A stretch of DNA of 64,000 bases from Nymphaea colorata (lineage: Eukaryota; Streptophyta; Magnoliopsida; Nymphaeales; Nymphaeaceae): NCBI RefSeq assembly GCF_008831285.2, contig NC_045145.1:2954723-3018722 (forward strand), read 5' to 3'. Shown in pieces: positions 1 through 64,000 of the stretch; within the stretch, counting starts at the first letter, position 1; every line of letters starts with the position of its first letter. A program made the position numbers and the translations under genes. Below the pieces are notes generated by a model. The model was given only the letters and a program-made list of their open reading frames with translations, had not been told where the DNA came from and made no database searches.

Positions 1-136
1 CATGTGTTTTTGCGTGTGTGTATGTGTTTGAGTGCACACATGCACAATCTATAAGAAATGTTGAAAGTTTGGAAGGAATACAGGTTCGGAATGGTTAAAT
101 GGTCTATCCTTCTATATTTTCTTTTTTTGCCTGCAG

Positions 137-586
137 GAGGAATTGCTGATGGAGCACTTCAGTGACCTAATAATATTTGTAAAGACCCGGGCAGGTAAAT
201 GTTGAAAGATGAAACCTCCTTCTTCCAGGCTTTGTACACAAAATTTCAATATGCAGATGCTCACTCGGGATGGTTCTTCAGGTGAGGATGTGAATTCAAA
301 TTCCGACAGGCCAATCACTATCGCAGATGTTGAACCACTTGTTAAGGACTTCGCAAGTCGTTGGAAGGCTGCAATAGAGCTCATGCATAAAGATGTCATT
401 ACTTCGTTCAGTAATTTCTTGTGTGGCATGGATATCCTGAGAGCTGCATTGACTCAGTTGCTGCTTTATTACACAAGGCTCTCAGATTGCATAAAGCGAA
501 TTCCAGGAGGGCCTGCTCTTAACAAGGATCTAATATCCATATCCTCTATCATGTATGAAATCAGAAAGTACTTGAGAACATTTTAG
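137..586 (+). CDS. VPS52: VPS52, C-terminal exons (partial; 5' part lies upstream)
   Basis: These are the last two exons of the vacuolar protein sorting 52 subunit. In plants (POKY POLLEN TUBE) it works in the GARP/EARP complex, which tethers endosome-derived vesicles at the trans-Golgi network. Exons read 137-194 and 282-586, stop TAG at 584-586. The donor GT at 195 and the acceptor AG ending at 281 rejoin the frame as FVKTRA-G-EDVNSNSDRP. Family blocks seen are RPITIADVEPLVKDF, ASRWKAAIELMHKD, SFSNFLCGMDILRAALTQ and LLYYTRLSDCIKR, ending IMYEIRKYLRTF. These match the conserved C-terminus of plant VPS52 as I remember it. An alternative start at 209 lies inside the intron and is not used. Bases 1-136 are the preceding intron. 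The identification is strong; only about 120 residues are in the window. Confidence 0.93.
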
Positions 587-2970
587 TTATTTTTATTGTC
601 GATATGTGCATTCTGAGTATTACATTAGCATCCAGGCTTCGCAGTTGTGGCGAATTGGTCCTGATGCGACCACCATGTGGCATCATGTCAAGCATAAAGA
701 GAATAGTTTTGTCAAAAGACGGACCAGTAAACAATTTATTTCATTTTCAACTGCTACCACAAATTTCACATATTTTCATGAGGTGGGGTGTGGTTGGATA
801 AAAAGATGAACTGAACTTGCACCATCTACAAGCCAGATATGTCCACAATATATAGAACAGAGTCAGAAGCGGACATTGTTCCTCTAAGGAAGTTGATGTT
901 TCTTTTCTTTTTTTTTTTCTTTTTTATTCTGGTCGTAGATAAGGATGCATTTGTCTCTCTATTGTAATATGGCATCCAGTGGAGAGCTGAGTTCAGGTAC
1001 GAGTTACTTTCAGTTTCTTTTGCCAGGCCAGTTCTGAGTCCTGGATTTTTTCTATACCTTCATTTCGGACAATCATAATGCCATAAGAGGGGAGGATGTA
1101 TCACAAAGAAAATGAAGTCCTTACCCTTTTGCTCCAACCCCCATAATCCTAGCTGGTTTCAGGCTAACGTGGGGGAAACGAGACGTCCATCAACTAAGCA
1201 TTGTGCATTTACCGTTTCCAGTCAAAAGAGTAGCATTTATGAGAATCAAACTGACAAACCATTCTTTGGTCCACCAGTTTGACCTGCTACACCATGTCCC
1301 TGGGACATGCTAGGAACAACCTGTAAGTGCATTGTTTGGCTTAATCAATTGTTAATTAGATGACACTCGAACCTGGTTGGGTTTTCAATTCGGTTTTCAC
1401 AAACCCCTTAGATGAATATGTTGGCATCACTTAATACTGCGATTACTCATCTATGGAAAGGCTAGAGCAGACAAGGAAGTTTTTAGGAGGGTCTGCAACA
1501 TCCTTCACCCACTCCTACCAGCAAGGCCGGCTGCTGATGAAGCAATTTTGTATATCTGACATTTTTGGACATGCCTAATTCCCATTGTTTGTCATGCTTG
1601 GTAACAGGTTAGTCCATAATGACTAAATTCCCTCCTCTCTGCTAGCCAGAGAAGGTCTGAATCCCCTTCCCGGCAGCCAGGCAGTCACCTGTCTATAGTC
1701 CTGTGTGGAAGGGCTCTTGACCTCTTGTTCAATAGAACAAAGGTCCACAGGGGATAATATGCTGATTACTCCCAAGTCCCAAGAGCTTTTATCAAAGGAG
1801 TCGTTTGATGTCAAAAAAATCCCAAGTGTTTGGTTGTTACTGATTCAAGCGGTGCGAGTTGAGATTTGAATGCCGCAAGGCAGTTCAGTTCCTATCTACT
1901 GGGTGTTAAATAAGAGAGAAGTGTAGACCATGTTCACGAGAGTAATCTCGAAAGATAACTAGGAGCATTGCAAACTGAAATTTTTGACACAGCTCTTTGA
2001 CTCGGTAGATGAGTAATAAAAACAATTAACAAGTTGTGATGAGACAACTGGTCTACTATGGCCTGGAAATGCATGCCCACCAATGAACCTCAAGAAGAAA
2101 ACAAAAACCAGGCTTCATTGAACACAAAAAATCATTCTACTACCGAAATAAACCAAGAAGGTAGAATGAGGAATCACATTATAAGAAAATACATTTGCTG
2201 CGTAGACATAAACTACTACAGCGGCCATCAGAGCTATCAGCGAATGGCAACACATGATTGGTCCACTTCAGAGAAGGGGTTTCTGGATTTCTAGAACCAT
2301 GCGGGTCTAAATTCACAGATCCAAATCTGTTTTTTAGATGAATTTGTCTGCACCAGGTTGCTCAGCTCAGAATTTAGCACAATTCATGTCATTCTCTAGA
2401 AATTGATAGTGCATTAGATAAATATAATGCACATAAATACTCACATGTAGATCACTGACCTGGATTTGATATTGGGATCCAAAACTAGATAAAGTTCTAG
2501 AATTCAGACCTGGATATGGTAGAGGGTTTAGATAATGGTATGAGATTGAGAACAGAAATCTAAAATGATACATTTGGATCTACATAGACGAATCACAACT
2601 TGGATATTCATTATCGTGTGCACCTACTCTTTTGGATTGTAACGGTGGCAAACACTACTATTGAGTTGAAGAGAATATTCATGAAGTCACACAAACTTAA
2701 AATGGCTCTGGACCCTGGCTTGAGATCAGAACCGTGGATTTAAAATTGGAACCTCCTTCTCAATTCGACTTTAAATCCATGTTTTTTCATATGTAATGTG
2801 GATTTAGATCCACATTGCTGAGATTCTTGGTTTGTTTAAATTGAAGATGTTTACCAGCACACATTTTAATGCAGTCTCAGATAAACTATCAAACACAACT
2901 TGAGGGTAAGAGGAAGGGAGAACCTGAATGCAATCAAATACTTGAATTCAAATTTGAATTCTGAATCCAT
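587..2970. other. VPS52 3' UTR and intergenic DNA
   Basis: This follows the VPS52 stop codon. The first few hundred bases are presumably 3' UTR, with a T-rich stretch near 905-930. No conserved coding segment was found on either strand. The short open frames here (for example 1623-1814 and 2058-2294) have no recognisable family motif or splice context. The sequence is unremarkable AT-rich spacer. Confidence 0.6.
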
Positions 2971-2973
2971 TGA

Positions 2974-3408
2974 GGGCCAGTTTGGATAACACCTCCAAAG
3001 CCAAGTTTTGGTGGTGTGTGGATGACATGAAAACTAGGTTTCTTGCAAACCCAATTTTCACAAAATTGAGTTTTGATATGGTGATGAGAAACATGGACCC
3101 CTCAAAATTTTCATCCAAAACTCAATTTTGGCAAGATAAAATGACATCGTGTAAAACTGTCCAATTTGTTAAGACTATAGATCATAATATTTATATGTGA
3201 GAATGCTCTTAATGTTATAGCTATAAGATAATTGTGTCAAATTGTTTTTTTTTTTTAACAAGTATCTCTAAAACTCATTTTTTGTCATTCAAACACAAAT
3301 CAGATTTTGAAAAATGAAAACTTCGTTTTTACGTAGTCATTCAAACATGCACACCAGGTTTTAACAAAACCAGATTTTAGATTTTTGAAAGTGTCATCCG
3401 AACACCTC
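2974..3408. mobile_element. Candidate small TIR transposon (MITE), Tourist-like ends
   Basis: The left end reads GGGCCAGTTTGGATAACACC. The right end, reverse-complemented, reads AGAGGTGTTCGGATGACAC. The shared core is GTTtGGATaACAC on both ends with a few mismatches. The interior is AT-rich and non-coding, with repeated CAAAACTCA/TGAGTTTTG-like words. TTGA occurs just outside or at each edge, but I could not settle a clean target duplication. The unit sits directly upstream of the inferred SUA leader exon, so it could be part of that promoter region. The call is moderate because terminal identity is imperfect. Confidence 0.45.
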
Positions 3409-3529
3409 TTGAGGTTTATCTCAATCCGATTTTCTTATGAGACCAACTTTTTTTATACCCGACTTTTTTTATATTAAAATGTCCAATATAATCAGATTTA
3501 TTGACATCCTATTTAAACCGAGTACCTTT

Positions 3530-4040
3530 GAGCCCATCGCCGGGTGAAATTTGTCCGTCTTTTTCCTCCGAAACAAAGAAAATCGGCTGTTAGGGCTTTG
3601 CGAATCATTCCATCCATTTTCCGCAGCCCCTATCTCGAGTTTCTCTCGATATTTCTTCTGCCGCATACTCTCAAAGGTCGCCGTTCCTGGGCTCGCTGTT
3701 CGCTGTCTGCAGCTTACTCTTTCCCCCAGGCCGACGGGCAAACAGATTCATCTCTGCCCTCTCTTCGGCGGACGGCGACAGACAATTCTCCCCTTCAGCG
3801 GCAGTCGGTTTATTGTCTCTATCTCCCTCGCTCTCCTGCCGCCGCCCCTCTATCTCGTTCTCTCTCGCCGGGAATCGCAGAGGTCGCCGATCTTTGGATC
3901 AGTGTCTGCGGCTTCCTCGGGGGGCCTCCGGCGAACAGATCCATCGCTTTCTCTGAGGCAGACGGCCCCGACCATCGTCCCCTTCCACGGCCTGTCTCTT
4001 GGTTGTCCGTGTGTCTTTCTGTCGTGTTCATCGCACTGTG
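3530..4040 (+). other. SUA: Probable SUA first (leader, 5' UTR) exon
   Basis: This is a GC- and pyrimidine-rich island of about 500 bp in AT-rich surroundings. It has no ATG on the plus strand, and several frames stay open without a recognisable product. That fits an untranslated first exon. The next gene signal on this strand is the SUA start codon at 8700, preceded by an acceptor at 8615-8616, so I infer a leader exon joined across a long intron. A TATA-like TTTATATTAAA lies near 3468-3478. Two imperfect tandem copies of about 150 bp are visible (see findings). The exact transcription start and donor site are not determined. Confidence 0.5.
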
Positions 4041-7000
4041 ACGGGTTTGTCTCTTCTTTCATTTTCTTGGTTTAGTTTGTGGATGTTAAGAGTTATTGCA
4101 TAGTTAATCTTCCATTTGAATTTATTGGGCGAGTATAAGAGTGATTTTACATGCTAAAGATAAAAGTTACGATGCCTTTACCGCATTCTCGCTGAGCTTG
4201 ATTGGTTTTATTTGTCTTCCAAGTTCTAACTCTTTCTTGTTGCCATGTTGCTTCTTGATTATGTTTCCCACTGTCTGCCCCTTTTCCTACTCTTTGGGTC
4301 TGCACAAAGAGAGGACGGAAAACTGGGAATCTGGCTGGTGGCGCCAGTTCTACTGTTTTCTTCTTTAAGTGATTTTTGAAAATGGATCCTTTTAGCATTC
4401 TCAACTAACAGTCTTGAAGGAGTTACTTTTAGGGCATTGCTGATTGCATTTACGATGCTATCTTTTCCTTTTTCTAATTAGTGGTCATATAAAGTGACGT
4501 CTTTCTCTGTGTATTTTTGCAACCGGTACTTCAGTCTTTAATATAGGCATTCCCTGTCCAGTTTGGGTAATTCTACGAATAAAATTACTAAGAACAAGAA
4601 AAATGTTATATAGTCATCGGCTACTCCTGTTGCCTCTGTGAATTATATTGATGGTGACTTTATTTTGTTATTTTGGAAACCACTTGGCAAAGTACACGCG
4701 CTGGAAGCAGCCAACAATATAGTGTAGGACTTGGAACGATTTACAGCCATTTTGATGCAACTGTTATTCCAAGTACATAAATAAGAAGCTAATTTTTGTG
4801 TTTTGTGAGTTCATGCACTTTATTGTCACGTTGAGATGAGAAAAAAGAGTATAGCCACGTGATGTATGCTAAGTTGCTGACGGAATGCATGCTATGTCTG
4901 TGTATGCCATTCCATACTATGTTGTCAACTTAGAATCTTAATTCCCTGACTCTAAGAGTGTTGAAACCTTTATCTTGGTATTGTCTCCGGCGGTGAGTGG
5001 GGTTTAGATTTTAATTTCAAGGATAGTTTGTGAAAAGAAACACCATTTACTTCTTTACATAGGTTAATGATGATCCTAGATTTTGTTCGCCCCTACTTGT
5101 ATCATACAATTTTGGAACTGTATCCTCTACTTCAATAGGTGTGTTTGTTTGCATGGTAGGTCAGAGTTATACATACATTACTCAGCAGGTACGACATTGT
5201 CCAAGACGGTTTGATGGCACCTTTTTCAATTTCCTTGAGGTTTCTATGCTTGAAAAAGTTTTGTCATGCCCTCATCATCCTGATTTTTTTTTTTCTGAAA
5301 TTGTCTTCCCGTGACAAATTTTTCTTCCAACCAAAACATCCCTTAAAGAGAAAAAAAAACAGAAGATACTCCAAGAATATTGTGATTGGTGACTTTATGG
5401 GTGGAACTACAAGAGATGATTGAGATGTGAAGAATATCTATGTCGAAAATGCTCTCTCTTGCTCCCTCCCGCCCCTGGTAGACATGGTGTGTGTGTGCAT
5501 ATGCATCACAGGGTATTAAACATCTTAATTAGGTCTGTCTGTAATGTTCGTTCATCACAGAGTAACTGTATGTGTATATTCATGGATCACGGAGTAATAA
5601 CGTATTTAATAGGTGTACTTGCATTCATGCATTACAGAGTAATAGCTAATAACTGATAACATTCTTAACCTTGTATTGTACTTATATGGATGCTAAAAAT
5701 CTTTGTCTTCATGCATAGCTTGTTCACTGTCATTTTGAACTAAAAAAGGCTCTCTTTTTTCTCCTTGGAAAGGATGACTGTCTGTCAGATCTTGTTCTAA
5801 ACCACCTTTTTTATAAGGCATATTTTACCATAGGTCTCTGATGTCATATCATATGTTTATCAAACAGTAGGTTTCATTTGCATTGCATATTTCCTTCTCA
5901 ATTTTTGTACTTACTTCCTGATATTTAGGTCTCACTAAATTGTTGCAACTGCTTTTAGTTCTACTTGAACAAATTTATCTTTTTAATCTGCATAGATTGG
6001 GTGTGTATATATCAGTATAACAGATATTGCTCTCGAAAATCTCATGATATTGAAAAGAAAATCAAATAAAACGAAAAAATAAGAAGATCACAAGATTTTG
6101 AAAATCTCACCAAAAATGAAAATCTTGTGATTTTATTGCATTTTTTTCGGGGATTTTAATATTTTTAATATTCTAATTTTTAAGGTTTTTAATGATTTTT
6201 ATTATTATTCTTATTTTTAAAAAATTATTGAGATTTTCCCAATAACAATATTTGTGACAAATACTATATATGTATGTGTGTGTGTGTGCAATATTATAAT
6301 TTGATCCATCGCAAAGTAATAGTTAGCTAGTAGTCCATAGAAGAGACTTCCAAGTTGCATGTGTTATGTCTGGATGTGATCTATTCTTGAAAGCTAGAGA
6401 AAAGAAAACCTAGGTTGCTCCTACTGAGAGGGGAAAAAGAAAGAAGATGTCAATATGTCACATAAATTAGTTTGAGCGACAAGCTCTACATAGAAAGTTG
6501 AATATGAATTATTATTGAAAGATGTTCTGTTGCCAGAAATTTATTGCTATCTCGTTCTAGACTTATCATTTCACACTGTTGGATTTACATTTTGCTATAT
6601 TTTTTGTAGCAGAAAGTATTGGCTTGCAGAGGAGGAGTAAGGATATGAACATTAAAGATTGCTCATGACAAATATATAGTCCTTCGTAAGTTTTTTTTTT
6701 TCTCTTCTATTATTACTTCAATTTTTGAATCCAGCATTCTTCCCCACTTGATTGAAAGAGAAACTTGGTTTGTCAGAGGATATTGGCTCTTCAGGGTGGT
6801 ACCCTGTTTCATGTGGTTTTTTTGGAGAATTAGGGAAAAGACTATAGTTTTTAAGATCTTGGTCTGGTTATTGTTGAGATTCAGGTTTGAGATGGAAAAT
6901 CTTTGCTTAGGCTTATGTCAAAAAGGATGTTGAATTTATATGCTTATATTTGTCACCTTTCTCGTGGTTGTTTTTTTTGGTTTGTGATTTATTCTGGTAT

Positions 7001-8616
7001 TTATGATAGAATCGTTTTTCTCTGCTTCTAGAAAGTGTTCAATTGAAGAAAACTTGTTATAGGCTTAGGCGGCCTGTTTCAGGAACTTCTTGGAATATAT
7101 GAGCTCATTTAAAGTTTTGATTATACATTTTTGAGGTTCAAAAATAGATGAAGGTGATTGATGTTTTCGGGTGAAATTTTCTTTGTCCGCTCCTGGAAAG
7201 CAATACCTTCCTCTGATGTTAGTAGGAATATGTTAGAAGTGGCACACAGATATAAGCTATAGCATCTTGCATTTTGTCTTATAAATAGGTATCTGGTGAT
7301 TGGCATGCAAGTTTTGTTCTAGAAATAAATTGTCAATATCGGTTATACAAACGAGGAGAGCTTTGAGATATTGTGACATTGTCGCTATGCGCATTGCCTC
7401 ATTCCAAAGGGTTTTCATTGAAGCAAAAGAATCTGCGAGTGTCTCCATTGTGAGCTTAGGAGCTGGCTATTGTAGGTTTAATCCTCACTTGTACATCATC
7501 AGAATCACATGACTCAAAAAAGCAGCACTTAGTGTTGGTTTCCTTTAGAAAGACACTCAATTTTATGTGGTTCTCTTAAAAATGTGACAAATAGAATTCA
7601 TGCCTTGGACATCCCTCAAAGTGACCACTGCCTTTTACGGTTTTACCTGGTCACATGGGCTGCATTGGGAGCTAGAGTGGAAGCCGGCACCCTTGCAGTG
7701 GAAGTTCCAGCTTGCTGGATAAGCCACCATAAGTGGAAAAAACCATAAAAGGATGTTTATCAGGTGCATAGATCTGTTTAAAAGGTTAACCAGCATAGTA
7801 AGATGCACCCATTTGTGAAGCAGCAAGACTTAAGTTCAGGTATGTTCTCCAATATGTTTGGTGAAGTAAGGAGAGTTGAACCAGGTTACGAAGCAAGCAA
7901 CCAAATTTCCCAATTTTGAACTCAATAATCCAAAAAACTTATTCATTTGTACCCCTTGCTTTACATTGGTGAAGGATAGAGGCTCAGCTAAGTGCCCGAC
8001 CTTGGGAAGTACACTAATATACAGAAGCAATGTACGCCATCAATACCTTTCATGTTTATATGAAAGAAATGGTCATGTTTGAAGTATCCATATGCAACTC
8101 TATCTTCATGTTTTACATTTTCCCGTGAATCCAATTACTATATGTCATATTTTTTATTCCATGCTGTCATGTGTTCTTATGTAATATTGAGCACTATACG
8201 AGTCCCTAGTACAGCTTGCATTTGTGCTGTATTCTCTGATTTTGTGCTTGATATTCTTGTGTAATATTTGGTAGGATCCACATTCCAGTAAATATGTGGT
8301 TAGCCACTCAAGTTTAAGACTGCCACAATCTATTGCTATGTTCCAGTTGCATATTCTATATTGATCAATAATTTGATACTGCTATATCTAGTGGTGTTTT
8401 CATGTTACATACATTATATTGTTTTATGTTAATTGTTAGTGTATGCAAGTCATAGTTTATTTATGTTGGCGTCATATAATTGTTGTTACATGAGATATTA
8501 AGGTGAGACCGTTATGGGAGGATTTGGCTATATAGGATCCAGCAAAGGTGGCCGAATCATGATCATTGATACTTGATTGCCAGTAGTGTAACCATCTGTT
8601 TGTGCATCCATTACAG
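4041..8616 (+). other. SUA: Inferred long leader intron of SUA
   Basis: This is about 4.6 kb of T-rich, stop-filled sequence between the leader exon and the exon carrying the SUA start. The 3' border is TGCATCCATTACAG ending at 8616. No conserved coding exon was found on either strand. It contains an AT-rich inverted-repeat unit at 6021-6255 and a short TG tract near 6275-6288. A separate non-coding transcript cannot be excluded. Confidence 0.4.
6021..6255. repeat. AT-rich inverted-repeat unit (decayed MITE-like)
   Basis: The left end CAGATATTGCTCTCGAAAAT and the reverse complement of the right end (CAAATATTGTTATTGGGAAA) align over about 30 bp, both running into AATCTCA. A second inner pair is AGATCACAAGATTTTG against AAAATCTTGTGATTTT. 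The interior is almost pure A/T. No target duplication was found. Confidence 0.4.
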
Positions 8617-8699
8617 GATAGGTTTCATACAACCAGTAGCCGAAACTTCTAAAAGATAAGATCCTTGAAGGGGTAATTGAAGGAAATCAGTCAGAAATA

Positions 8700-11092
8700 A
8701 TGGATCCTGGTCGCTATGTTCTTCAGCAAGGATGGGATACTAACAGTGTAATTGTGGTTTCCTCCTTAATAACCTGTCCGGGATGATATTCACCATTTAT
8801 GGCTCATGTGATTGTTCTCAGTATTTAGTGGCATCACCATAAAGAACAATCAAGAAACCCTGTCCATGAGGATGTGGAATGGATTTGTATCCACTATGAT
8901 TTTTTCTTGCTGACTTGACTTGTTCTGTGAATCCACAGGCATTGGAAGGGTATGGTTCAGTTCTTGAGCCAGACTTTAGGTGAGAACATCCACATGCTGC
9001 TTTCTATGAAAGTTTGGTATGTATATTGAGGATTTTACCTCCTGGTAGGTGGTTCTGGTTTTACCAACGGCTCCTATCCAGGCATGTAAGATATCCTGTT
9101 AAGATATTTTTGTTTGCTCTTATAGGCATGACGGTCGGTTATGCATATTTTGTGCCTTGCAAGTTCTAGATTACTCTATGATTTGTTTTTGATTTGCATT
9201 TGAATTTCATATAGAATTGCTTTCCTTGTGGACGAGCTGTATCACTATCACCTATTTTTCTGCGCTTCTAATAATTACAGCTTTTGCATTCCTTTTTTTT
9301 TGGGGTTGATTTTTCTATCTCAGCAGAGTTGGCAGTTCATATGGTGAAAGAAGATATCTGGATGGAAGTCTATCACGGGACAATGCCTATCGAAGAGATG
9401 GCTTTCATCGGGACATGGTTGAGAGAGAGAATTATCCTTCCACATCACCTGTTCCTGGCATGTGGTCACAACAGAGAAGACATAGTTATGACGAAGAAAT
9501 GCCCCTTGCCCGGGAGAGTAGAAGACATGAAAAAGATCCCTATGTGGACTCTTTCCATGAAGATCATTATCAAAATATTGATAAGTACCATGAAGTTGAT
9601 TCCTTTCGTGAAGATTTCATGGAGGTGGATGACTATGGAGACGCTGAGGGATACCGTGATTATGGGTTTGATAGGTCTATAAGGCCTGGTGTTCGTGATC
9701 GCGATAGTGTTGCAAGTGATGACTATGATTATCGCCATCGTGCTTCTCACCAGAACAGGGAGGATAGTCGTGAGAGAGATTATGATTACTCTCGGCATCA
9801 CTATGACTCTGACCATGAAAGGAGCAGAAGAGAGAGTGGCTGGCGTAGGCGTGATCGTGAAAGAGATAAGAGATGTTCTAGTCGTGAAAGGGAGCAGAGT
9901 CCACAGAGGAGGCAGCATGAACATTCTCGGTCTCGTGGGCATGATGAGCGGCAGCGATCTAGATCTCCTCGAAGTCACAGCTATGGACGAAGCCACAAAG
10001 AGGGCAGCTATGATGATAATCGCTATGACAGGGGTGAGAAAAGGAAAGATCGAGATGATAGGCGTCATCATGAGAACTTGACTGTGGTATTGTGCGATCT
10101 TCTTTTGCCCTTTATTTTCCTCTTACATTTTATTTTTTTGGAAAAAAATGATTTTCGGTGCTCTTCCTGGCAGGCTCCTTCAGCAACACTCGTGGTGAAG
10201 GGCTTATCTCAGAAGACTACGGAAGAAGATCTATATCAGATTCTTGTAAGATATCGCCCTTTCTACACCTTGATATCCACCTCGTTCAACACCTATAGTT
10301 TAGAAATATTTCTTTTTATGTTCTAAAATTTCTGTTTGTGTTCTCAGAGGGGAGCGTCACTTGAATACTTTTTCCTACTAATATAATTTTGAATATTATG
10401 AGATTTCAAAGATCTTTTATGTCAGGGCAGTTTGCCTTGCTGAGATACTGTTTCTAAACACCCAGATGCAGTATGCAAATACAGACACATGGTATTAGTC
10501 TGTTAATGGGTTTCTTAGTTTTGGTGTTGCAACCTTCGTCATGGAAATCTAATCTCAGACAAAACGGTAGTCTTCAGATCATGTTTAACATTAATTCTGC
10601 TATGTTCACAACATCATTATGGATGTTTTAAGCATATTTAAACCTTGTTCGTATTTGTGAATTGTGAAGGATTAGATATTCCCTATCTTGAACATTGAAG
10701 GTCATGCTTCATTGGAGGTGATGAAGTCATGAAACCTGTTAACATGCTGAATAAATCATGTTAAGCACATATGATATGACATATAACTGGGGGGAATTTT
10801 TGGTTGTTAGTTGAATCCCTTATATTGAGCCATTATAATTTTTTGTGATGCATTGTTGATTTGCATTAATTGGGTCTCCAAAAATGAAAAGTCAACATTG
10901 ATGTCTCTTTAGCATGAGAAGTTTACTAATTGTTAAAGTTGATCCGAAATGGTCTCCTGGGCGATTAAACAAGTTCATGAATTCAGAGTCTTCAAACTCT
11001 GGCTGGGGTGCGCTGACAATTTGCTCTTTTTTTTTTGGTTAATCATTGATAGAATAGTAGCTTTGTGCTTGCTAATTTGTTGCTTGTAGCAA

Positions 11093-11148
<56 letters not shown>

Positions 11149-14100
11149 ATCCTTGCTGCACCCCCACCCTTTTCTTTTGAAAAATGCTGCACCTTGAACC
11201 TGTGTGACATAAGTGAGCTACTAATTTTCCCCCATTTTGAAACTAAATCTTATGCTAGATGAAAGATGATTTAACCTATGTCACCTGAGTGCGGGGTGCG
11301 GGTGCCGGAGCGGCACATCCCAAAAAATTTAGGTGCGGTAGTGCGGCGAGGGTATTTTATTATTATTATTATTGTTTTTAATTTATTATGTATAACAGAT
11401 TATGCATGTATATATTATTATTACAATTTAGTTATTAATGTATATAACATACTTGAATAATTGTATTGCATAGGAAAATATCAGAACAACATATATTATA
11501 TAAGTAATTTAGTAATATGACATTCTAACTAGGCTCGGGTGTGAGTCGGAGCCGCACCCATGTCCGGTGCGCACCTGACTCGATCCAACTTGGGTGCGGC
11601 AGTAAAATAGAAGAGTCCGGGTGACTTAGGATTTAACTGCTAGTTTGCTGTGCAAATTCACACTGAAGGTATTATACAACTAAATTCAGTATGTAAAGTT
11701 TAGACCCATATGAGCAAAAGTTTATGTCACCTATGGTATTATCACTCTGAATGATGGTGAATTTGCTTGTGTATGCGCTCATGATTATGTTAGTGCATGA
11801 ACATTAACAAGTAAGGATGCTATTCATGATAGGCTGAATGGGGACCCCTTCGACATGTTCGTGTGATAAAAGAACGGAGTTCAGGCATCTCACGTGGATT
11901 TGCATTCATTGATTTTCCTTCTGTGGTATGATTCAGAATTGATATTCTGTTCATTTTGATGTTTGAAAGTTGAATGCTAGAGTTGACCACTGTTGCTATG
12001 CAGGAAGCTGCACGTGGTATGATGGATGGGATTGGGGAGGATGGCCTGGTTGTTGATGGGAGGAAGCTTTTCTTTGAATATAGGTAATTTTGTTGGCTTT
12101 AGAAGTTACTTATGATTCTTTGAAACTACTGCAGTCATTGAATAAAGTTTTGGTTACTTGAAAGTTGAAATATGAAAGATGGAGCACTTGATATATTCCA
12201 CATTACATGATTGTGTCAAACAACTTGTGCATTGTTAAGTATTTTTAATTAGTTTTTATTCATGTGCTATGTGCAGTTTGATCTTCTTGGTGCTAGTGAC
12301 TCTTGTGTGCAGTTTGTGTTTTCTTTTTTTTTGGGTTAATTTTTATGTAATTTGATGGCATATATTATACATTATTGTGATACAGTAGCAAGCCAACTGG
12401 TGGCATGAATTCTGCTGGTCAGGACGGTGCTACGAGGGCAGTTGGCCATGGAAGCAGAAGTATGGGTGCAGCGTCTGATTGGATGTGCACTATGTGTGGT
12501 TGTGTTAATTTTGCACGTCGGACTTCCTGTTTTCAGGTTTGTTGTTGTTTTCCCCACTATGTTTATATACAATTCTTTCTTCCTGTCTGATATATCTTGT
12601 TCTTTTCTCAGTGAATGCTTTTATAACACTGGTTCTCCTAACTTCCATCTTCACTTGATGAGCAAGGGATTACATGCTCAGCATGATATGGTTGATAATG
12701 AGGAATGACTTAAAAGCCAGCATTGGTTGGGTTTGTCAGGGGAAAATGCTTATGTACTATGGTGATGAAGTTACAAAACTGGAACTTCTTTATTATAACT
12801 ATATAGATATATAATTTTCAAATTATTTTTAATTTCATCGCAACATTGAGGATTTTTTTCTTCGTGTATGAACCTCTAATTTTAGTTATATCAAGACTAT
12901 TTTGATATTTTCTCAGCTCTAGTTGAACATAGTTAGTCTTTTCTTGCTGAGGTGCCTGGATTTATGGCTGTACATTTATAAGTTAATTGTTTATGGTCAA
13001 GTTTTGCCACGTTTCTTGTTCTAGCTGTACATTTATAAGTTATTTGTTTATGATCAATTTTTGTCACGTTTCCTTTTCTTTCCTTTTCCCGCCTCTTAGA
13101 ACTCAATTTAGAAAAGGTAAAGCCATTGGTACTAAATGAGTATGACTTTAAATGAGTATGAGATGAACATGAAAACGCACTGCCTTATCAAACACACAGA
13201 GCTCATTTGCGTAGCAACTTTCTGAGCTACTGAACAGAGTAATTGCTAGGAAAGAATGGCTGGATACTTCATCCATTTGTCTTTGTTTAACGAACCATGT
13301 ATCTGTTCTATGAGAAGACTTAACCAGATGTTTGTCATGTATTTTTTCATGACCATCACAATTCTTTTCTTTTCTCATTTTGGCAGTGTAATGAGGGACG
13401 GACTGATGATGCTCCATCTGCTGATATAGCTACATCTAGTGCAATGCCTGCTGGAAAAAGGGGGGGAGAGACTGGTTTGTTACTTTCTGATTGTTTTTTG
13501 ATACGTCAGTATGCGTATGTGTATAAACTCATAGTTTGGTATTGTATTTTGAAGGTCCCACTCATGTTTTGGTTGTTCGAGGTTTGGATGAGAATGCTGA
13601 TGAGGAGATGCTCCGCTATGAGTTCTCCAAGCATGCTCCAATTAAGGTTTCATGTTATATAGTTTATGACATTTGTGGAAACTCATTTACTATTTCTTCA
13701 GTCCTGATGTTGAGTTACTGACCATTATGGCACTAATGTTATGACTGTATGCAGGATCTAAGGCTTGTTCGTGACAAGTTCACTCATGTTTCTAGGGGTT
13801 TTGCTTTTGTTCATTTTCATACAGTAAGGCTTTCATGATTTTTCCTTTAACCATTCATTTTTTGCGTCTTTGTCTTCAGTCTTCACTAATCCACATATTT
13901 AGGTAGAAGATGCTACCAAAGCGCTTGAAGCAACAAATGGCACAGCCCTTGAGAAGAATGGTCAGATATTACGTGTAGCATATGCAAAAAGCATTCATGG
14001 ACCAGGGCCTGGAGCATCTGGCAGTTCTCAGTCTAGCAGCCTAGCAGCTGCTGCAATTGAAGCAGCTGCATTTGCACAGCAGGTTCTCTTAATTGCTATT

Positions 14101-17100
14101 GCTGCTCTCTTCTAAGTTTCCGAACCACAATCCCTCCCCTTTTTCTGTATGCTGTTCGATTGCTAGTGCAGTTGGTTGAGGTGGATGGCGTGCAAGAGTG
14201 GTTTTGTGGTTCAAATCCTTTGTTGCAAGCTAAAATCTAGTGAACATTTAATGCATGTTTGAGTCAGAATAGGGTGAGATTCCTTAGTTGAGTACTGGTC
14301 TTACCTGAGTTATTTCATCTTGATGGATTCTCTATGCCATATAACTACAACTATGCTCAGGGTTGTGAGCAATCATGATTAGGAACACCCTTAGAGCTTT
14401 CACTTCTCAGATCCATTAAGACGATAGTCACAGAAAAGTGCGTTTTTTTTTAAAAAAAAAAACCTGATAAATTAACTGGCCGTTTTAAACTGCAAAAAAA
14501 CGCTTTTTTTTAAAATGTAAAAAATTAAAAAATGCATTTTTAACACGTTTTTTTTGCGTTTTTTCAGTTTCTTTTCACTTTTATCATTTTTTTCAGTTTT
14601 TTTAATGTCAAACAGTTTTTTTTTTCATTTTTATTTTTTATTTGTTGCAAATCTACTGATCTTTTGATGTTTGTGTTATTAGTTTTTCATTTTTTTTTTC
14701 ATTTTTATTTTTTAAAATTTGTAAAAAATTACCGTATTTTTCTCATATTTTTTCCATTTTTTTTCAAGCTTGCCATATTAAACCCGAGAAAAACCTTTAA
14801 AACTCTGAGATGTTATTTGTGACTATGCATACGATCACATGTTGCCACATGAAAATGACATAGGAGAATTCATAAGAATACATTAGGCCACGTTTGATGG
14901 CCTGGATTTTTTGAAGGGGAATTTTTGCAGGAAAAAAAATCCACGGTAAACTGACATGAAGGTAATTTTTTCTTTTTCCCGTTTCAGGCCATGTTTGATG
15001 GCCTGAATTTTTTTTTAGGTAAAAAATCCTTAGTTTGATAAAGAGAAAAAATTTTTCATGGAAAAAATCATTGACCGTTATAACACACTGTCAATCCATT
15101 TTGAAAGAAATCGATCTTTTCTTCGATCATGGCAACGCTTTGGTTAAGGATTTTAGGCGACAAAAGCATCATTTTCACTAATTCAGAGTGCTCGATTCCC
15201 ATACCAAAGCGTTGTCATGATCGTAAAAGATCCCAACCTTCCTGCAATTAACGTAGCACAAATCCAAGCAACGTGAATCCGCGAGATGACTCTTGAGCAG
15301 GACCCACTTGAGATCATCAAACAATCCGTCGTCTTCGCCCGTTGATTCCTCTTCCCTGCGGCCCAAAACAAAGGGAAACGCCAGACAGATGCCGACCAAC
15401 TGCGTCCTGCTGAACCCCAACTCGATAATGGCGTCCAATCGGCAGCAGAGGAGCGATCCGTCGATGTCGAAAATCGAAGCGTCGTGACTGTAGAGCAAGC
15501 TGAGCTTGGTCCACGAGAAACCGTAGTTGGAGAGCGCAGAGATGGAGCTCAGCAACTGGGGGTTATCGCAGAGGAAGAGGCGATCGGCGGGAAAATGGGG
15601 GTTTTCATGGGGGAGAACGAGAAAGCTCGAGGAGAGAGGAAGAGGAAGAAGAAGCGAGGATGAGGAAGATAGGATAACAGGGAAGCGGGTAGCAGGGGAG
15701 GCACGAGGTGGTCGGGGCGAGCGAGAAGAAGCCCTAACGGGCTTTCTCTTCTGCGAGGGTAAATTTCCCCCGAAAAAAAGTCGGACCCGGGAGGGTCCGA
15801 CTTTTTTCGAGGGAAATTTACCCTCAAATTCATTATTTACCGTGGTAAAATTTCCGGTGTTTGATAACACCAGGAAAAGTCGTACATTTTTTTCTTTTTT
15901 CACTCGGTGCACAGTATTTTCCATGGCAATCAAACGTGGCCTTATATTCACATACAGTCAGATAAAAATGTATACGTACACGTTCACATTCACATATAGT
16001 TACATAGAGACTAGAGAGGGAAGGAAAAAGGGATGAAAAGAAGGAAGAATAGCCTACTGGGCAGTTTTAGATTGTTGTGATGGTGGATCATTTCTTCTAT
16101 GCTCAAGATTGTTTGTGCAATCTTATTAATAAGCATTCCTTTTGTAGTATGATGCTGCTGGTTGGGCACCAAAAGAGTATAATCCAGAGGAAAAACAATC
16201 TACTGGTGGCTATGATCAAGACACTCATCGAGCTAATGACAAATCAGCACTCCAATCAGGCTTTGTCTGGGATGAAGCTTCTGGCTATTATTTTGATGCT
16301 GCTTCTGGATTTTATTATGATGGCAACACAGGTAGTACCTTTTTTTTTAACTGTTTGAGACTTTGAGTAGTGTTTATCCTTGTAGTACGGTGGTCTTCAC
16401 ATCTTTTCAAATAATGTTATTTGCTAGGAAGCAGAAGGAAGAGTTCTCTTCATGCTTGTAATTTGAAGCATTTTGGATTAGTTTCAGTCTATTTAGCTCC
16501 ATCTTGTGAAAAAATAGGAAATATTTGTAGACAAATTTATGAGTGCAGTTTTTCGTTGTTAGTTGGAAGCAATATTCTTCTCATGCAATGTTTGATGAAA
16601 CTACATTTTCCTGGGTTGGCGAGGGCCCTTTAGCTTGCAAAAAGATTGTAGCAGAAAATGTATTCCTTGTATTGGCATGGTTAGTTCTGGTGTAAGCAAA
16701 TGAAACAAGTTTTTCCCCAGAAAGGATCCTCAAATGTGAGGAAATAGGTGGAGGGTCCAATTAATTTTGTTTCACAAAATTCATTCTGTGATCACAAGTA
16801 GGTCATAAGTTAAGTCTCCCACCACAAGTATGATTCTTCTTTGCCTTTCATGTGGACTAGAATCTGAATCTATCCTCGCCTTCCAGTGCATGTGACGTCT
16901 TTACACGTGGACACATCTTTCTTCCCTTTCTACCTTTCTGCTTCTGCTAACCCCTACTTTGTGTCATGTTTCTGTGTTTTTTTTTCCTTTGGGCTGTAAA
17001 CTGTGTGCTTTGAACGAATGACCTTTTATTCATTTTGTACCATAGTCGCAAATCTGGTTGTCAGGTCATTATTGTGATGTTTTGTCAGGAAAGTTTTAGG

Positions 17101-20034
17101 ATTTTAAATTAGTACAAGTAATGGTAGTCAACTTTCTAAATCTTTTTGTACATTCTCAGCTCACAAATTGAGTTTAATCTTCTTGTTGTGGCCTACTGCA
17201 GATATCAAATATTTTATAAGAATATATGTCAACAGAAGTAATCATGATGGAAGAGACATACCTATGTTGAAATGTCATCGATGTCTTGCTGAATGAAGAA
17301 TACAGTGCTTTCTAGAAACTTAGACAGTTCCCATCATTATGCATGAAAAAAGTTGCTAGCATGCTGCATCTGAAAATTGCTTTGGGCTTTTTTCTTTTTC
17401 ACTTGGTTTTTGCATTTCTGTAATGCACTAACAAATGATTCTTTGTGAAATGTGGAGAAAAGGAAAAATAAGAAAAGCTAGAATCTTTCTGAAAAATCTC
17501 CTAGAAGTTTTGTTCTGGGAAAGTTCTTCATGGAATCAAACAGATCTAACATGATTTTTAGCCATAACCATATTCCTTTTACAGAATCGCCTTATGTTAA
17601 TCAATTTTCTCTGCTTATTTTATTTTATTTTTTATTTTGAGTGTAGGACTTTATTATGACAGTAAGAGTGGAACCTGGTACTCGTATGATCAACAAAGTC
17701 AGCAGTACACACCTTATGTTGGTCAAGGTGACAAGGCGTCTGAACAATCAAGCGTTGAACCTTCCAAGGCAGATGGTTCAAGCAGCAAAAAGATAGTAAT
17801 ATCTGCACCTCCTTCTACAACAGCAACAAATCAATCATCAGAGAAGAAAGCTTCATTACCTGATGCTGTTCAGGCTGCCGCTAGTGCTGCCTTGGCTGCA
17901 GAAAAAAAAGAGAAAGAGAAACAGAAGGAGATCAAATTAGCTTCTAAGAGTAGTATTCTTGCTAGTAAAAAAAAGATTAATAATGTTTTAACCATGTGGA
18001 AACAGCGGAATCATGAGGGTCAGGCAGCTCGTGTAGTCCTCGACGATGATCACTCCACAGCTTCTTTGGATGATAGGCCTGGCATTTCTTCCAGTGTGAA
18101 TAAATATAAATCTGATGTCACTGCAAAAGATACGTTTACCTCTGCTCCTGTTTCAGCATCACTAAATCATGGGGCTGGTAGCAGCATTACATCAACTGCT
18201 GATCAGTCGGCTATGGATGTTACTGCTAAGCCTCGTCCTGTGAGCAATAGCTTAGGAGGCACAATAATGGGAGTTATCAGAGGTTCTGGAAGAGGAGTTG
18301 TAAAGTCAGACACCATTTACTCAGGCTCATTATCATCAGTAGTTACTGGTAATAGTGCAAATTCAGCGGCTGCTATCTTGTCATCTCCCGCTTTATCTCC
18401 AGAGGCACCAGCAGTTGTAACCCCGTTCAGAACAGATGCTTCTGCTTTGGGTTCATATGCACCTGCTACTGGAGGTGCCACCAAGAGGCGATTTTCAGAG
18501 GCACCAGCACAGCGTCCAAAGGAGCAGCAGCCTCAGACATTGTACAGGGACCGAGCTGCAGAAAGAAGAAGCCTTTATGGATCATCTGCTGGAAACAGTA
18601 TGTCAGACCTTGATCTCGATGAAGGAAGTATGTTTTCCATTGCTTCATGGTACTTTTTCCTTTGCAAGTTAGAAGCATGGATTTAGTTCTTTCAACAAGG
18701 AATACTATGCGGGGGATGAACGTCCTTAGTAATTATCTTTAGTCTGTCACCAACTTTAGTCTGTCGCCTTTGAGGCCTTGAGGTTTTATTATTTATGTAG
18801 GTTTTTGTTCACTAATTTTTAAAGCTTATGGAACCCACCCACATGGAGGACTCTATGTTTGGATTCTTACAAAGCTCATAATGTAGAACATACTAATCCA
18901 TGCATCATTTTCTTACTCTCCTGATGAAAATCTTGTATGGACCAGTCATACTGGACTATACAAGTTACCTTTGCATATGTTCCATAGAAAATATGTGTGT
19001 GTGTTTGCACCCCATACTCCTGGTGTACTTGCTCCTCTTTCTAAGCTGTTGGATAAAATTTAATTCGATGGTGCATAGAAAAGAAAAGATCTATCAGTTG
19101 GCATGGTTGATATATTAATGGGTTTCTATAATTAAAAGTAAGAGACTTTGCTTTGCTCAAGTAAATTAAGTATGAAAACATCCAATTAAGTAAGATGGGG
19201 GAGGAATTAGAATTCTCATCAACTGCTTTAGATTTAGATGTTTTCTTGTTCAATTCTTTCTTTTACCAACATGATCTCTAATGTGGCTGGCTAAGGATTA
19301 GAGTTGGCGGTAAAACCTTCAAATTGAAAAACATGAACTCAATACCCAGTTGTTTTTTGGCATAATCTGATTGGAGTTGGCTTAATTCAACCTCTCTATA
19401 AAAAATAAATAAAACATGTTTTTTCGTTATCTCTACTATTGTGATGGGCTATGGCCCATGAGTAGAGTTGATTGTCCATCCCATTGACATTCCATGAGTA
19501 TGATTTACGACTGTTTTCCATTGGCTTTTCTGCTATAATAAGAATTGAATGATTGGACAGTGTGGTGAACGATGTAATGCTATCATATTTGGAGCTGAGT
19601 TGTCTAGCTTTTGGCTTTAGGTCGCCCTATGCGCCTGAGACTGCAAAATCAAATCCATGCTTCTCCATGTTTATGAATGTGTCATGAAATTAGTGCCTTA
19701 GCAAGAACTTTGTTATTTTCCTTGGTAAGAACTTTGTCATTTTTTATGTAAAAAATATATTGGAAATAGTAGAATGCCCTTTTTCTGAAAATGGGGTAAT
19801 TCGAACGTGTGCACCATTGCATATCTACAGAAAATCATGATTTTGATTGAATAACCTATTGAACAGGCTTTTGTATCAGTTCTGCTGCAATAGGAGTGGT
19901 TGACCAGTTAAATGTAGAAGATGATTAAATGTAAACATATCTTCTGCTGCATGACCCATTTCAGAGTCATCTGCATCTCTAGCTAATATGCTGAATCTGG
20001 TCGCTTTATAGGATTAGCTTAGAAGTGGAATCCA

Positions 20035-20074
<40 letters not shown>

Positions 20075-20769
20075 TAAGTAGCTTACGTGGAGTTCTTTCA
20101 CTTTGTTCATATTCCTTAGATGCATGTTGAGTTTGATCCACTGTATATGTATGTGAAGGTCATGGTGGCAGTGCGAGGGGGAAGGTTTTGTCGGACATGA
20201 AGATGCCTTTTCCTCCTGGAGTTGGGGTAGGAAGGCCCGCTGCTGCAGGTGATGGAGAAACATTTGAAGTTATTACAGCTGACAAAGCCATTGACGAGAG
20301 CAATGTTGGAAATCGTATGCTGAAAAACATGGGCTGGCAGGAGGGCTCGGTATTGTAGCTGTTTTGTCTTCTCTTCTTTTGGTTGTGGTTGTTGTTGGCA
20401 TTGTCTTTGGCGCTCTTGCTGTTTCTGTTATTAATATCTTTTTCCTTCGTTTGGCAAGTGTTTTTTTCTGGGTGAGATTTTGACAACAGGCACAATTGGC
20501 CCTCTTGCCATCCCATCGTGGTTGGATGTTGCCATTTTTGAACTTGATCGTGGTCATGAATGAGGATTATGTTTTTTATTTTTGAGGTGCAGGGTCTTGG
20601 CAAAGACGGGAGCGGCATTGTTGAACCGGTTCTGGCACAGGCTACTGAAGAGAGGGCTGGATTGGGTAGTCAAAGGAAACCTGATCATTGGTTGGAGTCT
20701 CAGTCAGGCGATAGCTACAGGAGTATATTGCAGAAGAAAGCTATGGCAAGATTCCGCGACATGTCATGA
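8700..20769 (+). CDS. SUA: SUPPRESSOR OF ABI3-5 (RBM5/RBM10-like splicing regulator), 15 coding exons, 1068 aa
   Basis: Nuclear RNA-binding protein that controls alternative splicing; in Arabidopsis it suppresses a cryptic intron in ABI3. Exons: 8700-8747, 8939-8979, 9327-10086, 10174-10245, 11833-11925, 12004-12083, 12386-12536, 13387-13474, 13555-13646, 13755-13823, 13903-14082, 16148-16331, 17647-18627, 20159-20349, 20593-20769. All borders are GT-AG with matching phases. The start MDPGRYVLQQGWD matches plant SUA. Order: acidic/RS/RD-rich region (residues 30-283), RRM1 (about 285-365), RanBP2 zinc finger (W397, C399, C402, N406, C413, C416), RRM2 (about 447-540), OCRE aromatic repeats (about 596-648), low-complexity region with an Ala/Lys-rich stretch, and G-patch (about 992-1038, GNRMLKNMGWQEGSGLGKDG). 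The introns before exons 5 and 12 carry transposons. Length is close to the Arabidopsis protein. Family assignment is very secure; the least certain border is 18627. Confidence 0.95.
11095..11147. repeat. (TA)n microsatellite
   Basis: An almost perfect AT dinucleotide run of about 50 bp in the SUA intron between exons 4 and 5. Confidence 0.95.
11276..11629. mobile_element. hAT-type MITE with perfect 8-bp target duplication
   Basis: The 354-bp unit begins CTATGTCACCTGAGTGCGG and ends CCGGGTGACTTAG. The reverse complement of the end, CTAAGTCACCCGG, matches the start. It is flanked on both sides by GATTTAAC (11268-11275 and 11630-11637), an 8-bp target site duplication as hAT elements make. Both subterminal parts are GC-rich with repeated GGTGCGG words. 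The middle is AT-rich with a TTA-repeat. No transposase is present. It lies in the SUA intron between exons 4 and 5. Confidence 0.85.
14150..14262 (+). mobile_element. tRNA-derived SINE-like unit
   Basis: An A-box-like TAGTGCAGTTGG (14164-14175) is followed about 32 bp later by a B box GGTTCAAATCC (14208-14218). This is the internal Pol III promoter layout of tRNA-derived SINEs. No cloverleaf with paired acceptor ends is seen, so it is not an intact tRNA gene. The 3' boundary is unclear. Confidence 0.4.
14395..14830. repeat. A/T homopolymer-rich insert with weak inverted ends
   Basis: This is a block of long T and A runs with repeated GCGTTTTTTT-type words. Near its edges are short inverted words, ATAGTCACAG at 14423-14432 and TGTGACTATG at 14818-14827. 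It is possibly a decayed MITE. Confidence 0.35.
15277..15585 (-). pseudogene. Captured mTERF gene fragment
   Basis: On the minus strand an open frame (15178-15951) contains a segment resembling plant mitochondrial/chloroplast transcription termination factors. It reads FLCDNPQLLSSISALSNYGF, then WTKLSLLYSHDASIFD, LDAIIELGFSRTQLVGICL and FDDLKWVLL. These resemble helical mTERF repeats with their Leu and Pro-containing turns. Only about 100 residues, one to three repeats, are family-like. The N-terminal residues of the frame come from the transposon end and hairpin, and the C-terminal 30 residues are unrelated. A normal mTERF protein is several hundred residues with an organelle transit peptide. 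I read this as a transduplicated fragment, not a functional gene. Confidence 0.7.
15755..15825. repeat. Near-perfect hairpin (arms about 33 bp)
   Basis: The left arm 15755-15788 starts GAGGGTAAATTTCCC and ends GTCGGACCC. The right arm 15793-15825 is its reverse complement with one substitution and one single-base length difference in the A run. The loop is 4 nt. It lies inside the Pack element, between the mTERF fragment and the right end. Confidence 0.9.
20035..20074. repeat. (CT)n(CA)n compound microsatellite
   Basis: A CT run of about 16 bp passes directly into a CA run of about 24 bp. It lies in the last large SUA intron, about 85 bp before the G-patch exon acceptor, so it adds pyrimidine-rich sequence upstream of that splice site. 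Confidence 0.95.
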
Positions 20770-23700
20770 GATGCAGACCTGCGTCCTCCAGTGAGGGTAT
20801 ATAGGCACTTCTCTGTTGTGTAAATTTTTTCTTGAAATATTGGGAGCTCTTCTTTATGCTGCAAGTATATTTCTTGTAAGGAAAGCCTAATGTAAAAGGG
20901 AAGTTATTATCCTGCAATTCGATTTTGCTTCAAGCCTATGTTTTTGCTTCTTTTCTTGGCACAGTCTTGACTGGATATCTCATTAGCCTGATTCGGATGC
21001 AAGTCGCAGTCTCAGTGTGGGTCATGTACCTGGCCGGCAAGGCGGTGGGGGCTGACCTCCTCCCAGCCTATTCTTGGTTCAATTGACGATGAAACCAGTG
21101 TTTTGAAACACTGTTTTAGAGTACTGAACAGGTTAAGGCTTAAGATATTAAGTTGGCTCTCTAACCAGATGAATGTGTATCAGGCTCTGGCTCATTTCTT
21201 GAGAGCTCTTAAACAGACTTGCTGCTTGGTTGGTAAGACTTTTTTTTTTCCCTTCCAGAACTTGCACATCATGTTACTGAGTGCAGAATACTCACACAGC
21301 TTGCATTGAGATCCACCCATTTGCCTTTGACGATGGCAAGTATCACGGCCAGACGATCTTTTTGGCTCTTTCTTTCTTTGGCCGTCAGTCAGAGGCTTCC
21401 GTGCGGCTTAAGCAGCTATCCTGCCGGGCAATGCTCAGGGGCAACCTAAAGAGAAAAATCGTAAAGTAATTTTTATTTTTTGTTTTTGTATTTCTGACGA
21501 AACAGTGTTCCCGCATGGTGACCTTTCCACTTGATTTTTACAATTATTTTTATTATCCACTATTTATGTCTCAAACAACCCTTCGTGGTTCTGTTTATCA
21601 TTATACTAAAAAGCCCTTCGTTTTTAAAACTTAAGAGTGATTAGTAGGTATTAAAACCTTAAGCGCTGGACCTTATAACGGCTCATCCTTGATATATATG
21701 TTTTTAAAATGAATGATTGAGAGCGAAATACGAAAAAAAAGTTGTTATTTAATACCAGATGACTAAATTATCCTATCTCATTTTTATTTTTATTTTTCTG
21801 TCATCTAGAGGGTTTGTTATGTACCAATGTCTTTTATCATATATATATATATATATATAGGGTAAGTGATAAAAACCAGACCTCTTAAAACTTGTATGGA
21901 TTAAAGTGTTTTAATATTTTTAATTGTTAATAAACATTAATTTAAAATAAATCACATGTCATAATTTCAGTTATTTCTTGAATATATATATATATATATA
22001 TATACTCTATCAGTTGCTAACGAAGACACTTTTCTCTGGTCATCCTCAATGAATCCAGCACTTGATACACATACAAATGGAATCTTAAATGCATCACTTT
22101 TCATTTCCGCTTTTTAATGAAAAAAAAATATTGCCACAACGTAAAAATAAAGGCATCAAGTGAGTCTGGCGTGGCACAATTGCCCACACCGGACCACAAG
22201 TGGCTCTGCCACTGCTTAGTTGCCTTTTCTTTGAGCTTAAACTCTCTTCCTAAGTTCTTACAAGAGTTCACCAATTAGGGCCTCTGCCAAGTTCTTCACC
22301 TTTGCTTTCTCAAGCTTGATATGCACTTAACCTTGAAGCTGACTTGTATAGTTGAAGAGTTTGTTTTTATTCCTCCACACCTTGTACTTCTAGTATCAAG
22401 GCCAAAAAATTCCTTGATGTGATCTCCAATTGCACCAGAATGTGAAAACTTCTTAAGTCTTATGGTCTGCTCATGCCATATTTTAGGTGACCGAAAGAAA
22501 CCTACCCTTTAACTAAGGCTTCTCCTTCTCATCTAGAGCTGCTTTTGGGTCGTCGTGCAGTACACTTTTCAACTCAAGTGCCGCGAATGCTATTATTTGC
22601 AATCCAGATGAGTAATTACACATGGGAATCAAATTTAGGACATGTCGACAGCACACCACCCAGACCAACCATGTTATGCCCCTCATGGCTTGTGTAGCCA
22701 ACTTACAATCGGACTTCAACGCTCTAAAAATATTTTCAATGGGTTGTTTGGTCTGCTTGAGTCGGGCTGACACAAGTTGTCCCTTGTCAATGTATTTCAA
22801 TGGCTTCCATGGCACTTGAAAGGCTTTCGAAAAATGGCTGAATCATTCAACCAACTTCCAGATGGTTGCATCCTTCAATCTTTTTTGTTTTTATTTTGCT
22901 GTTCTTGCATTGTTTTTCTAAACAAAGAAGTTAAATAAGTTTCTTTCGTATTTTAAAATTTTTATCAAGTATCCAGTTTCCCTTACTTCTCCCCAACGTC
23001 AGCTCCTACGACCCACCAAATAATCTCTAAGATCTTCACAAAGGCCAATCCTTGTTTTTCAAGAAATATACGAGGACCAAACAGATGTTTTACAAATTTT
23101 AACATGCATTTTCTTTTAAAAAAAAACTTGTGAATTAGCAAAAAAATTTAAAATAATTCAAAAATTAATTAAATTAAAATAATAATAAAATAGTACGTAA
23201 ATAGTTAGAGATGACACTTGACTCTTCCGACCAAGTTAAGAAGATTGCATATTGCCAGTACTCTGTTATGGGCCTATGATCCACATTCGGATATTCAGTT
23301 TTTCCCATCCTAGGTTAAAAATGTGCTGGATGGAATCTAGAACAAGTTATTCTCCACCACTACAAAATTTCAAAAAATATACATGATAAATTATTGGCGC
23401 AGCAAAGTACAACTCTATGTATAGATATCCTGAGAACTACTTCCCACTTTTTGCATTCTGTACCCAAGTTGAGAAAATAACTGGAACTGACTAGAACACC
23501 CTCAAGACGGGTAATTCTTTTTAAACCTTATCAGAACCAATGTATAATTTACTGCATCTGAATTCATTAAATATTTATCTAATATATATTAAAATAATTG
23601 TCTGCAATATTTTGAAATTCACATATTTTGGGAAAGGAAGACCTATGCTTTTGAAACTAGTAACTGCCATATATAAAAGACCCTATATGGTAATTCGTAG

Positions 23701-25260
23701 CTTACACTTTACCCACGACCCATTACGTTCGGGTTCTGACGAGTCCCAACTTGCCCTCTAACAGCTTCGGTTGCATGACAACATTGTTAAATCCCCTAAG
23801 GTTTTTCATAATGTTAAGTACATTCTAACATGACTAAACATACCTCCTTTAATTTCTCAGTTTATTTTCTTGTTGTCAATCATTCTGCCAAGCAACCATT
23901 GGGTGTTAGCTAAGACTAATCTAATCTCAAGCCGTCGTCCCAAAATTTCGGCTCTTGGAGAAAGGTTAAGTACAAGTCAAGTTTTCATTTTTTGTAATTT
24001 ATTTGTGAGAAATTCTTCTTGTGGTTGTACCTTTCACAGTTTTATTATGTAATATATTTGGCTCTAAGTGAGCTTATTAAGACTTGTAAAAAAATGAGTT
24101 TGGCAAGATAAATATGAAGAAATAATTTCTCGGCCCGGGTTGGCTTGAACGGCCAGCGGTTAAGTTTTCATCATGCAGTTGACGTGAGTGAACTCTAAGC
24201 TCAAATTTGATATTCATTCTAACCAAGTTAGCCCTAAGTTTGATTTTAATCAATCTTAAGCATTCAGCTTTCTACCACTCATTTGGGGTGATTGAAATTT
24301 TATCCAATGGCTGGATGAAACTTGAAGGTCCTCCCATTCTTCCTGCTTCTAGGATCTGGGGCTGCATCGGAGCTTGTAGCGGGGCCGCCTTCAGCTCGAT
24401 GGAGCGCACTCCACACTTAAAAGCTCACCAAGAAAAATTGGTCAGCTCAACTTAGCCCAATTATCGTCTCGCTAGTGCTAATCAATCTTATTTTTTCGTT
24501 TATGAAATCAATCACAAATGAAAATGCACAAGAATCAGGTAGCGAAGAGCTAGAATTTTTACTAATATCAGAGGCCACCAAGACCAGATCAGGTCTCCAA
24601 GAGTTGCAGACATACTGATTTCGGGCACCACCAAGAACAATTATTTGAAGGCCAACATGCTCTCTATCACCACCTTGATCTGCCCATTAGATAATGACGT
24701 GAGAAACTTCCAATCTTCAACCACGGTTGCAAGTGGGCGAGATTTGGTATGAGTAAATATACTAAATCAGATCTCTATCTTTTAATGCATTTTGCAGGCC
24801 GGAATACGGTCCATTTTTGGCCAACACCAATGATTTTAGCAAATCTAGCAAAGACTTGGAACCTATAACTAACGTCGCGAATTATATTAATCTAGCTTGT
24901 GAATTTTGTCAATCGATATATTTGGGAGAGTTCAATGATGCAGTGCGCCGGATGTTACTGAATAGTTAAATTTAAAAATTTATTAAAAAAATATTAAATT
25001 AGTATTTAGTTATTATTTGTGATGCAGTACAGTAGTTTTAGTGATGATTTACATAACAATGGAACGATGAAATTTTAAGCATCTAACAACTATCCAGCAC
25101 ATACAGCCTTGAGTTTTTCGATCAACTAGATCTGATTTCTATTCATTTTTCAATGCATGTTCCTAATTCGATCCATCTGCAACCTTACCCACAAGATCTG
25201 GGATGTTTTAGAAAAGCTAAGCAGATTTAGGTAGCGTGAGGTTCATCTGACCCGCGCCTC
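20770..25260. other. SUA 3' UTR, then intergenic DNA
   Basis: The first about 200 bp are probably SUA 3' UTR. After that the DNA is AT-rich spacer with TA runs at 21838-21859 and 21983-22004. A GAGCCAC/GTGGCTC-type word near 22198-22215 (TGGCTCTGCCACTG) resembles common plant transposon ends. One open frame at 22513-22815 (minus, 100 codons) is unrecognised. No supported gene was found. Confidence 0.55.
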
Positions 25261-25278
25261 CTTCCTTCCTTAGATAAA

Positions 25279-25285
25279 TATAAAT
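25279..25285 (+). promoter_or_regulatory. Candidate TATA box of the xylosyltransferase gene
   Basis: TATAAAT lies about 440 bp upstream of the XXT start codon, followed about 40 bp later by a CT-rich stretch (25320-25335) typical of plant leaders. The sequence from here to the ATG is pyrimidine-rich. A leader intron is possible but not shown. Confidence 0.45.
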
Positions 25286-25716
25286 GAAAGATCTCGGACG
25301 TCACGGACAGCGCCAGTCATTCTCTCTCTCTCTATTCTACAGCTTTGCTCTGAGCCCTTTTTTTTTACCATGAAAGCCATTTTTTCGATTTGGGGTTTTC
25401 AATGAATAGATCTTGATAGCAAGTCGGCCAATTATCGTCTTTCTACTTCTCCTGCTGTCGTTTGAGCGCTATATGCGCGGCCGCCTCTGCTAAAAGCAAG
25501 AAGGTGATCCCTTCTCTCTGTCTTTGTCTCTCCTTCTCTCTATATCTCTTTGTCGGTGGACAGGAGTGTCCTCGTTCTGCTTTCTCTCTTTCTGTTGTTG
25601 CCTTGTCAGAGGTGGCTCAGTTGGTACATCTTTTTTGTGTTATTGAATTGTAGAGGAGGCAGAGAGGGGAGGAGGGAGGGAAATAGGGAGGTGAGAGTGC
25701 TTTCTTGCCCCCCAAC

Positions 25717-27099
25717 ATGAGGATGTCCTCGAGGGCTTCGGGCATCCCCAGAGGCAGGCAGATCCAGAAGACCTTCAACAATATCAAGATCACCATCCTC
25801 TGCGGCTTCGTCACTATTCTTGTTCTGAGGGGCACCATCGGTGTCGGCAATCTCGGCGGCGGCGGCGACGCCGACAACAATCAGCAGCTGATCGAGGAAA
25901 CGAATAGGATTCTGGAAGAGATCAGATCTGATCACGACCCGGACGACGACGTTGAAGTCAGGGCTGCTACTCGTGGTGGTGATGGTGGTGGTGGCACTGA
26001 TGCCGCCGGTGGGGACAGCGGCGAGAATGCGCTCGGCAAGGCAAGTGAAGCGACAGCAGGACTCGTCAACGTGACCTACACTCTGGGCCCTAAGATCACC
26101 GATTGGGATGAGCAGAGGAAACTCTGGCTTGCTCAGAATCCAGAATTCCCCAGTTACATAGATGGTAAGCCTCGGATCCTCCTTGTGACCGGCTCCCAGC
26201 CGAACCCTTGCGATAACGCCATCGGCGACCACTACCTGCTCAAGGCTATTAAGAACAAGATCGACTACTGCCGCCTCCACCGGATCGAGATCGTCTACAA
26301 CATGGCTCATCTGGACAAAGAGCTCGCCGGCTACTGGGCTAAGCTTCCGTTGATCAGACGGCTGATGCTCTCACATCCAGAGATCGAATGGATCTGGTGG
26401 ATGGATAGCGATGCCCTCTTCACCGATATGGTCTTCGAGATTCCGATGCACAAGTACAAGGACTACAATTTCGTCCTCCATGGCTACGAGGATCTCCTCT
26501 TCAACCAAAAATCGTGGATTGCTCTCAACACGGGCAGCTTCCTCTTCAGGAACTGCCAATGGTCGCTAGACCTGTTGGATGCCTGGGCACCCATGGGACC
26601 TAAAGGCCCTATTCGAGACGAAGCAGGGAAAATACTCACGGCGAACCTTAAGGGCCGGCCTGCATTCGAGGCCGACGATCAGTCCGCGCTCATCTACTTG
26701 CTAATCACTCAGCAGGAGCAGTGGATGAATAAGGTCTTCATTGAGAATTCTTACTTTCTCCATGGGTACTGGGCTGGCTTGGTCGATCGGTATGAAGAGA
26801 TGCAAGAGAAGTACCATCCTGGCTTGGGGGATGATAGGTGGCCTTTCGTCACCCACTTTGTTGGATGCAAACCTTGCGGGAGCTATGGTGATTATCCAAT
26901 GGAGAGATGCTTGAGCAGCATGGAGAGGGCCTTCAATTTCGCAGACAACCAGATTCTTCAGATTTACGGTTTCACTCATAAGAGTCTCAAAACTCCCAAG
27001 ATCAAGAGGACAAGAAACGAGTCGTCTTCACCTTTGGAAGAAGAAGACAAGCTTCACCTTCGACATCCTGCATTTGTTTCCGGATCACAGAACCAATGA
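25717..27099 (+). CDS. XXT1: Xyloglucan 6-xylosyltransferase (GT34, XXT1/XXT2 type), 460 aa, intronless
   Basis: Golgi type II membrane glycosyltransferase. It transfers xylose from UDP-xylose to O-6 of glucose in the beta-1,4-glucan backbone of xyloglucan. The frame is open further upstream only through a TTG, so I chose the first ATG (25717), giving MRMSSRASGIPRG; length equals Arabidopsis XXT1. A short basic cytosolic tail precedes one membrane anchor (about residues 25-45, ITILCGFVTILVLRG). The stem is Gly/Asp-rich with one NVT sequon at N118. The GT34 domain follows: YTLGPKITDWDEQR, GDHYLLKAIKNKIDYCR, LPLIRRLMLSHPEIEW, the metal-binding DSD (about 230-232) in WWMDSDALF, LNTGSFLFRNCQW, EADDQSALIYLL, LHGYWAGLVDRYEEM and HFVGCKPCG. 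XXT1 and XXT2 are not separable here; XXT5 is less likely. No introns or frame breaks. Confidence 0.93.
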   Translation: MRMSSRASGIPRGRQIQKTFNNIKITILCGFVTILVLRGTIGVGNLGGGGDADNNQQLIEETNRILEEIRSDHDPDDDVEVRAATRGGDGGGGTDAAGGDSGENALGKASEATAGLVNVTYTLGPKITDWDEQRKLWLAQNPEFPSYIDGKPRILLVTGSQPNPCDNAIGDHYLLKAIKNKIDYCRLHRIEIVYNMAHLDKELAGYWAKLPLIRRLMLSHPEIEWIWWMDSDALFTDMVFEIPMHKYKDYNFVLHGYEDLLFNQKSWIALNTGSFLFRNCQWSLDLLDAWAPMGPKGPIRDEAGKILTANLKGRPAFEADDQSALIYLLITQQEQWMNKVFIENSYFLHGYWAGLVDRYEEMQEKYHPGLGDDRWPFVTHFVGCKPCGSYGDYPMERCLSSMERAFNFADNQILQIYGFTHKSLKTPKIKRTRNESSSPLEEEDKLHLRHPAFVSGSQNQ

Positions 27100-28870
27100 G
27101 TTAAAAGCGATACTTGACCTTGTTGTCTCAGGGGTATAGAAGAATTCCTCTCATGCCAAGCTTTTTTTTTTTAAATTTTTGGTCTTTTAATTTTAGGTCC
27201 TGCTTATTTAAGTGTCTGGTAATTGATCCATCAATTTCATGGTACGGGATTTTTTGGTTAGTTCATGTCCACACAACAGTATCTTGGAACGATTATTTGC
27301 TAATTATGTTGTATTATTGTATGTTCTTCCCCTTCAGCCAGAATGTTCATGAAGAATTCTCTTCCTTTTGCCAATCAGTTCGTCCGCTTTCACTTATTTT
27401 TCTTATTTATTTTTTTCATCTAGAAGAAGCACTCTTATTATTATTACTCTACATTGATGTGTTTTTGGGTTGGTCATCCTGGTCTTCCATTTAATGGCGC
27501 TTAATTCTTGAGCTACTCTTTTGTGTTCTATACATGGTGATTAAGAGAACCATTGAGTAAATTATCTTCATAAGTCTAAGGTCTCCTTCGGATTGCTCCA
27601 GCTAATACTAGCTTAAATTTTTTGTTCACTTCTCTTTATTATGTAACACCTTCTTTTAGATGCCTTTCCCTCCATGAGCACAGCTAAGAGGGTTTTCTGC
27701 TGAGGCTATAACTAAGTTTAGAAGTTCTTGAGGTAATAAGAGAAATGCAGAATGACAAATGAAGTGTGTGGCTCCTCAGCCACTTGAAATACGTATGACA
27801 TATTTCTGAATGGAAAGTTATGGTTAAAATGTTGGAATCATGCATACATGAAGAGCCGACCGAGGATGCTATGGCGTGCTTTGACCAATGCAGGGAAGAT
27901 GAACGCTTCTCATCTGTGCGGACCTTCTCTGGGCACAGGTGATTTAACGTGCAGGTGAGCAGGACCTGTCCGAATGTATGGATGTATCACAATTATTCTC
28001 ACTCTTCATTGGCACACTCGCACATGGAAAATTTCCAAGAATGATACACGTCCAGGTGAACACGTTATGAATAGATGGGTCTTCGAATTCATTATGTTGG
28101 TCCTACAAAATTGTTGTTTTTGCATATCAACCTTTAAATCAGAGCAAGACTTCATGCAGAATACACAATAAATATGGAGAATAAAAAGCTGTTGTCTGTG
28201 ATGTCATTAAGCTTATACTGTATGTTAAGGAACTAAACAAACCCAGCCTTATTACATGGTTGGAAAACTTGGAATATAATCCTGGTGCTAAACTCAAGGT
28301 GGAAGCTGCAGTAACATGGCATGTGCAATGGACAAGAGCAACACCCGGTTCTCTTCATCCTACTTGGCTTATAAGTTATAAAATTTCCTAACAACCTCTC
28401 CCCTTCTTCCCCAGGCAACAAAATACACAGAATGTCGACATGTCTGCCAGTGCTTCCAAGTTTGCATGTGCATACATGCGTCCCTATGTAGTGGGTATGT
28501 ATGAGGAATCTGTTTATGAGGACCTTGCAACGAGAACCATAATTATGGATGTTTTTGTCATAGTTTGTTAATTAAAGCATATACTAGGCTGGGTATTTCT
28601 CATACACGAGTATGTTCTTTGGGGAGGTAAAAGATCCTAAGTGTTCTCATTGCGTCAAGTCTTGATAATGGGTAAAACATTAAGCATAAAAATTTAGTTG
28701 TGTAAGGCGAAATTCAATAGTTTATACCACATTAAAAATTGATAATAAGCTGGCTTGGACAGAACAAATATGCACATCTATAGCTTTCTGCAAGGTCCTG
28801 GGGCGCTCTCACTCTCTCCTTCATTTGTGACAGCCTCTTATATGATATATATATTTTTTGTTAATTGAAG

Positions 28871-28883
28871 ATCTCTCTCTCTT

Positions 28884-28928
<45 letters not shown>
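28871..28928. repeat. (CT)n microsatellite
   Basis: A CT run of nearly 60 bp, interrupted by CTTTCTTT in its first third. Confidence 0.95.
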
Positions 28929-28931
<3 letters not shown>

Positions 28932-30702
28932 TATTGAGGCCTTTTATTTTCATAATGCTTTTGTTGTTAGTTCATTAAAAAACAGTATTACGGTGGCCTT
29001 TTTGTATAGTATATTTTTTCTAATGAATTGATAACGGATAAAACAATTATGTGAATGGTGTTTGAGAGGCAGATTGTTCATTTTTCTTGAATGACCTAGA
29101 CTCTGTATATTTCTGTAGAGGAGCTGTTAACAAATTGGCAGTCCTAGGGTTTCTATTTTTGGGTGAATTCCTTATGAGATGGCACACTGGGTTGCCATCG
29201 AAATGAGCACACTCATGTTGGAGAGAGATATAGAAGAGGTGCAGTGGCCTTGCTTTGAGAGGAAGCTTCCCTTTTAACCTCTTACGGTTTTAGAATAAGG
29301 TTCAACTTTATCATTTTACATTACAAGACAATGACTTAGTTATGATCCATTATGGGGTTGCTATCATAATCTCCTTTGACTAAGACTGAAGATGGACCTC
29401 CAATTTTTAACTATCGTTTCTACAGTAAATATGCCACTTTGTGACTCATTCCATATTTGGATCTAACTAGTTTCTGTGTGTTTATGCATGTCCCTTGACT
29501 GCAACCATGTGCATTCGGGCATATCTTGAGTTCTTGTTTTGGTAGCGCCTGTAATTGTTTTTGTGCCTTACTTCCAACTAGCTATTTGCAAATCAAAGAC
29601 AACTCAAGGAAAAAAAGGAAAAAAGGCACCCAGTGCATTCTGTATATTCCCGCACGCAGGTTTTCCATTCATGTAAGTACGGATTTTGTGTTTGTTCATG
29701 CAATTCTTTTACAGATCCGTCTTATGGTCACAAATCAATTTTTGCTTGCTTTTTTTTTTTGATATTTCGATATTAAAGTTGCAGTTATGGCAATTTTACT
29801 CAAAGCGGGCCAAGGAGAAATATGTCAAGTTAAAAAGAGAAGTTTTATAGATTGGAAAAGTTTCATATCTGGATGGGTTGAGGCATTTATCCAGCAATGT
29901 ATAAAGAAGGAACAAAAAAATTGTCTTGATCCTGCGGACCGTCAGATAGTTATCATTTTCACTACCTTTGTTGATGACTGGGTTAGCAAATCGGACTTTT
30001 GCAGAGAAAACTGTTTTGGGGAGACTTGTAGAAAGAGTAACTAATGCTAGATTATCGGCCAATGCATGTATGACGTAGTGCTGCTTCTTGATGACAGGAT
30101 ATATTGAGCTGGAAAGAATTAGACAGCTAAATCTAAGAATACATATTTTAAGGGCAATTCTGTCCGAGTCCATGACATAATGCTTTGACAGATTACCTTG
30201 TGTGGTTAGCCTAAAATGATTAGGAGATCATTTTGCCGTCATGTATGCTTATCTGTCATCGCCAGAAAAGTTTATATGCTGCTTTGAGTTAAGAGTGGTA
30301 TTTTCCAAATTGAGCCCCTTTGAGGGACAGAAGATATTTAAATGTGAGAACTTTTTTTGCGACAGCATTTTGGCAGCTACTAATGGTCTATAACCCAAGA
30401 ATTTTTAACTACCAGAAGTAATTCATTCAGTTTTCTGATTCGTCTTCAGCACGTTTTTTTTCACAAATAAACTGCATGACTATTAATGTGGTGTTCACTA
30501 GCTAAGTTGAAGCCTTTTTCAGTACAATGAACAAGCTGCTTCTTCTTGGTTTTTAGCGGGGAACTGAACGGGCCGGCACATTTTGAGATACACGTCGTGT
30601 TTTTGGACCAGGATATCACTGAAAAATCAGCACTTAGCTTGCCTAATATCAGGCTTGTGTCCCTTCTGTGCACATGTAAATTGAAAAGTCCAATTTAGGT
30701 GT

Positions 30703-30704
<2 letters not shown>

Positions 30705-30746
<42 letters not shown>
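30705..30746. repeat. (TA)n microsatellite
   Basis: An uninterrupted TA run of about 42 bp. Confidence 0.95.
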
Positions 30747-30748
<2 letters not shown>

Positions 30749-31279
30749 CAGTCTTCTGTGGACTGATTATTGTTGGCATCATGACAGGTCCCTGACACAT
30801 TCCTTGTAATTACTTGTCTGTAATAATGAACAACAACATTGGTGATATCTGCAATTACTGTTCGTTAACTACCCCACTTCTTATCAATGCCAGATTCCTG
30901 CCTTTCCATTTTAAAGATTTTGATCATTTAGTTGGTATTTGTAAACAATTTTTTTCTTGTAATTTGAACCTTAGATACCTGACATTCATGTGTACTGGCA
31001 AGCCATGAAAAGTCTAGTCATCGGTTCCCAACCTTAGGCCGAGAAAGTACATCCAAATGTTTTTATGCAGCACCAAGGAGAGGTTCAATCCTACATTTAC
31101 CTTCACACTTACCTTCAAAAACAGAAAAACAGAAAAGGGCCATCCAGAACATTAATTATCTTTAATGGCGGAATAGAAGGCACTTCACTGCTTAATGTAA
31201 GAGAGAAAATTGCAAATTCTGTGCCCATTGCAAACTGCAAAAATATCACATCTCATAGGACAAATCATGCTCTTGGATT

Positions 31280-31304
31280 GAGAGAGAGAGAGAGAGAGAG
31301 AGAG
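31280..31304. repeat. (GA)n microsatellite
   Basis: An AG run of about 25 bp, about 200 bp downstream of the stop codon of the minus-strand coiled-coil gene. Confidence 0.9.
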
Positions 31305-31504
31305 ACAAGTCCAAATGCAAGCTCTAACGCCATACGTTTCCTGAATGAGCTATTGCAATGTGTAGTGACCTAACAGATAATGTAATTCACCATGCACATC
31401 CAAGAATGAGCAAGCAAAGATTATGCTGGTTTATTAATCTATATTTCGTAACTGATCTCTCCATCTTATCATACTTACCATCACTATTAATATGATACAA
31501 GATT

Positions 31505-34500
31505 TCAATTTGAATATGCAATCAACCTTGCCAGAACATTTTCCGACCTTTGCATCAGAGCCTTCACAAAAGAATTGCGCCAAGATGAGTAGCACCATCA
31601 ACCGAAAGCTTCTTGACTCCACATGCACCAAGTAGATTATATAGTATATACTTAGCCTCCATAGAACAGCTAAATGCTTTGGAAGAATCGCGCTCAAAAA
31701 CAGCTACTTCACCAATATTAGGAATTCTTTAGTACAGGTACATGGAAATTACTCACCGCTTCTTTAGTTTGGGAAAGCATAAGGCGCAACTGGCGTATTT
31801 CCTGCAGAAAGGGTTTTAGACTTCAAAACAGAGCATTTATGCTACAACGGAGGACCTTCAACAGGAATGAGACCTAAAGATTATATTGTTCAGAGAAGCC
31901 CAACCCGTGATATAGGGGTGTTTCTAGCACCGCCTCTCTTAGTAACATGGATTTTTTGTTTAATCTAAATGTATAGACAAGCCAATCATGATGTATATTG
32001 ACTATTGAGTGAATACCATGTCCTAATAATAAGATACAATTTTTTGATACTAATATTAACAAGATATGGGCCACGAAATTGTGATTACCTCCAAAAATTA
32101 AACTGTATCCTTTATTTTTTTTATACAAAAGTATGTTTGGATAGATGGTACTCATGACAATACCATGCATCCTGCTGGATACATGAAAAATAAATGGGAT
32201 TCATGGACATGATTCATAGAGTATATTGCACGAGTAATGCAAGCTTAACATGGAAACTCATGAATAACAGAAGAAATTCTCATTACATTCACAGAGAGCA
32301 TGTTCTACGAAAGTTGCTAAGAATCTCATCCTTCAATGCCTTAAAAAGAAACTACTAATAAAACAAACCATATAAAAGGTCTAAGTTGGCCTATAATTCA
32401 TCCAGGTGCATCGTGGTCAGAATCAAACCTACATTAAGCTGATTTTTGACTTTGCAGCTCTGTTTTGTGCTGGAATACAAGAAATTAGATGGAAGACACC
32501 TCAAATAGGAAGAAAATCATGAGTTAAAATCACAGAAGTACCCCTAGAGGGCCATTTAGCATGAGGAATATTGTGTGAGTGTTCTATAAATCTACCCCAA
32601 ATATTAAGGTAAGTTCATGAACCACTTGAACAAGTGTTTCATGAATCTGCTGCAACATTTGAGGCAGATTCATGAAAGTCATACAGTGTTCCTCTTGCCA
32701 AACGGCCCTTAAAGATACAAAAAACTGTAATTTTGCCATCATCCTCCAAGACACATCAACATCTGCATCCACAATTCATAAAGCATCATCTTCTTGCAAG
32801 ATCAAATTATTCCAAACAACTCCAAAGCAAACTAATCCTGACCTACTTGTAAATCGGTCACTATATGCACAATGAACGTGATGTCTGGCCTTAATACCAC
32901 ATATAAATTGAATTTCCGATGAGATATGGAGCACCCAGAAGCTCCCCGATTTTGACAGAGGTTCTATGCTTATGTACGCCAACTTCCTACGGATGCCTGC
33001 ATCCTGCCATCCTAACTACGTCAGGTGCCCTACTAGCTAGTTCTAAAGGACTAGGAAAATAATTCTTATTTAAAACGGTGGAACTGCCACCTGTACTTTC
33101 AGTGCTTTGACATCATCTCTATCAAGCATAGGAAGTTCCACTTGAGGGGACAGCTCTCCACAAGACTGAAACTTGCAGACTTTTCTTCTTCATTGAAGAA
33201 CTAATTTATTCAAGTGAGTCTTCATGATAGGGATCCTCAGTTAGTTGAGCATAACCCATCAATCAATTATGTCAATCCAATGAATTCCTCTCCTGCAATA
33301 TGTGATGAATAAAATCAAGAGATTTTGCTACATGCCTATGTCCTTCATCTCGAATAATCCAGCTAGCCTCTTGGTATTCTACACCTTATATGTATAAATC
33401 TGTAATAACTCTACGGTATATGGACAATATTCAACGACATATATAGCACCTGTAAAGATAGATAAATATAAATAATCAAAATCATAGCCTCACCTAAAGC
33501 CCAATAATTTGATAGCTAACTCGAAATCTCTAAGCCAAGGTTTTGTAGTTCATGTGAATCCGACCACATAAAATCCATTTAGTGCACCAACCTACCTTTT
33601 TAGTTGGCCAACCTGGAGGTAGCTCTCTGTACATTTCTTTTTCTAGATTTCCATTTGAAAGCTTTCTTGGCACCTAGTTGCTGGAGGTTCCAACTTCACA
33701 GAAGCCATTTCCAGCAGAATTTAATTCCGTCCACATAAGCCACAAAAGCAAACATTCCAGCATAGGAGGTTGTTGACTGAATCCTTTGGCTAAAAAACAT
33801 GTCTAATATCTTTTTAATGAACTATTTTACTTTAATCTAAACCTGGTATAACTATTTTCACCCACCACTTTCACTTTCTCAGAATTTAATCAAAACTCCA
33901 AGTGTCCTCTTTGACACACTCATTATTTAGCTATAGCCAATTTTTCTCTCTTTTCTCTTTGAACACGTCTTGACATATAATGAGGCTCTTCATAAGAATA
34001 AATTAAGGACAAACTAACATTCACATATTTGCAGAAAAAGATTCATGAGAAACAGAACGAGCAGGTGGGAGAGAGGGGATTGCACCGTGGCATGCTTTTC
34101 ATATAGGATAATTGCTCCAAGAGGAAAACCATTTTCAAATTTCAACTGACAGATGTTTATAAATTAAGCATTTATAACTTAGGATCAACTCGACCATTTC
34201 TTCCCAACAACCCCATTTAATAATCGTTTTACCACGTCATGTTCAAAATGCCCAATCTTTTGAATGCCCAGTACATCCAGCTCGGTAGGTAGTACTGCCT
34301 TATGTATAATCAACCTGATGCATTTGCTTCCACTACCTTTGTGCTTCGTAGAAATGGAGAAGAAAAGATAAAGCATATTTGTCCACATTCTTTGCAAAAT
34401 CATGTCTGCATACAGTAAAGGAAATTTAGATGATTTTGAATATTAGTTATAAGTTCAAATCATGTTCTATTTGTATTATTGAGTCATATGGGACAGATAT

Positions 34501-35943
34501 CTACAATTCCATGACTGCAGTACCGTGATAACTCCAAGTCCTCCCAGTATGTGAAGATCATGCCCCTAGGTAGTTCATACGAAGATGAACAGCAGGTATC
34601 AACTACATCTAATAATTGGCAATTCCCTTTCACTTATTTCTGGCAAAAAGCTAAGTGTAAAGTATTTCAGTATTTATTCAAAGGCCTAGTTTTGCCAAAA
34701 TATCAGCGTGTTACTGATAAAAGGAGGCCACATGGGGGAGGATAACTGGCAACTTGATTCCTTTGGTGAAGGCTCTCCCCACAGCCTTTTCAGTTTTTGT
34801 GCTGAGACACTTACAAGCAACGAACGAACTTATGATTCTGGCAACTTCCCTTTTCCAGGAAGGAAACTAGTAAAACCATTAATGAACAGCGAAACGAATA
34901 AATGAGGGGAAAAAGCCCAGTAACCATCGCTTCTTATCCAGCCCATTCACAAAACCAAAAAAATTAAGAATGGCATAGGAATTCTCAACCTGCTCAATTC
35001 AGAGAACTCCACAGATTCACTTTATGCAAAAAGGCATAACTAGAGGAAAGATGCAACTAACTAGTCCATTCGAACAAGGAGAGTTGTCTGGGACAGGGAG
35101 TGGCTTTTGAACTCTAGTCCTACAGATGCTATTGTTTCTTGTAGCCACCATGTCTCCCGTTTTCGTAGGTGTGCATTATATGAAAATCAATATTGTCAGT
35201 AGGTTTCTTATAGGAGTCACAAGAGTAGAGAGTTCATCAAAGAGTAGTGATCGTCGAAACTCTTCGGCACAAGAATCATAAGAAAACAGAACTACCGGAG
35301 ACAGGTACAGCAAATTGCCGCTCACTCACAAAGCTATTTCTCACGAAATCAAGATCTGTTCACCAGATAGATAAACTACAAACCTAACACATAATTAAAG
35401 GTAGGAGTAACACGAGATACCAACCTGGTCTTTTTCCTGAATCCGAAGGAGGAGGGTGGCGTTCTGCCTCCAAACTCCTCTCCAATAGCGTTGCCGAGTG
35501 GTGAGCAGCAGCAACGCCGCCAGCGCCAATGCAGAGCCCGCAGGGACCATGGGAAAAGAAGCCAAAGTAACAGGAAAGCGCCAGTCCCCACGTAGAATCG
35601 AGTACAGCTTCCGAATCCTCCACCAGAGAAAGCGCACCGCTAGGCTTAGGACCTTCCTCGCCCACAACAGCCTTACTCTCACCTGTGGGAAGAGCGTCCC
35701 ATCGCCTCCTGAACCATCCTCTCCCTCGTCGCGCCCTGGTTCTGCCTGCGGCTGGTCCGAACTGGGAGGATGGTGCATCGCCATTATGGGGAGGCCTTCA
35801 TGATCTCGCGGGGGGAAGATACAGCACTTCTCGTCGTATAGTGGTCGTGGTGGCGCCGGAGACTGAAGGGGGAGTGCGTCGGATGAAGGGGGGAACGGCG
35901 TTCCCGAGACGTCTTCCCAGTCGTTAAGCGGGATTGCGTCCAT
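31505..35943 (-). CDS. Membrane-anchored coiled-coil protein of unknown function, five inferred exons, about 240 aa
   Basis: I do not recognise a named family. The first exon 35943-35425 is solid: 173 codons from ATG, acidic/Pro-rich N-terminus (MDAIPLNDWEDVSG), basic-aromatic segment (about 91-123), one hydrophobic stretch (about 124-147), then RYWRGVWRQNATLLLRIQEKDQ-like coil onset and a GT donor. Further minus-strand exons, all phase 0 with GT-AG borders, are inferred at 33165-33091 (contains LPMLDRDDVKALKVQ), 32459-32433 (nine codons, SCKVKNQLN), 31801-31757 (EIRQLRLMLSQTKEA) and 31561-31505 (ALMQRSENVLARLIAYSN, stop TGA). Joined, the C-terminus forms a coherent leucine heptad pattern, which supports the model. 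Another exon between 35425 and 33165 could be missing. Topology suggests a tail facing the cytosol. The first exon is reliable; the rest is moderate. Confidence 0.6.
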
Positions 35944-38105
35944 CCCCACACTGAGAAGGTTGCTCCTCGATTACCGGCAGTGGCAAAAAGTTCCTGCTTC
36001 CATGATGGTGGCGACGATTATACTCGGACTTGTTGCATGATTGAGGAAGACATGGCTTGCTAATGAAAGTGTGAGAACTTCTCGATCTTCCAGATATTTT
36101 TTGCCTACAGACACGAGCCGTTGCTTGGGAACGTGGACATATCTGGATAACCAGATTTGCCTCTCTTTTCTCCCCCCAACCCCCCTTCCTTTTCTCCAGC
36201 GTCTCTTCGAAATGCCAATCCCCTTCCTCGTGAAATGCCAAAAAGTAAAATTCTACCAAGACGTAAAGAAAAATCAGGAAGAGACGACAAGAGCAACTCG
36301 TGTCCCGTCATGCCTGCGACTTCCAGCTTGTTTTGGATTAGTGATGAATAATCAACTCATACACAATAAGATAAATACAAGAATCATCATATAAAAACAG
36401 TCAAATTCATTCAATGAAGTGTCTAATATGATCACCTAAAATTTAACAGTCAATTTAGTTAGAAATAAGATGATATTGCCTGAATTCTGCAGACACCACA
36501 AGGAACAACTTGGGACAAAACTATGCATAAAATGGGAATAGCAAAATGTAGATGATAAATAAATGCTTTCTATATCATTTGACATAAGAAACACAATTTC
36601 CATGAAATCTAACTAAAATCTTTTTAAATTAATTGTGAACTATGATCACTAAGTTTCAGGATAGCACCATGGAAAAGCTCTGCAACAGAATAGCAAAGTT
36701 GGAATTCTATTAGGGGTTTCAACTCCACACCCTAAAACCTTTAAATACTAAAGATTAATGTAAAGGAATGATACTAAGGTCTCATACGTGCTGGTTAGAT
36801 TAGGTGTTTGTAAATAATCAAGTATTTAGTTAGATTTTCATGGCCGGTATGTATCTGCATCGTAAGTGATGGAGCATGGTACTAAATTAAAAAGTGCACC
36901 ATTACCATCATTGATGCCTATGCAGTCCTCCAGGAGAGGGAGTGGGAAAGGTGTGGAGTCTTTGTGTTTCTTTTCCAAATCATGAATTAAAGTCAAAAGT
37001 ACAGTCAATATACTAAAAACAGGTACTTACAGTGTGGGGGAAGGTCTACATAAAGTATAACTTGTAAAATCAACTTAAAAACAATGTAGAAATAATGTGT
37101 TGCATAAAAATATTTATGCATTGTTGTATATATATATTGAACTCTTCATGTATGGGACTGATGCATGAAAACTTGTCTTCTTGTGATATTGGTATAGCCA
37201 CTATTTAGTTCTTTAAAAGGATCAAAGAAGGAAACTCTACTTGAAAATATTAAAAATAAAACTCTAGAAAGATCTTACAAGGAAGATAAACCTAGTGATA
37301 AGCCAGACGTGGGATAGTTGGGAATTAAGTGTTACACTTAATAGCGGCTACCAGCTTTAGTAAAATATGTTTAGTTAATAAAATATGTTTAGTTGGACTT
37401 TTGTGTGTTGTTCATTTTGGGTGAATGAGAGACTAATCCCATCACCCAAATGAGCGTTGAGACGCCTCTAAGGTCTAGAGCTGCATTAGTGCAAGGAGTT
37501 AGTTTCCGAACTGCACTTGAACTCATGCATCTCTTCTACCCTACCTACGGCACAAGAGGAGAATTCCAGTGTTGCTTGAACTAGAGACCAGCCAACTACT
37601 GGCAACTGACCTGAGTGCAGGGGTGGAGGGAGGGAGGGGGTGTGCCACTTAGGCCATGGCCCCACCCCAACTATTTGAAAAAAAAAATACATTCAAAAAT
37701 TAGAAAATTTTAGTTGTGCAATGTTTTTTTTTATATATTTGAATTCAATTTGGCTTTATCCGGATCTTAGGTTGAACTGTTTGACCCACCCTTGAAAAAA
37801 ATCCTGGCTTGAGTGGTTGAGCCGATTGTGCTATACCGTTTGGGGCATGTTCTTGTTCATTTCAACTTATTAAATTGAAAGAAAACTTCATTCAAATGCC
37901 GGATAAGATTCATATATATCTCATTTACTATCAAACTCAAGGTTTCAGATCTATTCGATTGCTGTTTTGAGAATCAAACTTGAATATGGTTTGATTTTTT
38001 TTTTTCACGTCGTACCAGTTAATACAACTCGATGGCTGATGCTGACTCCACAATCCGCCAACATTCGAAAGAACTATTTTATGCTTCTTTTCTATGTATG
38101 GATTG
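35944..38105. other. Upstream region of the coiled-coil gene and intergenic DNA
   Basis: About 350 bp next to the minus-strand start codon are less AT-rich and likely hold its leader and promoter. The remainder to 38105 is AT-rich spacer. The stretch GCCATGGCCCCACCCC near 37655-37670 resembles a fragment seen in dispersed plant repeats. No gene was found. Confidence 0.5.
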
Positions 38106-38113
38106 ATCTGGAT

Positions 38114-38514
38114 TAGGGATGCTAAATGGATCGGATTTGGATTGGATGCATCTACCTTTTTATCATGTCTAATTTATTGGATGTTCAGATATTTGATTTG
38201 ATTTCATTGCCGATAATTCATATATACCATGTAGGGGTCCAAATTTTCAACTTACAAACAGATTATAATTTGAATCCGGCTTTCAACATGTGAAATGCAT
38301 CCCAAAATATATTGACATTTGAAGGAAGAAAATATAACTTGCCATATTTATGCCTATTATCTAATTAGATATTTATTTAAACCGAATGTGAATTCTAATT
38401 CGATGGGATAACATTTCTTCAGCCTGAATCCGATTTCTTGGTCATAGGTTATTTGTTTTCTTATATCCAACTTATTTAAATATCCAATCTTAATTTGATT
38501 CATTGACATCCCTA
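38114..38514. mobile_element. Candidate hAT-type MITE
   Basis: The unit begins TAGGGATGCTAAATGGATC. It ends with the reverse complement of TAGGGATGTCAATGAATC. Flanks are ATCTGGAT (38106-38113) and ATCTGATT (38515-38522), a near match to an 8-bp duplication. The interior is AT-rich with repeated GGAT/ATCC words and no open frame. This terminal motif with GGATC-type subterminal repeats is common in plant non-autonomous elements. Confidence 0.65.
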
Positions 38515-39309
38515 ATCTGATTGCGCCTATACATTGTCAACATTGTTTAGTAAACTAAACCCAAAACCAAATTGGAATCCGATTGAATCCGAATTCATTT
38601 TTTTAAGTAAATGCTAATTTTTTTTTGTATCCAAATTTTCTGTACCAATTCAACCTGATATCCACTCCTAATCCAAACCGTTGACATTGTTAAGTATGGG
38701 TTATTTTTAAATGAAAAATAAAAAAACATATTATCATTTTTAGTAAACACAAGTGAATAGAAAGTTCAATACTTGAATTAGCCAATACAAGCCGATATGG
38801 TACGAATATCGCCTATTGTCTCGTTATGAGAGAGGCCCTGGTTCAGAGATTCGGACTAAAATTTTCTGTTTCTGGGGAAATTCACGGTAGATTTGTAAGG
38901 CCAGACGCAATCCGAAGAAGAAATCTAAGAACAAACTTGAAAAGGCATCTCTGCCTACCTGTCCGACGAACCGGACCATGTACGAGAGGGGGCCAGCAAT
39001 AGAGTCAACGACAGGAAGGCGGGAGTCCCACTCCCGCTCCCTTGGCGCCTGACGGTGCAGGCGTGCAGCCGGCCACGTATCCGCACCACAGCCGCGGGTT
39101 CGTCGTCTCAGGGAAGATGAGGGGTAGAGGCAGCCACAAGGAGGAGAAGAAGAAGAATGGTGTAATCAATGACCATCGACTATCTTGGTTGTTTCACGAT
39201 CTTTCCTGAAGAGGGGCGTGTGCGAGAAGAGAAAGAGAGAGAGAGAAATACAGGAGTACAAAGCACGCGGTGTCTTCGTCGAGTCCTGTACTTTATCTCG
39301 TAGTGAATC

Positions 39310-42300
39310 ATGGTCGACGCGAGTTCTGCTGCTGTTATCTTGAAGGATTTGGAAGAATTCGACGCCGTGGAGGAATTTCAATTGGTACCCATCGCTGATC
39401 GATCGCTCTTGGCTAGTCTTTTATCTTGTTCTTCCTTTGCTATTGCTTTGGCATGATAAATGGGAATGCACAATCTTGCGCAGGGTGATCATGGGCAGCA
39501 GAGCATGTCGCCGGAGCTGTTTCGCCTGGTGTTCGATCTGGTGCACAAGGGGAATCGAGCTTTCCGTGAGGGCAGGTTTAAAGAGGTTAATGGAATCGAG
39601 CTTCCCCTTCCTTGTATCCTCATTTTTTTCTCATTTGCTCCTAATTATTCCTCTGTTTGTCTTAGAGGCCGGGTGTCATGTGTCCCGTTTGAATATTGTA
39701 TCAGCCACTGCTGGAGAATTCTCCACTTTTTTGTCTTTTCTTTTACATATTATTTTCGTTTATGAATAATGTCTCTATTGCAAATGATGTATTTGTGATG
39801 TCTGTAACTTCATCTTTCCTTTCTGTGAATCAGCAAGGTTGGAGTTCATGTTCTTTTTCTTCTTTCCTGTGCGTAGGCGATCAATTTTTACTCCAAGGCG
39901 CGGCTCTCGGAAGAATGCGAAACGATCGTGCTCAGCAATCGGAGCGCTGCCTTTTGTAGGTAAGCTTCTCACTTTGCATCTGCAATGAACTTGCTGTTGT
40001 TTTTTTGGTAATTGTTGCTCAAGGGAGAAGAAGCTACTCAGTAATAAAATTCCTTTTTCTTTTTTTCCCTTTTCACATTCTTAATTCAGATAGTTGCATC
40101 AGCCATTCAAAATGTAGAGTGTTGCTTGAGTTCATGTATTTCCTTTGCATTGAATTGTCCTACAGCTATAGCAAGCAACTGAGAAGTCGATCTGCGTCAT
40201 TATCAGAGTACCAAGCTATAGATGGTCTGGATCCAACAACTTATGCTGAAGTATGATTTCTATCTCGTCTGCTTTGTTATTATTATGTTTTTCTCTTATT
40301 CTAACATACGCTCAGAGCCTCAGAGACATGAACATGTCCGTACCTGTGGATGTGGGTGTCAGATCCATTTGATTAAATATATTTCTTTCGGATGACTATT
40401 TCAGCTGGCCCTGAAGGATGCTGAGAAAGTAATGAATGTTCAGCCAAACTCAACTAAAGTCTATTATCTCAGAGCCAAAGCTCTCATCTTGGTAAATTTA
40501 CTTGCTCTGACTAAATTTGAACTAGATTTGGCATGTTAGGTTTAAAAGCTAGGTTATGGACATAATATAATTTTGGAGTATTTTGCCAGATTACCTTGGC
40601 AAAGAGAAACTATTCTGCTTCCATTTGTTATCATGGATTGAACATTTGAAACTTGAATTGAGAAGAATAACTTCTTGTTGCATTCAATGAGCTGAATGGG
40701 AGTACCGAATATCAAGTTTCACATGTCTAAATATGTACTTCAGTTTTGTTGATTAGGATACTTATGAAAACCACCAATGTTTCAAAAAAAGTATATTTTC
40801 TTACCAAGGAGATTCATTTTTCACATATGAAAGCAACAGGAATCCTTACATCTTTCAAAGTTCAAACACAACAGTATCAAGTTCACATTTTTCATCATTC
40901 AGGTAACTGGTCCTGCCAATGTGCCTGAACCTTCATATAATTTGATGCTTTTTAGAATTTATATTGATTTTAAGTTCTTGCAAAGATAAGCTTATTCAGT
41001 ATATTTACCTTGTTTTTATTCTAAGTTCTTATGAAACTATGTTTACTCCTGCACTTACATCGGTCCACATTCAGTGATGAGTGCCATATGTTTGTGACCT
41101 TGAATTTTTTAACCTTGACTTATCTTTCATAGTTGAACTGTATTTGATCATGATTCCATTAAATGGTAATTTGACAGCTGGAGCAATATGATGCAGCAAG
41201 GGAAACCCTTGTTGTTGGCCTGCAGATTGATCCCCTCAGGTAACTGCATGTACCTGCTTTTTGGTGTTGGCATATGGTTCTGCTTGTGCAAATCCTGATA
41301 ATTAGTCATCAGCAGCAGATGTTACGATTTTGTCTTTCAAAATTGTGATGGTTTAAACCTTCTTTGTTTGGTTATCTAGCATTCCACTTCAAAGGTCAAT
41401 TCAGAATTTGGATAAGATTACAGCTGGTTCCGAAAGGAGGATGAGATGTTCCAAATTGCAGCGAACTGATGACTTTGACTGTACATTGTGCTTCAAACTT
41501 CTATATGATCCTGTGACTACTCCATGTGGACATTCATTCTGCCGTCCTTGCCTTCTACAATCAATGGATCATGGTCAGACTGATAGACCATTTTCTTCTC
41601 CAGATAAATCTGAATAAACATCTATTCATTCTTATGTCTATTGCAACAGGCAATAAATGCCCCATGTGCCGTACTGTTCTATTCATCAGTGCTAAGGCAT
41701 ATCCAGTGAGGTAATCTGGATGCGATTTGGCTTATTCTTGAATGTTGTGTATTTTTTTTCATTTTTTTATCCTCACATTCCTCTTGGTTGGTATAGTGTG
41801 ACTCTGAAGAACATAATACAAAAAAATTTTGCTGATGAGTATGCTGAGAGGAAGTCTGAGCTTGACAGTTTGGTGGACATGGGTAACGATGTGATGCCTC
41901 TCTTTGTCATGGATGTGGTGATTCCTGGTCAAAAGATATCCTTGAACATATTTGAACCACGTTATCGACTTATGGTAATGCATGTGATTTCCTTTCTGGT
42001 TATCCAAGTTTTCAGTATATTCTGTCATTCTGCATAGAAAGTTTAGAGATTGGGTTTTGGTGGTCAACTGAGTGTCACATTTTTTACTAAGTTCTCAAAA
42101 TTATCCTGGCATTTTTTTTATTTTGATGATTAGACGTGCAAAGAAAGAACCTTATGGGTGAGTAGAGAGAGGAACACGTGACACACTAACTTGCAACAAG
42201 GCGTGATTAAGTTTTAATTTTCTGTCCCAGCCCAGAAGTTCGAGAGAAATAATGGAAAAGGGGCTTAAATTATGACTGCATCACAGACTCTCAGACAAGT

Positions 42301-45300
42301 GTTTGAAAGAGCCTTGGTATAGCTGAGAGGGAGTCTCTCAAAGTACAATGCCCTATTCACCCTTTCAACACACTCTAAAGAACCCTGAGACGAGTGCCTC
42401 ATAAGCATTATCACAAATATCATTCTGAGGTATTTTTGGCAAAGTTGTTTTTCTCGATAAAATCTCCATATATTTTTTTTTAAAAAGAAAAAATCCTAAA
42501 AATTAGATAAAAAAATAAATGAGAAACTGATAAGAAACATAAATAATAACTAGATAAAATGATAAAAATAGTGGTTTAATGATGATAAAGTTTTAAGTTA
42601 AAGTTTAATCCACAATGATATTACATAAAAAAAGAGAAAATGGAAAAAAGGAAAAAAATGTGAAAAGCCATGGCAAAAACACATTAAAACACCTTTTTTC
42701 CCATTTTTTCATTCCTTTTCCTTTTTTAGGTTTAATATTGCATTTTTTTGGAAAGAAACACGGTATCTGTGATAATGCTCAGAAGTACATCTTGAGACAC
42801 TCCTTTTAGCCTTCAAACACGCTAAGGAGACCTTTTTTGTTATATATGTAAGTCACTTCCTTATTACAGCAATCAAGTTGTTTCTTGGTACTGTTAGGTC
42901 GTAGTCTCTATGGTGTCCCTCCTCATACATACTTTGCTTAAGAGCTGTGACTTTTTCATATAGTTTCAAGGAAGTCATATTTGATTTGATAATTTATATA
43001 TGCTAGCACCAAGAAAAAAAGGAAAAGGCTGTAGTCAAGATGCTTGGAGCTGGATACTGGATGGTCCTCAAATATAGGATTGTGACTCATATCTCAGTTT
43101 CATGTGAGAATGAATTGCAGACTTAGGTCTCAGATAGCTGCTCTTGTATTGGTATGAAGTATGAACAACAAGGGCAAGTTATAATGCAAATCGAACTTAC
43201 AAATCATAAAGAAGAATGGAAGACTGTAACAAAATGTATTTCCCAAGTTTTGAGTTAGCCATCTGCCTTAAGAGCTATATTATATGGATTGCATCTTTAT
43301 CCCCTTTCCGTATCCTCTGGCCCTTATACAGGAGTTGTACTGGAAAGTCCACAAAAATGGTTGTATCCTTGTATCTTCTGCTATTCCATATGCAAAAAAA
43401 ACGGTGAGGCACCGAGGCATATCAAACAGAAAAAAATTGCTGTTTTGAATTTTAACGCTAACTAAAACTCTAATTATTTTGTTTGTTCTATCTTCGAATA
43501 TATTGTTGAGGACCTGAGGTAGAGAAATTTCAGAACCCCCTTTTTCCTCTTTCTTTTCTTTCCTTTTCTTTTTTTCTCTTTTTCCCCTTATTTTATCAAA
43601 TAGGACCGACTAGGTGCTGCCCAGGGCCCCACCTATGCCTTTCTTTATTTGGGTCTACCGTCTAGTATGCTTTTAATTCCATGCCCTTGCAGCATTGGTT
43701 AGAACTTAGAAGCTATGTAACATGGTTGTGGCAGGAACCTCAAATTACCTCTGTCCATAATGGATGGTTCGGCCATCAGTAGACTAATTCACAAGCAAAG
43801 GATAGAGTAGTGGAATTTTTTGTTGACTATTTTGACTTGATGCAGTTTGTTGTTTGAGAACCATATATCATCCTCTCACTGACATGACTGGGAATCCATT
43901 ATGAAGGCATTATGTAGTTTAGTGCTTGATCATGTCGATTCAATGTTCAGAGAATACTTTTCTTTGCCTTCTTAGTTATTGTGTTGGCAGCTCTTTATTC
44001 TTTTTAGGAGATAAATCTAAATGAAATCACAGTTTTGCTTTGTACTAGAACACCAACTGCAAAATGGACGTGTTTCTTATCAACGAAGTGTTGAAGAACC
44101 TGTCAAACGGTTCTACTTCCGAGAGTACTTTAGAGCTCAACATAGGACATTCTTCAGACTTTCATAGTACAAATTTATGCATCTATAACTGAGGCCTCAT
44201 ATGTGATATAAAAGATTTTATGGTTAATGATGATGATTATATATATATAATATAAATGCTGGAAACTGCTAAATCTTATGTTTTGGAAAGACCTCATCAG
44301 TGCAAAGGATAACATATAAATGATTTGTATCAAAACTGCCAACAATACAGATTCTGTGCTTTTGCCTTTTGTTGTGGCCATCTTTCATCGTTGTCCAGAA
44401 TAAAGGTTGATAATTTTATTTTCTGCTTGTTTTTCAACTGAAAAAGGTGAGAAGAATAATGGAAGGAAATAGACGGATGGGAATGGTATGGAGCTACCAA
44501 GTTTTTTTTTGTCCTAGTTTTGTTTGTGTATGTCTGTTGTGATATCCTATCGTTGCATTACTTGATTTCAGGTTGGTTTTGACCCTTCGACAGGTTCCAT
44601 GGCAGACCTTGCCTGTGAAGTGGAAATAACAGAGTATGTGTTGGAGCCTCTCTCTCCTCTCTCTCTCCCTCTCTTTATCTATATACAATTACAAGGAAAC
44701 AGCAAAATCAGAAATTCTGTTTTCTACTTGTTTCAGATGTGAGCCACTTCCAGACGGACGGTTTTATTTGGTGGTAAGCAAGCACATCTTCCAATTATAA
44801 ATTCATAATATTGAATATAGTAGACAAAATTTCTGTTTTTGCTACTGTGGTTCCTTTATACTTTGTCCCCGATATGAATTTTTTGTGCGAAGAGTATAAC
44901 GGCAAGACCTTAGTGCTTTATCTGTGTAGTGCTTGACATTTCTCCTGTACATAACTTCAATATACAAGTTGTTATGGTAAAATTGCTGTTCCTGCCACTT
45001 TCGTTGTACTCTAAGAAAGCTTGGTTTTTTTGTTAAAATAATTTATCAAAGGTTGTTGGAGGTGTCCCTCCTTGAGGAGTTGAAAGCAAAATGTAAATTC
45101 TACATTGATTGTGATTCAGAAGATATAACTTTGTCATTTGGAACTGATAAGGGACTGGTTTTCAATTTTGGTTAAATTTGATTTTTGTTTTCTGCTTATA
45201 GTTACTTATAAGACAAGTAATTAAAATGGTGCCCTTTCCATGCTATTCTTCCGGAGCTAATCTCCACCATGACAGCCAATGAGAAGGTAGATGAAACTTG

Positions 45301-48300
45301 AGCATCTTCATCATTTGAAATTTAACTTTTAAACATTTTTGTGCCTTTGAATTAAATGTAGAGCTACCAAAGTGATGAAGCTCTTCAAGGCAGATGATAA
45401 TGCACCCAACTTTGATAAACTATAGCTCTTGTTAGTCATAGGTCTCTCAAATTACATGTGTTCTGGCAAAGAATTTTCACAATGTGCGGAGCCGGAGGAA
45501 AATTTGTAGTTTGGGAGAAAATGCTCATGTGAGACAAATAAATAGGTTTATATTGTTAATAGAATCTGTAAATTGCATGGGACTCTACTTCTATCATTGG
45601 CCCCTGTATACAAAGTCTGACTTGATCAAGTTGCTGAGGAAGAGCTAATAGATTTAACTAACCGTTGGCTCCTCTGGGAAGCTAATTCATAACCAGTTGT
45701 ATAATAGTAATAGTAATGACTGTGAAAATGTTATAACAACAACAGCAACAACATCATAATAATAGTGATAGTAGTAACAACAATAGCAATAATAATAATG
45801 TGGACTATGATAATAATCGCAATGATAATAATAGTATGAATGTATAACCTAAGCATGTGAACATGCTAGACTGTCCGTAGTCATCAAGTCCTTAAAGAAA
45901 GACGAGTCGACATTTAGGGAAGACCAGCACACTTAGTCATGACTCGTGACTGAGAAAAAGTTGAAACATTTAATTCAATATTGTACATTTTGATTAGACA
46001 CACTTAATGTAAAACAATCGTAATGTTATAATATGTTAGAACATTTAGAAAGCACAAAAAAAAAGTTGAGTGGATGCATTGAAGCAGCTGCCTGATCATC
46101 AAGGTGCCACCTGTTCATCATCTGCTGACCAGTAATATATACATAAAAACTTGACAAACAAGTGGGATGCCAGTAATGTCTAGCCTGAATTGATAAACCA
46201 GCGCTTCACAGGACTTGAAATTGATTTGCATCAAAGCCTATGTCTAGTCTCTGATTTTCTGCTTTTTGTGTGCCCTTCCTTTTCTCTTCAAGCTTGCTAT
46301 TATATAATGTTTTTATTATCATGTTGTGCTGTAGGTTGAAGGTCGAAGAAGATTTCAAATATGTCGTGTTTGGGATCAGGATGGGTGAGTTTGCCAAACA
46401 AAAATTTTGTGTTTCTCAATTTGTAATCATTGTGTTATTCATTTCTGTATGCTGCATCAATGTGTCCGATGAGATTTCTTGTTAAAAGTCTATGTTTTTT
46501 GTTCCTTCAAGAATCAAGGAGCTTGAATGTTATTTTTTGTAGCCAAGTCTACATATTCAAGTTCAGGGTTCAAATCAGCACAAAATTAACACTTCAATGG
46601 CAATGGAGCAAAAAAAAGATCAGAAGTAAAATCAGAGGAAAAATTACAAGGAACAAGGCCCTCTCTAAATCAGTTGACCAACAATTTAACAAGAAAGTGA
46701 TTGACGTATCCACAGCACGAGATGCATTGGAAAAAAAAATATGATTACTTTTATTTGTGAATGTTGAGGAAACCATAAATTTCTATTTGATCTTCGAGTG
46801 GAGACTATGCCTCCGCTTGGTATGTATGTCTGAGGTGCAGAATGTTGTGGCAGTTGCTAAGAAAACAATTGATGCCAGGAAAAAAAGAAACAAGAGATTA
46901 TCTTATCTTAGTTCTATAGATTTTTGTTGACATGTTAGAACATACATGCAGAGAATCAGAAAATGACATAAATGTTTTGGACTAATGTTGAGAAGTATTT
47001 TTTTTTAAAATAAAATAGTCCATAATTTGTATGTCATGAGATCTATTTGAGTTTTAGCAGAAAATATCTTAGTGACAGTCTTCACATATTGGCAAAAACA
47101 TAGAAAGCCAGCCATCCTAGCGCGCGTCATTGTGGGCATGTGCCATCCCAATTACCATCTGGATCCACCACTGCATAGAGTTGAATGACAGCTTTGTAAT
47201 CTAGCTCAATTTATTTGTGCTTTTGGTGTCATGACGCTGATATAATGCTTTTCAGTGTCTTCTGTTCACATGAATGAAAATCCTATACAAAGTTGATGAT
47301 GAAAATATGAGGCACACATCTGCAAGTAAATAAATGATTTGAGTAATGGACACATACCACTCACACAATCACGCAATTTGTGTATGCCTGTTGTACATTC
47401 ATCAGCTAGTATTCTTTTAGTTGATCACATAGAATTTTTAAAAAGAGCGGGTTTTAATGCAGCCAGGACATTTGAGAATTTTTTTTTCATCATTTGGCTT
47501 CAAGGAAGTATCACTCCAGAAGTAGAGCTTCAGCCTAATACTCAAACTATTGGACAAATGGCTTTTCATAGTTTGAGTGTCAGTCCTAGTGCTAAGCCTG
47601 TCCTCCTTATTTATTCTCATAATCAGCAGCTTGAACATGTGCTATCTTTTTGTGTAGGTATCGAGTTGCAGAAGTTGAATGGATTCAAGACATTTGTCCA
47701 TCAGAAACAGCAGAAGCAAGGGCAGATGTAAGTATGCATAGAAAAATAGTCCCCTCTACTAATCCCTTCTCACCCCCAAAACACACACACATACATACGA
47801 ACTTGCACCGCAAAGAGGTTTTAAGCCTTTAGCCCCTCGGGATGATCTGTACAACTTATTAGATTTCTTCACTACTGTAGGTGAGTCTAAATTTTCTTTT
47901 TCAAGATTATGTATAAAGCATTCTGTGTGCCTGCATGGATGCATACATGTGTACTTCAGGTCTAACCACTTCATCCCACTTGTGCTGTTAAGACACATCC
48001 AGAGTCCAGACGTGCAGAGCAGGACACAAACCTTAAATTTATTGGGCAAATTAAGTGATTAATTGGATGCTGGGATGTTTCATCCTCCTTTGACAATTAA
48101 GTGTTGTCTAAAAACTAATTTAGATTGGCATTTAGTTAAACGATTTTATGTGTTTTCATTTCTATTCTCTATTTATGTGGTGGTTGTTACCCGAAAGTCA
48201 TGCTTGATTTAATTTAAGGGGTATCAAGTTGTTTGCTTGACAACATTCTGACCTCTCCAAGTTTGATTAATTTCACTTTCGTCCATTAGCCAAGACACTG

Positions 48301-48448
48301 TTGAAGCCCATAGGAACTTTAGTGGCAGAAGAAAAAAAAAAGTTAAAAAGGATCTGTTTCTTTTGTTGAAAGTGTTTGGTACTTCAGATAGTTACTGAAA
48401 ATAATCCTTCTATGGGAAGCATGCGGTATGTATGTACTATGCTTAGAT

Positions 48449-48512
<64 letters not shown>

Positions 48513-50079
48513 TACAAAGGCCTAGGAAGGATTTATACGATCAAAAGGATCTGTCAGGTTGATCATAGTGCATCTCCTGTTCATGACTGCTGATTATAAT
48601 TTTTTCTCTAATTTTTAGTTAGACCAACTTGTTAATGGTGCAACAGAGTTGGTTCGCAATTGGGTTGTTGCAGCTAGGCAAGTTCCCCATTCAGGTAACA
48701 TGCCAGGCTGATTGATCGTCTTTCATATTCTGTTACTTGCATTATGGGAGGTTTTTCTATGTTAATAGATGGTATTACCATTTTGTATGATTGCCTACTA
48801 ACCATGACTGTTTCTCATAATATGAATTTTGGTTCATTTTTCTCTTGGTTCTGATATTTCTCTCTTGAAATGAATCCTGCAAAGAAATTATTTATAGCTT
48901 AATATGACCTTTCTGGTTGATAAGAGGGAGAAAATCATGCAGTAAACGGTATCCTAGAACTGATGTGGAAATTCTGCCAGTCAAAATTCCCAGGATGTCA
49001 GAAAAAATGAAATATGGCTAAAGTCAAAATGGAGATCTAAAAAATCAATATGTGCATGGATATTCTTTTTTCAACTTTCTGATTTCAAGGTATTTCATAT
49101 TAAAACGCACATTAAAGAAAGCACATGAACTCAAAAACATTTCTATTTTGTCTGATCTAGTAGAATATTGTGTAAGCAACATCTACTATATGTCCAATGT
49201 TTGCTATTAACCATCTTGAATCAACTAACTATTTTCATCAACTATATCGTCTATCCAGATGATGGCTTTTTGGTCATAGGTTCTAATGTGGGTATTTCAA
49301 AGCTAAGTGTATATGCAACTGATGTACAGACTGATATTTGAAAGTCACAGTACCAATGAGGTTTTTGCCTGGAAAATAAGCAAGCTATTCAGGACCCAAA
49401 GTAACTAGATGACATTGTCCAAGAAGTCACGGGGGAGCGAAATGAGAATTTTGTGCATTTCTTAACGTCTAAGGTTATTGAAACTCATTAAATGTGCATG
49501 TACGCACGTGTGCATGTCTCACAAACCAAACATTGGGAGTTGCAATTGTTGTAAGAGAAGTAAAAAGGAGATCTTATGAATATTAAACGGAAAAGTGCCT
49601 CATCAAGACTTCAATTTTTTTTTACCTGCTTTAGTGCCAACCAGCCCCGTTTACCTCGAGTTGTTTGATGTAATTGACTGCTGCTTTTCAGATCATCGGG
49701 AAGCCAGAGAATCGCTTTTGCAAGCTGAAGCAGTTCCTACACAACAGGATCCTGAGAGATTTAGTTTCTGGGTATGCATTTTTCGTCAACTTCTTGTACC
49801 ATTATGTTCAAGCTAGGCTATTGTGTTGATTGTTTCTCTCCGATTTCTAATAGCTCGTTAACCTATTGAGATTGAGGACTTCGGATAGATTGGAATTTCT
49901 TCGATTGAGAGATACACGGGAGGTATATTCCTTTGTTATTGCGTCTTTTCCATTCTCGTTTGAAACTGATGCAAGTGTTTCTTTTTCCTTTGTCTGAGAA
50001 AAATATGGTGTTGGTGCAGAGGATATCGCGTGCACTCGTACGTATGAAAACTGAAGAACGTGGTTGCCGTGTCCAGTAA
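39310..50079 (+). CDS. LON N-terminal domain and RING finger protein (TPR-RING-LON), 18 exons, 489 aa
   Basis: Predicted E3 ubiquitin ligase of the LONRF type, related to Arabidopsis At1g18660. Exons: 39310-39384, 39484-39585, 39877-39959, 40166-40250, 40405-40491, 41178-41239, 41380-41573, 41650-41710, 41797-41974, 44447-44485, 44572-44633, 44737-44773, 46335-46384, 47658-47727, 48619-48694, 49692-49771, 49854-49922, 50020-50079; all GT-AG with consistent phases. Start [20 protein letters not shown]-like helices (about 38-165) include [20 protein letters not shown] and [19 protein letters not shown]. The RING is complete C3HC4: C199, C202, C214, H216, C219, C222, C233, C236. The LON substrate-binding domain runs from about 282 to the end ([36 protein letters not shown]). 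There is no ATPase or protease part, as expected. Intron 9 (2.5 kb) holds a foldback element. Very secure family call; no standard plant symbol known to me. Confidence 0.94.
42299..42820. mobile_element. Foldback/MITE-like element with long imperfect inverted ends
   Basis: The left outer end GTGTTTGAAAGAGCCTT and the reverse complement of the right end, GTGTTTGAAGGCTAAAAGG, match at their tips. Inner matching blocks are GCATTATCACAAATATC (42404-42421) against GCATTATCACAGATACC (reverse complement of 42762-42778). The arms are over 100 bp and imperfect. The centre (42470-42740) is A/T homopolymer-rich. No clear target duplication. It lies in intron 9 of the LON/RING gene. Confidence 0.6.
45700..45836. 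repeat. Imperfect trinucleotide-rich tract (TAA/AAC/AAT)
   Basis: About 135 bp with a strong 3-bp periodicity: TAATAG, AACAAC and AATAATAAT words interrupted by substitutions. Intronic, between exons 12 and 13 of the LON/RING gene. Confidence 0.85.
48451..48512. repeat. (AC)n(AT)n compound microsatellite
   Basis: About 40 bp of AC passing directly into about 22 bp of AT, in the intron before exon 15 of the LON/RING gene. Confidence 0.95.
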
Positions 50080-50309
50080 GGAGAAAACGTGTATCCATAA
50101 ACTCCTATGCTCCATTTACTATTAGATCAATTATATTCTCCCTCCCAAGAAAAAAGAGACAAAAATAAACACCCTGCGGCTGTGCCCTTGCCATGCTATT
50201 TCCTGCAAATGAATATTCTTAGAACTTTGCGCCTGTGTGTGTATTGGTTTTGAACTAAACTGAATAAGTTCATTATATAATAATAAATGAACAATAATAA
50301 CATTATTTT

Positions 50310-50405
50310 TTTGCTCCATCCACCCGGCGGAATTGGAACTATGACCTCCCAGGTGAAGGTCCAGAGTTTGATGACCCAGATGCATTTCAATTGGCATAAT
50401 TTGGC
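50310..50405 (-). mobile_element. tRNA-derived SINE-like unit
   Basis: Read on the minus strand, ATGCCAATTGAAATGC is followed by CATCTGGGTCATCAAACTC, then GGGAGGTCATAGTTCCAATTCC. The last part is a close match to a tRNA B box (GGTTCGANTCC) at 50329-50339 on the plus strand. The anticodon-arm-like and T-arm-like parts are in tRNA order with an A-box-like segment about 47 bp away. Base changes in the B box suggest decay. It lies about 230 bp downstream of the LON/RING stop codon. Confidence 0.45.
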
Positions 50406-52547
50406 AGGGCTCTGCTTTACCCCAGTTTACCCAACAAGCTAATTGCAATAATGAAAATGACAGCAATTGACGTTAAAAAGTTGAAATGCTCCGAAAGTCC
50501 ATTGGTTGGAATGTTAAAATCGTTCAAGATATGGCTTATTTGACCTCCGAATTAACCAGCATGTCAAGATTGGGGTGAGTGCAGGCTTCAAATAAAAACT
50601 AGACAAGTCGGTAGAAGCTTGGATCCGAACGCAAATTAACCAAGTCCAGCTGGAAATATGCTGGCGGCTGTTGGCTCAACAGAATCACAAAGAAAAGTAC
50701 TGCGAAAAGTTTAAGCTTCTCTTGCAACAACACATAAAGTATTCCTGAATGGTGAGTTAAAGGTATTTCGATCCTTATTTAATCAATTACAAAAGCTTGG
50801 ATTTGTTGCATGTTGATATTGAGGGCTGTGAACAAATACAATACTGCAAAACAGATCCATGTTTTCTAATAAAAAAAACAAGGTGTCTTGATTTGTTTTC
50901 CTTTTAGTTTCTCTTTTTTTTTTTGCCTAAAATAACTCGTCACGAGTTGGGAGGTGCAATATTCAACGTTCTTTTCGAACCCTTTTCTTAAAAAGACCAC
51001 CATCGGTGGACATTGGCAGGCTTTTGATTGGCAAAGCCCACGAGACTCTCTCCACTGAGAAAAACATGCTTCAGCCGGCATTTGATAAGCAGGTGAAATA
51101 TACAAAGGGACATTGGACCTCATCCGTTTCTTTGTCATTAGCTTATTAGTCCACAAAATTAGTCCCCATAATCATTCTTTGCATGTGTCGTTGGTGAACT
51201 GAAACTATAAGCACAGAAACATCACCCCATTCTGCTTAGTCTGTAACAATCGGAAGATTGCATCGAATATGATGAGAATTTTCTTTACCCAGAGGCATTG
51301 GCACAATCAAGAACACCATCAGATCCACAAAGATAACTATGAAACTTAAATAAGAAAGGCACAGTACCGACCAGATCACATGATTTGCTCGACTGGCTGT
51401 GCAGCATCGGGTTATAAATTGAAATCTTTTTTTTTTCCTCATAATTTGCCATGTAGATGCATGGAATTCTACATCGGTGCAAATCTAAAACTGCATTAGA
51501 TTGGGTAGTTCAGATGTATACATCAAAAAAATGTCAAACATTAACATCAAACTGGTTTAAGAACCAATTTTGGGTTATGAAACACGTCGATCATATCCTT
51601 GAGTTTGGAATTTTGAAAATAAAACCTAACATTTTCATTTACAATGTGATTTCACCTCCAAAAACTACACATTTATACGACGAAGGTCACAATGTGGTAC
51701 ACGAAAGTCGGCACAAAAATTACCTCGTGAATCCTATCGAGTCTAAGTATTAACCTTGGGCGCGGAATTTAGTTACATATAAACTTTGAATGATTGCAGC
51801 TGTAGAATTAGATCTCAAAGCCTTCACAAGAGTGGTTCTTATGGTCCACAAATTTAGAGATAAATCCTAGTTAGTTCATTCGGCAGCAGAAATAAACTAC
51901 CAAAATACATTGGTCTTAGATCTGTAGAACTAGAACCCACATATCAAAACATGATCAGATAGAAAATTTCCAGGTTTCACATCATAAAAGGCACGTCCAA
52001 AAGCCTGAATTCTTTCAATAAGAACAAATCTTTGTTCCAGTTGCGGTTGAACAAAATGAAACCATTTTTTGCCTACTGACTCGATAAAAATTTCACCTGC
52101 ATCTCCATTTCCATGTGTTCAACTCTCAAACGGATCAACAAATAATTCATGAAATAGTCGTGGTCTTCCTGATCAACCTACCTCGATTCCCAAAACCAGA
52201 AGAAAGGAAGGATAAAACAATATATTTGTTGAATCTATCAGTCTAGACAAGCAAGTACATCTGATCTAACAGAGAAAGTACTCCAGATCTAGAACACCAA
52301 CGCCAGATTAACAAGTACTCACCACTACTACTTGCACTATTACGATCATAGGCCAGAGACGTGCCAAGATCCGGTAAAAATAAGTCACTAAAAGCACACT
52401 GTTCTTATTTTTGTGCAACCAAATCGGAAAAGAGAAACGACCAGCGATGAGAAAATGAAGAAAAATCCGTTTATCTTTTTACCCATATGGCTTCCCCTTC
52501 ACCTACAAGCCTGTGAAGACCTGGTCGGGCGAACGCCGGTGGGATGT
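50406..52547. other. Intergenic DNA and 3' flank of the Ole e 1-like gene
   Basis: AT-rich spacer between the ends of two convergent genes. Open frames here are short and have no recognisable motifs. The part nearest 52547 probably includes the 3' UTR of the minus-strand gene. Nothing else was found. Confidence 0.5.
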
Positions 52548-53190
52548 CTAGACTTCAGTCTCGTCGAGCTCGTATTGCTGGACCAGCTGGGCGCACAGGG
52601 CGAGGGGCCTGTCGGCGACGAAGCCCAGGGAGTTGGCGAACCTGGTGCTGGAGGGCATGCCGTTGTTGTGGGTGAGGGCGACGGAAGCGCGCTCACGGCC
52701 GGCCTGCATCACGGCGCAGCCGCGCTGAGGGCTGCTGATCAAGACGGACTCGCAGATCTCGTGCTGGTGGTCGTTGGCCACGGGGATGCGGTACGTCCCC
52801 GTCGCATCCGTCATCCCCTCGGCCTTGTACGTCATGAACCCAGTCGTCCTGCTCCTGCACTCGACCTTAACCTTTGCACCTGCATTTCCATCCCCTCCAT
52901 CAACTCATCACAAAGAGAAGAAACAACCCAAGGAAGAAAAAGAAGCAAAACCAAATAGCAGAAGACAATGGCAGATCCCAAGACAAGAGAAGATAGAGAA
53001 AGAAGCAAGGAGAAGAAGAGAATGGGAGAGATCCAGAACCTGGGATGTAGGTGGTGGCTGGGGTCTCGAATCCGATGCGGCAGGTGTCGCAGTACACGCG
53101 GCCCTGAACCATGAAGTTGTCGGCGCAGTATGCCACCCCAATGACGGAGAGGAGGCAGAGGGAGGCGAGGGCCGCCGCAGTTGGAGCCAT
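52548..53190 (-). CDS. Ole e 1-like (pollen Ole e I/extensin family) secreted protein, two exons, 160 aa
   Basis: Small secreted, probably cell-wall, protein of the Ole e 1 family, close to Arabidopsis SAH7-type proteins. Exons: 53190-53040 and 52879-52548, phase 1, with the junction at TTYIPG-AKVKVEC. The start is the ATG at 53190; an upstream in-frame GTG is not a start. A signal peptide covers about residues 1-23 (ALASLCLLSVIGVAYCA). The mature part has the six family cysteines (34, 37, 58, 93, 105, 146) and the Ole e 1 signature around QGRVYCDTCRIGFET, then GTYRIPV and RFANSLGFVADRPLALC. Length is normal for the family. Upstream lies a GA-rich leader region (53298-53322). The biochemical role of the family is not well defined. 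The second exon and its flank are GC-rich compared with the surroundings, which creates long shadow frames on the other strand. Confidence 0.93.
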
Positions 53191-53329
53191 TGCCACCGGA
53201 AAAAGACGGAGGAGGAGGAGAGCAGAAGGAAGAAGAATGGGAGACGAAGGATGACTGAAGAGTAAAGTGAAGAAGGTGAGAGGGGTCTTAGGGCAGAGAA
53301 GAGAGAAGAGAGAGAGAGTGTGTCGGTGG

Positions 53330-54346
53330 GGTCTTTTGATTAGAGCGAGGCGGAGGACAGCTCAGCTCCTCCGCCAAAATTTCCGCGTGATTTCCTGCTA
53401 TTTTGGAAAATGACCGATGCGTCCATCGTTAAAACTTTTGTTTTTAAATTAATTTCTATGATGCATTTATTGTGATATTATTATTATTCTTTTTTTCTGT
53501 TAGTTAGAGAGATTTCTAATGGGTGTTAAGTTTTCTTAATGACTGACATAAGATCAAACATTTGTATATAATCTGGTCAGATTTTAATCTAATTGTGTAT
53601 TGTACTTGAATTTAGATTTGATTGTGAAAATAAACATTAAATTTGAATCTTCTTTTAAGGGGTGTTTGGCTATAGTAACTTTTAGTTCTTGTTTAGGAAA
53701 TGACCTTAAGATAAATTCATGAAACACTGTCTAACAACATTTTATGAATATGGATTCATGAAAGAGCAAGGTGTTATTATTGACAAAACAATCTCTTAAA
53801 CCATGTTTCTTTAACTTCATGCATATTTGGAACCAAATCGTCATTTGACCATATATGGATTCGCATATTCGCGATTTTTCAATGTAAAACAAGTGTACAA
53901 CCGGGAATCAGAAATGTAACAGATCTCATTATCTCAAAACTATCAAATGTGGCTTTGTTATATCAGATTAAACATATTTGAACTTAGGCGGATGATGTTA
54001 TATCTATATATTTACATCCCCACACAGCATTATACATTTCCTTAGCAAATGAAAGCTGATTTTTTCTTGCCAAATTAGAACCAACATGAGATTGAATTAT
54101 AAGTCATGTATTTTGACAGCTATTACTAGTAGAATTGTGGGATGCCTTTATCAATAAATACTAAAACAATGAAGATTCTATTTGAAATTATGGTTAAGAT
54201 GAATTCCGCTAAGCAAAGACTTCCGTATTATTAATTTGATTTCTTAAAGAAGAAACCGTGAGGCATTCGACTTACAGCCCTGCCTTGGTCCCCCCATGTG
54301 CTTTTTGCCAACTCTTCACATGTGCTTGCCAGCTTCTCTCTCTCTC

Positions 54347-54392
<46 letters not shown>

Positions 54393-57300
54393 TTGACAGT
54401 TTCTCTTTTTTTCCACTCCTTCTCTCTCCTCTCTTCATATACATGTATAGGAGATAAAAGTTTGACCATTTTGAGTTCCGTTTTAAACAAAACACATGAC
54501 ACGTGAGAGGCCCGAGAATTCCTCCGTCCAAGCGTAAATGAGAAATCTACAAATTGTATAGACAGATTTTATATATATATATATATGTGTTACCAAGCAG
54601 CTAAAAATAAAAAAATTTATAAAAAAGCACTATAAACCATTGTTGAAGACTTCATATGAATCGTTGATGCACTATAAACTGTCACTAATGCTCTTGTTGC
54701 AACAGCATTTTAACAATATATTTTGAATTTTTTGTCAACCTGCAGTTGGCAGATTTGAGCTCACATGCACATTCATATGAAAATGGGAGTTCAAGTTACA
54801 TGATGGTAAAAATCGCCCTCGTGAGCATTATTGATGGTTGTGCAGCAACAGCTCATGGTATTTTTAACAAAGGCTTATGGTGCTTTTAATGATAGATTTA
54901 TAGTTTTTTAATTATCCAACAACATCTGGCCAATTTGAATCTTCATATATATGTGCGTGTGGACAAGAGAGTGGAGATTATATGAATGTTTTAATTAATA
55001 GTTTAAATAATCTAAAATTTCAACGTTTTAAGTATGGATACAGCGAGCACGGTTGATGGGCCAAAAGCATCAAATTATGAATCAATTGAGCATTTTTTGT
55101 TGTGAAAGTTAAAATTGGACATACCTTTTTTTAATGTTTATTGGGAGGAAACTGCCTTCATCATAAAACCCTCAAGGCCAGAGGCCGAGCCACACCAGTC
55201 CCTCAAGGTTTGTTTATTTTCAATTAATATCTTTAAATATTTTGTCGGATATGCATATAAGTGCCTTTTCAAGTATGAAAATTTATGGAAGATGTTCCTC
55301 CACAAAACTTTTCTGACTCTGCCACTACTCAAGACCATACTCTTGTACCTCCAAGGTTCTGGTTTGCTTCGAGATCTTATGATATACCCTTTATCTCAAC
55401 TATAGCACCAGGAGATTTCAAAACTAAGTTTTCCACTTTCACTATATTTATAAACATAAAGTATAACATACACAGATTAATTATGACTTATATATAACAA
55501 CATTTAAAGAAAAAACCGAAAGGGATTTAGCCAGTTATCTTTGATAAAAATCCAATTAAAAAAAAAAAGCATGCGTGTTTATGCCAAAAAAAAAATCAAA
55601 CTCATCGTTCTCTGGAATATTTAAAGGCAATAAAAAGATGAAATACAATTCTCATGATATATAACATTTAATGCTGTTTATAGCATCGGATCATGAACTT
55701 CCAACCCATTTAATAACACATATGCCCATCCAATGCAGTCCCTTAAAGCATAGCTTTTTTTTTTTTTCAATTTCACAAGTTGGGATACCACAATTAAGGG
55801 ACCCCCCTACCCATTATACAGGCTTGATGTAAAAGAAAAGACAGGTCACTTGGTGCTCTGGAAACTTCCTTTGCTTATTTATGAAGTCATCTTTTGGTTT
55901 TTAGGAGACGAAAGGGAAAAAACATTATTTAAATAGATGTTAAAGCGTAAGAAGAGTTTTCATATGTATTGCTGATATTTTTGAAACGCACTCATTTTAA
56001 AGAACACATCAATTTTAACAAATATGGCAAAATGTACAAACTGATCAACTTGAATAAGCATGTCAGAAACTTAATCCAAAGAAAAAGAAACCTCTTTGGG
56101 CTACCTTTATAAATATATATTGCACATCGCTTGTATAATCCTCGAATCATGAACTAAGAACTAGTTGATTATTTGTTACATTTTTTTGTTTGAAATTTTA
56201 GCTATGTTTGTGTTGAATTTGTAAAAGGAGTTACTGTCTGCCTTACACAACAAATACAATGTTTGATTGATGTCAAAACCTTAAGCTCGAGCTAAAATAT
56301 ACATGAAAAGGCGACAAACATGGAAAAAAAAAACTTTTCACCAGCCAATAGAGATATTGAGAAACTAAAAATAAAGAGCAGATGGAAAACATGCACATTG
56401 AGAAAAAAAAAAAACTCAATTTGTATATAAGGTAAACTTAAGGTTTTTATGTAGTATACAAGTGATGAAAACTACCTCCTTTTTTGTTTCAAGACCACCG
56501 TGTCAACTTGAATGTCATACATGTCACTGTTTGCAGTTCAAAGAAGTAGCACCTACAATACTAGACCCCTCATAACACTTATAGCTTCATGGTAAAAAAA
56601 AGTTTACATCGCTTGAGGCATTTAATGCCTTTAATCTTCACGTTCAAGAAAGTTAAGAGGCCACTTTAGGTGGCATAAACCAATAAACTAGTAAGATTGC
56701 TTGAACTTAGTTTGTATAACCTAATAAATATTACCATTATACATGCAAAAATGCAATGTTGAAGTTTACACAATGTGTGTAGATATTTAAAAGAATGCTA
56801 CATTTTTACTCTTTACTGTATCTCACTTGTAAACAAAAAGTTCGGCGGTTTTTGAATTTTCTCACAAAAGTTTGGAGTTAACCGATCCTTTTTCCTCGTT
56901 AAAGACTATCGTTTCGTTGTAATATTGACATCTCAACTCATGTTATGAAATATTTATCTCATTATAATGACGCTAAAACTATCCAGGGAATTTTGCCCCA
57001 TTCTTGATCGAAATGATTGCTTGAAACGTGGCCGTCAATATGTAATCCAATCACATTAATTATCAAAAGTAATTACGAGGTTCACAAGAATAAGATTGGG
57101 AGTTGTTCTATGAGAAAAAACAAGTAGCTAGGATTCTCTAATTTCAAATTTTGGCTCATCCATTTGACTCATACATGTTTGTGACTCTTTAATAGAGAGA
57201 TAAGGGCACCTTATTTCTTAAACAACATATATATATTTGTTCTACCCAACCTTTTATCTTCAAAATAAAGGGACTCTTTTGGCGCTTGAAAGTGTCGCTC

Positions 57301-59230
57301 TCACTGCGCTTTAAGTTGCCCATCGGTAACTCCTCGTTTATAGTACAAGAGTTTAAAAAGGTGACTGGTCCCTTGCCAGCCATTTGTGTCAACCCTTGAA
57401 AATAAACAAGATTTTATTTGAATATACAAACCAAAAAGAAAAAAAAAATTGAAGACGACTCACATATATTTTTTTACAAACTTTAGAACGAGAATAACCA
57501 TATTTGCAAAAACTTTTAAACCTAAGAAGATTGGGCAATTAGATGGGCTGGGGTCGATACTCAATGATCAACAAGCTCATTAATACTGTTGGGTTGGTCG
57601 GGTCGAAACGGGTGAAATACGGCCCTAATTAGGCTCCCATTCCGATTAATCTGACATCCCAAAACTCATTTTTTAAATTAAAAAAATGATTTTATTTCCA
57701 ATACATGAGGGTTTGGAAGGCACAAAAACGAGTTTTTCTTTTTTTTTTTGTTTTTTTGGACGAAAACCATTTTCTTAGCATTCCATTGTCTGTCCCATTT
57801 TGTTAATACCGTTATATTTAAATAAATAACTATACATTAAAGATACTTTTTTCTTCAAAATTGATGAAAAAAAGTATCTTATGGGTTGGACATAACTCTT
57901 TAGTTGAGTACCCAGTTAAGAGGCAGGTTGTGGCGCTGTGCTTAGCCACTTATATTGGTTAAGGGCCTACCCAGCCTGGGCCTAATGTCCACCGAAATTA
58001 AGAAACAGAGATAGAGAGAGCGGGAGAGCCGACAAAATGAAAATTCATTTAAAATAAAATATAGGCACACTGATCAACAAAAACAAAAGAATGAGAAAAT
58101 AGTGGCGTAAGCGAAAAATTAGCAAAAAAAAAAAGAAAAAAAAGAAAATGAAGAACAGAAACAAAAACAAGAGGGGGAGAGGGAGGGAGCTAATCAAACA
58201 CGGTAGTCATCTTGCAGCCAATGCAAAGGGCGAGATGGACATCTGTCTTCACTATGCATCAAACCGAGGCAACGCGTATTGCTGTGTTCCTGAACATATG
58301 ATTATTTAAGACTGACAGACAAATTGCCAACTACTGCTGACCGAAGGTGAAGGTGAAAAGAGAAGAAGCTGCTTAGGGGAAGGAAGGCCAAGGAAAAAAA
58401 AATAAATTTAATGCATTATTGACTCACCTTAGATTTTAATAACTATAGCTAAAGTGATGGGAAGATGAATTTGATTAATTCTGCAAGCTTTATGTGCATT
58501 CATTTTCAAATAATTTAGGCGTGTTTTGTTTGCTTTTTAAAAGTTTATGGGGTGTTTGTTTAGCGTGGACCATAAATATAATGTGATTTGAGATCATTGA
58601 GGATCTTAAATCCGCAGATTTGAGGTCTTATTTCCTTTTAATTCGACTTAAAATACAATGTTTTGGCGATATTTATCTTTTATGCATGCAAGAAATTGAC
58701 AACAAAATCAACAAAATTGTGAAATCATTAAAGATAATTTCATCCAAAATACAAACATTTTTTTTTCGCTTAAAATTCAGAGGAAATAGTAAGAAATTTC
58801 ATTGTCTAAGCAATAAAAGCTATTCAATAGTGCCAAGGAGTACAATTGAACGTCGCCGTCAGTTTATTTCAAATTTCTGGTGGCCCGCCGAGGCCGGCCC
58901 AAGGTTTGCCTTTTTGAGCCTATGTCGGAGTTAGTTGAATCTCACTTCTGAGATCATGTTATTTTCATGTGGCAAACTTCAATCCCACCATCTTTCTCAA
59001 TTTATTTCGCTTTGAGATGAGAAAATCATCTTCATGAGTCGACAGAGCGAAGCGATTCGATTGGAGCTGCTCCTTCAAGAGCATGATGCTTTGTTTTTAA
59101 AATCATTTTAAATATATTTTACGTGATTTTTTTGGTAATTGTTGCTCATATATTTTTCCAAAAGGCTGTTTTTAATATTTTTTTACTGATTCACAACCGA
59201 TTCCATTGAATTGCTGAATCTGCCCTGAAT
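53330..59230. other. Long AT-rich intergenic region
   Basis: Nearly 6 kb without a supportable gene. It contains TC/TA microsatellites (54334-54390, 54570-54587), poly-A stretches, and fragments resembling decayed transposons. One example is 55180-55335, with AGGCCGAGCCACACC near one end and TCTGACTCTGCCACTACT near the other. Two short words, GGGGTGTTTGGC at 53659-53670 and GGGGTGTTTGTT at 58549-58560, look like transposon ends without partners. No RNA gene was recognised. Confidence 0.5.
54351..54390. repeat. (TA)n microsatellite preceded by (TC)n
   Basis: A TA run of about 40 bp follows a TC run at 54334-54349. Confidence 0.95.
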
Positions 59231-59435
59231 TTTTGCGACATTGTTAGAAATGGCAACCCTTCTTATTCAGATCAAAGTCAAACATAACTATTACAATTAC
59301 CAGAAAACCTCTACGCACTTCGAATCCGAGTCCAGTTTCCTTGCCAACTTTAACTGCGCCGCCATGAGAGAGGGTCACCGAACCGTCGCTCTTTGTTCAA
59401 AAGGACCGATCGGTACGACCTACAAGGACGAAGTC

Positions 59436-59437
<2 letters not shown>

Positions 59438-59469
<32 letters not shown>
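59438..59469. repeat. (CT)n tract in the HYP1-like leader region
   Basis: A perfect CT run of 32 bp about 650 bp upstream of the HYP1-like start codon. It sits in a locally GC-richer stretch that probably contains the transcription start. CT/GA tracts are common in plant 5' UTRs. Confidence 0.9.
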
Positions 59470-59470
<1 letters not shown>

Positions 59471-59941
59471 GCGGGAGCAAAATCGCTCGCATCCACGCCA
59501 AAGACGAAGCTAGCAGTGGCGTGTCTCCTTCGGTTGAATCGCGGACGCGGTCACTCGGTGTTGATCGCCTGCCCCTAGCTTTCGGCCTACGTTATTTCTT
59601 CCGCTTAGAGTCTTATGCTGCGGTTCTTCCTCCCTCGTGTCAGCAGGACATGTGATTCGGTTTATCCTTCTTCCTCGCTAAGATTGCCTTCGTGCTCAAT
59701 AATCTAGCTGGGTCCGAGCTGCCATCTGTTCTTTTGCTCTTTTGGTTGGCGGTTGAGGCATCTAATAGTCAAAACAGATAATCTTGATCGATGCTTCGAT
59801 TGTTTTGGGAAGGCCTTTCATTGGGGAACTCGAATTTAGTCGTTGATTCTTATTAAATTGGAAAAGCTTCTGTACTCTCCAAGCGATAGAGAATATTTTA
59901 TACTTACATCCATAATTATGTGCAGTAATTTTTTTCCATAG

Positions 59942-60123
59942 ATATCACCAGTTGGTGCGCAGAGCACGCCTGAACCTGTTCACATCCCTGTACTTCATGG
60001 TGATTTGATTGCTCAATATCTCCGTTTTTTAGCAGTTTAAGGGAATTCTTGAATGCCCATTTCAAGAAACAGACCGAGTGAGTGATTCAGTTTGGAGGAG
60101 CATTTTAGCTTGCGTATTGAGCA
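59942..60123 (+). other. Inferred leader (5' UTR) portion of the HYP1-like first coding exon
   Basis: The stretch TTTTTTTCCATAG ending at 59941 is a good acceptor, so I infer a leader intron between the GC-richer region near 59390-59650 and this exon. Two short upstream open frames lie here (59997-60008 and 60053-60085). No transcript evidence is available. Confidence 0.4.
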
Positions 60124-63100
60124 ATGATCGTGACAGCTCTATTAACGTCTGTTGGCATCAATTTTGGCCTCTGTATCCTGTTCTATACATTGTATTCTAT
60201 ATTGAGGAAGCAGCCAGGGAACGCCCATGTCTATAATGCTCGGTTAGTGGCAGAGAAGAAAGTGAAGGAGGGAAGTCATTTCCAGTTGGATAGGCTGTTG
60301 CCTTCAGCTGGTTGGATAAAAAAGGCATGGCAGCCATCTGAGGAGGAGTTATTGTCCATTGCAGGATTTGATTCTGTGGTCTTCATCCGCGTCTTCATCT
60401 TTAGGTATAAATGGATTCTATCTTACAAGTTTCTTATTTGGAAATTGTCTCGAGCCACCTACGTGGAAAAGATGGGAATTAAATGCTAATGTAGCATGCT
60501 CCACCTGAGTAAAGAGAGACAGCTCCGTCCAACCAAGATCCTTAGCAATCAGCTGGGGAAATTTTATCCAATTTGGTTGATTGAGAAGATATAAGATACG
60601 CATTGATGGATCTTGTGTTCACAGTGCTTTTTTAGTGCTTCCATACTCTCATTTTTCGGTTCTTTGGATGGATATACATAATTCCCCTTGGTTCACAGTT
60701 AATAACGCGTATGGTTCATGCTCCAACCGCAGAAAGAGAGGATGCTCCGTCCAATCTTAAAGCTTGGAAGACTTTATTGGATTTGGTTGCTTGAGAAGAT
60801 ATAATATACTTCTTGACAGATCTTGTGCTCACAGTGCTCTTTTAGTGCTTCAGTTCTCTGTTTTTTTGGCTCTTTGAATGAATGTACATGGTTTCCTTCG
60901 GATCACTGTTAATAAAACATATGCCGCATGTACACATAGTTATTGCATTTGGCACAATTATGCTTACGTTTCTTTTATCTGTATGTAAATCTGGAAATTG
61001 CACATGTGCCACATCACTTGACAATAACCAAAATGCATCACACGTTTTTGGTTGACTTAACCTCCTCAAAATCCACACACTATGCCATCATATGCATCAT
61101 GTCCATACGATGCCTTAAGTATATTATTCCCAAAGACGTGAAACTTTGGGGCCTGTATAGAGGATTACGTGACCATAAGCTAGCCAAAAAGTGTTTAGCC
61201 CTGTAAATGTCTTTATTGTATACAGTCTCCAAGTTTCCAATTGTGGATCACATATGAAAAAGGATCATTTCAGTTCATTCTCCTGGAAGTGTTTATTTCA
61301 GATAAATATTTTTTTAGCTTTGTTTATGCATTCACTAGCATCCCCTGATGCTGTTGTTATATAATAAAAATACGGTACTTGATGTGTTTTTAGTTATTTC
61401 CTTCCTGTCATATAATTAGGTTATTATATTTGTCTTTCCTTGTTATCTTTTTACTTGTTTGTCTTAATTTTTTGTGTATATGTTTATGACAGCTTGAAAA
61501 TATTTTCACTTGCTGGAGCCATAGGGATATTTGCTCTTCTTCCGATAAATTATTTGGGGGGACAACTAAGCGATATAGATTTTGCAGATATTCCCAATCA
61601 GTCCTTGGACCTGTTTAGCATTTCGAATGTGCAGAATGGCTCCAAATGGTAATCCATTTCCCAATTCTTTTCCTCTTCAACACTTATTGTGTATCATTTG
61701 CTTTATATAGGCAGACCCATTTAATGTGACTGTCTGATCCTTGGAGGGCTTCCTCTCATTGACCTGCAAAGGGATCTGTGGACCTGGCTAGGTGAGTTGG
61801 TCTGAAGCTTTCAAGGAGGTCTAGACTTATTACCTTTGTTGTGGGTCCCTGCTAGGCAAGGGGGAGGTATATGGTGACTTTACGCAACTGGAACAGGGAA
61901 TGTCAAACATGTACCTCCTATTATCTGGAGATTGGCTTGTTTATCATCTGTCAATCTTGAGTAGAACATTTACAAGTTGAGCCTGAATCTAGTTCTACTT
62001 GTACTCAATTGTATGTCTCCACTCACAGGCCAGCTTCTCTGTATTCTGTATCATGAACAGTTATGCCAATTTTTCCCCTTGTGAATTGTAAAGGCTCGTG
62101 TACCTGAAGAGTGTTATTGTCAAAAAATTTGAGTGCACAAAAAATTATTTTTTCATCCTTGAAGAATCTTTTCACAAATTGCAGTTTTTTAGTTTTTTCA
62201 TTCCTTGTCATCATGCAGTTTAGGGGAGGGTTTTTCCAGCCATTCCTGCTTTCAGAACAACATCACAAATTCCACATAACTGCCTGCTTATTTATTTCCC
62301 CTTCTCTTTTCATAATTTATTAAATGAGTACTTGTGGGATATTATTGTTGCATTCTGCATAATGACAAATAAACTTTGCTGGGAGTTTATATTCTTTGTA
62401 TTTATTTTAAGCAACATTGGCCTTTGTGCTGCCAGATTTTATGAAATAAGATGCATTCTATTTGTTGGTTCGTTGTTAGATACTTGGAGATTTAGTCTTT
62501 TAGGCTTATTAATTTTCTTTTGTCTATTTAGTATTTAGACAATATGGCTTTCTTAATTTTTCTGTTTCATCAAACCAAGAACTTCTGTGCAGGTTATGGG
62601 TACACTTTGCTGCTGTTTATATCATCTCAGGAGCTACTTGCTATCTTCTTTATATGGTAAGCTAGCAATCCCTGCTACTTATTCTTTCAGTTGTTCACTT
62701 TTTTGCTAGGAAAAGAAGTGGCATTTTGATCGATTCAGCTTTGGCAATCTTTTTTCTGAAACTAGTGGTCTTAATGTCTTCTATTTTCCCATGCGTACAA
62801 ATCACTGTTGGATTTTATCTACTGATAGAGTAGCAGTGCTATTAGCATGCAGCTAAATCTGTTGTTTCAATATGTGCACTAGGTTTATCTGATTATATCT
62901 TATTAATACTTTTGTTCCTCTAGCAACTGCATATTGTATGCATGAGCTAAATCACTCTTAATGGACGGAATTTTTTTATGCAGGAACACCATTATATTAC
63001 TTCTAAGAGGCTTGCATATTTCTATTCGTCTAAACCTGAACCTCATGAATTCACTATTATTGTTCGTGGAATCCCTGTGGCTGAAGGCAGTACTTTGGAT

Positions 63101-63193
63101 GACAGTGTTGAAAAATTTTACAGAGAGTACCATCCTTCAACTTACCTTTCACATGAAGTGGTTCACCGTACAAGCAGACTTCAATCTCTTATT
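60124..63193 (+). CDS. HYP1: CSC1-like/OSCA2-type channel, HYP1-like, 5' part (237 aa in window; continues beyond)
   Basis: Hyperosmolality-gated, mechanosensitive calcium-permeable channel family (OSCA/TMEM63, DUF221) in the plasma or inner membranes. Exons in view: 60124-60404, 61493-61648, 62593-62656, 62984-63193, all GT-AG with phases that fit. The start MIVTALLTSVGINFGLC is the family start; the first membrane helix follows, then YSILRKQP and LDRLLPSAGWIKKAW. The second exon supplies helix FSLAGAIGIFALLPINYLGG and SISNVQNGS. The third gives LWVHFAAVYIISGATCYLLY. The fourth begins the cytosolic loop, with HHYITSKRLAYFYSSKPEP, FTIIVRGIP and FYREYHPSTYLSHEVVHRT. Closest in memory to Arabidopsis HYP1 (At3g01100). 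The pore-forming helices and the rest of the loop lie past the window edge. No following exon was found by 64000. Confidence 0.92.
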
Positions 63194-64000
63194 GTAAGAG
63201 CTGCAAGATATCCTTTTTTTCATTTTTCACCTTTTTGTTATAATGCATGAACATTTCTTTCTGGAATAAATGAGCAAAAACTGATTAAATTAAAGCTCCA
63301 GAGTGCTCGTAAGAGTCAGAATTTTTGGTGACCTGGATTTCTAGAACCAGGTTTTGACTCATGACAAAAAAAGGTTGTTGGGGGGTGGGGGGTTGGATAA
63401 GGAAGCAGCCCACAAAAAGTATGAAGGAGAGAAAGGAAGTTGTTGAAAGGAATAGAAGCAATCATTTAAGATCTTCTCACTGGCCAGTCATCTGTTTTAT
63501 GTTTTTGTTTTGTTTGCTTACTAGAAGCATATCATTATCATGCTCTGTAAATTGTCAATGGGAAACTTTGTGTGCATGACTAGAAAACTAAATATATCAA
63601 CATACCTTAACTTCGGGACTGGATTAGACTTCCTAATATGCTCATTGTTTATTGTTCTTTATGACAAATGAGATTGCATAAGATGCCAAATGTTGCATTC
63701 ATCAGTCTGTTGGGTATATATATTTCAGCAGTTAGTTTTTTGTATTTACTAACTTCGTTATTTTGGTCTTCTTTCCATAAAGTGCCACACCCCTTCATCC
63801 TATGCTAGATGAATGTGAATATGGAAATGTGGGGGATGTAGCCTTGGGCTACATGATGGAAACTTTGGAAAAAATAAACTCAGAGACAAATAATCAAATG
63901 TACGTATCTAACATTTTCTATTTTTTATTTTATAATCCATATCTAAGCTTGAAACCAGTTCATGTCCATGAAAACTGTCAGACCACTTCTCTCTTTCTCT
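63194..64000 (+). other. Intron of the HYP1-like gene
   Basis: It begins with donor GTAAGA after the fourth exon. The family sequence that should come next (a charged EKLYKKL-like segment) was not found, so the intron appears to run to the window end. No other feature seen. Confidence 0.6.

Follow-up and report, generated by a model that had tools for sequence, protein, structure and literature searches.

How did part of an mTERF gene come to lie inside an intron of a SUA-type gene of Nymphaea colorata, and does it do anything there? The window, i.e., the whole stretch of 64,000 nucleotides that was analysed, carries on its plus strand a host gene with the domain order RRM, RanBP zinc finger, RRM, OCRE (in two exons) and G-patch, which we take to be the SUA/RBM5 layout, both RRMs and the zinc finger each falling under the Pfam cut-off when taken singly. 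We consider, with a probability of roughly 0.9, that the mTERF sequence was brought here by a non-autonomous PIF/Harbinger-type (Tourist-like) Pack-TYPE transposon that inserted in this SUA-type intron and is most likely a passive passenger in it. The element displays terminal inverted repeats (TIRs), a TTA duplication, same-ended relatives in the genome, no transposase, an intact mTERF donor and an antisense position in the intron, and these lines of evidence are taken up below together with the ways in which the cargo may have been captured and the effects that it could have on its donor (coordinates in Table 1).

The intron is flanked by an upstream exon (...AFAQQ) that ends at 14082 and by a downstream exon (YDAAGW...), containing OCRE, that begins at 16148. 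Both splice sites were predicted from sequence; 803 and 206 nt separate them from the element, whose mTERF cargo is antisense to the host gene. Because a genome search with the OCRE exon recovers that exon alone, there is no paralogous locus to show an empty insertion site, and none was seen. An (AT)n palindrome with 38-nt arms is also found between exons of this gene (window 11085-11160).

Table 1 Features of the element and of its host intron, in window coordinates
Feature	Position	Strand	Remarks
Predicted host intron	14083..16147	+	2065 nt; GT at 14083, AG at 16146-16147
Left TTA target-site duplication copy	14883..14885	.	directly outside left TIR
Whole transposon	14886..15941	.	1056 bp; TIRs, TTA flanks and genomic copies
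Left TIR	14886..14902	+	17 bp
Family left end	14886..15084	.	second copy of terminal motif at 14987-15013, in most relatives examined
Captured mTERF piece 1	15085..15207	-	donor codons about 449-490; 98.4% over 123 bp
Hairpin arm 1	15113..15144	+	32/32 identical to donor antisense strand, exactly complementary to donor mRNA
Hairpin arm 2	15203..15232	+	made by filler junction
Junction filler	15208..15218	.	about 11 bp replacing about 567 bp of donor
Captured mTERF piece 2	15216..15591	-	donor codons about 135-260; 94.4% over 376 bp; BLAST edge overlaps filler by 3 bases
GC-rich, UTR-like piece	15592..15754	.	not from mTERF donor; 15622-15754 partly common to relatives without mTERF cargo
Family right-end palindrome	15755..15825	.	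occurs across family
Right TIR	15925..15941	-	17 bp
Right TTA target-site duplication copy	15942..15944	.	directly outside right TIR

The element is bounded by the TIR pair GGCCACGTTTGATGGCC (left) and GGCCACGTTTGATTGCC (right), identical at 16 of 17 positions and each adjoined by TTA; these may resemble known PIF/Tourist ends. Judged on length alone the pair is ordinary for an AT-rich window, in which 3 of 297 pairs were retained after the removal of 294 low-complexity ones, the mean of 20 shuffles being 2.9. When at least 8 G+C in 17 are required, the element's pair (listed in two registers) is the sole survivor and 39 of 300 shuffles yield a pair. The addition of equal 3-bp flanks to this floor leaves the element's pair in the window against one of 300 shuffles, and that of TTA/TAA flanks leaves it against none of 300 (0/20 in the 20-shuffle set). 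The decisive evidence for a transposon, above these shuffle statistics, is the family of genomic copies.

A search of the host genome (408 Mb, 783 contigs) with the whole element gave at least 56 matches from the best 40 of 185 candidates, and the left end alone occurs in at least 40 places (best 40 of 123 candidates, the element itself counted) at 77-100% identity. Sixteen relatives (L011-L026) were compared and their outer ends sought by a strict pattern; seven carry both ends and the remaining nine show at most one. Six of the seven two-ended relatives (L011, L014, L017, L019, L020 and L026) are flanked left and right by TAA, and L013, in which both ends are likewise present, has no target-site duplication. 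This last copy (L013:982-2155) is rearranged, its outer flanks being inverted and not repeated, with a right-type end on each side as judged by eye.

The interiors of the family vary. Four copies carry the mTERF cargo, i.e., the element, L011, L012 (whose right end is missing) and L013, and L014 has the left and right parts of the element with other DNA in between. At L014:1175-1790 the element's ends thus enclose a cargo different from mTERF. Relatives with and without mTERF cargo alike contain the additional left end in the interior and the palindrome on the right; as RNA the palindrome (15745-15835) folds at -55.3 kcal/mol (z -9.0), and 15755-15825 gives sub-threshold Rfam matches to three miRNA families. 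The GC-rich piece at 15592-15754 has 10 matches in the genome, five of them neither in the window nor in a copy with mTERF cargo, and no gene of origin was identified among these 10. Since its larger part is common to L014, L015 and L016, all without mTERF pieces, this piece seems to have been aboard earlier than the mTERF sequence.

No transposase was detected in any of the 27 stop-to-stop stretches of at least 25 aa that overlap the element, the Pfam scan of which returned mTERF and a chance-level match to LELP1 (E 0.096, half its cut-off). The ends and the missing transposase are hence as the first-pass annotation had described them (17-bp TIRs with one mismatch, TTA on both flanks), which 16 of 17 matching positions and 27 of 27 scanned stretches confirm. 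DDE_Tnp_4 genes, i.e., those of PIF/Harbinger-type transposases, are plentiful in the genome (at least 150 from the best 150 of 307 candidates, those listed exceeding the cut-off); among these listed matches none was linked to the element's ends and no autonomous same-ended relative was identified. At 3164 bp, L017 is the longest of the relatives seen; the five of its 22 open stretches that were scanned show no transposase. This copy (L017:1009-4172) has a TAA duplication and several open stretches, and the same five yielded no Pfam family above the cut-off.

The source of the cargo is likely an intact mTERF gene on another contig (L009:3357-5069, i.e., C12:14995356-14997068), a single-exon open frame of 570 aa that matches the Pfam mTERF family with 113.7 bits (E 1.1e-32). 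A second, partial mTERF relative (L010, 93% over about 203 bp) makes a paralogue a possible source of the larger piece, although the main donor is the better match. The minus strand and the mTERF identity proposed by the first-pass annotation for 15277-15585 both stand; the extent does not, as the cargo runs longer (15085-15207 and 15216-15591). At the protein level, a PDB search with frame B (15068-15214) reaches human mTERF domain protein 1 at E 5e-5, and the best nine of its 10 matches are mTERF. Frame A (15181-15612) is weak by itself (Pfam mTERF E 0.14, no PDB match, mean pLDDT of the AlphaFold model 52.5), and the two frames joined reach 24.4 bits for mTERF, the cut-off being 23.1. A viral-contig scan with the mTERF piece gave six pattern matches and no relative among them.

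The checks that the first-pass annotation had set for its reading, i.e., an intact donor alike at the nucleotide level (98.4% and 94.4% for the two pieces) and other elements with the same ends (found, with TAA duplications in six of the seven two-ended ones), both came out in its favour. A PIF/Harbinger-like Pack element with an antisense mTERF fragment inside a SUA-type intron is accordingly supported by the donor, the family and the TAA duplications.

How does such an element compare with known classes? Tourist-like MITEs of the PIF/Harbinger superfamily have in common with it the TTA/TAA duplication, the AT-rich foldback ends and the intronic site, whereas the element is 1056 bp long and has a GC-rich cargo. 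Pack-MULEs likewise capture gene pieces between TIRs, sometimes antisense to transcripts; MULEs, however, have long TIRs and 9-bp duplications, and the element, with TIRs of 17 bp and a duplication of 3 bp, does not fit this class. Our literature search found no paper that pairs mTERF with a Pack-MULE. A 3-bp TAA/TTA duplication is the signature of Tourist/PIF elements in the part of PMC10004981 available to us, and we find TTA at the element and TAA/TAA at six of the seven relatives with both ends. Captured host-gene pieces without a transposase, together with an intact donor elsewhere that is alike in DNA, place it among the Pack-TYPE elements, those of the PIF superfamily being known from maize and rice according to the accessible text of PMC8903248. 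The Pack-PIF elements treated there resemble ours in their short TIRs, captured coding pieces and copy families with varying interiors, and differ, as far as that portion of the paper goes, in that the cargo here is mTERF. The view that PIF-type capture is little described does not hold, as PMC8903248 deals both with elements of the Pack-PIF type and with the genes captured by them. The Pack-PIF class is already known, and the element adds one member with mTERF cargo.

The two mTERF pieces meet at the filler junction. A frameshift between the pieces by a small insertion alone was considered and dropped, the comparison with the donor having revealed a deletion of about 567 bp together with the filler. 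The filler junction creates an inverted repeat (15113-15144 and 15203-15232) of 32 nt with one 2-nt gap, the ungapped core of which is alike at 23 of 26 positions, as compared with at most 19 in 60 shuffles. In SUA sense, the RNA of 15095-15250 is predicted to fold into a hairpin of -50.1 kcal/mol (z -6.0), as good as which none of 200 shuffles was, with a stem of 21 consecutive pairs including one G-U, i.e., the near-perfect stem of about 21 pairs expected of plant MIRNA genes. Because the donor holds no partner for arm 1 beyond 18 of 32 positions, arm 2 looks new, seemingly a reverse copy of arm 1. The filler junction and the hairpin are also present in the three sister copies at 97-99% identity, and the junction therefore predates the spread of these copies. 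The sister hairpins fold less strongly, at -45.2, -43.3 and -37.2 kcal/mol.

From these observations a sequence of events can be proposed, in which the middle of a family element would have been replaced by DNA of the mTERF donor, about 567 bp of donor DNA would have been lost at a repair junction, the cargo-bearing element would have spread to a total of four copies or more, one of which would have been inserted into the SUA-type intron by a transposase acting in trans. As for the first step, we give about even odds to break repair within an element, during which gap filling and template switching would have copied donor DNA into it. The missing 567 bp and the 11-bp filler, seemingly copied in reverse from nearby sequence, are what such a repair could leave behind, L014 offers an example of one chassis with swapped cargo, and gap filling with template switching has been argued for animal Pack-TIRs in the available part of PMC8277862; the filler event, however, may postdate the capture. 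We find it doubtful that two adjacent family elements fused and then moved as one, even though the fusion of neighbouring elements is favoured for Pack-PIF families in what we could consult of PMC8903248. An argument for fusion that had drawn on the internal left end and the right-end palindrome was withdrawn, as both occur in relatives with and without mTERF cargo; being common across the family, they are no evidence of fusion and therefore say nothing on the capture route. A pattern search of L009, moreover, found the donor gene to be without element ends. For at least one step the filler junction leans towards template switching during gap filling, but it does not settle the entry of the cargo. 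With donor, cargo, junction and sister copies all readable in one genome, the steps of a PIF-type gene capture can be ordered.

Does the cargo act on the gene from which it came? As far as can be judged from sequence, the element is most likely carried passively in the intron and removed with it by splicing, and this is likelier than an action in trans. The first-pass annotation had pointed out that the SUA pre-mRNA would be complementary to the donor transcript, and as a statement on sequence this is right, the SUA-sense strand holding 227 21-mers exact to the donor antisense strand in seven stretches of 25-117 nt, the longest at 15091-15207 with the hairpin arm 15113-15144 inside it. Such antisense RNA might pair with the mTERF mRNA or feed small RNAs, and the intronic copy might in this way regulate the donor, which we regard as very unlikely despite the antisense orientation and the exact complementarity to an intact donor. 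In the nucleus, RNA from introns usually does not persist for long, which counts against such a role, and there are three further copies of the cargo, so the intronic insertion is not the sole possible source. Antisense transcription over rice Pack-MULEs is nonetheless reported in the available part of PMC1808428, and the consulted portion of PMC8277862 discusses sense and antisense small RNAs for Pack-MULEs and Pack-TIRs.

It is more improbable still that the hairpin at 15113-15232 is a newborn microRNA gene directed against the mTERF donor. Its fold energy and stem given above, an arm complementary to the donor mRNA at all 32 positions and a donor that lacks the partner arm (best 18/32) would all suit such a gene, and the layout fits the model in which plant MIRNA genes originate by inverted duplication (PMC3237417). 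The MIRNA genes born in that way are like the element in having a hairpin arm identical to a coding gene, but the likeness has limits, since the arms of the candidate hairpin are short and owe their origin to a repair junction within a transposon. None of the 14 Rfam matches with E up to 1 comes near the gathering score, so that no family supports the hairpin; its weaker folding in the sister copies gives no sign of its being kept, and a plain repair scar could account for it. Equally slim are the chances that the filler of a Pack-PIF repair made a microRNA precursor in a SUA-type intron, which would link SUA transcription with a factor of organelle gene expression. If the hairpin were processed, it would mark a route from gene capture by a transposon to a microRNA whose target already exists, and a newborn precursor would mean that the birth of a microRNA had been caught in a gene-capturing transposon. 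The passive passenger remains our preferred reading.

Elsewhere in the window, a GT34 glycosyltransferase (E 9.9e-63) is encoded by a long open frame at 25687-27099, and an RSN1_TM domain (E 7.5e-18) by an exon at 60121-60489.
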